NCBI GenBank assembly: GCA_026014585.1
Contig: JAOZIA010000002.1
Span: 293,677-357,676, forward strand
DNA: 64,000 nt
Source: Candidatus Bathyarchaeota archaeon
Lineage (GTDB): Archaea; Thermoproteota; Bathyarchaeia; Bathyarchaeales; Bathycorpusculaceae
Reading direction: 5' to 3'
A program made the position numbers and the translations under genes. Below, one piece after another: positions 1 through 64,000 of the stretch (positions within the stretch are counted from its first letter, which is position 1; every line of letters starts with the position of its first letter). A model generated the notes under the pieces. The model was not told the DNA's origin. It did not search any database and saw only the letters and a program-made list of their open reading frames with translations.

Positions 1-135
1 GTAGCCTTTGGGGTAACTTGGACCACCCGACAGTTGCGCGTCTTTTTTGGGGATTATGCAGCCGCATTGGCATTTCCATGCTTTTGTATTTTTTATAGAC
101 AAATGGGGCAGGTGTATCTTTGGGGACAGCTGCAT
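1..135 (-). CDS. Partial zinc-ribbon-like protein, cut by window edge
   Basis: An open frame starts at an ATG at 135 and runs off the left edge (45 codons visible). The visible part has a Cys cluster WKCQCGC followed by a Gly/Pro-rich stretch, which resembles a small metal-binding motif. It is divergent from the RHH gene at 238, and the roughly 100 bp between them is AT-rich and promoter-like. I do not recognise the family. A chance ORF cannot be excluded because the rest of the frame is not visible. Confidence 0.4.
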   Translation of the reverse strand, partial: MQLSPKIHLPHLSIKNTKAWKCQCGCIIPKKDAQLSGGPSYPKGY

Positions 136-237
136 TTTTATCCACACTACAAATAGTATTACTTAGTAGTATTAAAGATTTTACAGTAAGATAAAGTAGC
201 AACAATACTTAAACAATTAGCCAAGCCATAATCAACC

Positions 238-390
238 ATGCCACGAAAAGCAAAAAAGAAAATCAGCCTATCAATCGACTCCGGCTTGCTTGAATGGATA
301 GACCAAAACGTCTCAAACTTTACATTCCAAAACCGTAGCCACGCAATCGAGCAAGCAGTTTGCCGCATGAAAAAAGAAATGAACCAATAA
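238..390 (+). CDS. Small ribbon-helix-helix (CopG-like) DNA-binding protein
   Basis: A 50-residue ORF beginning MPRKAKKKISLSIDSGLLEW. A basic N-terminus is followed by a beta-strand pattern (KISLSID) and two predicted helices (SGLLEWIDQNV and NRSHAIEQAVCRMKKE). This is the layout of CopG/Arc/MetJ ribbon-helix-helix repressors, which bind operators as dimers. It stands alone on the plus strand and its target is unknown. The frame starts at the only ATG and ends in TAA. The family call rests on pattern alone. Confidence 0.6.
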   Translation: MPRKAKKKISLSIDSGLLEWIDQNVSNFTFQNRSHAIEQAVCRMKKEMNQ

Positions 391-528
391 TACACCTATT
401 TTATGATTTTTCTATATGGTTTTTTGTTCCTGAAAATTCTTTTTATCCCAACCACACCCCCTTTGTTGCCAGTGGGCGGAAAAATGTTTTGCTCAGGGCT
501 ATTCTTTATGCCCCAGTTCATTGGCAAC
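391..528. other. Intergenic stretch without recognised gene
   Basis: The gap between the RHH gene and the next CDS is 355 bp. This first part has one long overlapping frame but no start signal or recognisable domain. The second part holds the dispersed repeat described in the next entry. I see no tRNA or clear hairpin here. Confidence 0.4.
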
Positions 529-682
529 CTATTTGGAGCCTAATAGCCAACCCATGCAGAAACTATAGAGAGAGAGGTCAACCAGCATATTTGGAGCCTA
601 TTAGAAATACAATGCAGAACCTATAGAGGGGAGGTCGGTAATGGCTGATTTTCACAATCAAAACCCGCTACTTGCACCCTAA
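529..682 (+). repeat. Dispersed intergenic element, copy 1 (tandem 5' unit)
   Basis: First of four copies in the window. It holds two tandem versions of a unit starting TATTTGGAGCC (530 and 589), each followed by ATGCAGAA and TATAGAG. A purine-rich run (GGGGAGG, about 629-635) lies a few bases before an ATG at 641. That ATG opens a 13-codon ORF ending in TAA at 682. The TATTTGGAGCCTAATAG part is a near-perfect inverted repeat. The other copies are at 16783 (+), 27411 (-) and 49746 (-). Function unknown. Confidence 0.8.
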
Positions 683-745
683 GCCAAACCAAAAGCCCAA
701 CATGCCCGGGTTCTTGTGTAAGCTTTTTATTTTGGGTGTTACTTT

Positions 746-1132
746 GTGGGTTGCGGGATGATTTGCTTGGATCGAGCCAACGTAATCAAAGAAGAATTAG
801 CCGCTGGAGACACAACGTTTTTGGCAGTTTATGTGGAAGCACAAAACAGCATCCTAATCCTGCTCAGCGAACGAGTGGATAAGATGGGAACCATCGCGGT
901 TGCTGTACCCAAACCCGCCGAACTCCTTGGAACCGTCACTTCCTCAATTCTTATGGGCGACAAAAACGCGATATCTGCCCGCATGTTTGCCGAGCACATC
1001 GCAGCCAAAAAAGGCAAAATCGCGATGGTCTCCATATATCTGGAACGCGCCAGCGAGTTGGATGCACAAAAATTCTTTATGCGCCTGCTCGAAAAAGTCA
1101 TGCAACCCCAAAAAGAGCCCACTCCAGCCTAA
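746..1132 (+). CDS. PAC3/PAC4-like proteasome assembly chaperone homologue (tentative)
   Basis: 128 residues, cytosolic, no membrane segment. The centre (LLGTVTSSILMGDKNAISARMF is its longest recognisable strand-helix region) and the C-terminal helix pattern resemble the small PAC3/PAC4-type fold used in 20S proteasome assembly. This is family resemblance by eye, not a firm match. The start is GTG at 746, preceded by a GGGTG run; ATG at 758 is an alternative. The stop lies two bases before the sua5 ATG, so the two are probably co-transcribed. An unrelated small alpha/beta protein remains possible. Confidence 0.45.
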   Translation: MGCGMICLDRANVIKEELAAGDTTFLAVYVEAQNSILILLSERVDKMGTIAVAVPKPAELLGTVTSSILMGDKNAISARMFAEHIAAKKGKIAMVSIYLERASELDAQKFFMRLLEKVMQPQKEPTPA

Positions 1133-1134
1133 CC

Positions 1135-2202
1135 ATGGCGAACCCAATGAAAACCCGCCTCATCAAAATAAACCCAAACAATCCCGAACCAGAAAAAATC
1201 CAAATCGCCGCAGACATCATACAACGCGGCGGATTAGTTGCGTTCCCAACCGAAACCGTCTATGGCTTGGGCGCAGACGCCCTCAACGGAGAGGCAGTTC
1301 AACACCTATTTGCCGCTAAAAATCGCCCACTGGATAATCCACCAATCATACACATCGCAGACACCAACCAAATCCAAAAACTCGCCAAAGAAGTGCCCAA
1401 GGTTGCGGAGATGCTAACGAGTAAGTTTTGGCCTGGACCCCTAACTTTAGTGTTTAAACGTTCAAACAATGTTCCAAAAGAAGCCGTTGCAGGCTTAGAC
1501 ACAATCGCCATCCGAATGCCCAATCACCCAGTCGCACTTGCATTAATCAGACAGAGCAGTTGCCCAATCGCGGCACCAAGCGCAAATTTGTCAGGAAAAC
1601 CCAGTCCCACCACAGCTAAACACGTTTTGGATGATTTAGAGGACAGCATTGATGCAGTATTGGATGGCGGCGCTACCAGTGTAGGGGTGGAATCTACTGT
1701 TTTGGATTTAAGTGTGGAGCCTCCGATGCTTTTGCGTCCAGGCGGAATCAGCTTTGAAGCCCTCAAAGCTGTTCTGGGTACAGTTGTGCTGCATCCGTTT
1801 GTGGCTTCAGAAAAAGAATTGTCGCTCAAAGAGTCACGCTCTCCTGGAATGATGCATAAACATTACGCACCCAAAGCCCAAGTTGTACTAATTGAAGGTG
1901 AACAAGGTGTGGTTGAGAAGAAAATCAAAGAACTCACACAATCCTACAAACAAAACGGCTGCAAAGTTGGAGTTTTAGCCACAATGGAAACGACAAGAAA
2001 TGTTGAGGCGGACGTGGTTAAGTCAATGGGAAAACATGAAGATTTGGCTTCTGTTGCTCATAACTTGTTTGGTTTGCTTAGAGAATTTGACAGTGAAGGC
2101 GTAGATGTTATTGTTGTTGAGGGCGTGTCCAGTGAAGGCTTAGGTTTAGCAGTTATGAATCGTCTGCGCAAAGCCTCAGGGTACCACATTGTCAAGGTGT
2201 AA
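1135..2202 (+). CDS. sua5: Threonylcarbamoyl-AMP synthase, Sua5/YrdC family
   Basis: 355 residues. Makes threonylcarbamoyl-AMP from threonine, bicarbonate and ATP, the first step of t6A formation at tRNA position 37. The YrdC domain covers about residues 20-205, with GLVAFPTETVYGLGADA near the N-terminus and SCPIAAPSANLSGKPSPTTA in the centre. The link SPGMMHKHYAP (about 235-245) leads into a C-terminal Sua5 domain (about 250-350). Two-domain length marks it as Sua5 rather than single-domain TsaC. The ATG at 1135 follows the previous stop by two bases. Ends in TAA. Confidence 0.93.
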   Translation: MANPMKTRLIKINPNNPEPEKIQIAADIIQRGGLVAFPTETVYGLGADALNGEAVQHLFAAKNRPLDNPPIIHIADTNQIQKLAKEVPKVAEMLTSKFWPGPLTLVFKRSNNVPKEAVAGLDTIAIRMPNHPVALALIRQSSCPIAAPSANLSGKPSPTTAKHVLDDLEDSIDAVLDGGATSVGVESTVLDLSVEPPMLLRPGGISFEALKAVLGTVVLHPFVASEKELSLKESRSPGMMHKHYAPKAQVVLIEGEQGVVEKKIKELTQSYKQNGCKVGVLATMETTRNVEADVVKSMGKHEDLASVAHNLFGLLREFDSEGVDVIVVEGVSSEGLGLAVMNRLRKASGYHIVKV

Positions 2203-3232
2203 ACTGTTTTAACCGCTCAATCTCCAGCCGCGCCAGCAAATAAGATATTGCAGATTCAGCGCCTTGGTTCATGTTTACGTGTTCAGAGTTAATGCCGTCA
2301 AAGCATCCGCCAGTTACGGGATTGTACATCATGACTTTTAGCGTGTTTTTACCTAAAAACCAATCAAACACTTCTCTGGCAACCTTGGCATAAAACGGTT
2401 TTTTGGTAGCGTAAAATGCGCTGGCTGTGGCTTCCACAGTGGCTGAAGCTTCTAAGGGTTGTTGGTCATAAACAGCCCTTGTTCCTCCGTGTTGGTACCA
2501 GCCGTTGTTGCCTATTGGAACAAAAGAACCGTTAATAAGTTGGGTTTTAAGAAGAAAATCCAGCGAATTCAAACCTTCACTTAGGTATTCTGGTTTTTTA
2601 ACCACTAAATAGGCTTCGATGAGTGCATGGGGAAGTTTTGCGTTGTCATAGGTTAAGGTTTGTTCGAACCATTGCCAGTCCTCTTTCGAGTTTGCACTGA
2701 ATTTTTTGGTAATTTTGTCAGCTAATTTTTCTATGTCAGCTTTAAGACCACTGTCCTGTGGGTATGTTTGATGGTAATGGCAGAGCCCCAGTATGCAAAA
2801 AGCGTATCCTCTAATTGAGTGGGTATTCCAGATTTGAGGAAGGGATTCATCGAAGAGTTCTTTTGAAACTATCCGTAAATCGTTTGGTAAGTTAGAGTTT
2901 ATTGTGCATCCTAAACTCCAAAGGGTCCTGCCTAAGCAGTCATCGGAGCAGTCTGTGTCTAGGAAATGCCGCGGGTAACTTAGGTAATTATGAAATTTTC
3001 CCTCAGAGGTTTGCATGTACTGAAGAAAGGCCAAATACACATTTGCTAAATGGGCAGAAACTGTGTCACCTTTTAAACTGTAATGTCTAGTGCAGACTAT
3101 TAGGGCACGTGAGTTGTCGTCGGTTGTGTAGCCTTCTTTACGTTTGGGTATGGAGAAGTTAGCGTGTTGTAACATGCCTGTTTCGTCGGTGATTGATTGT
3201 AGATAACGCAGGGTTATATTGGGTAATCTAAT
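2192..3232 (-). CDS. Alpha-helical (six-hairpin-like) domain protein paired with GT4; no canonical start
   Basis: Carries the motif GYTTDDNSRALIV near its N-terminus and Trp/Gly-rich helical hairpins after it. This domain is commonly found fused behind GT4 glycosyltransferases and next to GH130 enzymes, as here. The first ATG is at 3175, but the frame stays open up to 3238, and the codons before the ATG (LRYLQSITDETG) look like the conserved start of this domain. No ATG, GTG or TTG lies there. An ATT at 3232-3230 overlaps the GT4 stop as ATTAG. The true start is therefore uncertain: ATT initiation, frameshift fusion with GT4, or ATG 3175. The C-terminus overlaps sua5 by 11 bp, convergently. 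Ends in TGA. Confidence 0.6.
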   Translation of the reverse strand: MRLPNITLRYLQSITDETGMLQHANFSIPKRKEGYTTDDNSRALIVCTRHYSLKGDTVSAHLANVYLAFLQYMQTSEGKFHNYLSYPRHFLDTDCSDDCLGRTLWSLGCTINSNLPNDLRIVSKELFDESLPQIWNTHSIRGYAFCILGLCHYHQTYPQDSGLKADIEKLADKITKKFSANSKEDWQWFEQTLTYDNAKLPHALIEAYLVVKKPEYLSEGLNSLDFLLKTQLINGSFVPIGNNGWYQHGGTRAVYDQQPLEASATVEATASAFYATKKPFYAKVAREVFDWFLGKNTLKVMMYNPVTGGCFDGINSEHVNMNQGAESAISYLLARLEIERLKQFTP

Positions 3233-4418
3233 GGCTCTTCAACTCGATATTGTGGGTTATTTGGTCAAAAAGGTCAAGGTATTGTTTTGCCACTATTGGC
3301 CAAGTAAAGGCTCTGCTGTAGTGGTATGCGTTTGATTCTAAACTTTTCTTAAAAACGGGGTTGCTTACTATGCTAAGTACACTGTCAGCTATTGATTGGG
3401 AATCTTGGAAACCGCAGAAGACTCCACGTCCATCGCTTAAGGCTTCCTTAGCATGTAAGTATGGTGTAGAGACAACTGCTTTTCCAGCGCCCAGCGCGTA
3501 AGATAATGTTCCGCTACTCACTTGATTTGGAGACAGATATGGGGTAATGTACACGTCTGAAGCTTGGAGATAGGTAATTATTTCGGTTTTTTTTAGGAAC
3601 CTGTTTAGAAATTTAACGTGGTCTTGCACACCCAAATCTTTAGCTAACTGGCGTAGCCTATTTCGGTAGGTTTCACCTTCGGTTTTTTTGACTTGAGGAT
3701 GGGTGACGCCTAAAATGTAGTAAACGGTGTTTGGCTGTTTTTTTAGGATTTTTGGCAATGCTTTGATGACGTATTCGATGCCTTTGCCTTTGCTTAGGAG
3801 CCCAAACGTTGAAAGAACCAATTTGTCTTCTAAACCGAGAAGAGACTTAGCTTGTTGACTGCTAACCAAGGGCACATCAGGGCATCCATGTGGAATTAGA
3901 TAAATTTTCTCTTTGGGCACGTCGTAGGATTCAAGTAGCGAACGGCTAATTTTGTTCATAACTACAATTGCAGAACTTTTGCTGATAATTTCGTTAAAAA
4001 CACGCAGAGCATCAGGGTTGAAGTCCGGAAGAACGGTGTGCAGAGTGGTTACTATAGGTTTTTTTATTTTGCTTAAAAAAGCGCATATATTATTGCCCCA
4101 TTCGCCGCCGAAGATTCCGAATTCGTGTTGGATGTTTATGACTTCAACGTTTGTTTTGTTTATGTAATCTGCCATCCAGATATAGTCTACTTTGTTGTCC
4201 CGTCTAATTTTATGATAAATTTTCCTATAGAAGCCTTGCAATAGTTGGCGTCCGTCAATTGAAACCACCATTTGGTCCAGTAGGTATTGTTGGCTGATTG
4301 ACGCCACTAAATCTGCCGTAAATGTTGCTATTCCACATTTTCTTGGAGGGTAAGTACTAACATAAGCAACACTTTTTATGCTTGCCAAAGCAAAATAATC
4401 AGAGGTGTACCCTTCCAA
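3228..4418 (-). CDS. GT4-family glycosyltransferase
   Basis: 396 residues with a GT-B fold. The N-terminus has STYPPRKCGIATFTADL, a signature of GT4 enzymes paired with the helical-hairpin domain. The nucleotide-sugar half contains STFGLLSKGKGIEYVIKAL and the late acidic-site region SSGTLSYALGAGKAVVSTPY. No membrane segment is seen, so it is probably cytosolic or membrane-peripheral. The sugar donor is not deducible; nearby GH130 hints at mannose chemistry. It ends in TAG at 3228, overlapping the next frame. Divergent from GH130 across a short promoter region. Confidence 0.82.
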   Translation of the reverse strand: MEGYTSDYFALASIKSVAYVSTYPPRKCGIATFTADLVASISQQYLLDQMVVSIDGRQLLQGFYRKIYHKIRRDNKVDYIWMADYINKTNVEVINIQHEFGIFGGEWGNNICAFLSKIKKPIVTTLHTVLPDFNPDALRVFNEIISKSSAIVVMNKISRSLLESYDVPKEKIYLIPHGCPDVPLVSSQQAKSLLGLEDKLVLSTFGLLSKGKGIEYVIKALPKILKKQPNTVYYILGVTHPQVKKTEGETYRNRLRQLAKDLGVQDHVKFLNRFLKKTEIITYLQASDVYITPYLSPNQVSSGTLSYALGAGKAVVSTPYLHAKEALSDGRGVFCGFQDSQSIADSVLSIVSNPVFKKSLESNAYHYSRAFTWPIVAKQYLDLFDQITHNIELKSH

Positions 4419-4531
4419 ACATAAATCCCATCCTTAATACCCTTAAAAGGGCGTAAAAGCACATGTGACTGCATCCATACAACCACAACACGATTTTTTG
4501 CCTGATTTTTGCTTTTTTGAAAACATCTAGA

Positions 4532-4540
4532 TTTATATTT
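4532..4540 (+). promoter_or_regulatory. TATA box of the GH130 gene
   Basis: TTTATATTT lies about 40 bp before the TTG start at 4581, with an A-rich BRE-like stretch upstream. The predicted transcript start near 4562 would leave a short leader holding a GAGGGG ribosome-binding site. Confidence 0.5.
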
Positions 4541-4580
4541 CGCCCCGTGAAGGGATTTTTCAGAGAGGGAGAGGGGAATA

Positions 4581-5474
4581 TTGAAAAGGTTTGAAAAAAA
4601 CCCTATATTAAAACCCATAAAAGAACATAATTGGGAAAACCTATGCGTCTTTAACGCCGCAGCGATATACAGTAACGGACAAGTACACATTCTATATCGT
4701 GCGCAAGGTGACGACTACGTTTCAAGACTGGGATACGCAGTTTCCAACGACGGCTTAAACATTACTGAACGCTTCAATGAACCCGTTTTTCACCCTGCCC
4801 ACTATGCAGAGCGAGACGGATGTGAAGACCCCCGGTTATCCTTGATTGGCGAAAAATGTATCATGGCATATACAGCATACCGAAATCATGATTTCCCAGT
4901 TATCTACCAGATAGCTTTGACATCAATTGACGTCAAGGACTTGGTAAAAAACAATTGGAACTGGCAAGAGCGAACATTACCATTTCCAGGCATCAGAAAT
5001 AAGGATGCTGTGATTTTACCAGGTAAGGTTGACGGAAAATACATGATGTTTCACCGTGTTGAACCAAGCCTGTGTGTTTCCTACTCTGATGACCTTAAAC
5101 GATGGTACGACTTCAAATCAATAATGGAACCCCGTGATAAAATGTGGGATAGCCTAAAAATTGGAGCAGCAGGTACGCCAATTGAGCTCAATGAAGGCTG
5201 GCTTTTCATTTATCACGGAGTTGACAAGGCAAAGCATTATTCGCTTGGTGCAGCATTACTGGATAAGGATAATCCTGAAAAAGTTCTCTACCGCTCAGAA
5301 AAACCAATCTTAAGACCCTGCGAAGGCTACGAATGCGTGGGAACTGTACCTAATGTAGTGTTTAGTTGCGGAAATGTACAAATCGATGACCAAGTCATAG
5401 TGTACTATGGCGGAGCAGACACCGTGCTTTGTGGAGCAAGCTACGAGCTAAACGAGCTACTGCCAAAGAAGTAA
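4581..5474 (+). CDS. GH130 family glycoside phosphorylase (mannoside type)
   Basis: 297 residues, a five-bladed beta-propeller by family. GH130 enzymes cleave beta-mannosides with phosphate. Seen here: NPIL at the N-terminus, ILYRAQGDDYVSRLGYA, and the family hallmark DGCEDPRLS with its catalytic Asp. KIGAAGTPIELNEGWLFIYH and the C-terminal YYGGADTVLCGA are also typical. The start is TTG at 4581 after GAGGGG. It is divergent from GT4 and the hairpin-domain gene, a set that often travels together. Substrate (mannosyl-glucose, mannan or N-glycan remnant) cannot be read from sequence. Confidence 0.88.
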   Translation: MKRFEKNPILKPIKEHNWENLCVFNAAAIYSNGQVHILYRAQGDDYVSRLGYAVSNDGLNITERFNEPVFHPAHYAERDGCEDPRLSLIGEKCIMAYTAYRNHDFPVIYQIALTSIDVKDLVKNNWNWQERTLPFPGIRNKDAVILPGKVDGKYMMFHRVEPSLCVSYSDDLKRWYDFKSIMEPRDKMWDSLKIGAAGTPIELNEGWLFIYHGVDKAKHYSLGAALLDKDNPEKVLYRSEKPILRPCEGYECVGTVPNVVFSCGNVQIDDQVIVYYGGADTVLCGASYELNELLPKK

Positions 5475-5668
5475 CTGCACTTTCCAATTCTTTTATTTTT
5501 GGTGTGTTGTGGCAGACTTTAACCCACAAATTTTTAAATTGTTCAAAACCCAAAATTAATGTAACGCTAACGGTTCAGTTCCAGAATAAACCGCGAAATC
5601 ACTATTTTAAGCCAAGATTCCAACGTTTTGCCCCGATAACAATTCCTACCATAAACTAGCTGTTAGCG

Positions 5669-6208
5669 TTGGCAAGGGAGGTTAAGGCTTTATCTGAACC
5701 TGATATAGATGACAGTAAACTGGACACAAGAGAAAACCAGTCAAGAGACATGAATTTTGAAAAGGAAAAAATAAAGGACAATTTAAGAAATGAAGAAGCA
5801 GTCCCCGCAGAGTTACCAATAGTAGGAAAAATGACAGGCACAATTGAGCAGCTTGAACGAATACAAGAGTCACTTTATGTTATGAGCCAAGAAGTCAAAG
5901 AATGCATCCAAGACTGTGTGGACTGTTTTAGAATATGCACTGAAACATCGGTTAAATGCCTAAAAATGACTGGCAAACATGCTGAACTTGAACATGTCAA
6001 CTTGATTTTGGACTGCGCAAGAATCTGCAACTTAAACGCCGATTTCATGCTAAGAAACTCTTCGTATTATCCTCAAACATGCAGTATAACTGCTGATATT
6101 TGTGATGAATGCGCAGATACCTGTGACCGCTTTGAAGATGATTTCATGAAAGATTGTGCAAGTGTTTGCCGCCGCTGTGCGGAGTCATGCAGAGAAATGG
6201 CAAAGTAA
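5669..6208 (+). CDS. Four-helix-bundle copper-binding protein (Csp/DUF326-like) with acidic N-terminal extension
   Basis: 179 residues. The last 105 or so are helical and Cys-rich with regularly spaced pairs (ECIQDCVDCFRIC, LDCARICNLN, ADICDECADTC, CASVCRRCAESC). This matches four-helix-bundle Csp-type proteins that hold Cu(I) inside the bundle. The first 75 residues are highly charged and atypical. The TTG at 5669 has no strong ribosome-binding site; internal ATGs at 5750 and 5831 are alternatives. No signal peptide is visible, so cytosolic storage is likely. Ends in TAA. Confidence 0.78.
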   Translation: MAREVKALSEPDIDDSKLDTRENQSRDMNFEKEKIKDNLRNEEAVPAELPIVGKMTGTIEQLERIQESLYVMSQEVKECIQDCVDCFRICTETSVKCLKMTGKHAELEHVNLILDCARICNLNADFMLRNSSYYPQTCSITADICDECADTCDRFEDDFMKDCASVCRRCAESCREMAK

Positions 6209-6400
6209 ACAGTGAAAAAACAAGTAAACCTTAACCTCCTATGTGGGGTCCAGTTTTGTGCATGCCCACCCATACCTGAGCATCATTTGACTATTTGACT
6301 TTTCAGGGTTTAGGACTTTTGGGGGGTATTTTGGCAGTGGTTAATGGTGAGTGCTTTTTTTCAGGCGACCTGATAATTTCCCTTTTTTGTGAGCTAAAAT

Positions 6401-6703
6401 TTGGAGTTGATTGTTTTGGAGAGCATTTTTAAGAAAGTGTTGTTTTGCACGGTTTTGGTTGAGGTTTTGCTTTTTGCTGATTTCTTATCCACATACATTA
6501 TTTTTGCTCTTGGCGGTGTAGAGTTAAATCCTATTGTTAACGCTGTGGGTTTTCTTCCAATATCAGCGCTAAAACTGCTTGGTGGCGCCTTCTGTGGGTT
6601 GCTTTGCTATTACGGGAAAAGACTGTTTCCGCTGTTTCTGATGTTGACAGTGTTTTCTGTTGTGGTATCGTGGAATATTGGTCAAATCTTTATGCTGGTA
6701 TAA
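6401..6703 (+). CDS. DUF5658-like small membrane protein
   Basis: About 100 residues with three predicted membrane helices (around 10-35, 45-70 and 75-97). The segment FADFLSTYIIFALGG followed by ELNPIV fits the DUF5658 pattern of an Asp-Ser-Thr helix and a Glu-x-Asn-Pro loop. Start is TTG at 6401, or TTG at 6416 after TTGGAG. No function is known for the family. About 190 bp upstream I see no other gene. Confidence 0.6.
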   Translation: MELIVLESIFKKVLFCTVLVEVLLFADFLSTYIIFALGGVELNPIVNAVGFLPISALKLLGGAFCGLLCYYGKRLFPLFLMLTVFSVVVSWNIGQIFMLV

Positions 6704-6840
6704 ACACAGCAACAAATGCAAAGTTGTTTTAGGTGTACTCTTAATTTGTCATTTAGTAAGTGTGCCTTCGTCTAATCCAGAAAAGCAAAGTTTCTCCAAA
6801 GTTTTTATTAGTATGTCACTGTTTTATAATCCAGTTTCAG

Positions 6841-6916
6841 GGGCCTGTCGTCTAGTACGGATTATGACACCGGCCTGCGGAGCCGGAGGTCCTGGGTTCA
6901 AATCCCAGCGGGCCCG
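6841..6916 (+). tRNA. tRNA-Arg (GCG anticodon)
   Basis: Acceptor GGGCCTG pairs with CGGGCCC (one G-U). The anticodon stem CCGGC/GCCGG encloses CTGCGGA, giving anticodon GCG at 6877-6879. The T arm is CTGGG TTCAAAT CCCAG. Discriminator G at 6916 is followed by an encoded CCA (6917-6919). No intron. Confidence 0.95.
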
Positions 6917-6936
6917 CCACGCCCTTTCCGCATCTA

Positions 6937-7494
6937 ATGTTGTACCAATTTCTGTTGCACTTTTTACGGTTGACCTTGTTTTTTCATGTACTAATACTTG
7001 GGCTTATATTCCTTGGCTACGAAGGTACGGTTCAGGTGCAGGCTGAAGTGGATGCTGAAAAGCAAGTTGAAATCGAATATGCCCTAAGAGGCAAAGCTTG
7101 GAAAGTGTACTGGTACTTACTAAAGAAAGGCGGGCAGGTTAGCGTTCGCGAAGTTCAAAAAGCCCTAAAGTTTTCAAGTTCCAGTGTTGCAAATCACCAT
7201 TTAGAGCAACTCAGAGAATTAGGGTTAGTTAAAAAACAAGACGTAGGCGGATACTACTCTTTAGTTGCTGAAGTAAAGATTGGAATTCTGCGTCACTACG
7301 TTAAACTTGGCAAGGTGCTTTTTCCAAGGTTTCTTTTTTACGCGATTTTCTTCACAACCTTCTATGGAGCTTTTTTGCTGTTTATGGTTTCAAGATTTTC
7401 ACGTGAAAACTTTTTTATTGCACTCTTTGGCGCTTTGGTCTGCATTGTTTTATGGTATGAAACACAGCGGTTTTGGTCTTTACGTCCGTACTAA
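6937..7494 (+). CDS. Membrane-anchored winged-helix transcriptional regulator
   Basis: 185 residues. A hydrophobic N-terminal segment (about 3-27) is followed by a winged helix-turn-helix (about 48-110: KAWKVYWYLLKKGGQVSVR and SSSSVANHHLEQLRELGLV). Two further membrane helices follow (about 125-147 and 150-168). This is an ArsR-like DNA-binding domain tethered to the membrane. The ATG lies only 17 bases after the encoded CCA of tRNA-Arg and has no ribosome-binding site, so the mRNA may arise by tRNA processing or be leaderless. It precedes the secreted beta-propeller gene. Signal sensed unknown. Confidence 0.72.
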   Translation: MLYQFLLHFLRLTLFFHVLILGLIFLGYEGTVQVQAEVDAEKQVEIEYALRGKAWKVYWYLLKKGGQVSVREVQKALKFSSSSVANHHLEQLRELGLVKKQDVGGYYSLVAEVKIGILRHYVKLGKVLFPRFLFYAIFFTTFYGAFLLFMVSRFSRENFFIALFGALVCIVLWYETQRFWSLRPY

Positions 7495-7565
7495 TCTCTG
7501 AGACAAAATGTACTGAGGCTTGGCAATAAGTGAATCAGAAAAACATGTGGAATGTAGGTGAAAAG

Positions 7566-9401
7566 ATGTTTAACAAGGAAGTTAAAAAGAAATCGTGGAC
7601 TTTTGCGGTTTTAGCAGTCCTTTTAGCCTCGATGCTATCTGCGGTGGTTTATTTTGGGTATACGCCAGGTGTATCGTTGCGGACTTTCTCATCTTATGAT
7701 GAATTGAACAGTTTTGTTGAAAGCAATTCACTCTATGGATACCCAAACAAGTGCCCAAGCTACATGAGCGAAGACGTACAAGCGGCTGGAGGAGATTCAG
7801 CCAGGTACTCAAACACTAATATTCAAGTTGCAGGAGTTGACGAAGCAGATACAGTGAAAACAGACGGTTACTTCATTTATGCCTCATCCAACGTACAACA
7901 CAGCGTTTACATAATGGATGCAAACCCACAAAATGCAAGCATTCTCTCAAAGATAACATTGCCTGAATTCTCAGAAGTAGCAGGCATATACCTAAGTCAA
8001 GACAGCACCAAAATAGTTGTTTTAGGAAGCAATAACACTCTACGCACAGCGACAGACATGTACTTAATTGAAAGTTATAGCACCTCAACCTTTGTTAAAA
8101 TCTATGACATTTCTGACAAAATGAACCCAGTTCTCGTCAGGGACTTTTCGGCAAGCGGAAACTATTTCAACTCAAGAATGATAGGAAACTATGTCTATGC
8201 AGTTCTGAATCAACCCGTCCAAGTAATCAATGATACAGCCACGTTACCCACAGTGTGCGAGGACAATATACGCACTAGCATACAGCCATCACAGATATAC
8301 TACATAGACAAAGAAGACAATTACTGCAACTACTTTAGCTACACCTCAATAGTTGGAATAAACATCAACAATAATGAGCAAACAGTAGCCAACTTAACTG
8401 TAATGATGGGCGGTGCCAGCAACCTCTACGTTTCCACAAACAACATGTACATTACCTGCTCAGGTCTAGCCACATACTCGCTTGTAGGCGGACAAAGTGA
8501 AGCCAACACTGAAATCTACAGGGTCCAACTTGAAGGAGAAACCTTAAGCTTTGATGCAAAAGGAAACATCCCCGGCAACATTTTAAACCAATACTCCATG
8601 GACGAGTCCAATGGCTACTTTAGAGCAGCAACAAATGTTTGGCGGGATGGAAAACAGCAAAACAACGTTTACGTCCTAAACATGGACCTATCAATTGTGG
8701 GTAAGCTTGAAAATCTTGCTTCAGGCGAAAGCCTGCATTCAGCCAGATTCATGGGCGACAAATGCTACTTAGTGACTTTCAAAAATGTGGATCCACTTTT
8801 CGTAATAGACCTAAGCCAACCCACCAACCCAAATGTTCTTGGTGAACTAAAAGTTCCAGGCTACTCTGACTATCTACACCCATACGATGACACACATCTA
8901 ATAGGCGTCGGCAAAGAAACCATTGAAACAGATGAAAGCGCGTTGTATCAAGGCTTAAAATTGTCCCTCTTTGATGTCAGCAACGTTAATGACCCCAAGC
9001 AGATGGCAAAAGTTGAAATCGGCGACAGAGGCACTGACTCTCCAGCACTGTCTGACCCTAAAGCGTTCCTATTTGATAGTTCAAAGAATTTACTGGTGCT
9101 TCCAGTTAATTTGGCACAGATATCAACAGATGAAGGTGACCAAGATTGGAGAAAAACAAGTTCCTATGGAACCACAGTTTGGCAAGGCGTATACGTGTAT
9201 GATTTGACTTTGAGTGGCGGTTTTGAACTGAAAGGCACCATTAGCCAGATAGATGCTCAGGTGAACCCAACTACAGAGCACAATAGTTGGATTACACGAG
9301 CGCTATACATAGACAACACCCTCTACACGGTCTCGGAACAAAAAGTGCAACTCAACAGCCTAACAGACATGGGCTTTATCGCTCAGATAGAACTTTCGTA
9401 A
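7566..9401 (+). CDS. Secreted protein with C-terminal beta-propeller domain (PF09826 type)
   Basis: 611 residues from ATG 7566, chosen because GGTG lies just upstream; GTG 7530 is an in-frame alternative. A basic N-terminus and one hydrophobic helix (SWTFAVLAVLLASMLSAVVY) form a signal anchor. The extracellular part has the family opening TNIQVAGVDEADTVKTDG and repeated DISDKMNPVLVRDF / DLSQPTNPNVLGEL / DVSNVNDPKQMAKV blades. Function of the family is unknown; binding or scaffold roles on the surface are plausible. The membrane-bound wHTH gene just upstream may regulate it. Confidence 0.82.
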   Translation: MFNKEVKKKSWTFAVLAVLLASMLSAVVYFGYTPGVSLRTFSSYDELNSFVESNSLYGYPNKCPSYMSEDVQAAGGDSARYSNTNIQVAGVDEADTVKTDGYFIYASSNVQHSVYIMDANPQNASILSKITLPEFSEVAGIYLSQDSTKIVVLGSNNTLRTATDMYLIESYSTSTFVKIYDISDKMNPVLVRDFSASGNYFNSRMIGNYVYAVLNQPVQVINDTATLPTVCEDNIRTSIQPSQIYYIDKEDNYCNYFSYTSIVGININNNEQTVANLTVMMGGASNLYVSTNNMYITCSGLATYSLVGGQSEANTEIYRVQLEGETLSFDAKGNIPGNILNQYSMDESNGYFRAATNVWRDGKQQNNVYVLNMDLSIVGKLENLASGESLHSARFMGDKCYLVTFKNVDPLFVIDLSQPTNPNVLGELKVPGYSDYLHPYDDTHLIGVGKETIETDESALYQGLKLSLFDVSNVNDPKQMAKVEIGDRGTDSPALSDPKAFLFDSSKNLLVLPVNLAQISTDEGDQDWRKTSSYGTTVWQGVYVYDLTLSGGFELKGTISQIDAQVNPTTEHNSWITRALYIDNTLYTVSEQKVQLNSLTDMGFIAQIELS

Positions 9402-9420
9402 AAATGCAGGGTTATCCCCC

Positions 9421-9441
9421 TCTTCTTTTCCTTTTTATTTT
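9421..9441. terminator. T-rich tract between convergent genes
   Basis: Pyrimidine-rich, T-heavy DNA in the 40 bp gap between the converging stops at 9401 and 9442. Archaeal transcription often ends at such T runs; here it would serve the plus-strand propeller gene. Confidence 0.4.
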
Positions 9442-11835
9442 TTATCGTTTTATTGCTGATATTTTCTTTGTCTTCAAATAAGGGTAGAGTTTTTCAGAGA
9501 TTTTGTAGAGCAAGCTCCCGATTGCTAATGCACATGCTGGATACGCTGGCAAGATGTACCAGTAAAGTTTTGTCTGCGCAACAGTAAACACTAAGAATAC
9601 AACAGCTATCCAAACAAAAACCAAAACGTCAGCCTTTACTTTTTTGAAGAAGCCTTTGAAGATACAAAGAGCAGTGGCAAAGGGCAGAAGGATTGCCCAG
9701 AGCAGGTTTTCGCCGTTGTATAGGTACTGGAAGTAGTAGGTGAAGTCGCCTACGTGTCCTTCAAGGCTGTTCACGCTTCTTAAATATCCAGAGTACAAAA
9801 AGGTCCAAAGCCAAAATTCCTCCCCAAATTTAATAGTCATGATTATAACCCAAGGCGCAAAAACCAGCAAACCAATACCCAAGAAAACTATGAAACGTTT
9901 GAAGCCGAACCGTATTTTCCGCTCAGACAGTATCAAGTAGCCTAAAAGGATTATGGGGATAAGTAAGGCTTGAACTTGCTTAGTCATTAAAGCTAAACCA
10001 AAAAGCAAACCACTCAAAATTAGGTAGCGGTTCCTGTTCTTGCCTGGCTCTCTGCTTAGAATGAAAACATAAATGCTTGCTATCATGAAAAATATAAGCT
10101 GCACATCAATCATGGCGCGTCTTGAGAATTCTATGTAGTTGGCAAATGTGCCTAAAACCAGAACAGACAGTGCACCAACATATGGGTTGTAGAGTTTTTT
10201 CCCTAAAAAGTAAAGCATACTCAAGGATAACATGCTAAAGATTACGCTGAAAAAGCGGGCGCCGAAGTTGTTTATTCCAAAAACTTGGAAGGAAAGAGAA
10301 ATCAGCCACATTTGTAGTGGGGGCTTGCCAATCCAGACTGATTGACCACCAAAACTCCAAGGTGTAATGTAATCACCTGTTTTGAGCATGTGATAGGCGT
10401 ATTGTGTGTAGGTTTGCTCGTCAGCTGCCCAAAGAGTCATATTCCCTAAGTTAATGAAATGTAGGGACGAAAAGCCCAAAATAGCCAAAACCACAATCAA
10501 ATCAAAATGTGCAATGTACCAAGGTACCTTTTTGTTTTCTAAAGTATCTGCAGGTTGTGTTTGATTTTTTTGTTTTGACCATAAGAATTTGGCAAAACCC
10601 GCAAGAATCACCGCAAACACTACAATGGAGACCATATCAAAAATTAATGTGGCATTTGTTCGGCGGGCATAGACTCTGGGGGCAGGATTATCTGCTGTTG
10701 CATTGCATAATTGAAAAGCGTAGAGGCTATAATCGTCTGAACCAACATATAGGGTGCTATTGAAGATTGCAGGGGATGAGTGGATTGCACCGTTTGTTTC
10801 CCAGTTCCATTTAATTTCTCCAGTGTAAGCATCAAGACAGTAAATGCTGTAGTCATCTGAACCAACATACACGTTGCCTTCACAAACGGTGGGGGATGAC
10901 CAAACCCAATACTCAGTGGCGGTTTGCCAAATCATTGTTCCATCTGTCGCGTTTAGGCAGTAAACGTTGTTGTCATCTGAACCAATGTAAACGCACCCAT
11001 AGGCAAGTGCAGGAGAAGAAGCTACCCAGTCAGACGTGTGAAACTGCCAAATTCCCGCGCCTGTGTAAGCGTTTAAGCATAAAACTGAACCATTGTTGGA
11101 GCCAAGGTAGACACGCCCATTTTGTACCGCGGGTGAACATAGACCATGGACAGTAAACACTTTCCATATTTCCTCCCCAGATGATGCGTTAACAGCATAA
11201 GTGTGGTAGTCAATTGAACCAAAATACACTATACCATCAGCATAGGCAGGTGAAGAATCGATCCCTCCATTGGTTGTGTATTTCCATATTACTGCGCCGT
11301 TTGAAGCATTAAGACAATAAAGGTTGCAATCTGCTGAGCCAACATAAACGTGGTCATCAACAATTAATGGTGAGGAACGTACCACATCCTCAACGTAACT
11401 TGTCCAATAAGGCATACCAGTGTACAGGTCTAAGCAAATGACGCTGGCGTTTATAGATCCGATGTAGATGCGACCAGCAATAATTGATGGTGAAGAGAAT
11501 TCTATGAGGCTGCCCGCTGGATAACACCATTTTGTTTTTCCAGAAGCAACGTCAAATCCGTAAACATGACCATCCCTTGAACCAACAACAACAATGCCAT
11601 CAGCTACTCCAGGAGAACATTGAACTGGTGCTCCTGTTCCATAACTCCACAGAAACTGTGCAGAATTTGTTGATGTTCCATTGTCTGTTGTGTAACCACT
11701 GCGGCTTGTGTCATAACGGAACTGCCAGTTATCGTTTGCTGTAACGCATGATACTTGAGTAGTGTAACATGCTTGGAGTAGAACAAACCCAATTAAAGCA
11801 AACAGTATCCAGCTACGAGGTTTCATATATTTCAT
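9442..11835 (-). CDS. PQQ-type beta-propeller fused to GT39-like membrane glycosyltransferase
   Basis: 797 residues. A signal-like helix (about 8-24) is followed by eight or so repeated blades of the form VGSxDxxVYCLNAxTGxxxW (to about residue 380), a PQQ-binding-like propeller predicted to lie outside. A membrane helix (about 398-420) then leads into a GT-C part with about ten helices. Its early loop WAADEQTYTQYA carries the acidic pair expected at a GT39/ArnT-type active site, and SRRAMIDVQLIF and an AMTKQ-like loop follow. It probably transfers sugar from a polyprenyl donor. The ATG at 11826 is an alternative start. The fusion is unusual. Confidence 0.82.
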   Translation of the reverse strand: MKYMKPRSWILFALIGFVLLQACYTTQVSCVTANDNWQFRYDTSRSGYTTDNGTSTNSAQFLWSYGTGAPVQCSPGVADGIVVVGSRDGHVYGFDVASGKTKWCYPAGSLIEFSSPSIIAGRIYIGSINASVICLDLYTGMPYWTSYVEDVVRSSPLIVDDHVYVGSADCNLYCLNASNGAVIWKYTTNGGIDSSPAYADGIVYFGSIDYHTYAVNASSGEEIWKVFTVHGLCSPAVQNGRVYLGSNNGSVLCLNAYTGAGIWQFHTSDWVASSPALAYGCVYIGSDDNNVYCLNATDGTMIWQTATEYWVWSSPTVCEGNVYVGSDDYSIYCLDAYTGEIKWNWETNGAIHSSPAIFNSTLYVGSDDYSLYAFQLCNATADNPAPRVYARRTNATLIFDMVSIVVFAVILAGFAKFLWSKQKNQTQPADTLENKKVPWYIAHFDLIVVLAILGFSSLHFINLGNMTLWAADEQTYTQYAYHMLKTGDYITPWSFGGQSVWIGKPPLQMWLISLSFQVFGINNFGARFFSVIFSMLSLSMLYFLGKKLYNPYVGALSVLVLGTFANYIEFSRRAMIDVQLIFFMIASIYVFILSREPGKNRNRYLILSGLLFGLALMTKQVQALLIPIILLGYLILSERKIRFGFKRFIVFLGIGLLVFAPWVIIMTIKFGEEFWLWTFLYSGYLRSVNSLEGHVGDFTYYFQYLYNGENLLWAILLPFATALCIFKGFFKKVKADVLVFVWIAVVFLVFTVAQTKLYWYILPAYPACALAIGSLLYKISEKLYPYLKTKKISAIKR

Positions 11836-12036
11836 TAAAGAGAAAAATCATGAGTTTAGCATATATTAAATTAATTGAAGTTACGGCTTAAACTTGCTTT
11901 AAGTTTTAGAGCCACCCAAATGCAAAAGCTCTCTAACGCATGTTGCTGTTACCAAACAACCACATAGCTTTAAGAACAAATCAGGGCTTTTTTAACTTGT
12001 TACTTTTTCTCCAAAAATATACGGGGGTGAAACGTT

Positions 12037-12354
12037 TTGAGCAGAAATGAAAATAAAGGAAAAGGAAAAATGACCGTTGCTGAAGCAGGCAGAAGAGGCG
12101 GAGAACGAACCGCAGAGACACACGGACGAGAATTTTATGAAGAAATTGGACGTAAAGGCGGCACAAAAGTAGCTGAAGAGCGTGGTTCTGAATTTTACAG
12201 CGAAATCGGCAGCAAAGGCGGTTCTGAACGTGCAAAACAGCACGAAGGCACTCCTGAAGCCAGAGGAAAAACTAGCTTAGAAGAAGCAGGTAAACGTGGA
12301 GGACAACGAGTCAGGAGTTTAATCCAAGCAGGAAAAAAACGCGAAGAAGAATAA
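12037..12354 (+). CDS. KGG-motif stress-type protein, long form
   Basis: 105 residues, very hydrophilic. It holds four KGG-type repeats (AGRRGGERTAE, IGRKGGTKVAE, IGSKGGSERAK, AGKRGGQRVRS), as in bacterial general-stress proteins such as GsiB and the con-10-like family. These are probably disordered protective proteins; the exact role is unknown. Start is TTG at 12037, preceded by GGGGGTG. First gene of a small cluster with a second KGG gene and a DUF2795 gene. Confidence 0.85.
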   Translation: MSRNENKGKGKMTVAEAGRRGGERTAETHGREFYEEIGRKGGTKVAEERGSEFYSEIGSKGGSERAKQHEGTPEARGKTSLEEAGKRGGQRVRSLIQAGKKREEE

Positions 12355-12465
12355 CTCTTTTTCAAAACGTTTTAGCTTTAAGCAAGACTACTTTTAAAGA
12401 ATCAGTGATTTTCGTTTATTTTCCAATGAATTTCTTAAATTTTTGGTTGGAGGTGAAAAACAGAA

Positions 12466-12636
12466 ATGGCATCTGACAGAAAATAGGGGAAGATGACCGT
12501 CGAAGAGGCAGGCAGGATGGGAGGATTAAAGACTGCCCGAACCCATGGAGAAGAGTTTTATAGTGAAATTGGAAGCAAAGGCGGACAACGTGTTCGTAAG
12601 CTTATTCAGAAAGGAAAAGAACTTGAAAATGAATAG
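12466..12636 (+). CDS. KGG-motif protein, short form, with in-frame TAG at codon 7
   Basis: A strong ribosome-binding site GGAGGTG (12449-12455) precedes ATG 12466. The frame reads MASDRK, TAG (12484-12486), then GKMTVEEAGRMGG and IGSKGGQRVRKLI to TAG at 12636. The part after the first TAG matches the N-terminus of the longer KGG protein (GKGKMTVAEAG). If translation cannot pass the TAG, it could start at ATG 12493, which has only AGGGGA two bases upstream, giving 47 residues. The feature is given with the long frame; the TAG may be readthrough, a mutation or a sequence error. Confidence 0.65.
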
Positions 12637-12682
12637 CCAAAATACGTTTTTGAACTTTTTCCATATTTGGAGGTGAAAGGTG

Positions 12683-12934
12683 ATGGGTGAAACCACAAGT
12701 CTTAGGGGACGCAAAGAGTACACGGATAAAAGCGGCAATTCGGGTCGTGTTAGCCCAGCTATAATTGAGAAGTATCTTGCAGGCATACATTATCCTGCCA
12801 CTAAAAGCGGTCTGGTAAGCAGCGCTAAAACTAATAATGCTCCAGATAACGTGATGAAAATGATAGATAAGTTGCCTGATAAAAGGTATAGTTCGCCTAT
12901 TGATATAACAAAAGAGATAGGGAAAATTGAATAA
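12683..12934 (+). CDS. DUF2795 domain protein
   Basis: 83 residues from ATG 12683, chosen because GGAGGTG sits at 12669-12675. The core from about residue 30 (KYLAGIHYPATKSGLVSSA, then DKLPDKRYSSPIDITKEIG) is the DUF2795 fold, a small helical domain often next to stress or KGG proteins. The N-terminal 25 residues are charged and Gly/Ser-rich, probably disordered. Third gene of the cluster, 46 bp after the short KGG gene. Function unknown. Confidence 0.8.
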   Translation: MGETTSLRGRKEYTDKSGNSGRVSPAIIEKYLAGIHYPATKSGLVSSAKTNNAPDNVMKMIDKLPDKRYSSPIDITKEIGKIE

Positions 12935-13149
12935 CTTTTTTTTAGTACCATTTTTTAAGTAGCGGTTTGGCGGCTTTTAACTGCAGGTTTCATGAAATTA
13001 TGTTTACAGTAGAACAGAGTGGCAAGTGGGTTTAGTTGCTTTGTTGTTGTTTAATTTTTGATTAATGTAACAGTTATATGGAACTTTTGATACTATGAAA
13101 GTCATTGCTTGTCAGTTATTGGATGGCTTTCTTGGAGGAACGATAAAAT

Positions 13150-13536
13150 TTGAGCAATGATGAAGGCGTTTCACGAATAAAAATCAAATTTATAATTGAA
13201 GGTTTAGGCGAGGCAGAAGGGGAACTGGTAAGATTTCTTGCACCCCGAACCATAGACATGCTTGCCCGCAAGTTTCCAATAATGGGCAGAGTGGCACTAT
13301 ACAAAGAGGAAATCTATTTTGAAATCCCCATAAAAATGGGTGAAGAAAAAGCCAAACCAAATGTGGAAACAGGAACCATAGCGTTTTGGCCAATGGGAAG
13401 CGCCCTTTGCGTGTTCTACGGAAAATCTCAACCATACAGCCCAGTTAGTGTGCTAGGAAAAATAACAAAGAACATAGAAATGTTCAGTCAAGTTAAAAGC
13501 GGAACAGCCATAAAAGTAGAACTAGTAAACGCTTAA
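13150..13536 (+). CDS. Cyclophilin-like fold protein
   Basis: 128 residues. RIKIKFIIEGLGEAEGELVR at the N-terminus, GRVALYKEEIYFEIPI in the middle and GTIAFWPMGSALCVFYGK near the C-terminus match the small archaeal/bacterial cyclophilin-like family (PF04126 type). Peptidyl-prolyl isomerase activity is not established for these. Start is TTG 13150 after GGAGG about 11 bases upstream. Converges with and overlaps the next gene by four bases. Confidence 0.75.
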   Translation: MSNDEGVSRIKIKFIIEGLGEAEGELVRFLAPRTIDMLARKFPIMGRVALYKEEIYFEIPIKMGEEKAKPNVETGTIAFWPMGSALCVFYGKSQPYSPVSVLGKITKNIEMFSQVKSGTAIKVELVNA

Positions 13537-14012
13537 AATGACAATGCACTGCCAGCCCACATATCAAGCAGTCGCGTGCATTCATCTTTAACAGTTGAGT
13601 CACTGCTTTTCTCTTTGAGAGCTTTTAGAAATTCTACACGTTTCTGGTTGGAACGTTTTTCAGCGTTACCGCCATAGTAAAGTGCTCCTTCAAGATATTC
13701 TTTCATGTGATAAGCTTTTTGGACAAAAAGACTGGCTGCATCAACAGGGTTTTCCACGGCGAACTTGTTTGCCCAAATGGCAACTTCAGTTTCACGTAAC
13801 TGAGTTAATCCGTCGATTTCCATTATTTTTCGGATGTAAGTTCTAAAGAAGTCTTTGCACCCCGCGGTTTCTATGAGGTTTAGGGTTTGGTTAACTTTTT
13901 CAGTAAAACTTGTAGTACCCTCAACTGTTATTTCATGCTTGTAGCCTTGGTCTACAAAGGCTTTGGCTTCTTGCACTTCTTTTGTTGTGTACACTCTATC
14001 TGGAAAACTCAA
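13533..14012 (-). CDS. Conserved-looking hypothetical helical protein
   Basis: 159 residues, helical, no membrane segment and no motif that I recognise. The N-terminus SFPDRVYTTKEVQEAKAFV and the C-terminal KALKEKSSDSTVKDECTRL are amphipathic. It lies 42 bp downstream of ribosomal S25e on the same strand and may share its transcript. Ends in TAA, convergent with the cyclophilin-like gene. Confidence 0.6.
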   Translation of the reverse strand: MSFPDRVYTTKEVQEAKAFVDQGYKHEITVEGTTSFTEKVNQTLNLIETAGCKDFFRTYIRKIMEIDGLTQLRETEVAIWANKFAVENPVDAASLFVQKAYHMKEYLEGALYYGGNAEKRSNQKRVEFLKALKEKSSDSTVKDECTRLLDMWAGSALSF

Positions 14013-14054
14013 TTTGAAACGCTCCTTAATAATAAAAGGGAAAAACGAAAAATA

Positions 14055-14384
14055 TTAGGCTGCTGGCTTGTAGATTTTCAGGTTGTGACTACCAGAAACC
14101 AGTTGCACTGCACCGTTTGCTTCAAGCTGCTCTAGAAAGTCTTTGGCTGTGCTGATTCGGATTCCGTACTTGGTTGACACCGCGTATGGCGTAAGCACGT
14201 TCATCTTTTTTATTTCAGCGACGATTCGTTGGTCTTTAGCATCTGGGGCAATAATGTTAATGGTTGTTTTCCGTTCTTTTTGTCCGCCAGCTGCTTTTTC
14301 TTTTTTCTTCTCGGCTTTAGCTTCGTTTTGAGTAGCCTGTTGCTTTTCCATCTGCTTTATGCCGATCTTCTTTTTTCCACCCAT
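14055..14384 (-). CDS. rps25e: 30S ribosomal protein S25e
   Basis: 109 residues. A Lys/Ala-rich N-terminal tail beginning MGGKKK is followed by the winged-helix core of S25e (KDQRIVAEIKKMNVLTPYAV, STKYGIRISTAKDFLEQLE, GAVQLVSGSHNLKIYKP). S25e is found in archaea and eukaryotes only and sits on the small-subunit head. It lies just downstream of the tetraether synthase gene on the same strand, 22 bp apart. Confidence 0.92.
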   Translation of the reverse strand: MGGKKKIGIKQMEKQQATQNEAKAEKKKEKAAGGQKERKTTINIIAPDAKDQRIVAEIKKMNVLTPYAVSTKYGIRISTAKDFLEQLEANGAVQLVSGSHNLKIYKPAA

Positions 14385-14406
14385 AATTTATCACTATTCG
14401 GCAACT

Positions 14407-15918
14407 CTAGATTGTCTGGCTTATTTCAACCTTATGTTTATCTTGCCACTCTTTGATGGGAATACCCATTTTCTTTTCCACTTCAGCTCGGTGGATAGAG
14501 TTCATAGTACAGAAAGGTATGATTCTACCATCCGGAACCGCATAGTGAATAACACAGCGCTGCACCCGTTCAAGGTCAAAATTGTATGGATCCATAAAGT
14601 GCATAGAGGAAATCAAAATTGCAGAACGGGCAAAGTCGCCAAGGGACTTGTAGTCACCATCCATGAGGACTTTGAGCACATATTTACGTAGAAAACTGAA
14701 TTTAATGTGCCTGGATGCACCTGCAAGTCGGATTTTAGCTTGGGTTTTGCTACCTTTGGATGCATCATTGTAGACGCTTTGGAGGGTACCAACGAATTTG
14801 TCGATGTTGCCGTACCGTGTGATTGGCGTGATTTTACCGTTTTCAACAAACACGAATGTTGCCATGCCGCAGTGTGGATGAGCAGTGAATTCAACATACC
14901 GTTTGTCTTTAATGGCTCCCACAGCTTTAGAGACGGGTACCACCACGGGAACAGGGTAGAAGTCGTCTGTTTTTATGATGCCGTCAGTTTGTTCTTCGAC
15001 TTTTTTCATGAAGTCAGGGATGGTGATGCGCATTTTTTCTCGTTTATCAGGGGGCAGGCGTCCGCAGAGAGAAACTGGCTGAATATTTATGCATCTGACG
15101 ACGTCGCTGTTTTTGGCGGCAAAGTTTATGATGTCACCTAGTTGCCCATCGTTTACTCCTTTTACGAGTGTGACGACAAGGACGACGCTGTTCCAGCCTG
15201 TCGCGCGAAGGTTCTCAATAGCCTTCATCTTGATGTCAAGCAAGTCAATGCCGCGGATGTACTTGTACACATCAGAGGTCAAGCCGTCAAATTGCAGATA
15301 AATAGTGCTGACACCTGCTTCTCTTAGTTCCTTGCAAAACTCGACATCTTGAGAGATACGTAAACCATTAGTGTTAACTTCAACATGATTAAAACCGAGT
15401 TCTTTGGCTTTGCGCGCCATCGCGGGGAGTTCTTTGCGGATGGTTGGTTCTCCACCGCTGAACTGAAGCGCCTGCGCAGGCACAGGTTTGGTTGAACGCA
15501 GATTTTCAAGCATACCCACAACCTGCTCCATAGTAGGCTCATACACATATCCCGCATAGTTCGCATTAGCAAAACATACAGGACATTTTAAGTTGCATCG
15601 ATTGGTGATGTCTATGATTGCTAGTGCAGTGTGTGATTTGTGGTCAGGGCAAAGTCCGCAGTCGCCGGGGCACCCCAGTTTTTCGGGGGTTCGAGGGTTT
15701 TCCACGCCTTCACCGTCGCAGCGGAATTTTTCTGCGCGGACGTATTGGTCGTAGTCTGACCAGTAAAGTTCTTGAAAGTGCCCATGTTCTGGGCAGTCTT
15801 TTTTGATGAATACTTTTCCGTCATCCTCAAAGATGGTTGCATCTATGGGTTTTAGACATTCAGGACAGAGACTTCTTGTTGGTTTTATGTCTTTCAATTT
15901 TTTTATCCTTCTGCACAC
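14407..15918 (-). CDS. tes: Tetraether lipid synthase (Tes), radical SAM
   Basis: 503 residues. Radical SAM enzyme that joins two archaeol chains tail to tail to form tetraether (GDGT) membrane lipids. Visible: an N-terminal Cys module (LCPECLKPIDA, KKDCPEHGHF), an auxiliary cluster region CPGDCGLCPDH, the SAM-cluster motif CNLKCPVC, and the QFSGGEPTIRKELP loop. A C-terminal Cys-bearing part includes HPHCGMATFVFV and RIIPFCTMNS. Length and Cys layout fit the Tes family. It is predicted to be a membrane-peripheral enzyme. Ends in TAG. Confidence 0.88.
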   Translation of the reverse strand: MCRRIKKLKDIKPTRSLCPECLKPIDATIFEDDGKVFIKKDCPEHGHFQELYWSDYDQYVRAEKFRCDGEGVENPRTPEKLGCPGDCGLCPDHKSHTALAIIDITNRCNLKCPVCFANANYAGYVYEPTMEQVVGMLENLRSTKPVPAQALQFSGGEPTIRKELPAMARKAKELGFNHVEVNTNGLRISQDVEFCKELREAGVSTIYLQFDGLTSDVYKYIRGIDLLDIKMKAIENLRATGWNSVVLVVTLVKGVNDGQLGDIINFAAKNSDVVRCINIQPVSLCGRLPPDKREKMRITIPDFMKKVEEQTDGIIKTDDFYPVPVVVPVSKAVGAIKDKRYVEFTAHPHCGMATFVFVENGKITPITRYGNIDKFVGTLQSVYNDASKGSKTQAKIRLAGASRHIKFSFLRKYVLKVLMDGDYKSLGDFARSAILISSMHFMDPYNFDLERVQRCVIHYAVPDGRIIPFCTMNSIHRAEVEKKMGIPIKEWQDKHKVEISQTI

Positions 15919-16007
15919 TAAGTGAATTATTAGTAGAAGCTCTTAAGAGCAGTGGACTTTATAATAATGTTTCCAAACATTTCCTAAGGTGAGTTGGGGG
16001 AAACCAA

Positions 16008-16757
16008 GTGTCAATTAATGAAGCCACAAGAGAAGCCCTGCGTGAAATGGGGTTAAACGCCTACGAAATAGACGCCTACATCACACTGCTAAAAGGTGGA
16101 GAAATGACCGCCATGGAAATCAGCCAAGAAGCCAAAGTCCCCTACAGCAAAATGTACGAAGTCCTAAACAGCCTAAAAGAAAAAGGATGGCTAAAAAGCG
16201 GAGAAAGCCGACCCACCAAATACTTCCCAGTACCCCCCCTAGAAGCTGCACGCTTCACCAAACTCCGCCTAGAAGACAAGTACCAAAACTGGGAAAACAC
16301 AGTTGCTGAAAACCTGCAACCACTGTTTGAAAAACGTGAGATTTTTGAACGTCCCGACATGCTTATCTTAAGGGGGCAACAAGCCGTTTTAAACAAGCTT
16401 GAAGAAGTCCTATCTAAATCATCTAAAGAAATCGTGGTTGCCGCGCCAGAATTCGCCAAAAACGTACTTACCTTAGCTGACCCATTGTTTAACACCATAA
16501 AAAAGACAGTTTCCCTCAAGTTTATGGCGGCTGGTCCAAGTGATGATTGGGCGTTTGTGAAAAAATTTGCAGCGGTAAGTGAGATGCGACTGCGCGACCA
16601 TATGTTTGGCGGTGGAATCATCGCTGACGGCAAAGAAGCCATGTTGTTTTTGGGCGAGGATAAGCCGACCCTTGTGATTTGGAGTAATCATGTGGGTCTT
16701 GTTGGGTTTGCACGGGAATACTTCCAGTTCTTGTGGGATTCCTCAGAAAAAATCTAA
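16008..16757 (+). CDS. TrmB-family transcriptional regulator
   Basis: 249 residues. The N-terminal winged helix (about 8-75: LREMGLNAYEIDAYITLL, AMEISQEAKVPYSKMYEVL) is typical of TrmB, followed by a short helical linker and a PLD-like effector domain (about 105-245). TrmB proteins often bind sugars, but this one lacks the longer sugar-binding tail, so the ligand is unknown. Start is GTG 16008 after an AAGGTGAG run. It is divergent from tes across a 90 bp gap. Confidence 0.82.
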   Translation: MSINEATREALREMGLNAYEIDAYITLLKGGEMTAMEISQEAKVPYSKMYEVLNSLKEKGWLKSGESRPTKYFPVPPLEAARFTKLRLEDKYQNWENTVAENLQPLFEKREIFERPDMLILRGQQAVLNKLEEVLSKSSKEIVVAAPEFAKNVLTLADPLFNTIKKTVSLKFMAAGPSDDWAFVKKFAAVSEMRLRDHMFGGGIIADGKEAMLFLGEDKPTLVIWSNHVGLVGFAREYFQFLWDSSEKI

Positions 16758-16782
16758 CGTACCCCACCTCACTAAAACAATA

Positions 16783-16930
16783 AACCTATTTGGAGCCTAA
16801 TAGCCAACATATGCAGAAATGATAGGAAGAGGTCAACTCTGTCTATTTGGTGCCTATTAGAAAGTCAATGCAGAAACCATAGAGGGGTAGGTTCCCTAAT
16901 GACAACTTCCAAACCAAAATTAGAAGTCGG
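16783..16930 (+). repeat. Dispersed intergenic element, copy 2
   Basis: Between the converging TrmB and tmk genes. Like copy 1 it has two tandem units (from 16785 and 16843), ATGCAGAAA, CATAGAGGGG and the 3' part TAATGACAACTTCC with AAACCAAAATTAG. The 3' end overlaps the stop codon region of tmk (stop at 16920-16922). The ATG is at 16899. Confidence 0.8.
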
Positions 16931-17537
16931 AGCCGAAGTCTTTGGCGAGTTTAAGCAAATCTAAAACTTTACAGTATAACTCCTCAGCCACAGCCTCAAT
17001 GGGCTTATCTCCCTCAACCAAAACCAAATCACCCTTCTCAACAAACTTCAAATAAACATCCCGCACTTTCTGCTGAGTTTCCAAAGTCTCCATAACAGAC
17101 CGCTTACGCTGCAACCGCTCCAAAACCCGTTCAGGTGCCACATCAAGGAAAATGTAAAAGTCAGGCTGCAAGGCGCGGGCGTTGATGGTTTTTATCCAGT
17201 CCGTGCTAAGTCCAGCACTGCCCTGATAGGCTATTGTTGAATAAAGGTAGCGGTCACAAACCACAACTTTTCCCTCGTTTAGGGCGGGTTCTATTTCAGC
17301 TTTGCAATGTTCGATGCGGTCAGCAGAGAAGAGTAGGGCTTCGGCTTCGGTTGGCAGGCGTGTGTTGTCGTATAGGTAGCTGCTGCGGATGAAGCTACCG
17401 ATTTTTCCAGTGCTGGGCTCAGTGGTGAAAATGACTTCGTAGTTTTTTTGGAGTTTTTCTACTAAGAGTTTTGCTTGGGTGGTTTTTCCGCTTCCATCCA
17501 ATCCCTCAATGACTATGAAGATGCCCTTTTTTGCCAT
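16920..17537 (-). CDS. tmk: Thymidylate kinase
   Basis: 205 residues from ATG 17537. Phosphorylates dTMP to dTDP. The P-loop EGLDGSGKTTQAKLL is at the N-terminus, followed by the DRY motif in VVCDRYLYSTIAYQGSAG, and PDFYIFLDVAPERVLERL in the sugar-base region. The lid is Arg-rich (LQRKRSVME). The ATG at 17546 gives three more residues. It is divergent from the HD phosphohydrolase, another dNTP-related gene; the stop lies inside repeat copy 2. Confidence 0.92.
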   Translation of the reverse strand: MAKKGIFIVIEGLDGSGKTTQAKLLVEKLQKNYEVIFTTEPSTGKIGSFIRSSYLYDNTRLPTEAEALLFSADRIEHCKAEIEPALNEGKVVVCDRYLYSTIAYQGSAGLSTDWIKTINARALQPDFYIFLDVAPERVLERLQRKRSVMETLETQQKVRDVYLKFVEKGDLVLVEGDKPIEAVAEELYCKVLDLLKLAKDFGSDF

Positions 17538-17580
17538 GATACTCAACGGTCCATTGCGTTACACATTATAAGGAAGCCCC

Positions 17581-17592
17581 ATAAATATAACT
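17581..17592 (+). promoter_or_regulatory. TATA box of a probably leaderless HD-domain mRNA
   Basis: ATAAATATAACT lies about 20-30 bp before ATG 17613, and no ribosome-binding site precedes that ATG. The predicted transcript start would fall at or next to the start codon. Confidence 0.45.
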
Positions 17593-17612
17593 TAAATCTG
17601 GAAGCGCCATTT

Positions 17613-18893
17613 ATGCCTAAAGCTTATTGGGGAGAAATCAAAGACCCCGTTCACGGATACGTTTACATTACCGAAGCAGAAAAACACGTCATCGACTCCT
17701 ACCCAATGCAGCGGCTAAGGCGACTACGGCAACTGGCGGGTAGCGAATACGTTTACCCAGGCGCAAACCACACCCGATTTGAACACAGCGTCGGCGTCAT
17801 GTACCTAGCAGGTAACGTGTTGGATAATCCGCATGTTTCCCAAGTGGTCAATGACCAGGAAATAGCAACCTGCAGAATCGCCGCGTTACTCCATGATATT
17901 GGGCATGGACCATTTTCACACGTGTTTGAACATCTTCTAAATAAGAATCTTTGCAGAACCCATGAAGATAACACGTCTTGGCTTATTGAAAAAAGCGAAG
18001 TCGGCGATGAACTAGATAAGCTGGGTTTTAACCGCAAAGAAGTCGCAGCGCTAGCGGTTGGAAAAATGCAAAAAAAAAGCAAAGCATTCCTAAATCAAAT
18101 CATCAGCAGCGCCGTGGACGTGGACAAAATGGACTTCATCGTTCGCGACACTTACCACACAGGCGCAGAATACGGTTTCATCGATGTCATCCGATTAATT
18201 CATGCTTTTGATGTGATGGGAGAAAACTTGGCAGTTGAGCTGGGTGCGCTCTCAGCTTTGGAAGCCTTTATTATCGCGCGGATTGAGTCTTTCAAGAGCA
18301 TCTACTTTCACCGTGTGGGTAGGGCAGCTCAGATTATGCTTGCATCCGCCATGGACAAAGCCAACCCCGAATTAGGATTAACAGATTTTAAAACACCCGA
18401 GGAATATTTGGCGCTGGATGATTACACGGTTTGGGCAAAACTTAAACAATGCAAAGCCTCCCAGCAGATAATTAGCAACTTAGAACACAGAAAAATGCTC
18501 AAATGCGCATACGAACGCACGTTTTACGAAAAAGACGACTTGGTCGCGAACCTTTTTGGGCAAGAATCCTACCGTAACAAGATAAGAGTTGAAATCGCCA
18601 AAGAAGCAGGCATACCCACAGACATGGTAAATATTGACGTGCCAACCGTGCAATCCGTGCCATATCACCCAACCATGCTTATGCAGCCCATGGAAATCCC
18701 TGTGTTTAACCGCGGCAAGGCAGGAGAGAAAAAACTGCAGCGACTCAGTGAAACCTCAAAGATTTTTGAAACCCTGCGAGGTTTCATGAACATTTTGCGT
18801 GTCTACACAAATGTGGAGGAACGTGAAAAAGTTGAGAAGGCAACTGCAAAGATTCTTGGCAAGATTCCTTCTGCAGCAAAAATTTCGTTTTAG
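17613..18893 (+). CDS. HD-domain phosphohydrolase, dGTPase/SAMHD1-like
   Basis: 426 residues from ATG 17613; a longer frame upstream overlaps tmk antisense and is ignored. The N-terminus KDPVHGYVYITEAEKHVIDS and QRLRRLRQLAGSEYVYPGA are typical of the COG1078 group. Metal ligands lie in RFEHSVGVMYLA, ALLHDIGHGPFSHVFE and a later DVDKMDFIVRDTYHTG. Family members hydrolyse dNTPs or other nucleotides. Opposite-strand tmk makes a nucleotide-pool link plausible. Ends in TAG. Confidence 0.87.
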   Translation: MPKAYWGEIKDPVHGYVYITEAEKHVIDSYPMQRLRRLRQLAGSEYVYPGANHTRFEHSVGVMYLAGNVLDNPHVSQVVNDQEIATCRIAALLHDIGHGPFSHVFEHLLNKNLCRTHEDNTSWLIEKSEVGDELDKLGFNRKEVAALAVGKMQKKSKAFLNQIISSAVDVDKMDFIVRDTYHTGAEYGFIDVIRLIHAFDVMGENLAVELGALSALEAFIIARIESFKSIYFHRVGRAAQIMLASAMDKANPELGLTDFKTPEEYLALDDYTVWAKLKQCKASQQIISNLEHRKMLKCAYERTFYEKDDLVANLFGQESYRNKIRVEIAKEAGIPTDMVNIDVPTVQSVPYHPTMLMQPMEIPVFNRGKAGEKKLQRLSETSKIFETLRGFMNILRVYTNVEEREKVEKATAKILGKIPSAAKISF

Positions 18894-18970
18894 ATGTTTT
18901 TTCTTAAATACTAGTCATGCTTAAAAAGATAGAGAATAACATTTAGCGGTTAACGGAAGGGAACAGAAAA

Positions 18971-19534
18971 ATGAGCAAGCCAGCATCGGTTAATGATGAC
19001 AAGAAAGTCATAAGTGTTAGAATTAAAAGAAAAGCCGAACCAGCACCCATACCCATAGTGCCGCCGATGCCAAAATCAGAATCTCCCCTTCTGTACTCAC
19101 CGCAGGAAGTCCGCAATTTTGTCTCCGAGTTTGTGACTTCATGGATAAGAGGCGACATAATCATTCATTTCCCAACAGCCGCCGAATTAGCCAAACAAAC
19201 CCCTTTTAGCATAGCTTTTCCAAAAGACCCTTCGGTTAGTGCGGAAGTAAAAATTAAAGAACACTATATTGATTTGCTCTCGGTTTGTGCAGGAATAAAG
19301 CAGGTTCCAGGTGAGGAGCAGGAAAAAGCGATTCCAGAAGTTTTCCGTATGCTGCTAATGTTCCGTTCAGCCAACCGTATAGAAGGCAAACTCTTCACAA
19401 ACGACCTGCAAAAACGCCTTGACAAACTAGAAGAAAACAGTAAAGCCCAAAGCAAACTAATCGACCAAATCACAGCACACCTGTTTAAACCCAAAAAAAC
19501 CCCAAAAACCAAGACGACAAAACGAAAAGCCTAA
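18971..19534 (+). CDS. Hypothetical protein with charged tails
   Basis: 187 residues. A Pro-rich N-terminus (AEPAPIPIVPPMPK), a folded-looking centre (about 45-130: LLYSPQEVRNFVSEFVTSWI and HYIDLLSVCAGIKQV), a short coiled coil (about 140-165) and a Lys/Thr-rich tail. The tail could bind nucleic acid. I do not recognise the family. ATG 18971 follows a GGAAGGGA run. It precedes tRNA-Glu by about 70 bp. Confidence 0.65.
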   Translation: MSKPASVNDDKKVISVRIKRKAEPAPIPIVPPMPKSESPLLYSPQEVRNFVSEFVTSWIRGDIIIHFPTAAELAKQTPFSIAFPKDPSVSAEVKIKEHYIDLLSVCAGIKQVPGEEQEKAIPEVFRMLLMFRSANRIEGKLFTNDLQKRLDKLEENSKAQSKLIDQITAHLFKPKKTPKTKTTKRKA

Positions 19535-19605
19535 AAGTTCTTTTTCGGAAGGGTAAGGTTTATTCGATACAAGTCGCATTCTGCTTGATGCTTCATAAAA
19601 TTTGC

Positions 19606-19680
19606 GCTCTGGTAGTATAGTCCGGTCAAGTATGCCGGCCTTTCGAGTCGGCGACCCGGGTTCGAATCCCGGCCAGAGCA
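19606..19680 (+). tRNA. tRNA-Glu (TTC anticodon)
   Basis: Acceptor GCTCTGG pairs with CCAGAGC. The anticodon stem CCGGC/GTCGG (one G-U) encloses CTTTCGA, giving TTC at 19642-19644. The T arm is CCGGG TTCGAAT CCCGG. No CCA is encoded after the discriminator A, unlike the other two tRNAs here. No intron. Confidence 0.95.
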
Positions 19681-19689
19681 CTAAACACC

Positions 19690-20286
19690 CTAAACTTTTG
19701 AAACAAACATGTTATCCCTAATGTAGTATCGCCAAGGCTTGTCTTTGTATTCTTTACCGTACTCTACACCGATACGGGTGGTTTCCACAATCTGCTCCGC
19801 TGGCACTGCTGGCGCATCCAAGATGTAGAGGGGCTGCGTTGTCATATCTATGCCGTTTTGGGCTTTTGTTACATCCATTGCCATGCACAGCCTGCTAGGA
19901 CCGTTTGCAAGGTTTGGCACTTTTCCATGCACTACCTTTCGGCGCTTAAACATAATCTCCTCACCCTCCACGGGCTCTAGCGCTCGAAAAAGCACCGCCT
20001 CAGGCTTACCCTCAACATTGCCTGCAGTTACGTTGAAGCAAAAATACAACCCATAGATAAAGTAGACATACGCATGCCCTTTCTCGCCGTACATGACTTC
20101 GTTTCGGGCTGTGCGTCTGCCACCTGAACTGTGAGCGGCGAGGTCTTCGGGTCCACGGTAGGCTTCGGTTTCCACAATCCTGCCAGCAACTGTTCCTTCG
20201 GCTGTTTCGTGTACTAGAATTTTGCCTAGTAGGTTTTTGGTGACTGTGTTGGTGTCTTGCTGGTAAAACGTTCGGGGCAGAATCAT
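19690..20286 (-). CDS. DNA-3-methyladenine glycosylase (AAG/MPG family)
   Basis: 198 residues from ATG 20286. Removes alkylated purines in base excision repair. Seen: PRTFYQQDTNTVTKNLLGK, the catalytic region GRIVETEAYRGPEDLAAHS with its Glu, and GHAYVYFIYGLYFCFNVTAG that forms the base pocket. RALEPVEGEEIM and NGPSRLCMAMDV complete the match. The length is normal for the family. It converges on tRNA-Glu. Ends in TAG. Confidence 0.9.
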   Translation of the reverse strand: MILPRTFYQQDTNTVTKNLLGKILVHETAEGTVAGRIVETEAYRGPEDLAAHSSGGRRTARNEVMYGEKGHAYVYFIYGLYFCFNVTAGNVEGKPEAVLFRALEPVEGEEIMFKRRKVVHGKVPNLANGPSRLCMAMDVTKAQNGIDMTTQPLYILDAPAVPAEQIVETTRIGVEYGKEYKDKPWRYYIRDNMFVSKV

Positions 20287-20389
20287 AGCCAAACAGTGGG
20301 TTTTTGGTGCAAATAAGTTTAGCTGCTCTTTTTCGGTATAACCTTATATGATTTGTAAATTAGAGGTTACCTGACACGGGTGCAAACAG

Positions 20390-21550
20390 GTGGGGTTGGC
20401 TGGCAAACTTGAAAACGTGTACTCTTCAGAATTGGGCAAGGTACTGCTAATCGGCTTATCCTCCCGCCTGCTCATATTTGTCTCTGCCGCGGCTGGCTAC
20501 AGCCTGTTTGGTCCAGGCATGGCAAACCCTAACTCCACCAGCCCCTTCATCAACCTGTTTAGCCAATGGGACGCCGCGTGGTACAACACTATCGCAGTAA
20601 ACTGGTACCCCACAGGCGCTGACCCTTTAAGCGGAAACTGGGCATTCTTTCCACTCTACCCTGCCCTAATGCGTATTTTTGGAACACCCTTAACGCCTTT
20701 TATGCTTCCAGAACAAGCATACTATCTTTCGGGATTTCTGATAAACAATCTGCTCTTTTTTGCCTGCCTAATCCTCTTCTATAAAGTAACCCAAACAATC
20801 TTTAACAACCAAAAATATTCCCTGATATCAACAGTTTTCTTCGCTTTTTGGCCAGGTGCCCTGTTTTACTCTGTCGTTTACTCAGAAAGCCTTTTCATGA
20901 TATTTGCACTGGGAGCATTTTATTTTCTGGAGCGCGGCAGCGTCGGTAAATCAACTGTTCTTGCCGTTTTAGCAGCAGCAACCCGCAGCAACGGATTCAT
21001 GATACTGATACCGTTTGTTTATGCTGGACTGCAAAAGAGAAAAATTAAAACCACTGTGGTTCAATCGGTTTGCATCTTTTTGCCTTATTTGCTGTTTACT
21101 GTTTACGGGTACGCTTTGACGGGGCTTTTTCCTATTCGGGAAATTGTGTATAGCCAAATTTGGGGTGCATATGCTGCTCAGCCGATTGCTTTTTCGCTAG
21201 AAAATGTGGGGTATGCGTTGTTGTATATTGCTGAGGGGGTTTTGATTGCTTTGCCTTTCATTTGGTTTGCCCGAAACGATAAGGTTCCCATCAAAGAGTT
21301 CATGTTAGGATTAAATCACAGAAAAGATTTGAAGTACTGGGTTTTAGCTGCCGTCATAGTGATTATGCTGTTGTTTTATGCTGACCCCAAAAACCTCCAC
21401 CGGTACGCTTTGCCGATGTTGCCTCTGTACTGGGGCTTTGCATGGGCATGGTGCAAGAACGAAAAATGGGGAAAACTTTTGTTAGCTATCTTCATTGCTA
21501 TTATGATACTTGGGACAACACTTTTTGCTTTAGGCGGCTACTACATTTAA
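20390..21550 (+). CDS. PIG-V-like GT-C mannosyltransferase
   Basis: 386 residues with about ten membrane helices. The first extracytoplasmic loop has SQWDAAWYNTIAVNWYP with an Asp next to Trp, followed by GNWAFFPLYPALMRIFG, typical of PIG-V (GPI mannosyltransferase 2) relatives. Archaea lack GPI anchors, so the acceptor is probably a lipid-linked glycan. TATA-like TTATATG is at about 20344. Start GTG 20390 is tentative; TTG 20396 is in frame. Confidence 0.75.
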   Translation: MGLAGKLENVYSSELGKVLLIGLSSRLLIFVSAAAGYSLFGPGMANPNSTSPFINLFSQWDAAWYNTIAVNWYPTGADPLSGNWAFFPLYPALMRIFGTPLTPFMLPEQAYYLSGFLINNLLFFACLILFYKVTQTIFNNQKYSLISTVFFAFWPGALFYSVVYSESLFMIFALGAFYFLERGSVGKSTVLAVLAAATRSNGFMILIPFVYAGLQKRKIKTTVVQSVCIFLPYLLFTVYGYALTGLFPIREIVYSQIWGAYAAQPIAFSLENVGYALLYIAEGVLIALPFIWFARNDKVPIKEFMLGLNHRKDLKYWVLAAVIVIMLLFYADPKNLHRYALPMLPLYWGFAWAWCKNEKWGKLLLAIFIAIMILGTTLFALGGYYI

Positions 21551-21630
21551 AAAAAATAAAAAAGGCAGCGAGAACAAGATTTCACAAACAGCTTACACAA
21601 TAGCTTTCAGAACAAAGGTTAACTACTAAG

Positions 21631-21924
21631 CTACGGCTGCTTTTCCTTTTGAGCTTTCTGCCAGTCGCTAAGCGTCCTCTTCTTGCACATATCCCTATAC
21701 TTGTTGTAATAATCAATAGGCTGAAAAACAGGTGCGTAGGGTAGTTGTTCTTCAAGTCCGCATTTGCAAACCACATAAACCAGCTTGTTTTTGTTATCTG
21801 CTAAAATCTGAAGGTGCTCTTTTCGGCATTGGGGGCAGTAGTAGGGACCTGTGACCATTTTTTTAGCGTCTTTGGTGAGGATTTTGATTTTATTGTTTGA
21901 GATTTTATGGGTTGCAGGGCACAT
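21631..21924 (-). CDS. Elf1-like zinc-ribbon protein
   Basis: 97 residues. A CPQC / CKCG pair of zinc ligands (about 29-57), then LEEQLPYAP and a PIDYYNKYRD helix match the shape of archaeal/eukaryotic transcription elongation factor Elf1. The match is by motif layout only. ATG 21924 gives a basic N-terminal arm; ATG 21858 would start at the ribbon. Ends in TAG. Confidence 0.6.
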   Translation of the reverse strand: MCPATHKISNNKIKILTKDAKKMVTGPYYCPQCRKEHLQILADNKNKLVYVVCKCGLEEQLPYAPVFQPIDYYNKYRDMCKKRTLSDWQKAQKEKQP

Positions 21925-22061
21925 TGTGCTTCAACACTGTATCAAGTGCTTAAAGGTAGTTATACTCTTCCCTTAAAAATCAAGAATCCAACAATCAGCC
22001 ACGACATACCAAGTTTTCTAAGATAAGATTAAAATATCCTTTGAATATGATGTATGCAAGC

Positions 22062-22137
22062 GCGGTCGTCGTCTAGTCTGGTTTAGGACATTAGCCTTCC
22101 AAGCTAATGATCCCGGGTTCGAATCCCGGCGACCGCA
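22062..22137 (+). tRNA. tRNA-Gly (TCC anticodon)
   Basis: Acceptor GCGGTCG pairs with CGACCGC. The anticodon stem TTAGC/GCTAA encloses CTTCCAA, giving TCC. The T arm is CCGGG TTCGAAT CCCGG. Discriminator A at 22137 is followed by an encoded CCA (22138-22140). No intron. Confidence 0.95.
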
Positions 22138-22190
22138 CCACTACATCTTTTTAAAAATTATAAAAACTGTATCCTTGAAAAAATTTAGAT

Positions 22191-22952
22191 TTAGAAGGGA
22201 CGCTTGATTTTTTGTCTACTTCTGAAAACGACAAAACCTGCCATCATCGCCAGGGGAACTGCTAGTAAGCCTATGGAGTATTCAGGTAGTTCAAAGATTT
22301 CACCAGGTACAATATGGAAGTAGTCAAATTCAGCGTTGAATGTTGTTGAACCAACGTTTATTGCGAATAATCCAATCTGCACTGGGTCTGCAGCGTTGAA
22401 AGTGTATGATTTTACGGTGTTCCATGCTATGCCGTTTGAACTCCAAGAGCCGGTTATGGTTGTTCCACTTTTTTCTAGTTTTAGGTATAGTGGGTTATAG
22501 CTGTCTGGAAGGGTTCCTTGTTGATAACTTACAGTTCCATCTAGTACTCCGTACATTAAAACTTGGTTTGTGCCCCATTTTTCAAGGCGCATATAATTAT
22601 CTGTGTCTTTCCAGATAAGCAGACCACCACGGAAGCCACTTTGAGAGAAATCACCACTAACACAAGTGGTAGCTTCAAAGTTACCTGTTACTGGTTGAAG
22701 TATTCGAGGAGCGTCATAGTTTGAAGTAGGTGCTAGAGCAACACCGGTTGGTGCAGTTATTATTAGGTATCCGGGGTTAGCTGTTAAATTGAAAACAGCG
22801 GATGTGCTACCAGCAGTTGTCCAGAAACTGTTTAAGTTGGTTGATGTGAAATCATCGTTGTATCCAACATCTGCAAAAACACAACTGAACGTTGTAAAAC
22901 TTAAGAATGCTGCCAACAGCAACGCTAGAACTAGACGTGATTTACCGTTCAT
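22191..22952 (-). CDS. Secreted, C-terminally anchored concanavalin-like (DUF1349-type) protein
   Basis: 253 residues. A signal peptide (about 5-28), then a lectin/glucanase-like beta-sandwich (about 30-215) with FRGGLLIWKDTDNYMRLEKW and LYLKLEKSGTTITGSWSSNG, as in DUF1349 and GH43-associated domains. The end LPEYSIGLLAVPLAMMAG plus RSRQK is a membrane anchor, possibly an archaeosortase-type sorting tail of the PEF class (inference). It probably binds carbohydrate at the cell surface. Divergent from the NFU gene. Confidence 0.75.
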   Translation of the reverse strand: MNGKSRLVLALLLAAFLSFTTFSCVFADVGYNDDFTSTNLNSFWTTAGSTSAVFNLTANPGYLIITAPTGVALAPTSNYDAPRILQPVTGNFEATTCVSGDFSQSGFRGGLLIWKDTDNYMRLEKWGTNQVLMYGVLDGTVSYQQGTLPDSYNPLYLKLEKSGTTITGSWSSNGIAWNTVKSYTFNAADPVQIGLFAINVGSTTFNAEFDYFHIVPGEIFELPEYSIGLLAVPLAMMAGFVVFRSRQKIKRPF

Positions 22953-23196
22953 TCGAATCCTTCCACTTTCTCAAAATAACAAGGTTAGCGCTTATATTTA
23001 AGAATTATCATCGAAAAACGAATACTTGATAAAAAATTTCCAAACAAAACATCCTTAAGACATAAATTTAGAATTTTATGAAAATAATCCAAGTAATCAC
23101 GAGTTTTTTCCGTCAAGCATCATTTATGGAAATTGTATCTGCAATGGGGAATGCTTAAAAAGTTCGTTCACAAAGTTTGAAGTGGTGAAAAGCAAA

Positions 23197-23430
23197 ATGG
23201 TCGATAGTGTCGAAAAAAGAGTTAAAGATGCACTAGCAGAAATAAAGCCCCAACTTCAAGCTGACGGCGGCGACGTTGACTTTGTAGCAATAGTAGGCTC
23301 CGTAGTTCAAGTTAGACTACGCGGCGCATGCGCAGGCTGCCCAATGTCCACAATGACGCTAAAGCAAGGAATCGAACGCATAATCAAAGCACAGGTTCCA
23401 GAAATCACACGCGTAGATGCAGTTCAGTAA
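23197..23430 (+). CDS. NFU-type iron-sulfur scaffold protein
   Basis: 77 residues, just the NifU C-terminal domain: VKDALAEIKPQLQADGGDVD, then LRGACAGCPMSTMTLKQGIE with the CxxC that holds a bridging Fe-S cluster. It probably delivers clusters to apo-proteins; several Fe-S enzymes (Tes, Cdh) lie in the window. ATG 23197 is chosen because GGTGA precedes it by about nine bases; GTG 23182 is an alternative. Converges with the MFS gene, overlapping by seven bases. Confidence 0.9.
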   Translation: MVDSVEKRVKDALAEIKPQLQADGGDVDFVAIVGSVVQVRLRGACAGCPMSTMTLKQGIERIIKAQVPEITRVDAVQ

Positions 23431-24773
23431 ACAATTAGTTGTTTTTTATATTTTCTCTTTTTATAAATGCAACAGACAATTTTGCTAAATTCAAATTTCT
23501 TTGGACCAGTTCTGTCTGTGGGGTGACTATATCTCCGAGAGAGAGAGAGAGAACGACAGCACTTTTCAGACGTTGAGTCAACTTGCTTTTTCCTGGTTGT
23601 AACAAACACAAAAAATGAAACCACAAGCAATAGACTTAGCGAAACAAAAATTCCTAAATACCTAAAACTTGACGCAAAAATTACCCCACTAACGATTGGC
23701 CCCAGCGTTTGCCCAACATCCATAACCGTGGACAGCAACCCCATGGAGGCACCCACCAGTGTTGAAGGAACAAGGTCGCAAATCAGCGGGGAAGTTGAGG
23801 ATAGAACAGCAGCAAACGAAACACCGTATCCAACCGTTAGAACCAGTAGCAAAACAAAGTGGGTGGTGAAAGGTATTAAACCAACCAGAAAACAACTGGT
23901 AATTATTCCGAAACTGATTGGTTTTGTGCGGCCTATTTTGTCGGAAACCCGCCCAATTAGTGGCCGTGCGATAACCATGGCTATGATTTGGCTGCCTGTG
24001 ATTATTCCAACCAAAAACATGTTCATCCCTGCCACGTCAGTTAAGTAGCCGACCAAGAAAAACTCAACCGAGCCAAAAGCAAAATACTGGGTTGCCTGAA
24101 CAAAACTAACCCCTAAAATTCTGGTGTCTTTGATGATAGTTAGCCAACCGTCAAACATCTTTCTAGTTGCCTTTTCAGGAGCAGCTTGCAGGTTGAAACC
24201 ACGTTTTTCAGCCAAAAACAATAATGCAATTATAAACGCCGTTACTCCTGCAATGCCCACTGCAACATACAGAGTAAAAAAGCTCTGGTTAGTTGCAAAA
24301 AGAATGTATCCACCAAGAAAGGGGGCTAACGCTCTACCCACTGCAGTTGCAGAGTTAAAAAGAGATATACGTTCACCCCGTTTTGCAGGGTACAATTCTG
24401 CTATGGAAGCTTCTGCTACGGGCATAAAAATCGCTGTTGCAAATCCGTGATAAAACCGCACCAACGCCAACATCCACCAAGAATCCACTTCCAAATACAG
24501 AAACGGTGCGGAAGCAAACACTAAAGCTGCAAACAGCAAGACCTTGCGGCGCCCAAAAATATCTGATAATGAAGCAGCTGGAAGGCTTATGAGGATGCCG
24601 GGTATTGTTGAGGCTGAAGCCACGATGCCCAGTAGGCTGTCGGGAGTGTGTAGGCTTGTTGCGAAGGGTTTTAGGACAGGATTTTTTGACATAGTTGAAC
24701 TGAGAATAGCAAATAAACCCATAACACAAATTATGATAAAGAACGCTTTTGCGGTCGATTTGGATTTAAGCAT
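23424..24773 (-). CDS. MFS transporter with atypical C-terminal tail
   Basis: 449 residues, twelve predicted helices (about residues 10-395). The loop DIFGRRKVLLF between helices 2 and 3 is the MFS motif, repeated as RVSDKIGRTKPI in the second half. The multidrug/sugar efflux type is likely but the substrate is unknown. After the last helix (VTTRKK) comes a 50-residue tail rich in Arg, Ser and Cys with no family look, encoded across a (GA)8 run at 23537-23552. The tail may come from a lost stop or a frameshift. Confidence 0.85.
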   Translation of the reverse strand: MLKSKSTAKAFFIIICVMGLFAILSSTMSKNPVLKPFATSLHTPDSLLGIVASASTIPGILISLPAASLSDIFGRRKVLLFAALVFASAPFLYLEVDSWWMLALVRFYHGFATAIFMPVAEASIAELYPAKRGERISLFNSATAVGRALAPFLGGYILFATNQSFFTLYVAVGIAGVTAFIIALLFLAEKRGFNLQAAPEKATRKMFDGWLTIIKDTRILGVSFVQATQYFAFGSVEFFLVGYLTDVAGMNMFLVGIITGSQIIAMVIARPLIGRVSDKIGRTKPISFGIITSCFLVGLIPFTTHFVLLLVLTVGYGVSFAAVLSSTSPLICDLVPSTLVGASMGLLSTVMDVGQTLGPIVSGVIFASSFRYLGIFVSLSLLLVVSFFVFVTTRKKQVDSTSEKCCRSLSLSRRYSHPTDRTGPKKFEFSKIVCCIYKKRKYKKQLIVY

Positions 24774-24875
24774 ACGTTAACCGTAACCAGAAAAAACTCA
24801 ACCGCTGATATTTTTAATTTCCCAATAGAAAATACGGTACTTATTTAGCAGAATTCTGTGAATGCACGAGTTTCT

Positions 24876-25433
24876 TCATTGACGTGCTTTTTGAGCGAGG
24901 TCTTTAGCCCATGCATGAATTTCTTCCATATTGCGCATGTCAAAAACACCTGCAGGTTCCTCTTTAAAGCCTGCGTCCTCCAGAACTTTTTTCTGCCCAC
25001 TCATGGTTTTGCGGAAGAAAATGTTCATTTTATTGAAATTCATGATGCCGCCAAACATCGCTGCAGATATTGGATGTAGGTTGTATTTGTCTACTTTGTC
25101 TTGCAGGTTTTGCTTGTAGAGTTTTTCTATTTCTTCTGTTTTGCCCTCCCGCTCAAGTGTGGCTTTTCCCGAGGAAACAAAAATTGCAAGCTTCTTTTGT
25201 GACAATTCGTCTTTGAATTTTTTGATGAAATCCTCAACTTCACCCACCCACTTAGTTATCTGCATGCCGCTACCTACTATGATAAGGTCAAATGGGGAAA
25301 TATCCTTGATTTTTTCCTTCTTCACATCAGCCAGTTTAACTTCAAAACCTTCTGCTTGCAGGTCTTTTGCGATTTTTTCTGCAGTGTCGGTGGTTGCGCC
25401 GTAACGTGTGCCGTAAATGATAAGTGTTTTCAT
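24876..25433 (-). CDS. Flavodoxin-domain protein (HemG-like)
   Basis: 185 residues from ATG 25433. LIIYGTRYGATTDTAEKIA is the FMN phosphate loop; FDLIIVGSGMQITKW and KLAIFVSSGKATL follow as in menaquinone-dependent protoporphyrinogen oxidase-like flavodoxins. The C-terminal helix (EEIHAWAKDLAQ) is also typical. No haem genes are nearby, so a general redox role is equally possible. Confidence 0.78.
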   Translation of the reverse strand: MKTLIIYGTRYGATTDTAEKIAKDLQAEGFEVKLADVKKEKIKDISPFDLIIVGSGMQITKWVGEVEDFIKKFKDELSQKKLAIFVSSGKATLEREGKTEEIEKLYKQNLQDKVDKYNLHPISAAMFGGIMNFNKMNIFFRKTMSGQKKVLEDAGFKEEPAGVFDMRNMEEIHAWAKDLAQKARQ

Positions 25434-25569
25434 TTTCGGGTGTCTCACTATATTTGGGGGTTAAATGGTTTATTAAACTGTTGATACTTATTTTATTGAG
25501 AAACCGCTTTTAACAAATCAATAGATATATCAATGACAAAAACAGCGGTTTGTTTGATGGTGCCCGGTT

Positions 25570-27372
25570 TTGGATAACAATGTGTTTTTAAGATGCCCTG
25601 TCTGCGGAATACAAATCGATGTAGAAAATGTTGCAGCACGAATTGAAACCATTTGTGAAAGCTTTGGCGGAAAAACCTACTGTTTTTGCAGTGAAAATTG
25701 TAGGCACCATTTCCTAGAAGACCCCCGTGTCGCCTATTTTTCCATGGAAATTGGCATAAGCAGTAAAATGCACACTTACAGTGGCGGTCTTGGTGTTTTA
25801 GCAGGCGACATTGTAAAATCCAGTGCGGATTTGCGTTTAGGTATGATTGCTATCACGCTGGTTAGTCGTAAGGGATACTTTAAGCAGAAAATAACTGAGC
25901 AGGGCGAACAACAAGAATTTCCTGATGAATGGAACCCCAAAGAAACACTAACACTTATGTCTGACACAGTGACCGTTAGCATTGAAGGCAGACAAGTTAA
26001 AATTCAAGCATGGCTCTACGAGTACCAAAGCGTAACTGGCGGAATGGTGCCAATTCTGTTTTTGGACACTGACATGGAGGGTAATGCACCTCAGGACAGA
26101 AGAATCACTGACACCCTGTATGGCGGCGATAAGCGCTATCGGTTAAAACAGGAGGTTGTTTTGGGTATCGGCGGAGTTAAAATGCTCAAGCATTTGCCGT
26201 TTAAAATCCGAAAGTATCACATGAACGAGGGGCACTCAAGTCTGCTAACGTTGGAGTTGCTTAAGGCGAATAATTTAGATGCTGAAAAGGTCAAGAACAT
26301 GTGTGTCTTCACAACGCACAGTCCTGTAGAGGCTGCTTTTGACCAGTTCAGCTACGGTTTAGCTCGTGAAGTTATCGGTAAAGAATACATGATAACCGAC
26401 GTTACAAGGTATGCAGGAACAGAAAACCTCAACATGGCATACTTAGCCCTAAACCTAAGCAAGTACGTTAACGGTGTCTCACTGGCACACGTGGAGTATT
26501 CAAGAAAACTTTTCCCAGGTCGCTACATCCGCGCAGTCACCAATGGGGTTCACAGTTATACATGGACATGCTTGCACTTCCGCGAACTCTTTGACAAGTA
26601 CATTCCTGCGTGGACCAACGAGCCGATTCTACTTGCCAAAGCTAGCGAAATCCCCAACCGACCCGTCTGGGATGCGCACATGAAAGCGAAAACAGACCTG
26701 TTTGGTTACGTGGAAAAAGCCAACGGCGTAAAATTGGATCCACAGGCGTTAACAATTGGGTTTGCACGTCGCGCAACAGGTTACAAACGGGCAACACTGA
26801 TTTTTTCAGACATGCACAGGCTCGCAGAGATTAATCGTAACGAAAAAATTCAGATGATTTTTGCTGGAAAAGCCCACCCAAACGACACTGAAGGAAAGCA
26901 CCTAATAAAACAAATCAACGATTACGCACGCATACTCAAAAACCAAATCAACATTGTTTTCCTTGAAAATTATAACATGGAAATCGCTGCCAAACTCACC
27001 TCAGGCGTTGACGTTTGGTTAAACACGCCTCTGCCGCCTATGGAAGCCTCTGGAACCAGCGGAATGAAAGCCGCTCACAACGGAGTTATCAACTTTAGTG
27101 TGCTGGATGGCTGGTGGATGGAGGGCTGCATTGAAGGCGTCACAGGCTGGGCGATTGGTCCGCATCCAAGAGAAATCATACCTGACACAGAACGCCGAGA
27201 AGTTGAACTTCGAGACCTATATAATAAACTCGAATACCTGATTGTGCCAACATACTATACCCGTAGAGACAACTGGATAGCCCTAATGAAAAACAGCATA
27301 GCCAAAATCGCTTACTACTTCCAAACACAATGGGTCATGAGACGATACATAACAGAAGCCTACCTAATCTAA
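25570..27372 (+). CDS. Alpha-glucan phosphorylase (GT35) with N-terminal YHS/TRASH-like Cys domain
   Basis: 600 residues. Residues 1-52 hold CPVCG (9-13) and CFCSENC (38-44) before HHFLEDP, a YHS/TRASH-like metal-binding pattern. The phosphorylase part starts at VAYFSMEIGI (54) and continues with YSGGLGVLAGDIVKSSADL, KYHMNEGHSSLLTLELL, FARRATGYKRATLIF and the PLP-Lys segment ASGTSGMKAAHNG. It releases glucose 1-phosphate from glycogen or maltodextrin. This is the short archaeal/bacterial type, not the 800-residue type. Start is TTG 25570. The N-terminal domain may be a redox or metal sensor (inference). Confidence 0.9.
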   Translation: MDNNVFLRCPVCGIQIDVENVAARIETICESFGGKTYCFCSENCRHHFLEDPRVAYFSMEIGISSKMHTYSGGLGVLAGDIVKSSADLRLGMIAITLVSRKGYFKQKITEQGEQQEFPDEWNPKETLTLMSDTVTVSIEGRQVKIQAWLYEYQSVTGGMVPILFLDTDMEGNAPQDRRITDTLYGGDKRYRLKQEVVLGIGGVKMLKHLPFKIRKYHMNEGHSSLLTLELLKANNLDAEKVKNMCVFTTHSPVEAAFDQFSYGLAREVIGKEYMITDVTRYAGTENLNMAYLALNLSKYVNGVSLAHVEYSRKLFPGRYIRAVTNGVHSYTWTCLHFRELFDKYIPAWTNEPILLAKASEIPNRPVWDAHMKAKTDLFGYVEKANGVKLDPQALTIGFARRATGYKRATLIFSDMHRLAEINRNEKIQMIFAGKAHPNDTEGKHLIKQINDYARILKNQINIVFLENYNMEIAAKLTSGVDVWLNTPLPPMEASGTSGMKAAHNGVINFSVLDGWWMEGCIEGVTGWAIGPHPREIIPDTERREVELRDLYNKLEYLIVPTYYTRRDNWIALMKNSIAKIAYYFQTQWVMRRYITEAYLI

Positions 27373-27410
27373 ACTCCAATCACATTCGGGGTTTCTTGGA
27401 AACCAGTATC

Positions 27411-27525
27411 CTAATTTTTGGTTTGAAAATGCTCCATTAGGGACCAAACCCTCTTAGGAGTTTTTTAGACCCCTCTATAGTTTCTGCAATGAATTTCTAA
27501 TAGGAACCAAATAGACAACAAATAG
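27411..27525 (-). repeat. Dispersed intergenic element, copy 3
   Basis: Reverse orientation, between the converging phosphorylase and membrane-protein genes. Read on the minus strand: TATTTGGTTCCTATTAG, GCAGAAACTATAGAGGGG, AAGAGGG, then ATG at 27437. That ATG opens an eight-residue ORF (MEHFQTKN, stop TAG at 27411). It lacks the extra 5' tandem unit of copies 1 and 2. Confidence 0.8.
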
Positions 27526-27555
27526 AACTGTTTTTGAAGAAAAGTCTTCATGATT

Positions 27556-27786
27556 TTATGGTGTAGATGGTGCAACATAGATTTTGCTTGAAAACCTGCC
27601 CCGTTGAATGAGCAGTTCTTTATGGTTTTTCTGTTGCCACTGTTTTATAGAACGGTACTGGTGGACAAAAAAGGCTGGAACAAAACTGATTAAAAAAATA
27701 ATGAATGCCGATGATGTATAAACAACTATCAACGGCGAATAATGATACACGAAAGTAAACAAAGGACCAAAGCCTGTGAACAACAT
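27556..27786 (-). CDS. Membrane protein fragment, probably the C-terminal half of a split gene
   Basis: 76 residues from ATG 27786, two membrane helices (about 1-15 and 20-42) and a basic tail (HQYRSIKQWQQKNHKE). The frame stays open upstream to about 27890 with a helix-like lead (SDSFFYVTFILLITL) but no ATG, GTG or TTG. It joins the preceding ORF (27870-28076) if one base is added in the A6 run (T run on plus at 27876-27881). Either the two are one four-helix protein broken by a frameshift, or an ATT at the overlap is used as a start. Function unknown. Confidence 0.5.
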   Translation of the reverse strand: MLFTGFGPLFTFVYHYSPLIVVYTSSAFIIFLISFVPAFFVHQYRSIKQWQQKNHKELLIQRGRFSSKIYVAPSTP

Positions 27787-27869
27787 TAACGTAATAAGTA
27801 AAATAAAAGTTACGTAGAAAAAAGAATCAGAGGTTTTACCCCTAAACTCGCCATTTTCTGAGATGCCTT

Positions 27870-28076
27870 TCAGAATTTTTTCTGCGCAAAATAACTAGCT
27901 CCAAACCCTGCGGCTATACCCAGAAGAGCGGGCAACCCATAAAAGGGCACTAGAAACAACATCGGCAAAAAATACGAAAAAAGAACCACATAAACCACTA
28001 CAAAAACAATTGCATAAGCGCGAACCTGAAGAAACAGAAATTCGCTTTTTGGCATTTCTTGCACCTGCAGATTCAT
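27870..28076 (-). CDS. Small two-helix membrane protein, probably N-terminal half of a split gene
   Basis: 68 residues, two membrane helices (about 18-40 and 43-62), ending SYFAQKKF with TGA. The stop follows directly on an A6 run, and the next frame continues as a plausible hydrophilic loop. See the following ORF at 27556-27786. Family not recognised; a promoter-like AT-rich stretch lies upstream, divergent from prefoldin beta. Confidence 0.5.
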   Translation of the reverse strand: MNLQVQEMPKSEFLFLQVRAYAIVFVVVYVVLFSYFLPMLFLVPFYGLPALLGIAAGFGASYFAQKKF

Positions 28077-28203
28077 TTTGATATCAAGATGTATTTTAAA
28101 TTTTTCAATTTTCTGATGATGTTTGGGTTTTTGCGTAAAATTTTTCTGACTGGAAATACTTATCTATTGCATTGCTTATTTGCTGATGCGGAAGGTTAAG
28201 AGC

Positions 28204-28578
28204 ATGAGTGATGAAATTTCAAAATTACCACCTAACGTTCAAGAACGCTTACTCAGACTGCAACAACTGCAGCAAACCCTGCAAACCGTTTTAGCCCAGA
28301 AACAACAGGTTGAAATGGAAAAAGCAGAGATTGAACGCACAATAACTGAGCTTGGCAAAACTGCTGATGATGCAGTAATCTACAAAGCCATTGGCTCACT
28401 ACTTGTAAAATCAGACAAAGCAAAGGTTTCTCAAGAACTGACTGAGCAAAAAGACCTTTTGGAAACAAGAAGTACCGTTATTGGCAGACAAGAAGAACGG
28501 TTACGTGGTCAAGTAAAAGAGGCACAAGCCAAACTTCAAGAAGACCTCAGCCCAGTTTCACAGCAGCCCCTATCCTAA
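28204..28578 (+). CDS. pfdB: Prefoldin beta subunit
   Basis: 124 residues from ATG 28204. Two coiled-coil helices (about 8-45 and 75-112) flank a short beta-hairpin (DDAVIYKAIGSLLVKSDK), the canonical prefoldin beta fold. It forms the alpha2-beta4 chaperone that hands unfolded proteins to the thermosome. DUF3194 and DHH genes follow at once, the usual archaeal arrangement. In-frame upstream ATGs are possible but unlikely. Confidence 0.92.
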   Translation: MSDEISKLPPNVQERLLRLQQLQQTLQTVLAQKQQVEMEKAEIERTITELGKTADDAVIYKAIGSLLVKSDKAKVSQELTEQKDLLETRSTVIGRQEERLRGQVKEAQAKLQEDLSPVSQQPLS

Positions 28579-28579
28579 G

Positions 28580-28876
28580 GTGAACACTGTGGTTGACTTG
28601 GGTTTTCCAGAGTTAACCACTGACCAAATTGAGCAGCTCTGCCAAATAGCAGAAACCGCTGCCCGCAACTTTATTCTTTCCAAAGTTTCCAGCAAGCAAG
28701 TTGAGACCTTAGATATTGTTGTGGAAGTTGAAGGACAAAAACCTGTCAACGTAATAGTTGAAGTTAATCTGGTTTTGTCACCTAAAGTTCAAGACGTAAA
28801 CGTGGAAACCCTGGTCAAAGAAGCTACAAACCAAGCCCAAAAAGCCAGCGAAAACTATCTGAGAAAACTATCATGA
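28580..28876 (+). CDS. DUF3194 protein
   Basis: 98 residues. FPELTTDQIEQLCQIAETAA and the beta-rich middle (LDIVVEVEGQKPVNVIVEV) match DUF3194, an archaeal family nearly always behind prefoldin beta. It lies one base after the prefoldin stop and overlaps the DHH gene start (ATGA), so all three are one operon. The start codon is GTG. Function not known. Confidence 0.85.
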   Translation: MNTVVDLGFPELTTDQIEQLCQIAETAARNFILSKVSSKQVETLDIVVEVEGQKPVNVIVEVNLVLSPKVQDVNVETLVKEATNQAQKASENYLRKLS

Positions 28877-29877
28877 GCTTCCAAGAAATAATCGATTTAT
28901 TAAAAGAAAAAAATGCCAGTTTCGCGTTATTACTTTGTCATAAAAACGCTGATGCAGATGCGATTTGTTCAGCTTATGCATTTCAATGTTTGCTAAAACG
29001 GTTTTTGCCAGACCTGATTTCGGAGATTGGCACGCCTCAGGGCGTCAATAAACCCTCAAAACGTCTGCTTGAACAATTACCCATAACGGTGAACTGTAAA
29101 CCAAACATTGAATCAGCTGATGTGCTTTTCCTGATGGATACTAACACAATTGAGCAACTTGACCAAGTCAGCGACGCCATAAAAAAATCCGCAGCACCCG
29201 TCGTCATAATTGACCATCACGCACCAAGCCCCGAAACCGTTAACACCTGCAAAGTCTGCATAATCGAAGAACACGCTGCGGCAACCTGTGAGTTGGTTTA
29301 TGACTTGTATCGGCAGGCAAACGTGAAGCCTACTCTAAATGAGGCTAAGGCAATGTTTATTGGAATAGCTTTTGACACAAGGCATTTTGCGCTTGCAAGC
29401 TCAGCCACACTAAAAGCCCTTGGAGCCTTGGTGGATTCAGGGATAGATGCGCAGGAAACGCTGGCGATGATTTCTCTACCTATTGATAATTCTGAACGTT
29501 TAGCTAAGCTGAAAGCTTGTAAAAGAGCAAAGATCATTAAAATTAACGATTGGATTATCGCGCTCTCACATGTGAGTGCTTATCAGGCATCAGCGGCTAA
29601 ATCTTTGGTTGATTTGGGGGCGCACATGTCTGCGGTGGCTGGAAAGAAAGAAGACAAAATCGAAATTAGCCTACGGTGCTCACGCCATTTTCACCAGCAG
29701 GCAGGGGTTCATTTGGGAACTGACATTGCCGTTCCGTTGGGCGAGTTGCTTGGTGGAGTTGGTGGGGGTCACGCGATGGCTTCTGGCGTGAGTGGAACCG
29801 GCGAAATTGATGAAGCACTTAAGATGTGTCTTAAACTTTTGAAACAGAAAATAGTTCAAACCGAGGGTACTGAGTAG
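28873..29877 (+). CDS. DHH/DHHA1-family phosphoesterase
   Basis: 334 residues. Motifs: ALLLCHKNADADAICSAYAF (metal-binding Asp pair), LFLMDTNTIEQL, VVIIDHHAPSPE (the DHH motif) and AFDTRHFALASSATLKAL. A C-terminal DHHA1 part ends in GGGHAMASGVSG. Relatives include RecJ-like nucleases, nano-RNases and cyclic-dinucleotide phosphodiesterases; the substrate here cannot be named. Last gene of the prefoldin operon. Ends in TAG. Confidence 0.88.
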   Translation: MSFQEIIDLLKEKNASFALLLCHKNADADAICSAYAFQCLLKRFLPDLISEIGTPQGVNKPSKRLLEQLPITVNCKPNIESADVLFLMDTNTIEQLDQVSDAIKKSAAPVVIIDHHAPSPETVNTCKVCIIEEHAAATCELVYDLYRQANVKPTLNEAKAMFIGIAFDTRHFALASSATLKALGALVDSGIDAQETLAMISLPIDNSERLAKLKACKRAKIIKINDWIIALSHVSAYQASAAKSLVDLGAHMSAVAGKKEDKIEISLRCSRHFHQQAGVHLGTDIAVPLGELLGGVGGGHAMASGVSGTGEIDEALKMCLKLLKQKIVQTEGTE

Positions 29878-30077
29878 CATTTAATTTGTGGCGTTAGAGT
29901 GCAAACCCTGATATGGCTGTTTAGAGTGTTTATTTTTGTTTAGACAGTTCATAGGAAATTCTTAATTACGTCAAAGCGCTTTAGAAACGAAAAAACCAGA
30001 AGACAAGCAGACTCAAAAATGAGTAGCTACGCTTAAATGAAGCAGTCTATACGCATAAGAATGCAGGCTCAAAAAAG

Positions 30078-30929
30078 ATGGCGATAATTGAAACAAAAAA
30101 CCTCACCTACACATACCCCGGAGCAACAAACCCCTCCATACGGGACGTTTCAATTAGCATCAACAAAGGCGAATTCGTACTAATCACAGGTCCAAGTGGT
30201 TGCGGAAAAACCACGCTCTGCCGATGCTTCAACGGACTAATACCTCATTTCTATCAGGGCGAACTAACAGGCGAAATAAAAGTCGCCGACACAGAAACCC
30301 TCAAACATCACACTTACGAAATGGCAAAACACGTGGGCTTTGTCTTCCAAAACCCAGAAAACCAGCTCTTTGCCTTATCCATTGAAAAAGATGTGGCATT
30401 TGGCTTAGAAAACATGGGCATGCCCCGTGAGGAAATCCGCAAAAAAGTCGATTGGGCACTGAACTTAACAGGAATCTACGACATACGAGAACGTTCTCCA
30501 CATGAAATCTCAGGCGGGCAACAGCAACGGGTGGCTTTAGCAGCGGTTTTGGCCATGGAGCCCGAGATTATTGTTTTGGATGAGCCCACCTCATTTCTTG
30601 ACCCGCTTAGCGCAGAGAAAATTTTTGATGTTATCTACGAGTTAAATAAGAAACAGGGCATCACGGTTATTTTGGTGGAGCACAGGCTGGATTTAACAGC
30701 CAAGTACACTGACCACTTAATTGTCATGGATAAGGGTAAAGTTGCTTTTGAAGGTAACCCACGTGACATTCTCAGCAAACAGGAAACGCGGCTTATGGGA
30801 GTTGGAGTTCCTAAAGCCACCCTACTCTATGAACTGCTCCTTAAAGACGGCTTAAAACTCGGCGACACCATCCCGTTATCCTCAGAAGAGCTGGCGCAGC
30901 AACTGATGGAGGCACTAAAACTAAAGTGA
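30078..30929 (+). CDS. ECF transporter ATPase, first copy
   Basis: 283 residues. ABC ATPase of the energising module of an ECF vitamin/metal importer. Walker A GPSGCGKTTLCRC, Q-loop FVFQNPENQLFALSIEKDV, signature SGGQQQRVALAAVLA, Walker B IIVLDEPTSFLDP and the switch His in VILVEHRLDL. The C-terminal region has the short groove helix of EcfA. It overlaps the next gene by four bases. A TTAAAT element about 40 bp before the ATG may be the TATA box. Confidence 0.9.
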   Translation: MAIIETKNLTYTYPGATNPSIRDVSISINKGEFVLITGPSGCGKTTLCRCFNGLIPHFYQGELTGEIKVADTETLKHHTYEMAKHVGFVFQNPENQLFALSIEKDVAFGLENMGMPREEIRKKVDWALNLTGIYDIRERSPHEISGGQQQRVALAAVLAMEPEIIVLDEPTSFLDPLSAEKIFDVIYELNKKQGITVILVEHRLDLTAKYTDHLIVMDKGKVAFEGNPRDILSKQETRLMGVGVPKATLLYELLLKDGLKLGDTIPLSSEELAQQLMEALKLK

Positions 30930-31747
30930 TAGTCGCTGAAGACATTCACTATTCCTACCAAAGCAAAATTGAAGCTCTAAAAGGCGTCTCATTAACCATT
31001 AAAGATGGCGAGTTCGTCGCGATAATGGGGCAGAACGGCGCTGGAAAATCCACACTTGTCAAACACTTCAACGGGCTGCTTAAACCTTCAAGCGGAGCTG
31101 TACGCGTGGACGGCGTGGAAACAACTAAAACCAGCGTGGCAGCGCTTTCAAGAAATGTGGGCTTTGTCTTCCAAAACCCTGACCATCAACTCTTCAGCGA
31201 AACAGTAGAAGACGAAATCTCGTTTGCACTGAAAAACTTTGGGTTTGCACCTGACGTGGTTGAGAACCGCATAACTTGGGCACTAAACCTACTATCACTT
31301 AGCCAGTACCGCAAAACCTCACCGTTCCTACTCAGCGGAGGAGAACGCAAACGTGTCGCTTTAGCGTCGGTTTTAGCATGGAACCCACAGACGCTGATTT
31401 TAGATGAACCAACCATTGGACAGGACCATGAGCAGAAAGAGAAGCTTCGGCAATTTATTTTACAGATGCAATTACAAAAGAAAACCGTGGTCACGGTTAC
31501 GCATGATGTGGAGTTTGTGGCTGAATGCAACCCCCGCGTTGTTTTAATGAGGGAAGGCAGAATTGTTGCGGATGGTCGGGGCAAAGAAATATTAACCAAC
31601 CCGAAACTGCTACAGGAATCCTCCATTGTTTTGCCGCAGATAGCGCAGGTTTTCACAAAGCTTGAAGCGTTTGGGTTTCCTAAAGATATCATTGACATCT
31701 ATGAAGCTAAAGAGGCTATCCTAAGAGCAAAGGAGAGATGGGCATGA
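30926..31747 (+). CDS. ECF transporter ATPase, second copy
   Basis: 273 residues. Walker A GQNGAGKSTLVKHF, Q-loop FVFQNPDHQLFSETVEDEI, signature LSGGERKRVALASVLA, Walker B LILDEPTIGQDHEQKEK. It pairs with the upstream ATPase as the EcfA-EcfA' heterodimer. GTG start inside the ATPase-1 stop (translational coupling). The C-terminus overlaps the EcfT gene by ten bases. Confidence 0.9.
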   Translation: MIVAEDIHYSYQSKIEALKGVSLTIKDGEFVAIMGQNGAGKSTLVKHFNGLLKPSSGAVRVDGVETTKTSVAALSRNVGFVFQNPDHQLFSETVEDEISFALKNFGFAPDVVENRITWALNLLSLSQYRKTSPFLLSGGERKRVALASVLAWNPQTLILDEPTIGQDHEQKEKLRQFILQMQLQKKTVVTVTHDVEFVAECNPRVVLMREGRIVADGRGKEILTNPKLLQESSIVLPQIAQVFTKLEAFGFPKDIIDIYEAKEAILRAKERWA

Positions 31748-32532
31748 GCATTTTTGATGGCTTAAAATTCCGCAAAGTATCCTCGCCCATACACAATCTG
31801 GATCCCCGAATGAAATTTATCTATGTCATCGCCGTTTTTGTCGCCGCCATTCTCTTCTACCAAATCATCCCACTAATAGCACTGTTTCTGCTACAGTTGC
31901 CTTTTGTTTTGCTGGCACACGTCCAAAAACAATGGCTACGTTCACTACGAGGCGCGGCTTTCTTAGCATCTTTCATCTTCATAGTTAACATTGGCACAAA
32001 GTTTTTCATGTCAAACTATCAACTCACAGCATTTGACGTAGAATCTGCCGCTGCTATGACCTTGCGGTTTGTGGTTTTGGTTGAATCCTTCTCAGTTTTC
32101 TTCTTAACCACATCTCCAGACCATTTAGGTTTGGCATTAGAGCAGAGCCGTGTTCCATACGAGTTCGCGTTTGCGTTTACAACAGCAGTACGGTTTGTTC
32201 CAGTGCTAGCCGAAGAAGCCCAAACCATTATGGATGCACAAAAAGCCCGCGGATTAGAGCTAGAGAAGGGTAACTTGCTTAAGCGTATCCGCAATTATGT
32301 TCCTGTGCTTATCCCTTTGATTGTGGGGGCTATTCGCAGAAGCTTAGAACTTGCTGAAGCGATGGAGTCACGCGCTTGGGGCGCAACAAAGAAGCGGACT
32401 AACTTGTACTCACTTAAACTTCACAGAGGCGATTATGCATTGTTGGCATTAATTGTTGGACTCATGGTTGTGGTTGTTTACAGCTGGTTATTTGTGTCTG
32501 TGCCGTCTCTGAGCGGCTTCTTTTTGGCTTAA
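31738..32532 (+). CDS. ecfT: ECF transporter transmembrane subunit EcfT
   Basis: 264 residues, five or six membrane helices. The two coupling-helix motifs with Ala-Arg-Gly-type cores are present: MDAQKARGLELEKGN and MESRAWGATKKR. These touch the ATPases. No substrate-binding EcfS gene is next to it, so the module is probably shared by S components encoded elsewhere. Starts inside the ATPase-2 gene. Ends in TAA. Confidence 0.88.
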   Translation: MGMSIFDGLKFRKVSSPIHNLDPRMKFIYVIAVFVAAILFYQIIPLIALFLLQLPFVLLAHVQKQWLRSLRGAAFLASFIFIVNIGTKFFMSNYQLTAFDVESAAAMTLRFVVLVESFSVFFLTTSPDHLGLALEQSRVPYEFAFAFTTAVRFVPVLAEEAQTIMDAQKARGLELEKGNLLKRIRNYVPVLIPLIVGAIRRSLELAEAMESRAWGATKKRTNLYSLKLHRGDYALLALIVGLMVVVVYSWLFVSVPSLSGFFLA

Positions 32533-32550
32533 TCAGTTATCACAAATCCA

Positions 32551-32560
32551 TATAACTTAT
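32551..32560 (+). promoter_or_regulatory. TATA box of the pilus operon
   Basis: TATAACTTAT directly after an A-rich stretch, about 75 bp before the pilus ATPase gene and in the gap after ecfT. It predicts transcription start near 32580 and a leader holding the GGAGGAG site. Confidence 0.4.
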
Positions 32561-32627
32561 TAAGATTTGAGACACCCTTACTGGTGAGAAGCTTGCGCCC
32601 CAGACAAGGGTAAGGAGGAGACTCATA

Positions 32628-34202
32628 ATAGCGGATTCAAAGCAGCAAAAACCAGTAGCCGACACACTTCAGGTGCCGCATGCTGTCACAAACATGAACA
32701 GCGAAAGCTCTAAACCTGCTGCTTTTCAAGAAATTTACCAAATCCGAGAACCTTACGTTTACGCAGCTGTTGTTAGAGAAAAAGAAACCCAAAAAATGCT
32801 CTACAAAATCATTGAGCCAACATTACAAAAAAACGAGGAACAAGCTCTCCAAGAAGTCAAGAGCATTTTGATGGAAGAAATAGAGGTTAACTTTAAGGAA
32901 ATTGAAAGTAAAGAAAAAGCAGAGAACTATCTTAAACAGAAAATTAGAGAAATAATCAAAAAATACAAAATCAAAATCGCCCCCGAAGCAGTAGATAAGC
33001 TCTCATATTTTTTGATTCGGGATTTTGTAGGTTTTGGAAAAATTGACCCCCTCATGGTTGACCCGTTAATCGAGGACATATCGCTTGACGGTGTGAACAT
33101 TCCAGTTTACGTTTGGCATCGACTCTACGAATCCATCCCCACAAACATCAAATTCAACACTGCCGCTGAGCTGGATTCATTTGTTATACGTCTTGCTTAC
33201 TTGGCGGGTAAAACCATTTCCGTATCCAACCCAATAATTGATGCTTCTCTGCCAGAGGGAAGCCGTATTCAACTCACTTACGGAAAAGAGGTAACTAAGA
33301 GAGGTTCAACATTTACTATACGGCGTTTCAAGGCTGACCCCTTAACAGTTTCTGATTTGATAGCATTTAAAACTATTAACTCGGAAATGGCTGCTTACTT
33401 GTGGTACCTCATCGAGAACCGCGCGTCCGTTATGGTTGCAGGTGGAGTTGCAAGCGGAAAAACCACGCTTCTAAACTGCCTATCCATGTTTATCCGACCA
33501 GAAATGAAAATCATCAGTGTCGAAGACACACAAGAAATTAACTTACCTCACGAAAACTGGATTCCCTCAGTGGTACGCGCTGACTTTAAAATAGACGAAA
33601 AACAAAGCAAAACCATAACACTCTACGACCTACTAAGAGCAGCGGTGCGACAAAGACCTGACTACATAATTGTCGGTGAAGTCCGCGGTGACGAAGCCTA
33701 CACGTTATTTCAAGCTATGGCAACAGGGCATCTTGGCATGTGCACCATTCACGCTGAATCCGTAGAGGCAGTCATAAACAGGTTGCTCTCTGCACCAATG
33801 AATATCCCCCGTGCACTGGTTGCTATGACCAACGTATTCATTGTTATGGATAGAATAGAAGTCAATGGTAAACCAGCGCGGCGAGCTAAAGTTGTTACTG
33901 AAATGAAGGGGCTTAATCTTCAAAATAACGAGTTGGAAATTGAAAGAATATTTAGCTATGACCAGAAATTTGACAGGTTCACTTATCAAGGAAACAGTGG
34001 ACTGCTTGAAAAGAACCGACAAAAAGCAGGCGTATCTGAGGTGGACCTGCAAAGAGAACTTTTGGCAAGAAAAACAGTGCTGGATTGGATGGTTAATCAA
34101 GGAATCAGAAAATACAAAGACGTCACCAACGTAATCAGAGATTATTACATTAACCCAACCCGTGTAGTCCAAAAAGCCAGAATAGAGATGAAAAACAATT
34201 GA
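32628..34202 (+). CDS. Type II/IV secretion ATPase of a pilus system; likely AUA start
   Basis: About 524 residues. The PilT/FlaI-like ATPase powers assembly of archaeal type IV pili. Walker A GGVASGKTTLLNC, Asp box ISVEDTQEINLP, Walker B YIIVGEVRGDEAY, His box GHLGMCTIHAES. The first canonical start is GTG 32673, which has no ribosome-binding site. GGAGG at 32614-32618 instead points to ATA 32628 (or 32625), giving ADSKQQKPVADTLQ as N-terminus. The stop TGA overlaps the TTG start of the next gene. First gene of a five-gene operon. Confidence 0.85.
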   Translation: MADSKQQKPVADTLQVPHAVTNMNSESSKPAAFQEIYQIREPYVYAAVVREKETQKMLYKIIEPTLQKNEEQALQEVKSILMEEIEVNFKEIESKEKAENYLKQKIREIIKKYKIKIAPEAVDKLSYFLIRDFVGFGKIDPLMVDPLIEDISLDGVNIPVYVWHRLYESIPTNIKFNTAAELDSFVIRLAYLAGKTISVSNPIIDASLPEGSRIQLTYGKEVTKRGSTFTIRRFKADPLTVSDLIAFKTINSEMAAYLWYLIENRASVMVAGGVASGKTTLLNCLSMFIRPEMKIISVEDTQEINLPHENWIPSVVRADFKIDEKQSKTITLYDLLRAAVRQRPDYIIVGEVRGDEAYTLFQAMATGHLGMCTIHAESVEAVINRLLSAPMNIPRALVAMTNVFIVMDRIEVNGKPARRAKVVTEMKGLNLQNNELEIERIFSYDQKFDRFTYQGNSGLLEKNRQKAGVSEVDLQRELLARKTVLDWMVNQGIRKYKDVTNVIRDYYINPTRVVQKARIEMKNN

Positions 34203-35149
34203 AAACAAATCTCAAACTCTGGAAAAAAACAGCCGACAAAACAGAAGAGGCAGTACAAAAGCAGAAAAAAACACTGCTTGAAAGCTCCATGGCGCTGTCT
34301 TATCGTTTAATCGGCGACAAAATAGGACGATTCATGCCTGTTTTCAAAGACTTAGACACGGGAATAACAAAAGCAGGCCTAAAAGCCAACTTTAAAGCAT
34401 ACGTTAGCCTCACAATTGTCATCTCTCTCATTGTCGGGGTCATCTTCGCGGTTGCTTGCCCCATTTTGCTGTTTGCCCTCCGCATGCCGCTTATGATTAT
34501 TGTTGCTGTAAGTTTTGGAGCTGCCATGATTGCAGGAGCAGTCACGGTGATTGGCTTTTACAGTTACCCACTTTATCTCGCAGACAAACATAAACGCGAG
34601 GTAGAAGATGAGTTACCCTTCGCAACAGGGTACATGGCTATCTTGGCAAGTGCAGGTGTCTCACCTGAAAAAATCTTCAATTCCATCTCCACATTAAACA
34701 CGCCATTAGCTGTATCAGTTGAGGCTAAGGAAATTGTGCGGGACGTGAACCTGTTTGGTTTGGACATTATTTCTGCACTTGAAAAAACTGCTAAACAAAC
34801 CCCTTCAAGCATGCTAAAAGATACATTGGAAGGAATAATTTCAACTATTCATTCAGGAAGCAGCCTTTCAGTCTATCTACGTGAAAGATTCCGAAGGGCA
34901 AGCAGCAACAAAAAATTACGGCTAAAAAAGTATGCAGATAACTTGTCGTTGCTCTCCGAAGTTTACGTGGCTTTGTTTCTGACTGCCCCCTTGTTATTGG
35001 CGATAATGGTTTCGATTATGTCGGTTTTAGGAGGCGGATTTGGCTCGCTTGGTCCAGATTTAACGCTTATCCTGCTCACTTACTTTGTGATTCCCATCGG
35101 CACAGTGCTGTTTCTGCTTGTGCTAGATATGTCATCACCTAAATGGTAG
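34199..35149 (+). CDS. Type II secretion F-family membrane protein (pilus platform), first
   Basis: 316 residues. GspF/TadB-like platform protein: cytosolic helical domains (about 140-230: DELPFATGYMAILASAGVSP, PSSMLKDTLEGIISTIHSG) between membrane helices at about 60-80, 85-115, 255-280 and 285-312. It works with the ATPase and the following F-family protein as a likely heterodimeric platform. TTG start overlaps the ATPase stop. Ends in TAG. Confidence 0.83.
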   Translation: MKTNLKLWKKTADKTEEAVQKQKKTLLESSMALSYRLIGDKIGRFMPVFKDLDTGITKAGLKANFKAYVSLTIVISLIVGVIFAVACPILLFALRMPLMIIVAVSFGAAMIAGAVTVIGFYSYPLYLADKHKREVEDELPFATGYMAILASAGVSPEKIFNSISTLNTPLAVSVEAKEIVRDVNLFGLDIISALEKTAKQTPSSMLKDTLEGIISTIHSGSSLSVYLRERFRRASSNKKLRLKKYADNLSLLSEVYVALFLTAPLLLAIMVSIMSVLGGGFGSLGPDLTLILLTYFVIPIGTVLFLLVLDMSSPKW

Positions 35150-35155
35150 AGAAAA

Positions 35156-35968
35156 ATGCCAAAAATAAAAAGCACCACAAAAAAAATCGTGATTGCCGCA
35201 TCAGTTATTGCAGCGGTAGCTACGGTTGCGGTAGGTTACTTGTTTGTTGGTGCAACTTTGGCTTTAGATGACTTTTTTGTTTTAGCAATCACCATAGCGC
35301 TTTTGCCCATCTCAATTGTTGAGTACATAAACACTAAATGGCAAAATTCAATCGATGAACACTTACCTGACCTGTTTAGAAGCATAGTCCAAGCCCAACA
35401 AACAGGCATGACCCTGCCAGCAGCACTTGAAGACGCAGCAAAACGCAATTACGGTCCATTAAGCAAAGAACTCAAAAAGATGACGATTCAAATGTCATGG
35501 GGACTCAGCTTTGAAGAGGCATTTTTAGCGTTTGGACAACGGGTAGGAACAAAGTTAACCCAACGAGTTATCCCAGTAATCATTGAAGCCAGCAAATCAG
35601 GTGGAAACCTAGAAAAAGTCTTTGACCCCATGGGCAAATTCATACAGTCAACCATCACAATGGAAAAAGAACGCAGAGGACAAACCAGACCCTACATCGC
35701 CATCATCTACATTGCAGTTTTAGTGTTTGTCTTCACAATCGGCATCCTATTCAAAACATTCTTTATGGAAACAAACGGGGACTCACTGTTCACAGTTCAA
35801 ATGCCTCTTAACGTTCTAGAGCAGTCTTTCCTGAGGCTAACTGTAGTCCAAGGTCTCTTCGGAGGATTAGTGGCTGGAAAAATGGGCGAAGGCTCGTTAG
35901 GTGCAGGATTAAAACATAGCGTAGTGTTAGTGGTTGTAGGGTACCTAGCGTTAAAACTATTACTTTAG
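35156..35968 (+). CDS. Type II secretion F-family membrane protein (pilus platform), second
   Basis: 270 residues. Two N-terminal helices (about 10-30, 35-55), the F-domain (HLPDLFRSIVQAQQTGMTLP, SWGLSFEEAFLAFGQR, IEASKSGGNLEKVFDPMGK) and C-terminal helices (about 180-200, 220-268). Six bases after the previous gene. Two separate F-domain genes are typical of TadB/TadC-type and archaeal pili. Ends in TAG. Confidence 0.83.
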   Translation: MPKIKSTTKKIVIAASVIAAVATVAVGYLFVGATLALDDFFVLAITIALLPISIVEYINTKWQNSIDEHLPDLFRSIVQAQQTGMTLPAALEDAAKRNYGPLSKELKKMTIQMSWGLSFEEAFLAFGQRVGTKLTQRVIPVIIEASKSGGNLEKVFDPMGKFIQSTITMEKERRGQTRPYIAIIYIAVLVFVFTIGILFKTFFMETNGDSLFTVQMPLNVLEQSFLRLTVVQGLFGGLVAGKMGEGSLGAGLKHSVVLVVVGYLALKLLL

Positions 35969-35978
35969 GAGAAATAAA

Positions 35979-36395
35979 ATGAAAAAACTCTCACGTCTAA
36001 TCCGTGATAAACGTGCCATTTCGGCGGTGCTCAGTCACCTGTTACTTACGGTGATTGCTGTCGCGGTTATGTCAGGAGTTATCTCAGCAGCATATGTTAT
36101 CACAAGCAACTTACGAGATAACATGGGAGAACGCTTCGTTGTTGAGGATGTTTGGTTTAACAGCCAAACAGGCACAGTGGATATTTACGTGAACAACATC
36201 GGCAGGTCTAACCTTGAAATCTCAAACGTGTACATCAACCATATCCGATGTGAAATTTTAACACCTCTTAGCTTAGAGATGGAATCAAGCGATTGGTTAT
36301 CAGTCACTTATCAATGGAATTCAGGACAAACATACGATATCAACATTGTAACGAGTCGAGGAACACATATTGAAGACTATTACAAGGCACCTTAA
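35979..36395 (+). CDS. Archaeal type IV pilin-like protein, minor
   Basis: 138 residues. The class III signal peptide is visible: a basic start MKKLSRLIRDKRAIS, then the hydrophobic helix SHLLLTVIAVAVMSGVISAA. The prepilin peptidase cut would fall in DKR-AIS. The short beta-rich rest has VDIYVNNIGRSNLEISNVYI. GGAGAAATAA precedes the ATG. It overlaps the next gene by 26 bases, so the two are translated together. Confidence 0.85.
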   Translation: MKKLSRLIRDKRAISAVLSHLLLTVIAVAVMSGVISAAYVITSNLRDNMGERFVVEDVWFNSQTGTVDIYVNNIGRSNLEISNVYINHIRCEILTPLSLEMESSDWLSVTYQWNSGQTYDINIVTSRGTHIEDYYKAP

Positions 36396-38583
36396 AGCAT
36401 TCAAGCAAAATAGGCGCGGCATCAGCACTGTTATAGTGGTAATGCTAAGTTTAGCTTTACTGGTGACTGTGGTTGGTAACACGGTGCTTTGGAGTTATCA
36501 GATGAACCAATTTGACCTAGACCGAATACATGAAAACGTCAACATACAATCAGCTAATGCTTCATTGATTGACTGGTATCAAACCCCCCTAAGTTACGCT
36601 TTAGGCAGTCAAACCACACTAATTAACGGAACAATTGCAAACCTTACATCGCCAGACCAAAGTTACATGATTCTTCAAAGTGGCGAATCAAGCTTACAAG
36701 ACACATACCCAATATCAAATGAAGCCTCAGACGTGGATTCTTCCCCAAACACTGGACTACAATCAAACTTTACTGCTCAACAGTATGGTCCTGACGGCAT
36801 ATTAGATGAACTGTCTGAAGTTGGAATTGGCGGCTTTAACTCACAGAACTGGGTTGATACGTCTTCTGCGGTAGTTGGGAGCCAAAGTAACTTTGCAGCT
36901 CAACAAGCCTCCGATTCAACTTATGACACATTAAAAGAAGCACAGGTTAGCGGAGATGTAACCTTTGGAAACACCGCAGAAGGTAAATCTTACGTTTCAA
37001 TCCCAAACAATAGACTATTCGGTCAAGCTTTCACTTCAGGACCAACCGAGACCACCATAAAAAGCGTGTCCTTCTACGGAGAACATTCCGCCGCAAACAA
37101 GCAAGCCAAAGTTGTTATAGTTCAAAAAAGCACTTTTAGAATCATAGAAAACGGCATTTCAAACCCAGTAACAGTTAGCAAAACCCTTCAGTGGCACAAA
37201 GCAACTTTTCCAGTTGAACCAAAAATCGAACCCAACACAGATTACATCCTTATGGTTGTAACAAGCCATAGCACCCTTTACTTATACTACACAAGCGCAA
37301 CAGAAGGTTCAGAGTACATTGACGAAACAAACAGTTACGCAAAACCCCGTGACCCCGCCGACGCAAAAACAGGAACCCATCAGTACAGCATTTACGCAAC
37401 AACCTCACAAACAAGCAGCTACCAAATAGACATCCAAGAACACTGGGAAAAAGCCGTTTACACATGTGCAAACGAGCAGTTATGTGTAAGAACAGGCGAA
37501 ATGAGCTCAGAAGCACTGATGTTGCAAGCGTGGGATGGCTCTTCATGGCAAACGGTTTCATCAAGTCTAAAAGCTGACACATGGAACAATTTCTCAGTCA
37601 CAAAGTATCTCACATCAGCCTCCTTCTCAATTAGGTTCACAGATGGTTCCCAGTCAGGTGACAACACACAAGATTCATGGCAAATAGAAAGCACACTGCT
37701 CCACACATGGGACAGCGCCAGTCAACCCATAAACATTGAAGAACAATTCACAAACATAGATTACACTAAACAAAACGAGCAACTTTGCATATACACTGGA
37801 AGCTGGAGCCATGGGGCAAGCTTAGCAGTTCAAGTTTGGAACGGCACCTGGAACACAGTTATTGCCTCTTTAGCGCCAAACAGCTGGAACAACGTGTCAG
37901 TCAGCAGTTATTTGACCACAAGCGACCTTACAATTCGGTTTTTAAGCACAGAAAGTGGGTCAAGCTTAAACAGTTGGCAAATAGACACTGTTCTTCTTAA
38001 CACTTGGTCAATTGGCTACGTAACACAGGTGGAGTTTACTGGTTCTGATTACAGCAGTTCAAACGTTATTCCATGGCTGGAAATTGATTGGGCAACCGCC
38101 ATAGCATTCAACACTAGCTCAGTTAGCGTCAACCTTCAACTCTTCAATTACTCATCGGGAACATACCAAACCGGTGGAGATGGCTACTTAGCGTACACTT
38201 CAAATTCTACACCAAACACCAGCGATGATAAAAGCCAAATAATAACTTTTGAAACAGATGACTTCCGCGATTCCGAAGGCGTCTGGAAACTAAAACTGGT
38301 GGGCTTTACAGGTTCCCCGTTTACTATGCAAGTTGATTATGTACAGATGCACCAGAATACGCCGCCAGGAATCCTGATGTCTCTAAAAAATGAGGGTTCT
38401 TTAACCATGCATATTGTTGCAGTCTGGACAGATACTGCCACAGTTCACCAGCGATTTGATCAAGATGAATATCTTAACGCTGGAGAAACAAGCATGTTCT
38501 TTTTTGAAGACCTGCCGTACCCTTCACCACAAGGAGTAATTAAAGTGGTTACTGAAAGAGGAAACTTGGCAGTGTACTCCTAA
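36370..38583 (+). CDS. Giant pilin-like surface protein with tandem beta domains
   Basis: 737 residues, far longer than a normal pilin. The N-terminus KQNRRGISTVIVVMLSLALL is a class III signal peptide with the cut after NRRG. A long extracellular part follows. It holds two tandem copies of a domain of about 100 residues (about 353-454 and 455-555), each with NEQLC, then WNN(F/V)SV and ending SWQI(E/D)TxLLxTW. The C-terminal sandwich is different. It is probably a tip adhesin or an unusually large pilus subunit. TTG start. Ends in TAA. Confidence 0.8.
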   Translation: MKTITRHLKAFKQNRRGISTVIVVMLSLALLVTVVGNTVLWSYQMNQFDLDRIHENVNIQSANASLIDWYQTPLSYALGSQTTLINGTIANLTSPDQSYMILQSGESSLQDTYPISNEASDVDSSPNTGLQSNFTAQQYGPDGILDELSEVGIGGFNSQNWVDTSSAVVGSQSNFAAQQASDSTYDTLKEAQVSGDVTFGNTAEGKSYVSIPNNRLFGQAFTSGPTETTIKSVSFYGEHSAANKQAKVVIVQKSTFRIIENGISNPVTVSKTLQWHKATFPVEPKIEPNTDYILMVVTSHSTLYLYYTSATEGSEYIDETNSYAKPRDPADAKTGTHQYSIYATTSQTSSYQIDIQEHWEKAVYTCANEQLCVRTGEMSSEALMLQAWDGSSWQTVSSSLKADTWNNFSVTKYLTSASFSIRFTDGSQSGDNTQDSWQIESTLLHTWDSASQPINIEEQFTNIDYTKQNEQLCIYTGSWSHGASLAVQVWNGTWNTVIASLAPNSWNNVSVSSYLTTSDLTIRFLSTESGSSLNSWQIDTVLLNTWSIGYVTQVEFTGSDYSSSNVIPWLEIDWATAIAFNTSSVSVNLQLFNYSSGTYQTGGDGYLAYTSNSTPNTSDDKSQIITFETDDFRDSEGVWKLKLVGFTGSPFTMQVDYVQMHQNTPPGILMSLKNEGSLTMHIVAVWTDTATVHQRFDQDEYLNAGETSMFFFEDLPYPSPQGVIKVVTERGNLAVYS

Positions 38584-38610
38584 AACCTTGTTTAAGCTGA
38601 AAAAGAAGAA

Positions 38611-39588
38611 TTAGATGTTTTGTTTAACCTGAGTTAGAGCTTCTTCAAGGTTTTTAGCTTCAATAGTAACAATCTTGTAGAGTTCAGCCATTTTCTTTGC
38701 GTTCTCACTTAGCTTGGGAATAGCCACCAAGCAGGCTTTTTCGGGGGAGACATCAAAAATCTTTGCGAAAAGAGAAATCACGGGCTGCTCTGAAACCGCT
38801 GTGTCGCTTGTCGCTATATCCACTACGATTTTTCTTTGTGGGTCTTTATTATATGCCACTATGCTGAAGGCATGTTTTGCACCTGATTTTCCTAAAACGA
38901 AAGGTTCATCCTCAATTGTTAATCCTTGATTAAGTAAAGAGTGCTGTATTGAAGTAGTCAAGAACCAACTCAGTGAAGAATTGTTTTTTATGTCCTCTTT
39001 AAGCGAATAAGAGTAAGCATCTTCAATAACTGCATCTTCAAAAGTGGATGTAGTGTGGCAGTTGCGGCAAAAGTTTTCTGTCACTGGAACATCAAAGTTT
39101 TTTCCGCAGTCTTTGCAGTTACACCAGACGCCGGCTTTGCGGTAATCTGAATCAACCACTTTTAGGTTGTCATGGCATTTTGGACAGACCAGGCTTTCAT
39201 TTGTGCGGAAGTTCTTTTCCACATCCATGTAGCCACATTTTATGTGTTCGATAAGTGAGCTTCGCTCTATGTTAAATGATTTACAGAATGGGCAACAGTA
39301 ACGGAAAGTGATGGATAATGAGTGGCAGTTTGGGCAATGAATTACTTTGTCGTAGGGTTTTCTTTCTAAGATTCCGTTTTCATATAGTTCGTTCAGGAAA
39401 GAAGCAACTTTTGTTGGGTCACAAAGGATGTTTTCAACCACGGGATAATAGTAGCCTAGTTTAGCATCAAAAACTGGCTCAAGCATTTTGAGTTCTCCAC
39501 TCAAAAACTTACTTAACAGTAGTTGAACACAACTATCATTGTATAATGCTAAAGTTTTCTTTGCATTTTCACCCATGCGTTTGTCCAA
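38611..39588 (-). CDS. TackOD1-type zinc-ribbon output protein with nuclease-like C-terminus
   Basis: 325 residues. A helical N-terminus (1-85) precedes a stack of zinc ribbons (about 86-195: HCPNCHSLSITFRYCCPFC, KCGYMDVEKNF, CPKCHDNLKV, CNCKDCGKNF, FCRNCH), the TackOD1 layout. This output domain is common in Thaumarchaeota and relatives. The last 120 residues (RKIVVDIATSDTAV and LVAIPKLSENAKKMAELY) look like a restriction-endonuclease-like fold (inference). It converges with the pilus operon, but its role is not known. Confidence 0.72.
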   Translation of the reverse strand: MDKRMGENAKKTLALYNDSCVQLLLSKFLSGELKMLEPVFDAKLGYYYPVVENILCDPTKVASFLNELYENGILERKPYDKVIHCPNCHSLSITFRYCCPFCKSFNIERSSLIEHIKCGYMDVEKNFRTNESLVCPKCHDNLKVVDSDYRKAGVWCNCKDCGKNFDVPVTENFCRNCHTTSTFEDAVIEDAYSYSLKEDIKNNSSLSWFLTTSIQHSLLNQGLTIEDEPFVLGKSGAKHAFSIVAYNKDPQRKIVVDIATSDTAVSEQPVISLFAKIFDVSPEKACLVAIPKLSENAKKMAELYKIVTIEAKNLEEALTQVKQNI

Positions 39589-39773
39589 ACTTTAATTGTT
39601 AATTTTTGAGTAGATAATTTTGCAGACGTGTCTTTAAGCATTTCTTATTATTTAGTGCTATACCTTTAACTGTAATTTAATAATTAAGAATTCTGAATTC
39701 CAATCCAAAATTCACACACTATGTTAAAACAATAAAAGAAACAAAGAATAAAAACCTAACAAAGAGGATAACC

Positions 39774-40652
39774 ATGGCAGAGCAAACTCGATTTGGACCC
39801 GCAGGAGTCCCACCTACCTTTCGGATTCTTAAAGCCAAACTATCAGATGTTCCTGCATTATTAAGAGAGGAAGGACTTGACGCTTTTGAGTATCAAGCAG
39901 TAAGATGGGGCGCTAAACCACAAATAAAACAGCAAGAAGCAGAAAAACTAGCTGTAGCGGCCAAAAAAAGCGATGTACGCCTGAGCATGCATGGCTCCTA
40001 TTACATTAATTTGTCTGGGAAGGATGATGTGGTAGCAGCCAGCAAAGAACGGTTACTTGGAGCTGCAACTGCTGCTAATTGGATGGGCGCGTATGTTATG
40101 GTTTTTCATGTGGGCTTTTATGGACGATTCGAGAAAAGTTTCGCGTTCAATAACTGTCTCAAAGCATTAAAAGAAGTTAGTGCCCAAATGAGCAGTTTAG
40201 GTTTGAAAACTAAGCTTGGTCCTGAAACTATGGGCAGAAAATTTCAAGTGGGCTCACTTGACGAAATCATTACAATCTGCCGAGAAATAGAAAACACACA
40301 ACTAGTTGTGGATTGGGGGCACCTGCATGCTCGGAACTTGGGCGGTTTTAAGAAAGTTGAAGACATGCGACAAGTTGCAATAAAAATTGAACAAGAGCTT
40401 GGAACTAAAGCGCTCCAGAACATGCATTGTCACTTTTCAAAAATAGAGTTCAACGCTCAAGGAGAACGTAGGCATCACATTTTAGATGAGAAACGTTATG
40501 GACCAGACTTTGAAATGCTTGCGGATGTTCTGTTGGAGTTTGGCATGCATCCTACAATGATTTGTGAATCACCAATCTTGGATATTGATGCCATAAAAAT
40601 GAGAGACACTCTAAAAGAAGTGGCGGCAAGGAAAGCACAAAACAAAAATTAG
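39774..40652 (+). CDS. nfo: Endonuclease IV-like AP endonuclease
   Basis: 292 residues, TIM barrel. The zinc/active-site residues of the family are visible in order: LSMHGSYYINL (His), VFHVG (His), GPETMG (Glu), VVDWGHLHARN (Asp, His), HCHFSKI (His) and MICESP (Glu). It cuts abasic sites in base excision repair. The N-terminus is normal for archaeal members (RFGPAGVPPTFR). An AT-rich 180 bp region lies upstream. Ends in TAG. Confidence 0.88.
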   Translation: MAEQTRFGPAGVPPTFRILKAKLSDVPALLREEGLDAFEYQAVRWGAKPQIKQQEAEKLAVAAKKSDVRLSMHGSYYINLSGKDDVVAASKERLLGAATAANWMGAYVMVFHVGFYGRFEKSFAFNNCLKALKEVSAQMSSLGLKTKLGPETMGRKFQVGSLDEIITICREIENTQLVVDWGHLHARNLGGFKKVEDMRQVAIKIEQELGTKALQNMHCHFSKIEFNAQGERRHHILDEKRYGPDFEMLADVLLEFGMHPTMICESPILDIDAIKMRDTLKEVAARKAQNKN

Positions 40653-40715
40653 CTTTTAACGCTATTGACTGAAAATATGAAACATTTTAATGGAAAATAC
40701 AAAGAAAAAAGAAAG

Positions 40716-41903
40716 CTATGCTTTCTTTTCTAATGCCTTACGTAAAACGTCGGCCTTGTCAGTTTTTTCCCATGGGAAATCTGCATCGTCTCTGCCAAAG
40801 TGACCAAAGCAAGCGGTTTTCTTGTATATTGGTCTTAGCAGTTGCAGTTGGTCGATGATTCCTTTGGGTCTCATGTCAAAGTTTTGGTTAACCAACGCCA
40901 AGATTTCCTCATCAGGCAGTTTTCCTGTGCCAAAAGTGTTAACTAACACTGAGATTGGGTGGGCAACACCGATTGCGTAGCTGATTTGGGTTTCGCATTG
41001 GTCAGCTAAGCCTGCTGCAACGATGTTTTTGGCTATGTAACGTGCCATGTAACATCCGCTGCGGTCAACTTTGGATGGATCTTTGCCGCTAAAGCATCCG
41101 CCGCCGTGACTGCCTACACCACCATAAGTGTCTACGATGATTTTTCGTCCAGTTAATCCTGAGTCTGCAAGGGTTCCGCCGATAACAAATCTGCCTGTAC
41201 CATTAATTACGTATTTAACGTCTTCAGCCAACATGTTTTCTGGAATAACACTTTTGATAACTTTCTCGATGATTTCGTTCTTTAATGTGGCTTCATCAAT
41301 GCAGCCGTTGTTTTGAGCTGCAATAACCACTGTTTTGACACATTTTGGTTTCCCATTCTCATATTCGATTGTTACTTGGGATTTGCAGTCTGGACGCAAA
41401 TAGGGCATGATTTTCTGTTTTCTTACATCAGCCAATCGTTTTACAAGTCTTTGCGCAAGAAGGATTGGCATGGGCATGAGCTCTTTTGTTTCGTTGGATG
41501 CGTACCCAAAAACCATTCCTTGGTCTCCAGCACCCTGCTCGTGACCCTCGGTTTCGGTTACACCCATGGAAATGTCTGGGGACTGCTCAGTGATGGATGT
41601 TAGAATGCCGCAGGTTTCCCAGTCTAAGCCATCTTTGGCATTGTCAAAGCCGATTTCTTTGAGTGTTTGACGTACAATGCATGGGTAATTTACGTTGACT
41701 TTAGTGGTTATTTGACCCGTAATAATTACTGTTCCCTGCATGACCAGGGTTTCGCAGTCTACACGTGCTTTTGGGTCAATGCTAAAGATTGCGTCAAGGA
41801 CACTGTCAGAAATCTGGTCTGCAACCTTATCAGGGTGACCCTCGCCGACTGATTCAGAGGTAAACAAATATTTTCCGTCTCTTTTCATCCAAGAACCCTT
41901 CAA
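40716..41903 (-). CDS. metK: S-adenosylmethionine synthetase, bacterial/eukaryotic-type MetK
   Basis: 395 residues. Makes SAM from methionine and [23 protein letters not shown] (N-terminal), [16 protein letters not shown] and the [22 protein letters not shown] loop are diagnostic of the bacterial/eukaryotic family. This is not the distinct archaeal MAT family usual in archaea. ATG 41888 is an alternative to TTG 41903. SAM also serves Tes and the folate/methyl pathway. Ends in TAG. Confidence 0.95.
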
Positions 41904-42045
41904 TTTTAAACATGTTTGAAAAGTAAATACCCTGTGTACGTCTTAAAAGCCTTTCTCCTAAATACGAATAGAACAAATAATCAATCAACAACAACCTTGA
42001 AAAAACCATTTTAACCGTTAAAAAATAAGTTAATGCTGAAGTGTT

Positions 42046-42423
42046 ATGAAAAAAATTATAAAATCAACCAATGCCCCAAAACCTGTCGGACCCTACAATC
42101 AGGCAGTGCAAGCAGGTAACTTTCTTTTTATTTCAGGACAAATAGCAATTCAACCTGAAACAGGCAAGATTCTTGTGGGGGATATTAAGCAGCAGACCAG
42201 TCAAGTTATTAAAAATGTTAAGGCTATACTGGAAATTGCAGGTTACGGTTTTAGTGACATTGTGCAGGTGCAGGTTTACCTTTCCTCGATGGCGTTATTT
42301 AGTGATTTTAATGTTGAATACGCAAAATATTTTGAGCAGGAACCCCCCGCACGTGTCACAGCAGGCGTTGAACTGATGCCAAATGCCCTTATAGAGATAG
42401 CAGTTACTGCTTACAAACAATAA
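42046..42423 (+). CDS. ridA: RidA family deaminase
   Basis: 125 residues. Breaks down reactive enamine/imine intermediates from PLP enzymes. PKPVGPYNQAVQAGNFLFIS, then GQIAIQPETG and RVTAGVELMPNALIEIAVTA with the substrate Arg. Normal length and no signal peptide. It is followed by the DUF4443 regulator 65 bp later. Confidence 0.93.
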   Translation: MKKIIKSTNAPKPVGPYNQAVQAGNFLFISGQIAIQPETGKILVGDIKQQTSQVIKNVKAILEIAGYGFSDIVQVQVYLSSMALFSDFNVEYAKYFEQEPPARVTAGVELMPNALIEIAVTAYKQ

Positions 42424-42487
42424 ATCCGCATTGGGAACCTTATACTTTAAAAAGCAATACATGCTTAAAATATGATAAGGGCAAGTT

Positions 42488-43111
42488 ATGGCTATAATGC
42501 TAAAGAAACTAATCAGTGAGATAGCTGGGAAAAAAGCTCCTGGACCATCTACTACCTTTACAGTTTTTCACATTTTCTACGCCTTAGAGTTAATGGCTCA
42601 AAAACCATTGGGCAGAAATAAGATGGCAGAAAAACTCAATGTTGGAGATGGCGCGGTTAGAACCATAATTAGACGATTAAGAAAATACGAGCTAATTGAA
42701 ACCACCAAAGAAGGTTGCACCCTATCAAAAAAAGGATTAGAAATTTGGCAACAGTTCGAACAGGTTTTTCCTAAACGCCTAAAAGTTGAAAAATCAGAAC
42801 TTGCAACCTCAGATTACAACTATGCTTTCCTTGTTAAAGATGCCGGGCATAAAGTCAAATCAGGTATTGACCAGCGGGATGCAGCAATAATTGCGGGTGC
42901 CCAAAAAGCCATGATTATTGTTTTCAAAAATAACAACTTAAGCATCCAATCTGTAAGCAATAACATCGAAAAATTGTATCCTAAAGCTGCAAGCGAAATC
43001 CACCAAGACCTATCACCACAAGAAAACGATGTTATAATCATTGCCGGCGCAGAATCCGCAATGAAGGCTAAGCGGGGAGCATTTGCAGCAAGCTGGTCGC
43101 TTATCGATTAA
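42488..43111 (+). CDS. DUF4443 regulator
   Basis: 207 residues. The N-terminal winged helix (about 15-75: HIFYALELMAQKPLGRNKMA, GAVRTIIRRLRKYELIE) is followed by the DUF4443 domain (about 95-205: YNYAFLVKDAGHKVKSGIDQ, RDAAIIAGAQKAMIIVF). DUF4443 is mainly found in archaea. Ligand unknown. Overlaps the GPN gene by four bases, convergent. Confidence 0.82.
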   Translation: MAIMLKKLISEIAGKKAPGPSTTFTVFHIFYALELMAQKPLGRNKMAEKLNVGDGAVRTIIRRLRKYELIETTKEGCTLSKKGLEIWQQFEQVFPKRLKVEKSELATSDYNYAFLVKDAGHKVKSGIDQRDAAIIAGAQKAMIIVFKNNNLSIQSVSNNIEKLYPKAASEIHQDLSPQENDVIIIAGAESAMKAKRGAFAASWSLID

Positions 43112-43866
43112 GTTGTATATTTTTCGCCTTCCATCAAAATCCTCTCAAGCACCATGTTGAGGTTTGTCATGCCCGCGTTGGTTTTGGAGGAGATGGGACT
43201 GAGCAAAAATTTTAAGCCCAAACGGTTAATTGCCTGCATCATGTTTCTGCTAAAGAGAGCTTTTGTGCCTTGAAGTTTTTTATCAATCGCTTCTTCAAGA
43301 ACCCTTGGATTAGACCAGCTGGTGATGGCTTCAAGTTCCTTTTTGGGAATCAAATCGCTTTTTGAAAGCAAATGAATCTGCGGCTGCAAAAACCTGTTAA
43401 AGACTGCAGCGGAAAGGAACATGTTTGAGACGTAATTTAGGGGGTTAACTGAGAAAACAGCGTCAAAGAGATAAACAAGCGCTTTAGGCTCCTTGGTTAA
43501 CTCGTTTACTATGTATGGTCCACTCGCTCGGAAAGCAAACAACTCCATTTGACCAGGCGTATCTACAATCACTAAATCCGCATTTACCTCGTTTATGTCT
43601 CTGGTCAGGTTCTCGATTTCGTCAGCAATCAAATCCGCAGCCATAATCAAAGCCCCGTTTGGACCAAGATTGTACTTTTCCATCAAATCACCCACGTTAA
43701 CGTAGTTTCGGACATCAACATCTGGTGAATAAGGCAGTTTTAGTGCGCCAGGATCCAAGTTAACGATGGCAACATCTTGTTTTGACATTTTTAGCCATTC
43801 ACTAAATGATGCAGTGAAAAGAGATTTCCCTGACCCCGCGGTTCCAATTACAAACACAACTGGCAA
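43108..43866 (-). CDS. GPN-loop GTPase
   Basis: 252 residues from TTG 43866, chosen because AGGGA lies about seven bases before it; the longer frame to 43944 runs over a hairpin and is unlikely. P-loop VIGTAGSGKSLFTAS, the GPN loop in NLGPNGALIMAADL, LVIVDTPGQMELFAF, and the base-specificity SKSD in HLLSKSDLIPK. Archaeal homologues (PAB0955 type) are dimeric GTPases linked to eukaryotic RNA polymerase assembly factors. Confidence 0.88.
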   Translation of the reverse strand: MPVVFVIGTAGSGKSLFTASFSEWLKMSKQDVAIVNLDPGALKLPYSPDVDVRNYVNVGDLMEKYNLGPNGALIMAADLIADEIENLTRDINEVNADLVIVDTPGQMELFAFRASGPYIVNELTKEPKALVYLFDAVFSVNPLNYVSNMFLSAAVFNRFLQPQIHLLSKSDLIPKKELEAITSWSNPRVLEEAIDKKLQGTKALFSRNMMQAINRLGLKFLLSPISSKTNAGMTNLNMVLERILMEGEKYTT

Positions 43867-43937
43867 GATTTTTCCCTGATAGTCAACGATTCTAATAAAG
43901 TAAATAACCTTTCCTGTTAAAAGAAAAAATAAACATT

Positions 43938-43953
43938 CACCCAAAAATGGGTG
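43938..43953 (-). terminator. Hairpin with U run after the wHTH regulator gene
   Basis: CACCCA-AAAA-TGGGTG, a 6 bp stem with a four-base loop, starts directly after the stop of the minus-strand regulator. On that strand it is followed by a T-rich stretch (ATGTTTATTTTTTC). It fits a terminator. Confidence 0.55.
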
Positions 43954-44907
43954 TTAAGAGTTTTGGATTACCTGCTCAGAAGAGGTTATGACTTCCTCAA
44001 CAAGTTCTTGAAGTCCCTGCAGAACATTGGCAAGTTTTTGCCCTTTCTCAGTCAACGCATACTCTTTGGGTGTCTTTCTAACAAAAACCAGTTTTTTGCC
44101 CTTAAGGCCACGGAGGTACTTGTAGATTCTACGCATAGACAGTCCTGTTTCTTTGGCAATTTTTCCCGCGGAAATCCCAGTATCAGGGATTGCGTTGTAG
44201 ACTTTTTCTTCTGTTTCAGTTAGGGTTTCTTTGTTTGGGTCACGTTTAGATTTAAAGAAGAACACGTAATCCCGCTCTGTTGGCGTAACGATTAAACCGA
44301 CTTGCTTGAGCCGCTTTAAGGTGCGGGATGCTATTTTGGAAGAAAGTAAAGCTTCAATGGCTTCGAAAGTTTTTGGACCAGCAAGTAAAGCGTAAAGAAT
44401 TGTTTCTTCGTTGCATTCTGAGTGGGCAGGCAGAACCTCTGCGAATTCTGGAAAATCCTCGATAACCTGTGTTAGGTGACCACCAAACGTTGTTGCATAG
44501 TATTGGTCACGTGCTTCAGTTGCTAAACCAACCGCCAATAAAGGATTCAGGTATTCCACGTTTATAGTATCTTGGCTGTGGATGTGCCCAGTTTTTTTAA
44601 GTTCCTGCTGTAGCTGGCTTACGGAATATCTGCCGTTAACGAGTGCTTTTAGAATGTGGAGGCGGGTTTCGTTTTTTAATACATTAAAGAGGTCTTTTAT
44701 GTAGGTTGGGTTATTGATTGCAGAGCGCAGTTTCCTTAACTCATTTTTTAGTTTCCAAGTTTGACATCGGGTTATGCATTCAAGAGGCGAGGATGGTGAA
44801 CAATTTTTGCATTCATCATTGAGGCTCTTGAGCATTGCCGACAGGTCATGATTTTTATCGCTCTTTTTTTGAGGCGATAAGACGTTCCCTATTTTGCGTC
44901 CCCCCAT
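43954..44907 (-). CDS. Multi-domain winged-helix regulator
   Basis: 317 residues from ATG 44907; a GTG at 44967 would lie upstream of the predicted transcript start. Several winged-helix-like parts: about 75-125 (LFNVLKNETRLHILKALVNG, a HTH of ArsR shape), about 205-235 and about 255-310 (DTGISAGKIAKETGLSMRRI). A Cys cluster (ECKNCSPSSPLECITRCQ) near the N-terminus may bind metal. It is divergent from the COG2522-like gene, with a palindromic operator between, suggesting autoregulation. Ligand not known. Confidence 0.7.
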   Translation of the reverse strand: MGGRKIGNVLSPQKKSDKNHDLSAMLKSLNDECKNCSPSSPLECITRCQTWKLKNELRKLRSAINNPTYIKDLFNVLKNETRLHILKALVNGRYSVSQLQQELKKTGHIHSQDTINVEYLNPLLAVGLATEARDQYYATTFGGHLTQVIEDFPEFAEVLPAHSECNEETILYALLAGPKTFEAIEALLSSKIASRTLKRLKQVGLIVTPTERDYVFFFKSKRDPNKETLTETEEKVYNAIPDTGISAGKIAKETGLSMRRIYKYLRGLKGKKLVFVRKTPKEYALTEKGQKLANVLQGLQELVEEVITSSEQVIQNS

Positions 44908-44970
44908 ATCATGTGCCAAGGTGGGAAAGAGTGGAAGGCTGAATAGTGCCAGATTGTTGGTAACCACACC

Positions 44971-45002
44971 ATGACACGTGTCATAAATATGTCATGCGTC
45001 AT
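44971..45002. promoter_or_regulatory. Palindromic operator between divergent regulators
   Basis: ATGACACGTGTCAT (44971-44984) is a perfect 14 bp palindrome. GTCAT recurs at 44991 and 44998. The block lies over the promoter of the minus-strand regulator (TATA-like ATATTTATG at about 44982-44990) and just before the TATA box of the plus-strand gene. Confidence 0.7.
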
Positions 45003-45003
45003 C

Positions 45004-45012
45004 TTTAAATAA
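45004..45012 (+). promoter_or_regulatory. TATA box of the COG2522-like gene
   Basis: TTTAAATAA directly after the last GTCAT of the operator. Transcription would start near 45035, with GGATTGAGG just before the TTG start at 45048. Confidence 0.5.
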
Positions 45013-45047
45013 TTTTTCCCGCAAAATAGCAGGATTGAGGCTAAAAC

Positions 45048-45422
45048 TTGCTACTACCCTGTGAAGTCGGAGTCAAAACGATTTTACCCGCCGTAAAGGC
45101 AATAATGGCACGGGTTATCGTTGAAAAGCATGGAATAAACGAGAACCAAACCGCTAAAATTTTGGGTCTATCACAATCAGCAGTCAGCAGATACATCACC
45201 CGAGACAGAGGCAACCTTATCGAGATAGAAAACGCAGCTGAAATCCAGCCTATCATCAACCAAATGGTCACCTACCTAATAAAAGAACCAGAAAAGAAAA
45301 AGGAAGTTATGAAACTCTTCTGTCAAGCCTGTCAAAAAATCCGACAAAAAGGGTTACTTTGCGAGTTATGCCAAAAAGAAATGCCTCAAGAATGGGCACA
45401 GTCCTGCAGTTTCTGTCAATAA
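45048..45422 (+). CDS. HTH regulator with C-terminal Cys pairs (COG2522-like)
   Basis: 124 residues. LLPCEVGVKTILPAVKAIMA and the HTH NENQTAKILGLSQSAVSRYI match small archaeal HTH proteins, also found as the N-terminus of ThiN-type regulators. A C-terminal zinc-ribbon-like part holds CQACQKI, CELCQKEM and CSFCQ. TTG start. The palindromic operator upstream probably controls it. Confidence 0.7.
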   Translation: MLLPCEVGVKTILPAVKAIMARVIVEKHGINENQTAKILGLSQSAVSRYITRDRGNLIEIENAAEIQPIINQMVTYLIKEPEKKKEVMKLFCQACQKIRQKGLLCELCQKEMPQEWAQSCSFCQ

Positions 45423-45476
45423 ATTTGGCTGTTAAGCTTTATTAAATCCAAAGCTCAGCAGTTTTTTGAGACAGCT

Positions 45477-46409
45477 ATGTCACCTAAAGACGAGAACGCG
45501 GTACTTGACGTTATAGAAAAAGTCAGCAGAAGCGTAGTAAACATCAGCGCGGTAAAACTAGTCAACAACTTCTACCAAGCTGTTCCCGTCGGCGGAATGG
45601 GTTCAGGCACCATCATTGACTCCAAAGGATTAATCTTAACCAACAACCACGTGGTCGGCGGAGCAGAAAAAATCACAGTTACCCTCTGGAATAACAAGGT
45701 TTTAGAAGGCACAATCGCAGGTTCCTGTTCAGTGCATGACTTGGCAGTTATAAAAGTAAAATCCAAAGACCTGCCCGCAGCTACGCTTGGCAATTCAGAC
45801 AAGCTACGGATGGGACAACGAGTTTACGCCATTGGCAATCCCTTTGGATTAACAGGTGGACCAAGTGTTACTTCAGGTGTGATAAGCGCAATTAACCGCA
45901 CCATCGAATCCGACCGAGGACTCATAGAAAACCTTGTCCAAACTGATGCCTCAATTAACCCCGGCAACAGCGGCGGTCCTTTAGTGGATATTGAGGGAAA
46001 CGTGATAGCCATAAACACTGCCATCATTCCCTTCGCTCAGGGCATCGGATTTGCCATCCCCATCAATTCAGCTAAAACCTGCACAAACGGCATAATCAAC
46101 GAAGGCATAGCAAAACGACCCTGGATAGGCATTGTAGGGTTAAGTTTAACCCCTGAAATAGCACGCTACTACGACTTGCCAGTTAAGTATGGAGTTTTAG
46201 TTACTAAAATTGCTGAGGGAAGCCCAGCGGAAGCTGCCCAAATGCAGGCAGGTGACATAATTTTAGAGGTAGATAACCGAGAAATCACTCGCATAGATGA
46301 TTTGGTTGCTGAAATTCATAAAAGAAAAATCGGCGATGACATAAACATTTTCGCGTTGCGAGATAGCAGGGAGCACTTTTTTGAATTAAACTTAAGCCAA
46401 GCACCATAA
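45477..46409 (+). CDS. HtrA/DegP-like serine protease with PDZ domain
   Basis: 310 residues. The trypsin fold has all three catalytic residues: LTNNHVVGGAE (His), SVHDLAVIKV (Asp), NPGNSGGPLVD (Ser). The PDZ domain covers about 215-305 (GVLVTKIAEGSPAEAAQMQA). No signal peptide or membrane helix is present, so it should be cytosolic, unlike bacterial DegP. It probably serves protein quality control. Ten bases before the next gene; likely co-transcribed. Confidence 0.9.
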   Translation: MSPKDENAVLDVIEKVSRSVVNISAVKLVNNFYQAVPVGGMGSGTIIDSKGLILTNNHVVGGAEKITVTLWNNKVLEGTIAGSCSVHDLAVIKVKSKDLPAATLGNSDKLRMGQRVYAIGNPFGLTGGPSVTSGVISAINRTIESDRGLIENLVQTDASINPGNSGGPLVDIEGNVIAINTAIIPFAQGIGFAIPINSAKTCTNGIINEGIAKRPWIGIVGLSLTPEIARYYDLPVKYGVLVTKIAEGSPAEAAQMQAGDIILEVDNREITRIDDLVAEIHKRKIGDDINIFALRDSREHFFELNLSQAP

Positions 46410-46419
46410 GGGGATAGTC

Positions 46420-46884
46420 ATGAGCCAAAACCAGATAAAAGAAAGTCTAACCAAATACCAAACCATAGCCGTAGTCGGATTATCAGATAACCCAGCAAGA
46501 GACAGCTACAGAGTCAGCGGGTACATGCAAAACTGCGGTTACAAAATAATTCCCATTAACCCCTTTGTTGTGGAGGTTTTAGGAGAAAAAAGCTACAGAA
46601 GCCTCCTTGAAGTCCCAGCGGAAATCCAAAAAACCATCCAAATCGTGGACATTTTCAGAAAAGCCCAAGATGTACTGCCGATTGTAGAGCAAGTCGCCTT
46701 GCTAAAGGAGCGGTTGGGTGTTCCGTTTGTGGTTTGGATGCAAATGGGAATTGTTAACGAGCAGGCTGCGGAAGTTGCGGAAAAGTCTGGGTTGGTTGTT
46801 GTTATGGATAGGTGCTTGATGGTTGAGCACAGAAAAATGGTTAAACTCCGCCGAGCAGTAGCGAAGCAACCGTTGCGATTATAA
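46420..46884 (+). CDS. CoA-binding domain protein (YccU-like)
   Basis: 154 residues, a single Rossmann fold: YQTIAVVGLSDNPARDSYRV, then KIIPINPFVVEVLGEKSYRS and VWMQMGIVNEQAAEVAEKSG. The last part carries the conserved DRCLMVEHRK. These proteins bind CoA in vitro, but their cellular role is unclear. Follows the protease by ten bases; overlaps the next gene, convergent, by 44 bases. Confidence 0.85.
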   Translation: MSQNQIKESLTKYQTIAVVGLSDNPARDSYRVSGYMQNCGYKIIPINPFVVEVLGEKSYRSLLEVPAEIQKTIQIVDIFRKAQDVLPIVEQVALLKERLGVPFVVWMQMGIVNEQAAEVAEKSGLVVVMDRCLMVEHRKMVKLRRAVAKQPLRL

Positions 46885-47707
46885 CGATTGTTAATGTTTC
46901 GTAGAGGGTTACTTTCCAGTTTATGCGAGTTTTCTTTGAGCGATACCGTGCAAGAAAGACTCCGACGATGACTGCAACCATTGACAGCGACAGGATTAGG
47001 TTAAAGGGTGCTATCTCTTCCAAAAACAGGTATGTTGAGATCGGGATTATTCCTGCCACAAACGTTGTCACACCACAAATGATTGCGGCGTAAATGTTTG
47101 AGCGTTGAATCTGTTTACCCAGTAGCGTGAAGAGTTTTTGAACCATTATCAGTGATTTATCGCGTTCTTTTTTGTCTGGTATGTCGCTTAAGCTGTAGTT
47201 CATCAAGTTCTGCAAAGTTAAAATGTCAGCAAAATCTTCGGTGATGCCGCCAAGTAGGAAACTGGAAAAGTTTGTTATGGCAACCGCGCTAAGAGTTAAG
47301 AAAGCAGCGAAAACCACTGTTTTAGGGTCACCTAAAAGAGCCGCACTACCCGTTAATGTCGCTATAAACGCTGAAAGAATCACAACCAAACTGGTTATGG
47401 AACCATCCACTAATCCAGCCACTACTTCCATAATTGGCTCTTTTTTCAGAAGCAAGCTTTCCCATTCCTTGCCTAGTTTTTGTCCTTGCGGGGTTAGCTG
47501 GATGTATCTGCCTTGATGCTGAAGTAGCCCTTCACCATCCATCTCGGCTAGTGCCTTGTCTAGCTCAGTCATTTCTATGCAGGAGCTGGCGCAGACTTTA
47601 TCGAGTCTTTTTTTAAGAAGAGGTTTTGTAATTTTAGCTTTGTTGCTCAGATTTAATAAGACAACTATTCTAATAACATCGGGTAATTCTTGGACTTCAA
47701 ACGACAC
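46841..47707 (-). CDS. Winged-helix domain fused to VIT1/CCC1-like membrane protein
   Basis: 288 residues. The N-terminal part (about 8-85: DVIRIVVLLNLSNKAKITKP, LDKALAEMDGEGLLQHQGRY) is a winged-helix fold. Residues 95-288 form about five membrane helices with VVAGLVDGSITSLVVILSAF as in VIT1/CCC1 iron-manganese transporters, ending in TIVIIATVASLLLGGV. It might sense and move metal ions. Transporter activity is not shown because key metal-binding Glu/Met sites are not obvious. Confidence 0.7.
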   Translation of the reverse strand: MSFEVQELPDVIRIVVLLNLSNKAKITKPLLKKRLDKVCASSCIEMTELDKALAEMDGEGLLQHQGRYIQLTPQGQKLGKEWESLLLKKEPIMEVVAGLVDGSITSLVVILSAFIATLTGSAALLGDPKTVVFAAFLTLSAVAITNFSSFLLGGITEDFADILTLQNLMNYSLSDIPDKKERDKSLIMVQKLFTLLGKQIQRSNIYAAIICGVTTFVAGIIPISTYLFLEEIAPFNLILSLSMVAVIVGVFLARYRSKKTRINWKVTLYETLTIVIIATVASLLLGGV

Positions 47708-47789
47708 TTAACAAGCACCGTTAACTTCAACAAAAAAGTCTATTGCAAGACTAATAACTTTTGTGTACGCAACAAGACAAATTATCATG

Positions 47790-48530
47790 TCAAATTGATT
47801 CTACAACTCTGGAGAAATTGTGGCAGAAAACATTCAAATCCTCAAAGAAAAAGTCAGGCTTTTGGTTGCTTGCATCAAGGTCAGCTTTAGTGCTGAAAGG
47901 AGAAGAGACAAAAACCGTTTTAAAACCCATCTCCAAAGCACCTTTAATGTCCTCCATGGGGCTGTCACCGATAAAAACTGCTTCCTGCGGAGTCACCCCA
48001 AGCTTGCTGAGAGCCATATTGAAAATGTTTGGACTAGGTTTTCTCCAGCCACAATCATGAGAAACCACAACTAAACTGAAAAAGCGGTGTATGCCAAACT
48101 TTCGAAGGCTCCAATGAATCACTGGGGCGTAAGTGAAGTTTGAGATTAACGCAACCTTGCAGTGCGCTGATGCCAGTTTAAGCAGTTCTTTTGCACCTTC
48201 TCGCAGTTCAAGAGAGTCAATGAAATCTTTGAAAAAAATGTTTAGCGCTACTTTTATTTTGGCATCGTCCACGCTGGTGTGGTAGCCTAAACTATTGAGG
48301 GTTTCTGAAACCCAAACCGCGTTAGTGACTTCACGGAACTGCCCATAACGCACCAGCCGAAACTTTTCGTGTGATGCCTTGTAGGCTTTCAAAAATTTTT
48401 CTTGCTCAACATCAAAGCCCTCAGCAACCAGTGCCTTGTGCAGGGTTAACATTGAATGGTTCATGGAGTAATTTTTGGGGTACACCAGTGTGCCGATGTA
48501 ATCGAAAATTATGGCTTTACAAACCATCAT
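47790..48530 (-). CDS. HAD-superfamily hydrolase
   Basis: 246 residues. Core residues: IIFDYIGTLVYPKN (motif I, with Tyr in place of the usual second Asp region), VALISNFTYA (motif II), GWRKPSPNIFNMAL (motif III Lys) and AVFIGDSPMEDIKGALE (motif IV). A helical cap lies between. The missing second Asp in motif I (DYIGT rather than DxDGT) is seen in phosphatase relatives too. Overlaps the upstream HypB-like gene by 14 bases; substrate unknown. Confidence 0.85.
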   Translation of the reverse strand: MMVCKAIIFDYIGTLVYPKNYSMNHSMLTLHKALVAEGFDVEQEKFLKAYKASHEKFRLVRYGQFREVTNAVWVSETLNSLGYHTSVDDAKIKVALNIFFKDFIDSLELREGAKELLKLASAHCKVALISNFTYAPVIHWSLRKFGIHRFFSLVVVSHDCGWRKPSPNIFNMALSKLGVTPQEAVFIGDSPMEDIKGALEMGFKTVFVSSPFSTKADLDASNQKPDFFFEDLNVFCHNFSRVVESI

Positions 48531-49269
48531 GTTTCCCTTGTTTGAGAATTACTGTGCGGGTTATCTGCATAACTTTTTTGCCCACCGCGGTCTCTAAAAG
48601 CTGGGAAGGCTTACCGATAGTATCTTCAACTGCTGAGTCAAAACCGACTTCCCCAAGAAAACGCAGGTTCAACTGAGCAGTTTCCTGCTGGATGCTCGGT
48701 GAAGTGCCTTGTTTCATATTTTCGATTACACCTATAAACTGGGCTTTTTGTTCGCAAAGCAGGCTTACCTGTTTTTTGACGGTTTCAAAGGCAAGCAGGG
48801 ATTGAGTGGTTATTATTAGGAATTCGATGCGTTTAATGAATCTGATGAGGTCAAGAAGGATATCGCCGATGCCAGGGGGGGTGTCGATGATGAGAAAATC
48901 TAGTTTTCCCCATTGTGTGACAGCTAAAAGCTCAATTAGAGCGTTGGAAACGTCTGTACCTCTTAGTGGGGCAGGGTTGTCGCCTGAAAAATAGATAAGT
49001 GACATGAACTTGATTCCGCTTGTTGTTGGCGGAATTAGACCTTTTTCTTCTATGGGTTGAAGATTTTTGGCACCCAATATTACATGAGTTGAGGGGCTGG
49101 TGAAGTCTAAATCAAACAATCCAACAGTGCAACCCTGCTTAACCAAAGATAATGCAAGGGTTGTTGCTATCATGCTTTTCCCGACGCCGCCTTTACCGCT
49201 TGAAACCGCAATAATTCTGCTTATCCCCGATAAACGTTGGCTAATCACGCTTGTTCGTGGGTCAAGCAT
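48517..49269 (-). CDS. hypB: MinD/Mrp-type ATPase next to hypA (HypB-AT-like)
   Basis: 250 residues. Deviant Walker A VSSGKGGVGKSMIATTLALS, FDLDFTSPSTHVILG, and FLIIDTPPGIGDILL. By family it could be a Mrp Fe-S carrier. Its start overlaps the stop of hypA (TAATG), and in Thermococcus an atypical MinD-type HypB binds HypA for nickel insertion, so that role is favoured here. No CxxC Fe-S motif of Mrp is present. Overlaps the HAD gene. Confidence 0.75.
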   Translation of the reverse strand: MLDPRTSVISQRLSGISRIIAVSSGKGGVGKSMIATTLALSLVKQGCTVGLFDLDFTSPSTHVILGAKNLQPIEEKGLIPPTTSGIKFMSLIYFSGDNPAPLRGTDVSNALIELLAVTQWGKLDFLIIDTPPGIGDILLDLIRFIKRIEFLIITTQSLLAFETVKKQVSLLCEQKAQFIGVIENMKQGTSPSIQQETAQLNLRFLGEVGFDSAVEDTIGKPSQLLETAVGKKVMQITRTVILKQGKHDGL

Positions 49270-49670
49270 TATTGTTTAACCCCTTTCACACTTTCAAGCC
49301 AAACCCCGCGCCCTTTCACGATTTCAAAATCAGGGCTACCGCATTTTGGACATTTTATGAAGGTGTGTGCGACTTCGGGAACAAAATGTATTGCTTCGGC
49401 AGTATTTTTATCAAGCTTAGCTTGGCTAAACTGCCACGTGTTACCACAAACTTGGCATTTGAGGGCTGTTTTAGCCTTTAAAATGTGAAAATGTGCTGAT
49501 TTTAGGCTTTCAGGTTTAAGATGTGAAAAAGCAAACCGTAGAATTCCCGCTTCAACCTGCTGCATCTCGCCAATCCGCACAGTCACATCCGTGACTTCTG
49601 CAAGATTTTCGTCTCTTGCAACCTTGACGGCGGTGGCGATTATCGATTCAGCTAAAGCCCATTCATGCAT
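49269..49670 (-). CDS. hypA: Hydrogenase/CODH nickel metallochaperone HypA
   Basis: 133 residues from ATG 49670; the longer upstream frame would bury the essential Met-His-Glu. The N-terminus MHEWALAES holds the Ni site (His2, Glu3). Zinc ribbon: CQVCGNTW and CPKCGSPDF. RIGEMQQVEAGILRFAFSHL is typical. It supplies Ni to NiFe hydrogenases or perhaps to the Cdh/CODH complex whose genes are in the same window. TAATG overlap with the ATPase gene. Confidence 0.93.
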   Translation of the reverse strand: MHEWALAESIIATAVKVARDENLAEVTDVTVRIGEMQQVEAGILRFAFSHLKPESLKSAHFHILKAKTALKCQVCGNTWQFSQAKLDKNTAEAIHFVPEVAHTFIKCPKCGSPDFEIVKGRGVWLESVKGVKQ

Positions 49671-49745
49671 AAAAAGCCTATCACTCGCGAATAATTTAAA
49701 AATTTGCATCTCGCAAGTCAAAACTGTTGCTCTATTAGGTACAGG

Positions 49746-49852
49746 TCAATTTTTGGCTTGAAAAGTCGCCATTAAGAGCTTCCCCTCTTAGGTTTTCTGT
49801 AGACCCCTCTATGGTTTCTGCATTGAATTTCTATTTGGAGCCTAATAGAAAT
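49746..49852 (-). repeat. Dispersed intergenic element, copy 4
   Basis: Between hypA and the M42 peptidase, reverse orientation. Read on the minus strand: CTATTAGGCTCCAAATAG (near palindrome), CAATGCAGAAACCATAGAGG, AAGAGGGG, ATG at 49772 and an eight-residue ORF (MATFQAKN, stop TGA at 49746). The flanking sequence CAAGCCAAAAATTG matches the ends of copies 2 and 3. Confidence 0.8.
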
Positions 49853-49933
49853 GCTGATTAACAACCGCTGTGACCGCAACAATTTAATAATTAAGCCTTC
49901 AACCTTCTAAACAGTAACAGAAGGGCGCACTTA

Positions 49934-50977
49934 TTGTCGATAAACGAGAATTTAGAGAAACTTTCCAACGCCTGCGGAATAACAGGCAGAGAAAACCAAG
50001 TCAAAGACCTAATGGTTCAACTTTTAAAACCTTACGTTGACGAGGTTAAAGTTGACAGAATGGAAAACGTGATTGCCATAAAACAAGGCAACCAGAAATC
50101 ACCCAAAATCATGATAGCAGCCCACATGGACGAAGTGGGGTTAATGGTAAAAAACATCACCAAAGACGGCTTCATCCAATTCGCAAAAATGGGCGGAATA
50201 GACGACCGCATCCTACCAGCCCAAAAAGTTGTCATACACACAAAAAAAGGTCCACTTCAAGGCATCATCGGCTCCAAGCCACCCCACATCCAAAAAGAAG
50301 AGGAACGCAAAAAAATCATCACCTACGATGACCTCTTCATTGACGCAGGCGCCGAAAACAAAGAGGACGCGGGCAAAATGGGAATCACTATTGGAGACCC
50401 AATTGCCTTTGACATAAAATATGCCCAAATAAACAAAGACGCCGTTACAGGAAAAGCCTTTGACAACCGTGCAGGATGCGCAGCCATGATTGAAACCATG
50501 AAACTACTGCAAAAAACAGATTGCACAGTTTGCGCAGTTGGCACAGTTCAAGAAGAAGTTGGCTTACGAGGAGCAGCAGGAGCAACTTTCGGCGTTGACC
50601 CAGACATCGCACTGGCGCTAGATGTTACTGTTGCAGGGGATGTTCCGGGCGTACGCGAGTTTGATACACCCATAAAAATCGGTAAAGGTCCTGCGGTTAC
50701 GATTTCTGATTCGGGTTTGATTGCGAATCCTAAAATTTTGCGTTGGCTAATTGACACAGCACAGGAAGAAAAAATACCCTTCCAGCTTGAAGCAGGATTA
50801 CCAGGCAGCACTGACGCGGCAAGAATCACCATAACCCGTCAAGGAATCCCCTGCGGAAGCATCGCAATTCCCGCACGTTACATTCACAGCCCAGTAGGAA
50901 TGGTTAGCCTCAAAGATGTAGAATCTGCGGCTAAACTCACAGCGGCATCAATCAAAAACACAACCCAATACTTCTAA
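49934..50977 (+). CDS. M42-family aminopeptidase (TET-like)
   Basis: 347 residues. Metal ligands: IAAHMDEVGLMVKNI (His, Asp), GKAFDNRAGCAAMIETM (Asp), TVQEEVGLRGAAGATF (Glu pair), ALDVTVAGDVPG (Asp) and ARYIHSPVG (His). It trims peptides after the proteasome; related enzymes form 12-subunit tetrahedral shells. Start is TTG 49934 after an AAGGGC run. A T-rich stretch (CTTCCTTTTTT) follows the stop. Confidence 0.9.
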   Translation: MSINENLEKLSNACGITGRENQVKDLMVQLLKPYVDEVKVDRMENVIAIKQGNQKSPKIMIAAHMDEVGLMVKNITKDGFIQFAKMGGIDDRILPAQKVVIHTKKGPLQGIIGSKPPHIQKEEERKKIITYDDLFIDAGAENKEDAGKMGITIGDPIAFDIKYAQINKDAVTGKAFDNRAGCAAMIETMKLLQKTDCTVCAVGTVQEEVGLRGAAGATFGVDPDIALALDVTVAGDVPGVREFDTPIKIGKGPAVTISDSGLIANPKILRWLIDTAQEEKIPFQLEAGLPGSTDAARITITRQGIPCGSIAIPARYIHSPVGMVSLKDVESAAKLTAASIKNTTQYF

Positions 50978-51047
50978 ACAAGCTCTCCTTCCTTTTTTAG
51001 GCAAAAAGCATTTTAAAACAAAGCAATCCCCTATACAGTGGTAAGTT

Positions 51048-51497
51048 ATGTCTAAACCTGATAAATTCGCTGGCAAATTCGAGTTTCTTGAACACACTGC
51101 AGATGCTTACATTAGAGCATTTGGAAAAAACATGTCCCAAGCCTACGAGAACGCGGCGTTGGCTATGTTTGAAACCATGACGGATACAGATAAAATTGTG
51201 CAGACTGTGCAGGAGACTTTGGAGGTTGAAGCTGAAGACCAGTATGCATTGCTGTATAATTGGCTGGAGGCTTTGCTGGTGAAGTTTGAAACCGAAGACA
51301 TGCTTTTTTCAAAGTTCAAAATCAGCAAATGGAACGAGACTGCGGAAGGTTTCTCGTTTAAAGCGACGGTGTGGGGTGAAAAGTTTGATGAGAAAAAGCA
51401 CCCGCAGAAAGTAGCCATTAAGGCTCCGACGTATCATCGAATGGTTGTAATAAGAGAAAAAGAAAATGTATTATTGGAGTTTATTTTGGATATTTAA
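51048..51497 (+). CDS. Archease
   Basis: 149 residues. FEFLEHTADAYIRAFGKNMS at the N-terminus and KAPTYHRMVV near the end hold conserved metal-site residues (Asp, His). Archease promotes guanylylation and turnover of RtcB, whose gene is 1.7 kb downstream on the same strand. Converges with adk, overlapping by four bases. Confidence 0.92.
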   Translation: MSKPDKFAGKFEFLEHTADAYIRAFGKNMSQAYENAALAMFETMTDTDKIVQTVQETLEVEAEDQYALLYNWLEALLVKFETEDMLFSKFKISKWNETAEGFSFKATVWGEKFDEKKHPQKVAIKAPTYHRMVVIREKENVLLEFILDI

Positions 51498-52147
51498 GAA
51501 ATGTTCAACTGCTTGAGTTGAACAACTAAGTCTTCAACGATTGGTTCTGGCGGCTGATCCAACGATTTAGTGACTGCAATGACGAAGGGGATTTTTTGTT
51601 CTTTAAAGTACTCAACCAACGGTTTTGTCTGATTTGCATAAACCTGCAGTCGGTTTTTGATGACTTCTTCAGTATCATCTGCGCGTTGATAAAGTGGTCC
51701 ACCACATTTGTCACATACACCTTCAACTTTGGGCTTTAGAAATTTGACGTTGTAGACTGCACCACAGTTCTTACATTGCCTACGGGAGGTTAATCTTTCA
51801 ATGATTATCCAGTCGGGCACGTCAAGCTGAATTACCACATCTAATTTTGTGATTTGTGCAAGACTTTTTGTTTGTTCAATCGTGCGTGGGTAACCGTCCA
51901 GCATGAAGCCTTTGCCTTCGGGAATCTTACTTAGGCGGTCCTTTAAAACTTCAGTAACGACACTGTCAGGAACTAAAGCGCCTTTCTCAACAAAACTCCT
52001 TACTTTCATGCCAAGTTCGGAGTCACCTTTAATTAATTCACGGAAAATATCGCCTGTAGAAATAACGTCCAGGTTAAATTTTGTTTGAAGTCTTGAGGAG
52101 TATGTGCCTTTTCCAGCGCCTGGAGCTCCAAAGATAATTGCTTTCAA
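51494..52147 (-). CDS. adk: Adenylate kinase, zinc-lid type
   Basis: 217 residues. P-loop GAPGAGKGTYSSRLQ, core FMLDGYPRTIEQTKSLAQI, and a zinc lid with four Cys (CKNCGAVYN, CDKCGGPLYQRADD). It is the bacterial-like long form rather than the trimeric archaeal AdkA. Converts ATP + AMP to ADP. Ends in TAA. Confidence 0.95.
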   Translation of the reverse strand: MKAIIFGAPGAGKGTYSSRLQTKFNLDVISTGDIFRELIKGDSELGMKVRSFVEKGALVPDSVVTEVLKDRLSKIPEGKGFMLDGYPRTIEQTKSLAQITKLDVVIQLDVPDWIIIERLTSRRQCKNCGAVYNVKFLKPKVEGVCDKCGGPLYQRADDTEEVIKNRLQVYANQTKPLVEYFKEQKIPFVIAVTKSLDQPPEPIVEDLVVQLKQLNIS

Positions 52148-52268
52148 ACTCTGTTACTCTCCTGTTTAGACTTCATTTCAGCAGTGCAGCATATTAAAGT
52201 TTTATGTGTATCAGCCTTTGGGAAATGTTTATGACATAAAAGTCTCAATTGTTTGGAGGCGAAACTAT

Positions 52269-53189
52269 TTGCACACTAAACAAATCGGCAAAAACCTCTA
52301 CCTGGTTGACCAGCAAACAGGCGGTTATCCAAACCTCATCTGCAGCTACATAATCAAAGCAGACTACACTGTCCTTGTCGAGTCAGGACCAACAAACTCT
52401 ATACCGCAGTTACTATCGGGATTAAAAGAGTTGGGTGTCCCATTTGATGAAATAAAATATGTCGCAGTAACCCACATTCACCTTGACCACGGCGGCGGAA
52501 CAGGCACCCTACTAAAACACCTGCCAAACGCAAAAGTCATCGTTCACCCCCGCGGAGCACCCCACATGATTAATCCAGAACGTCTCTGGCCATCTTCACA
52601 GTCCGTTTTAGGGTATGTAAGCGAAATTTTTGGCAAACCCGAATCCGTACCCCAAGAACGAATTTTACCATTAACCGAGGGCACCCTTGATCTAGGCAAA
52701 GGCGAAACCCTCAAAGTTTTTGAGACACTGGGGCACGCATCGCACAATTTGAGTTTTCTTGAATCATTCAACGAAGGAGTTTTTCCAGGTGACGCCGCGG
52801 GCACGTATTTCCCAGAGTTTGATGTTGCGGTTCCAACCACGCCGCCGCCTTTCCGTTTAGAATCAGCCCTGAACTCGCTTGACAAACTCATCAGCCTAAA
52901 CCCCACCGCGCTCTACTACAGTCACTTTGGCAAAGCGGACAATCCGATTCGACGCTTAAAAGACTACAAGACACAACTGCAACTCTGGGCAGACATCGCC
53001 ATTGATGGCGTAGCGAAAAACCAGAGCAATCAAGAAATTCGTGACCGCATAATTGCTAAAGACAAAGCACTCAATCAGGTAGCTGATTTTGTAAAGACAC
53101 ACCGTGTTTATTCGGTCACTGTTTTGGATAATTGCATCCGAGGCTTTGTTGAGTATGCAAAGAGCAAACAGGCAAACACGGGTTCATAA
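52269..53189 (+). CDS. Metallo-beta-lactamase-fold hydrolase
   Basis: 306 residues from TTG 52269, preceded by GGAGG at about 52254-52258. Motif VAVTHIHLDHGGGTGTLL carries HxHxDH; FPGDAAGTYF holds the bridging Asp and LYYSHFGKADN the final His. A helical C-terminal tail (about 240-306). Substrate unknown; relatives hydrolyse thioesters or lactones. Followed by rtcB 34 bp later. Confidence 0.85.
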   Translation: MHTKQIGKNLYLVDQQTGGYPNLICSYIIKADYTVLVESGPTNSIPQLLSGLKELGVPFDEIKYVAVTHIHLDHGGGTGTLLKHLPNAKVIVHPRGAPHMINPERLWPSSQSVLGYVSEIFGKPESVPQERILPLTEGTLDLGKGETLKVFETLGHASHNLSFLESFNEGVFPGDAAGTYFPEFDVAVPTTPPPFRLESALNSLDKLISLNPTALYYSHFGKADNPIRRLKDYKTQLQLWADIAIDGVAKNQSNQEIRDRIIAKDKALNQVADFVKTHRVYSVTVLDNCIRGFVEYAKSKQANTGS

Positions 53190-53223
53190 CCTTTTATAAC
53201 ACCATTATTCTTTTGTTTGAAAG

Positions 53224-54717
53224 GTGAATATTTTGGGCGAAAACAAAAACAGAGCAGACCCAGAGAAGGTTCCACTACAAAAAATCAACGATTACATGTG
53301 GCAAATCCCCAAGTACAAGTCCGAGATGCGTGTTCCAGGCATGATATTTGCAAATGAGGCATTACTGGAAAAAATGCAGACAGACCGTACACTGTGGCAA
53401 TGCAGTAATGTCGCGCAGCTTCCAGGCATCTACAAGCATGCAGTTACATTGCCTGATGGACATGAAGGGTACGGTTTTCCAATTGGAGGCGTCGCCGCTA
53501 CCGATTATGAGAAGGGAGTTATCAGTCCTGGTGGTGTGGGCTATGACATTAACTGTGGCGTCAGATTACTATCTACTAATCTTTCCGAGAAGGATGTGCA
53601 CCCAAAACTCTCCTCGTTAGCTGAAGCGATTTTCCGCAATGTCCCATCGGGATTGGGTAGCAGGCGTAAAGACTTCAGAGTATCAATGAATGACTTAGAC
53701 AAATTGGTTCTTGAAGGCGTCCAATGGCTAATCGACCAAGGTTTAGGATGGAGCCAAGACGCTAAACACTGTGAAGAACAAGGGTTTATGGCAAATGGCA
53801 ACCCTGACAAGGTTTCCAGAACCGCTAAAAACCGCGGCTTAACACAACTTGGCACGTTGGGCTCAGGAAATCATTTTTTAGAAATCCAAAAAGTAGACAA
53901 AATCTTCAACCCCCAAACCGCCAAAACCTTCGGTTTAACCCATGAAGGACAAGTAATGGTTATGATTCATTGCGGTTCACGAGGCTATGGACACCAAGTC
54001 TGCAGCGATTACCTACGCGTTATGGAGCATGCCTCACAAAAGTACAAAATAGCCCTGCCAGACCGTGAACTTGCCTGTGCACCAGGAAACAGCAGTGAAG
54101 CACGGGACTATTTTGAGGCGATGTGCTGCGCAGTCAATTACGCGTTTGCTAACCGCCAAGCCATCATGCATTGGGTAAGGCAGAGCTTCCAAGAAGTTTT
54201 CCACTCTGACCCCGAAAAATTCGGTTTAAACCTCGTATATGATGTGGCTCACAATATTGCCAAGATTGAAACTCACACAGTAGATGAGCAAGGCACAAAA
54301 CGTAAGGTTTGGGTTCACCGTAAAGGTGCAACACGCGCGTTCCCAGCAGGTCACCCAGATGTTCCAGAGGATTACCGCAGCCAAGGACAACCCGTGCTTA
54401 TTCCAGGCAGTATGGGAACCAGCAGTTGGGTACTGGTTGGTGGTCAGAAAGCTATGGATTTAACTTTTGGCTCCACCGCACATGGCGCAGGCAGAATGAT
54501 GAGTCGCAGTGCAGCTAAGCGTCAGTATTGGGGCGGCGACATCAAGACAGGTTTGGAGAAGCGGGGGATTGCTGTGCGTGCTGCAAGCGCGTCGGTTTTG
54601 GCTGAGGAAGCGGACCCAGCTTATAAGAATGTTGATGTGGTTGCTGACGTTAGCGACAAAGTGGGCATTGCAACTAAGGTTGCCCGTTTAGTGCCTGTTG
54701 CAGTCGTTAAAGGCTAG
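53224..54717 (+). CDS. rtcB: RNA-splicing ligase RtcB
   Basis: 497 residues, no intein. Joins 2',3'-cyclic phosphate and 5'-OH ends, in tRNA splicing and RNA repair. GGVGYDINCGVRLLS and LGTLGSGNHFLEIQK carry metal ligands, and the nucleotidylated His lies in STAHGAGRMMSRSAAKR. PGSMGTSSWVLVG is also typical. Start GTG 53224 or TTG 53233. Archease and rtcB are only 1.7 kb apart. Ends in TAG. Confidence 0.95.
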   Translation: MNILGENKNRADPEKVPLQKINDYMWQIPKYKSEMRVPGMIFANEALLEKMQTDRTLWQCSNVAQLPGIYKHAVTLPDGHEGYGFPIGGVAATDYEKGVISPGGVGYDINCGVRLLSTNLSEKDVHPKLSSLAEAIFRNVPSGLGSRRKDFRVSMNDLDKLVLEGVQWLIDQGLGWSQDAKHCEEQGFMANGNPDKVSRTAKNRGLTQLGTLGSGNHFLEIQKVDKIFNPQTAKTFGLTHEGQVMVMIHCGSRGYGHQVCSDYLRVMEHASQKYKIALPDRELACAPGNSSEARDYFEAMCCAVNYAFANRQAIMHWVRQSFQEVFHSDPEKFGLNLVYDVAHNIAKIETHTVDEQGTKRKVWVHRKGATRAFPAGHPDVPEDYRSQGQPVLIPGSMGTSSWVLVGGQKAMDLTFGSTAHGAGRMMSRSAAKRQYWGGDIKTGLEKRGIAVRAASASVLAEEADPAYKNVDVVADVSDKVGIATKVARLVPVAVVKG

Positions 54718-54726
54718 CAACTGCCT

Positions 54727-54734
54727 CTTTTTTT
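54727..54734 (+). terminator. T8 run after rtcB
   Basis: Eight T residues within 20 bases of the rtcB stop, typical of an archaeal terminator. Confidence 0.45.
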
Positions 54735-54835
54735 GGGGTTAGTTCCTAAAGATTAGGGGAAGTGTATATCTGAAAGATTGAATAAGTCAATACAATAAAC
54801 CATAGACAACCCCGCAAACGCAGAGAGAAAATGTC

Positions 54836-56374
54836 TTGGCTGATGACGGAATCAGAGTACGCTATTCAGGCTTAATAATATTCACTGCTCAAATGATTAG
54901 CGTAGCCACGGGATTAGCGTTCACCCTGCTACTCACCCGAAACATGACAACACAGGGGTTTAGTGACTGGTCATTTATTTACACTGCCATTGGACCCTTC
55001 CTTTTCTTAACAGGTGTCTTTCCATTTTGGACAACACGGTTTGTTGCAAGAAGAAAAGAAAACAGCATCAAAACGGGTTTAGCTGCAAACCTTATCCTTG
55101 GAGTAGCCGCAACAGTGGGGTACTGCGTGTTTCTCCCAATATATTTTGGAACATTCAATGTTAACCCGGGGCTTTTTGATATTTTCCTATTTGCAAGCCT
55201 TCTGATTTTAACTTCATATGTGACTATAATGCTAGAAAGCTGCTTACGCTCTGTTAAGCCGCAAACTACAGGATATGGCTTACTGGTTCATGAAATCATA
55301 AAAGTTACCATTGCATATACGGTGTTTTTCCTCTTCATTAAAGGGGAACCAGCTGCAGTAATTGATTCTCACACGCTGTTTTCAGGAGCCATGGCAAGTT
55401 TACTGATAGCTGTCTTTGTCCAGATAGCCTACTACATGTGGCTCTTAAGAGATGCACTTAAAGAAAAAATCCGATTTGCATACTTGGTTGAATGGCTAAA
55501 GGGTTCAGCGGTTTTTGTTTACAGCACAATTGGAACACAAATCTTGTCACTACAGGCATTCATGATTTATGCAGTTAACAAGGATTCACTGGGACATTAC
55601 ACTGCTGCAAGCATGTTCATTAACGTGGTTGCTTATGCAACTTCCCTATCATTTGCCTTGTACCCAAAACTGTTGTCAAACAATTGTGAAGACAAGCATG
55701 TTGTAACATCCTTTTCGACAACGATGATGATGGCGATTCCTTTAGCGACGGTGGTGATTTCAATGTCAAAATCGTTACTAACAGTTTTAAACGTAAATTA
55801 TGTAGAATCATGGCCAGTGCTTATCATGCTAACAGTTGCTACTGTACTATCGCTGGTAAGTACATTTTACATCAACTACTTGACAGGCGTGGAAAGTTTT
55901 GATATTGGCGGAAAAATATCGCTCAGAGAACTATTGAAAAGCAAAATTTTCAAGGCGTTATCGCTTACGTATCTTCAAGCAGGCATAACAATCCCGTTAA
56001 CTTTCATTGCCATTACGATGTTTCCAATTAGCAATCCTGTTGTGGTAGCGGAGTATGTTGGGGTTATAGCAATAATCATGAATGTGGTTAACTTGATTGT
56101 AAGTTACTGGCTAGTTCACAAATACGCAGGCAAAGTATTCATCAACATGAAAGACATAGCAAAATATCTAGCTGTCGGCGTTGTAATGGGAGCTACACTA
56201 TTCTTACTGCCTGAAACAACAACACTTGTCTTTACTTTACTTAAAGCATCTTTAGGAGCAGGAATCTACTTTGGACTGCTACTGCTAATTGATGAGCAAG
56301 CTCGACACATGGTAAAACTGGTATTTGTGGAGATAAAGCAGATTCTGAGAATGAAACCAAAAAACCCAATCTAA
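54836..56374 (+). CDS. Polysaccharide/oligosaccharide flippase (Wzx/MATE-like)
   Basis: 512 residues, about 14 membrane helices; a start TTG at 54836. The first helix region ARYSGLIIFTAQ-like (YSGLIIFTAQMISVATGLAF) and FSDWSFIYTAIGPFLFLTG match flippases of the polysaccharide-transport family. It probably flips lipid-linked sugars for N-glycans or surface polymers. Fits the GT-C enzymes in the window. Confidence 0.82.
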   Translation: MADDGIRVRYSGLIIFTAQMISVATGLAFTLLLTRNMTTQGFSDWSFIYTAIGPFLFLTGVFPFWTTRFVARRKENSIKTGLAANLILGVAATVGYCVFLPIYFGTFNVNPGLFDIFLFASLLILTSYVTIMLESCLRSVKPQTTGYGLLVHEIIKVTIAYTVFFLFIKGEPAAVIDSHTLFSGAMASLLIAVFVQIAYYMWLLRDALKEKIRFAYLVEWLKGSAVFVYSTIGTQILSLQAFMIYAVNKDSLGHYTAASMFINVVAYATSLSFALYPKLLSNNCEDKHVVTSFSTTMMMAIPLATVVISMSKSLLTVLNVNYVESWPVLIMLTVATVLSLVSTFYINYLTGVESFDIGGKISLRELLKSKIFKALSLTYLQAGITIPLTFIAITMFPISNPVVVAEYVGVIAIIMNVVNLIVSYWLVHKYAGKVFINMKDIAKYLAVGVVMGATLFLLPETTTLVFTLLKASLGAGIYFGLLLLIDEQARHMVKLVFVEIKQILRMKPKNPI

Positions 56375-56474
56375 ACGTGGAAACCTAAATTTTTAGAGGA
56401 CAAATTAATATTTCAACAAAAGTATATTGCTTTAGCAAATTTTGCCAGCCAAACACGTGTGGTCGTGAAAAAAA

Positions 56475-57134
56475 ATAAAAGATGAATGCGGAATTTGCCA
56501 CAGAGTAATCCAAACCTCATACATGCGAAAGTGCGAACGATGCAAACACATGTTCTGTCAAGACTGCATGGTACCCGACGTTTCAACAGGCGACTACAAC
56601 GCTATGCTTTGCCTGAACTGTGCCAGACGAGTTGTTTCTCCAACCCCAAAATCAAAGTACAGCGGACTTGCAAACCACCTAAAATTCAGGGCAGCCTTTA
56701 CAGACACTGTGAAGCTTACATTTGCAAGAATTGATGGATTGATAGGTAGCAATTTGCCGATGGAAGCTTATCGTGAGGTGGCATGGTGGAGCAATACTGC
56801 AAGAAACACGCATACTAAGGCATGGTTGGATGTTGGCTGGGAGGTACAGGAAGTCAATCCTAAAGAGGGCATGGTTGTTTTCAAAAAAGTCAAAGATGTA
56901 CCCTTCAAGAAGGTAAAACGTGCAAAAAAAGAAAAAGATAAACCCTTCACGCCTGTACCAGCCCGATTGCCTAAACGTAAGGTTCCGTCTAAAACTAAAG
57001 TGTCAAAGCTGTATGCTAGAATCAAAAATTTGGAGCGCCAAAAAGCGATGGCTCATGGGCAAATTAGGGGTTTGAAGTCGTCAGTGTACCAGAAAAAACT
57101 CTACAAGCAAAATCAGAAACCCAAAAACAACTGA
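56475..57134 (+). CDS. Zinc-finger protein of unknown family; start unclear
   Basis: First canonical start is ATG 56523, but the frame upstream adds ECGIC, which completes a zinc-finger set with RKCERCKHMFCQDC and CLNCARRV. No ATG, GTG or TTG lies upstream; an ATA at 56475 would give MKDECGICH. Loss of one A from the A8 run (56468-56475) would instead join it to GTG 56465. The rest (about 60-120) has AYREVAWWSNTARNTHTKAW, then a Lys-rich coil. Possibly RNA or DNA binding. Ends in TGA. Confidence 0.6.
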   Translation: MKDECGICHRVIQTSYMRKCERCKHMFCQDCMVPDVSTGDYNAMLCLNCARRVVSPTPKSKYSGLANHLKFRAAFTDTVKLTFARIDGLIGSNLPMEAYREVAWWSNTARNTHTKAWLDVGWEVQEVNPKEGMVVFKKVKDVPFKKVKRAKKEKDKPFTPVPARLPKRKVPSKTKVSKLYARIKNLERQKAMAHGQIRGLKSSVYQKKLYKQNQKPKNN

Positions 57135-57146
57135 GTTGCCTTAAGG

Positions 57147-58133
57147 CTAAATTGTGGGTGGTGGAGGTGGCGGTTGTGTGGAACGGGTTTTTGAGACAGC
57201 CACAGCAACAATTACTATTACAACAATAAAGATTAAGCCGATTTCTAAGATGAACATGCCTAAATCATCCATAAAAGAAAAGAAAAAGTCGTCAGGTTCG
57301 CTTGTTGTGTCTTGGGGATGAGTGTTTGTTGGTTGTGTTGTTGAGGTGCCTGTTGGTTCTGCTGTCGGTAGGGGTTCATCTGTTGGTTGAATTTGGATGT
57401 TTGGTTCATACTGCTGGTTTTCATATATTGGGTAAATGTGGGCTTTTTCACCTATGTAATCGTCGGGTAATTCGCCGATTTCAAAACCGTTACCTGTAGT
57501 TTCACAGTAGTAATATCTGTTGTCGCTTCCAGTTGGATACGTCCAGTAGTACCCTTCAAGTGTGTCCTCTCCTAGCACTCCAACCGCGTAGTGTCCCTCG
57601 GGATTAATGAAGACAACACCGTAACCCATCTGTTTGACAATTGTAGCAAAAAGAATAGAGGTATCCTCGCAGTCTCCGCCATTATCCACCAAAGTCTCTA
57701 TAGGAAATCTGGGGTACTCATCCCATAGAGTGGTTACATCGTCTGAAGTGTAGGGTAAACTTTGCACAAAAGCCAGAGCAAAACTGACCTTTTCATATTC
57801 TGAGAAACCATTCTCATCGGAGATTTGGGTTAATTTGTCAGTTAAGGATTGGATGTAACTGTCATGTGTTGTGACCAGAAAACCATAGCCTTGAATGCCG
57901 TTTTGAATGCGTGTATATTCGGAAACGGATTTGTAGGCGTCATATAATGCTTTGGGAATATCTAGATTCCAAGTCCAGTAACCTTGATAATTCCAAGAGT
58001 AAGTCATGTGATAATAATCGCTACTTTGAGCATAAACAATTTGAAAAGTAGCAGCTACGCTGATTAGCAAAGTTAAAGTTAACAAAAAGGCAAGTGTGGC
58101 TTTACCATAATTACCTATGATGTGTCTGCTCAT
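57147..58133 (-). CDS. Secreted transglutaminase-like protein with membrane anchor
   Basis: 328 residues. A signal peptide (about 12-34) precedes a transglutaminase-like core (about 95-230): DNGGDCEDTSILFATIVKQM holds the catalytic Cys and NPEGHYAVGV the His. A Thr/Pro-rich linker (about 245-275) leads to a C-terminal membrane helix (about 290-315) and a Pro-rich tail. It probably acts as a surface cysteine peptidase or cross-linking-type enzyme; activity not shown. Ends in TAG. Confidence 0.8.
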   Translation of the reverse strand: MSRHIIGNYGKATLAFLLTLTLLISVAATFQIVYAQSSDYYHMTYSWNYQGYWTWNLDIPKALYDAYKSVSEYTRIQNGIQGYGFLVTTHDSYIQSLTDKLTQISDENGFSEYEKVSFALAFVQSLPYTSDDVTTLWDEYPRFPIETLVDNGGDCEDTSILFATIVKQMGYGVVFINPEGHYAVGVLGEDTLEGYYWTYPTGSDNRYYYCETTGNGFEIGELPDDYIGEKAHIYPIYENQQYEPNIQIQPTDEPLPTAEPTGTSTTQPTNTHPQDTTSEPDDFFFSFMDDLGMFILEIGLIFIVVIVIVAVAVSKTRSTQPPPPPPTI

Positions 58134-58208
58134 TAGTTATCTTCATTAAAATTGGCACACCTAAATATTAATACCTAATCCCAAAATTAACAATTTTGTA
58201 TTTGCAAG

Positions 58209-59042
58209 TTATCTTATGGGCACTGTACCCTGCTGTATAATCCGCTCAAATAGTATACGCTGCATAAGAGGCAACCCTGGAATCTTCAAAGTCAACCCTA
58301 CACTTTTAGAATCGTCAGTTAAGTCAGGTATAAACAGGAATGCTTCCTTGTCATCCACAAGTATAAGACTGGATTTCTTTGCCAAGATTGCCGTAATCAT
58401 TCTTCGGAAAGCCTCTGTTAGGTCATCAGTAGGACCTGCGATATTTGATATGGGCGTTGTTTTTCTAAACTCGATAAACTCTTCGCTCTTCAATCGTTCG
58501 TCTAAACGCTGACTACCATTAACTACACAAACAGCACTGACATACACATTTTTTTGAATCATTGATTTTAGAATGGAACTTGTGGCAAGCATTAAATTAA
58601 GAGGATACTGCTCAACCATGATAACACGTTTTTTAGCTGAAGCAACAGTGAGTGCTGCCCTTCTGCGTACAGCAGTCATTCCCCGAACTACCCAAACCAC
58701 ATCCTCAGCAGTGCTTTTTTCGGTCTGCTGCATTTCGGCAAGAATCCTATTAGCATCATCCGCTGCGTTTAGGTAAGAATTTCGCATGCGGTCTACGAGA
58801 ATGTTGGGTGATAAAGCGTTGTAGATTACGGGTCTTCCACTTTGGAATTCGACAGCGCCCATTGCTATGAGCTGTTCTAGTATTTCGTAGATTTTTGTTC
58901 GGGGTACGGTGGAAGTTCGTTGTATTTCTGTTACGCTTGATGGTCCTAGTGATGCTAGTGCTGAGTAGACTTTGGCTTGGTAGTTGCTCATGCCTAGTTT
59001 GCAGAGTGCATGGATTAGTTTGTCTTGCTGTTCTTGGCTCAA
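58209..59042 (-). CDS. TrmB-family regulator divergent from ABC-2 exporter
   Basis: 277 residues from TTG 59042, chosen because GGAG lies eight bases before it. Winged helix at about 15-75 (LCKLGMSNYQAKVYSALASL, TVPRTKIYEILEQL), linker coiled coil (about 95-125), then a C-terminal effector domain with VVRGMTAVRRRAALTVASAK. It is divergent from the ABC genes and probably controls them. Ligand unknown. Ends in TAA. Confidence 0.82.
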   Translation of the reverse strand: MSQEQQDKLIHALCKLGMSNYQAKVYSALASLGPSSVTEIQRTSTVPRTKIYEILEQLIAMGAVEFQSGRPVIYNALSPNILVDRMRNSYLNAADDANRILAEMQQTEKSTAEDVVWVVRGMTAVRRRAALTVASAKKRVIMVEQYPLNLMLATSSILKSMIQKNVYVSAVCVVNGSQRLDERLKSEEFIEFRKTTPISNIAGPTDDLTEAFRRMITAILAKKSSLILVDDKEAFLFIPDLTDDSKSVGLTLKIPGLPLMQRILFERIIQQGTVPIR

Positions 59043-59070
59043 TTTTGTCACTCCAAAAGTAACAACAAAT

Positions 59071-59080
59071 CTATAAGATA
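59071..59080 (+). promoter_or_regulatory. TATA-like element in the divergent TrmB/ABC promoter
   Basis: CTATAAGATA in the 73 bp between the starts of the TrmB gene and the ABC ATPase gene, about 38 bp before the latter's TTG. A GAGGT ribosome-binding site lies at about 59108-59112. Confidence 0.4.
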
Positions 59081-59115
59081 CTGGGGCATATATCCGTTGG
59101 GGCAAGTGAGGTAAC

Positions 59116-59871
59116 TTGGCAAACAACCTGGAAGTAGCCATCGAAACTTCAAACCTAACCAAAATCTACAAAGAAGGACAAATCCACGCAGTAAACGGAT
59201 TAAACCTCAAAATAAAACAAGGCGAAATCTACGCCTTAATCGGCGCCAACGGCTCAGGAAAAACCACAACCATCAACATGATAACAGGCAGCCTCTACCC
59301 AACATCAGGCAAAATCAAAGTCTTAGGCTACGAAATGCCCAAACAACGCCGAGCCATAGCAAGCCAAATTGGAGTTGCCCCACAAGAATACGCAATCTAC
59401 AACGACCTAACAGTCGAGCAGAACCTTTGGTTTTTCGCAAAACTCTACCAGATGAAACGCAGCCAATTCGAAACGCGGCTAAATGAGCTTTTACCGATTC
59501 TGCGATTAGACGAAAAAAGAAAAACTACGATTTCCAGTCTTTCTGGCGGAATGAAACGCAGAACAAGCATCGCCTGCGCGCTCGTACATCAGCCAAAAAT
59601 CGTGTTTTTGGATGAGGCAACTGTGGGTATTGACCCTGTTTTGCGCGCGTTTTTTTGGGAATACTTTAGAAAACTGGCGGATTCTGGTTTGACTATTGTT
59701 TTGACTTCACATGTGATGGATGAGGCTGAAAGGGCAGATAAGATTGGTTTGATGCGTGCTGGAAGGCTGATTGAAGAAGGGACACCGCAAGAAATCAAGC
59801 GCAAGTATGGTGTTGCCACGATTGAGGAGGTTTTCATTAAACTAAGTGGAGGAGAAATTGCCGATGCATAA
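59116..59871 (+). CDS. ABC-2 type exporter ATPase
   Basis: 251 residues. Walker A GANGSGKTTTINM, Q-loop GVAPQEYAIYND, signature LSGGMKRRTSIACALV, Walker B IVFLDEATVGIDP, switch LTSHVMDEAERADK. It resembles ATPases of drug/lipid exporters (CcmA/NatA type). TTG start after GAGGT. The permease gene overlaps its stop by eight bases. Confidence 0.92.
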   Translation: MANNLEVAIETSNLTKIYKEGQIHAVNGLNLKIKQGEIYALIGANGSGKTTTINMITGSLYPTSGKIKVLGYEMPKQRRAIASQIGVAPQEYAIYNDLTVEQNLWFFAKLYQMKRSQFETRLNELLPILRLDEKRKTTISSLSGGMKRRTSIACALVHQPKIVFLDEATVGIDPVLRAFFWEYFRKLADSGLTIVLTSHVMDEAERADKIGLMRAGRLIEEGTPQEIKRKYGVATIEEVFIKLSGGEIADA

Positions 59872-61084
59872 TGGTAAATACAAGAGTTTTTCATCTGCGC
59901 GAGTTATGGCTGTTGCTTGGCGTGTACTTAAGCAGATTTCCCGTGATAAGCGCACTTTAGGCATGATGATTGCAATGCCAGCATTGATTATGCTTATTTT
60001 CGGGTTTGTTCTTGGCGGCGAAGCAACAAATGTCCCCATTTTGGTGGATAACCAGGATAGCGGATTTAGCTCTGGAGAACTTAGCTTCCATTTTGGCGAC
60101 AACATCACCTCTTCGTTGATGACTGATGACAGAGTAAAAGTAACGTTGGGCAGTTTTGAGCAAAACAAAGCAGGCGTGGATAACGGAACATACTGTGGGG
60201 CAATTCGTATTCCCGAAAATTTTTCGCAAGCACTGCTGATCGCGATGGCAACTCAAGGTCTGCAACATATAGGAATCAGTGACCTCCCACCAGACATTGC
60301 CAATTTCTTAAGCCAGAACAATACAAGTGTCGACACTACAATTTCACTATACATTGACGGAACAGAACCAGCAAATCAAGCAAGCATAATGGGAGCACTA
60401 CACAGCGCTCTGCAGAATTCGTCTGGAAGTGGTGATGACATAACACTTGATAAGCAGTTTGCATTTGGAGGCGAGGAATATTCTGGTCTTGACGTGAGCA
60501 TTCCATCAGTGATCGCGTTTATACTAACTTTCCTTGTCATGTTAATTTCACTTATCATAATCACCCGAGAAGCCACCTCTGGAACACTGCAAAGAATCTA
60601 CACTACACCACTCTCAGCCATAGAAAGACTACTAGGTTTCTCCATTGCACTTCTCCTGATTAGCATCCTTATGGTAAGTGTTATTTTGGTGATTGGTGTG
60701 GGCGTTTTTGGTGCGGTTGTTCAAGGCAACATTTTCCTTTTGTTCTTTGGCGCGGTGCTGTATGCTTTGGCGCATGTTTTCCTTGCGGTTTTCCTCTCGA
60801 ACTTTGCCAAAAATGAGTTGCAGGCAGTTCAGATGGCCCCATTAATCGCGTTGCCAAGCATGGCATTAAGTGGAATGCTGATTCCAGTAAACAGTTTCCC
60901 AGATTGGGTACAAATTATCGCCAAGTTCGTGCCAATGTATTACGGAAACAAACTGTTTGAGGGCATAATGCTCAAAGGCTACGGCATCGGTGATTTAGGC
61001 TTGGAGTTTCTGGTGATTGGTGGCATTGCTGTGTTGTTCTTTGCTTTGGCAGCGGCAACGGTAAAGGACAGGATAACCGATTAG
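59864..61084 (+). CDS. ABC-2 type exporter permease
   Basis: 406 residues from ATG 59864, with GGAGGAG at 59849-59855. One N-terminal membrane helix (about 25-47), a large extracellular domain (about 50-215) with VPILVDNQDSGFSSGEL, then five helices (about 218-400). ITREATSGTLQRIYTTPLSA and ALPSMALSGMLIPVNSFPDW are typical ABC-2 membrane motifs. Likely drug, lipid or peptide export. Ends in TAG. Confidence 0.9.
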   Translation: MHNGKYKSFSSARVMAVAWRVLKQISRDKRTLGMMIAMPALIMLIFGFVLGGEATNVPILVDNQDSGFSSGELSFHFGDNITSSLMTDDRVKVTLGSFEQNKAGVDNGTYCGAIRIPENFSQALLIAMATQGLQHIGISDLPPDIANFLSQNNTSVDTTISLYIDGTEPANQASIMGALHSALQNSSGSGDDITLDKQFAFGGEEYSGLDVSIPSVIAFILTFLVMLISLIIITREATSGTLQRIYTTPLSAIERLLGFSIALLLISILMVSVILVIGVGVFGAVVQGNIFLLFFGAVLYALAHVFLAVFLSNFAKNELQAVQMAPLIALPSMALSGMLIPVNSFPDWVQIIAKFVPMYYGNKLFEGIMLKGYGIGDLGLEFLVIGGIAVLFFALAAATVKDRITD

Positions 61085-61196
61085 GCATGTCGCACTAAGC
61101 TCTGTTAGGCGCACTTGTGCCCTGCCCATTACACACTACAAACACATAAAACGACAAACTTGAAAAATAAAATCAAAAAAGGAAAGAAAGGTTGTT

Positions 61197-62615
61197 TTAT
61201 GGTTGCCATTTCTCAACAAGATACTTAGGTATCTCGCTTGAGTCACGTGGACCAACCATGGCTTTCCAGCCGGATAATTCTTCGATTTCACCGCTGATTC
61301 TGCTTGCTTTGCCTGGGATGATGATTTTGCGATGCTTGACTTTGCCTTCGATACCGCTGGATTTTATTGCGTCTGCAACTTTGTCTGCTGTTAGTTTGCG
61401 TCCTGCGACACCGCTGTCGATTGCGCTGCCTTCTGCATCGACTACGAGTAGGTAAGCGTTGGTTTTGCTGCTTTCAATGTCTGATGCTACAGTGTAATAG
61501 GTTAGGGCAAAGTTTGATGTGAAGAATACTGGACTGTTTTCATCGGGTGTTCCGAACACTTTGAGACCTGGTGCAACTGCAACTGGTTTGCGTGGGTCAG
61601 TGTAAATGTTTTGTCTTAGGAATACTTCTGGTAGTTGTGCCCATCCATCGGTTGTGTGAAGTATAACAATGTCTGCAAAACGGACGATAAGCATACCGGC
61701 TACGTAGGCTTCACGCCATTTGACTAAGTCATCAGCCATTTCACCCTTGTTTGCCCAAGCTGTTAAGGGTAAACCAATCAATGGAAGACCAGCTAATTCG
61801 TTACCTTGTTTTGTTGCGCTTCTGCGAAGCATTGTAAAGTTGTTTAATGTATCAGCTAAGCCATCATTAAAGAATGTTCCAGGGTCCAAAACGAGGTCTT
61901 GAACACCATAGGTTTGCAACGTTTTAGCTAAGGTCATAAGATTGTTTAGGTCGTTAGGTGCAGAAGCAACAAGTGGACAGTTGTACATTAAGGCTAATTC
62001 TGCCATGTCTTTCCAGTTTTCCATTGTTGCAGCGTACAGTAATGGTCTTGCTTTCGGTATTGCCATAACACCTGCTTCAAGAACAGAAGGGTTCAAAGCA
62101 CAGAGAATTAAGGGCAATTTGGTTGTTTCTGAAACTTTTTTGACACAAGCCTTGAATTTCTCAGCGTCACCGGAAGTTGAACGAACAGCAATCATGTCAA
62201 GTTTCAAAGCGTTTCCGATGTATTCGTAGCTGAAACTTTCTGTACTTTTTATGCGGCTGTCAACTTCTGCGTCAGGCATTTCGTCTGTTACATCAACTGC
62301 GATTGCGGTTGGGTTAAAGTATGTGAATTCGTGTCGGTACATGACAAGTTTGCCACCGATTTTACGGGCATTGTCACCAGCACCGATTACTACTTCTTTA
62401 ACTGGAGGTTTGAGCATATCTTGTAGTTTTTTGTAGTTCTTTGCGTGTTCTGGTTTCTACAAGGGTTTGCATTGTTCAATGCTTGCTTCACGTGCAACAA
62501 CTTTGGTGGCAAAAGCCATACAGTTTTCTTGACCGCATTCTTTACAGTTAGTTTTTGGAAGCAACTTGTAAATGTCTATTGGGCTTAATTCTTTCTTTGT
62601 AGCTTTTTCACTCAT
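61197..62615 (-). CDS. cdhE: CdhE, acetyl-CoA decarbonylase/synthase gamma subunit, with in-frame TAG at codon 53
   Basis: 472 residues if the TAG at 62457-62459 is read as an amino acid. Large subunit of the corrinoid Fe-S protein that carries methyl groups to the ACS site. ATG 62615 follows GGAGG. Residues 1-52 hold the 4Fe-4S motif NCKECGQENC with a fourth Cys in EQCKPL. The TAG comes directly after CKPL, and the same frame goes on with KPEHAKNYKKLQDMLKPPVK and a complete TIM barrel. An ATG at 62417 could start a 406-residue barrel-only protein but has no ribosome-binding site. All residues from 62615 to 61197 are in one frame. Confidence 0.9.
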
Positions 62616-62632
62616 ACATTTTTCCTCCGAGT

Positions 62633-63850
62633 TTACATTTTGGCTGAAACCCAGTCTAAGTATTTGCTGGGGTCAGCTTTTTTACCGCTGGATAAGTTGT
62701 TGATAACGTCTTTTAGGGTCTTGACTGCTGCTGGGTGAATCATCATAAACATGTCTACACCTGCTAGCAGTAGGGTTAATGTAGTGTTTACTTCCCAAAG
62801 TGGACCTCTGAGTTCGCGTGGTTCCCATCTGTCCTCCAATTTTAGCCAAGCTTCACGTGCAGCCCAAGCATTGGTTGTTCCAGAGGACATTGGATGTGCA
62901 AGTTCACCGTCTCCCATTAAGCCTGCGAGTCTACCGCGTTCCATGTTTGTGAAAGCGTAGTCTAGACCGTAACCTAAAGCAGCTGTGGATAAGTCCATAA
63001 CGATGTCATCTTTACCTAAGTAATCATAAAGGTTTCTGTTCAATTCTCGTGCCATGTTTAAGTCCATTGAAGTGAAGGCTAATACGGCATGGTTGTTTTG
63101 TTTTGCAAGTTTTGAAATTTTCTCTATTTTCATGTCGCGTGTAAATGAGCTTAGAAGGAATCTTTCACCTGGAAAAGCTTGAGTTACTTCTTCGAATAAG
63201 GCTGTGTCTTTTTCTGGGTCACCGCATCCACCGATTACAAGGGGAACATCAACTGCTTGCAACACGTTTTCGATTGTTTTTAGTGTTGATTTTGGTGTTG
63301 CGTCTTTGAGTAAGGGGTCAATGCTGATTAAGTGAACGGTAATCATGTCTGCACCGAATTTCTCAACTGCAAGTTTTGCCCAAGCCGCAGGGTCGTCCAG
63401 GACTTCTTTAACGTGCATCTTGACAGCTTTAGACAAGGGCACAGCCATGTCGAAAACGTCCATGGTGACAACTGGCTTGTTTATGATGGAGCTTTCAAAA
63501 GTGTAGAAGGCAGGTGCTTTTTCGCCACCTATGGTTATGCTTCTTCCACGGGTGCCGCCTTCACTTTTTGTTGCACCAAGTTTTACTGTTGCTATTTCAC
63601 CAGAGTATTTTTCGATTGGCGGTGTGAAAGTTTGTTGCATTAAAGCAGCTGGTTTTGTTGGCATAGAAATAGGCAGTTTGACATTAGGCATCATTGGAGC
63701 AGCTACGCCAGGCTCAACTCTGAATTCTAGATTGCTTGCGCTCATTTCAAAGTCGTGGAGTTCGAGGTGTTGAAACTTCGCAAGAAGCTTCAACAGGTCG
63801 TTTGCGTCGATTCCACCGTGTTTGTCTTCGTCTTTTTTATTGTCCGCCAA
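62633..63850 (-). CDS. cdhD: CdhD, acetyl-CoA decarbonylase/synthase delta subunit
   Basis: 405 residues. Small subunit of the corrinoid Fe-S protein; forms the TIM-barrel partner of CdhE and helps hold the corrinoid. Seen: VKLGATKSEGGTRGRSITIG, FYTFESSIINKPVVTMDVFD, VIGGCGDPEKDTALFEEV and DLSTAALGYGLDYAFTNME. The N-terminal 45 residues are charged and extra. Start TTG 63850, six bases after the cdhC stop. Ends in TAA, 17 bases before cdhE. Confidence 0.95.
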   Translation of the reverse strand: MADNKKDEDKHGGIDANDLLKLLAKFQHLELHDFEMSASNLEFRVEPGVAAPMMPNVKLPISMPTKPAALMQQTFTPPIEKYSGEIATVKLGATKSEGGTRGRSITIGGEKAPAFYTFESSIINKPVVTMDVFDMAVPLSKAVKMHVKEVLDDPAAWAKLAVEKFGADMITVHLISIDPLLKDATPKSTLKTIENVLQAVDVPLVIGGCGDPEKDTALFEEVTQAFPGERFLLSSFTRDMKIEKISKLAKQNNHAVLAFTSMDLNMARELNRNLYDYLGKDDIVMDLSTAALGYGLDYAFTNMERGRLAGLMGDGELAHPMSSGTTNAWAAREAWLKLEDRWEPRELRGPLWEVNTTLTLLLAGVDMFMMIHPAAVKTLKDVINNLSSGKKADPSKYLDWVSAKM

Positions 63851-63856
63851 GTTAAC

Positions 63857-64000
63857 TCACCGTTTCTCTGCTTTTTCTTCTTTTAAGGGTTTAACGATAA
63901 CTTTGGAAGCATAGATTTTTGCATCTTTAAGAATTATTCTAAAGCCGCCAGCATTTATTGGTAAAGATGAAGTTGTCATCACGGGCATGCCCTCAAATGC
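63857..64000 (-). CDS. cdhC: CdhC, acetyl-CoA synthase beta subunit, C-terminal end only
   Basis: Last 47 residues of a gene cut by the right edge. FEGMPVMTTSSLPINAGGF and RIILKDAKIYASKVIVK match the C-terminus of CdhC, whose A-cluster forms acetyl-CoA. A Lys/Glu-rich tail follows. Stop TGA at 63857, six bases before cdhD: an operon cdhC-cdhD-cdhE. Confidence 0.85.
   Translation of the reverse strand, partial: AFEGMPVMTTSSLPINAGGFRIILKDAKIYASKVIVKPLKEEKAEKR

Follow-up and report, generated by a model that had tools for sequence, protein, structure and literature searches.

The window, i.e., the whole stretch of 64,000 nucleotides analyzed here (G000:C2:293677-357676), belongs to a genome of 2.31 Mb in 25 contigs that is 95.6% complete. 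It is closely related to Candidatus Bathycorpusculum and to further metagenome-assembled genomes of Bathyarchaeota; according to PMC10684969, such genomes of the Bathycorpusculum genus come from termites, peat soils, sediments and digesters. The subject of this study is a short gene for a KGG-motif protein at 12466-12636, the last gene of a tandem KGG cluster, which carries a TAG codon close to its start. A second gene of the window, cdhE, serves as a comparison case. The relevant features are as follows.

12037..12354, + strand: sister KGG gene, 105 aa, intact (open reading frame and profile match)
12449..12455, + strand: Shine-Dalgarno-like site GGAGGTG of the KGG gene (sequence; equivalent sites precede the orthologues)
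12466..12486, + strand: upstream start and six-codon leader MASDRK closing in TAG (sequence and orthologue comparison)
12484..12486, + strand: premature TAG (AAA or AAG in 14 of 16 orthologues, AGA in 2 of 16)
12493..12636, + strand: intact downstream KGG frame, 47 aa, candidate reinitiation product with its own terminator TAG (open reading frame and profile match)
12680..12934, + strand: DUF2795 gene (PF11387), the next gene on the same strand (profile match)
61197..62615, - strand: cdhE (FeS domain PF04060 and CdhD domain PF03599), interrupted by TAG 62459-62457 (sequence, profiles, relatives)

Direct reading gives the order GGAGGTG (12449-12455), ten bases, ATG (12466-12468), GCA TCT GAC AGA AAA, TAG (12484-12486), GGG AAG and ATG 12493. 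The premature stop is followed by the residues GK, by the methionine of ATG 12493 and by MTVEEAGRMGGLKTARTHGEEFYSEIGSKGGQRVRKLIQKGKELENE; a second TAG (12634-12636) is the terminator of the gene. The segment GKMTVEEAG, the conserved body of the KGG-motif protein, lies 3' of the premature stop and in the same frame as ATG 12466, so the in-frame TAG reported in the initial annotation between this start and GKMTVEEAG is real. In a profile search the 47-residue frame matched PF10685 (KGG) with 33.5 bits against a gathering cut-off of 20.4, which makes it a member of the family, and the 105-residue sister gene is likewise a KGG gene. The distance from the premature stop to ATG 12493 is 6 nt, short enough for termination-reinitiation. 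The purine run AGGGG (12485-12489), described in the initial annotation as poorly spaced, indeed ends three bases before ATG 12493 and is too close to it for a good Shine-Dalgarno site. Upstream, GGAGG precedes ATG 12466 by 17 nt, compared with about 9-14 nt in the orthologues (estimated by eye).

We searched for the read-through KGG product in 61 genomes and obtained matches in 21 of them, all of the same genus. The orthologue set comprises the 16 genomes whose best match was taken as the orthologous short KGG gene. The source genome itself (G000) was excluded, and G001, G003, G023 and G025, where the KGG gene that matched best is longer or more distant, were dropped. In all 16 orthologues the frame starts with ATG, TTG or GTG, preceded by a GGAGGTG-like site, and stays open as far as GKMTV; the read-through product aligns to them starting at residue 1, 2 or 3. 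Both the interruption of a normal N-terminus and the frame relation, as originally proposed, are thereby confirmed. None of the 16 has a stop in its N-terminal part; the TAA codons flagged in G004 and G024 lie at the far C-terminus. The position of the TAG is occupied by AAA or AAG in 14 orthologues and by AGA in two, and a single substitution turns AAG into TAG. Conservation of the TAG in this gene was rejected, as the codon is present there in 0 of 16 orthologues.

A start at ATG 12493 conserved in relatives, named in the initial annotation as the refuting result, was looked for among 90 distinct KGG N-termini (the window and loci L004-L032 and L110) and not found: in 88 of them a start codon lies at most 14 codons before the conserved methionine, with no stop between. 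ATG 12493 was accordingly discarded as the ancestral start. The residues preceding GKM differ in length and sequence among KGG genes. The two exceptions are the KGG gene of the window and a decayed copy in G023 (L021, G023:C81, reverse complement near 1836), whose body is preceded by two TAA codons and disrupted by a frameshift. Decay of this copy was independent and involved TAA instead of TAG, so the type of stop is not conserved.

The body of the window gene has 47 codons and no further lesion. Over 45 codons compared with the 16 orthologues, differences at the first, second and third codon positions number 145:106:394; among the orthologues themselves they number 660:477:2593. We quote codon-position counts alone because synonymous sites were saturated in 15 of 16 Nei-Gojobori dN/dS comparisons. 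The differences fall mostly on third positions, close to the pattern among the orthologues, and therefore the frame was for most of its history subject to selection at the protein level, the counts being mute on present-day selection. The third-position share of the window gene (394/645) is somewhat below that of the orthologues (2593/3730), which would also fit recent decay.

Gene content across the genus bears on the importance of the cluster. No KGG match was obtained in eleven of 32 genus members, the source genome included in the count. By similarity of cdhE (77-84%) the closest seven genomes are G001, G031, G027, G010, G021, G026 and G030; KGG genes are absent from six of them and kept only in G001. 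The source genome keeps two KGG genes, compared with five or more in many relatives. The cluster is thus, judging by presence and absence, dispensable in this clade. A plasmid search found nothing. The tandem KGG cluster occurs genus-wide (L004-L032, L110), with paralogues of distinct lengths that number up to five or more; near a DUF2795 gene there are two KGG genes in the source genome and three in the cluster read from G001.

The initial annotation had paired this stop with a TAG in cdhE, and the second case is real as well. The cdhE TAG (62459-62457, - strand) is codon 53 and lies between the FeS and CdhD domains. This position reads CAG or CAA in the seven relatives nearest to the source genome and for the most part encodes leucine elsewhere; a stop is found there in none of the other 27 genus loci (28 in all) and in none of 69 loci from the wider set of genome contigs. 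The cdhE stop is, on these comparisons, private to the source genome. The two TAGs have separate origins, from a lysine codon (AAG-like) in the KGG gene and from CAG in cdhE, and the idea of a TAG-specific anomaly within 64 kb is not supported. In a tblastn screen of the window most reported stops fell in shadow ORFs opposite real genes. Judged by eye and among comparable parts, the KGG gene and cdhE seem to be the only real window genes with an in-frame stop. Two further interruptions were found in the source genome: a GFO/IDH/MocA oxidoreductase (L132:12238-13203, - strand, G000:C2:429914-430879) has TGA at residue 227, which is TGG in 5/5 relatives read, and a secreted-type protein (L140:19059-19964, - strand, G000:C21:79059-79964) has TAA at residue 95, open in 5/5 relatives read. 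Besides the cdhE TAG there are thus TGA and TAA interruptions, and therefore premature stops of all three kinds occur in this genome.

We then considered the recoding of UAG that two in-frame TAGs had seemed to imply. Profile searches of the source genome detected neither pyrrolysyl-tRNA synthetase (best PylS_Cterm hit 23.6 bits, cut-off 178) nor PylD (24 bits, cut-off 150). Loose sub-threshold hits of this kind were also obtained in control genomes without a pyrrolysine system (13 of 14 for PylS_Cterm and 10 of 14 for PylD, one over the cut-off in each case). PylS_Nterm had no hit in any of 41 genomes, while the positive control, Methanosarcina acetivorans, did give one. An amber-anticodon pattern had 39 hits in the whole genome compared with 42 for the reversed control pattern. 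Folding of eight of the 39 pattern-hit stretches with ARAGORN yielded four tRNAs (Arg, Pro, Pro, Gly), none with a CUA anticodon, and no CUA tRNA was found by ARAGORN in the window plus 400 kb more of the source genome. TAG is also a common terminator: it ends 94 of 436 called genes, about a fifth, in the approximately 464 kb scanned (400 kb fetched plus the window), and 12 of 61 called genes of the window, the KGG gene being too short for that count. The same 464 kb were scanned for stops with coding sequence to either side. This coding-potential scan registers a stop only after 15 or more open codons and so misses early ones like that of the KGG gene. At the 0.3 threshold the 21 strongest coding-to-coding stops are seven TAA, seven TAG and seven TGA, many of which appear to separate adjacent genes that share a frame. 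The share of TAG (7/21 versus 94/436 terminators) is a slight excess and a point against TAG being an ordinary stop, in numbers too small to carry much weight. Pyrrolysine recoding was rejected on the profile scores under the cut-offs, the absence of PylS_Nterm, the lack of an amber tRNA in these limited scans and the use of TAG as a common terminator.

We consider the most probable explanation, with a probability of about 0.62, to be an ordinary premature stop in the last gene of a dispensable KGG cluster, with TAG read as a stop and reinitiation likely downstream. This starts from four observations: the gene has the stop, relatives lack it, the body is intact, and no recoding apparatus was detected. 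On the lineage of the source genome a single base change would have created the TAG, most likely out of AAG (Lys). A ribosome starting at ATG 12466 would then make six residues and terminate at 12484-12486, and some ribosomes would probably restart at ATG 12493, 6 nt past the stop. The product would be a 47-residue protein that keeps the KGG body and loses only a short, variable, Lys/Arg-rich N-terminal tail. In Haloferax volcanii, according to the text of PMC10666635, a gap of 13-14 nt leaves substantial coupling (40-60%), and a gap of 22-23 nt abolishes it. A restart across 6 nt is plausible in view of these distances, and any protein made from this gene is most likely the 47-residue form. 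Loss would be tolerated because the KGG cluster is dispensable in the clade. The ancestral codon, the reinitiation and the tolerance are what we infer here.

A serious rival, though an unlikely one in our estimate, is an error of sequencing, assembly or binning, where the consensus base is wrong or represents a minor allele and the codon is intact in the living organism. From one genome of the species a real allele and a consensus error look the same. The neighbouring genus records are metagenome-assembled and the source genome probably is too, and about 464 kb contain two further single-codon stops. In addition, the cdhE stop affects a core gene where a true null would be costly, and a stop in a gene that is intact in 27/27 other genus loci and 69/69 wider loci is easier to explain as an error than as a real null; this raises the weight of such an error genome-wide. 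However, each of the four stops alters a single codon of a frame that is otherwise open, with no frameshift, and KGG genes have been lost or broken in relatives as well. A few broken genes per 436 called would be expected of any real genome.

It is also possible, if doubtful, that the gene is a complete pseudogene, in which translation terminates at the TAG without reinitiation and no protein is made. The independent decay in G023, the lack of KGG genes in all but one of the seven closest relatives and the poor Shine-Dalgarno context of ATG 12493 are consistent with this. On the other hand, the body is free of further lesions and differs from the orthologues mainly at third positions, and the 6-nt gap is within the range of archaeal reinitiation as measured in PMC10666635. 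That an amber-suppressing tRNA inserts pyrrolysine or some other amino acid at TAG, in the KGG gene and cdhE alike, is very improbable and mostly refuted already: the two intact downstream frames and the small excess of TAG would fit it, but the synthetase and PylD searches, the limited tRNA scans, the 12 window genes ending in TAG, the absence of TAG from both sites in relatives and the TGA and TAA interruptions argue against it. Still less probable is an unrecognised amber-suppressing tRNA, or leaky UAG termination, that would yield full-length KGG and CdhE proteins with TAG a normal stop elsewhere.

The stop in the KGG gene resembles known cases. Nonsense mutations near the 5' end of E. coli lacI are followed by translational restart at an internal start. 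As in those restarts, the KGG gene has an early amber codon, an in-frame ATG close by and an intact remainder of the protein; unlike the repressor, the KGG protein is short and of low complexity, and it is known here from sequence alone. Termination-reinitiation between adjacent archaeal genes, as described in PMC10666635 and PMC6728339, likewise has a stop and the next start within a few nucleotides. The KGG gene differs in that both frames were once one gene and that the distance is +6 nt in place of the common overlaps of -4 or -1. With pyrrolysine recoding in Sifarchaeia (PMC9723677) it shares the in-frame UAG; in contrast to that system, no PylS, PylD or amber tRNA was detected, the KGG protein is not a methylamine methyltransferase, and the stop is not conserved.

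The premature stop in the KGG gene thus looks like ordinary mutation, or else an assembly error, and the genetic code appears unchanged. It carries a caution: two close in-frame TAGs in an assembly of the metagenome type count as evidence of recoding only once relatives, tRNAs and the other stop codons have been checked. As it stands, the TAG matters little, since it is a single private stop and the gene family is dispensable.
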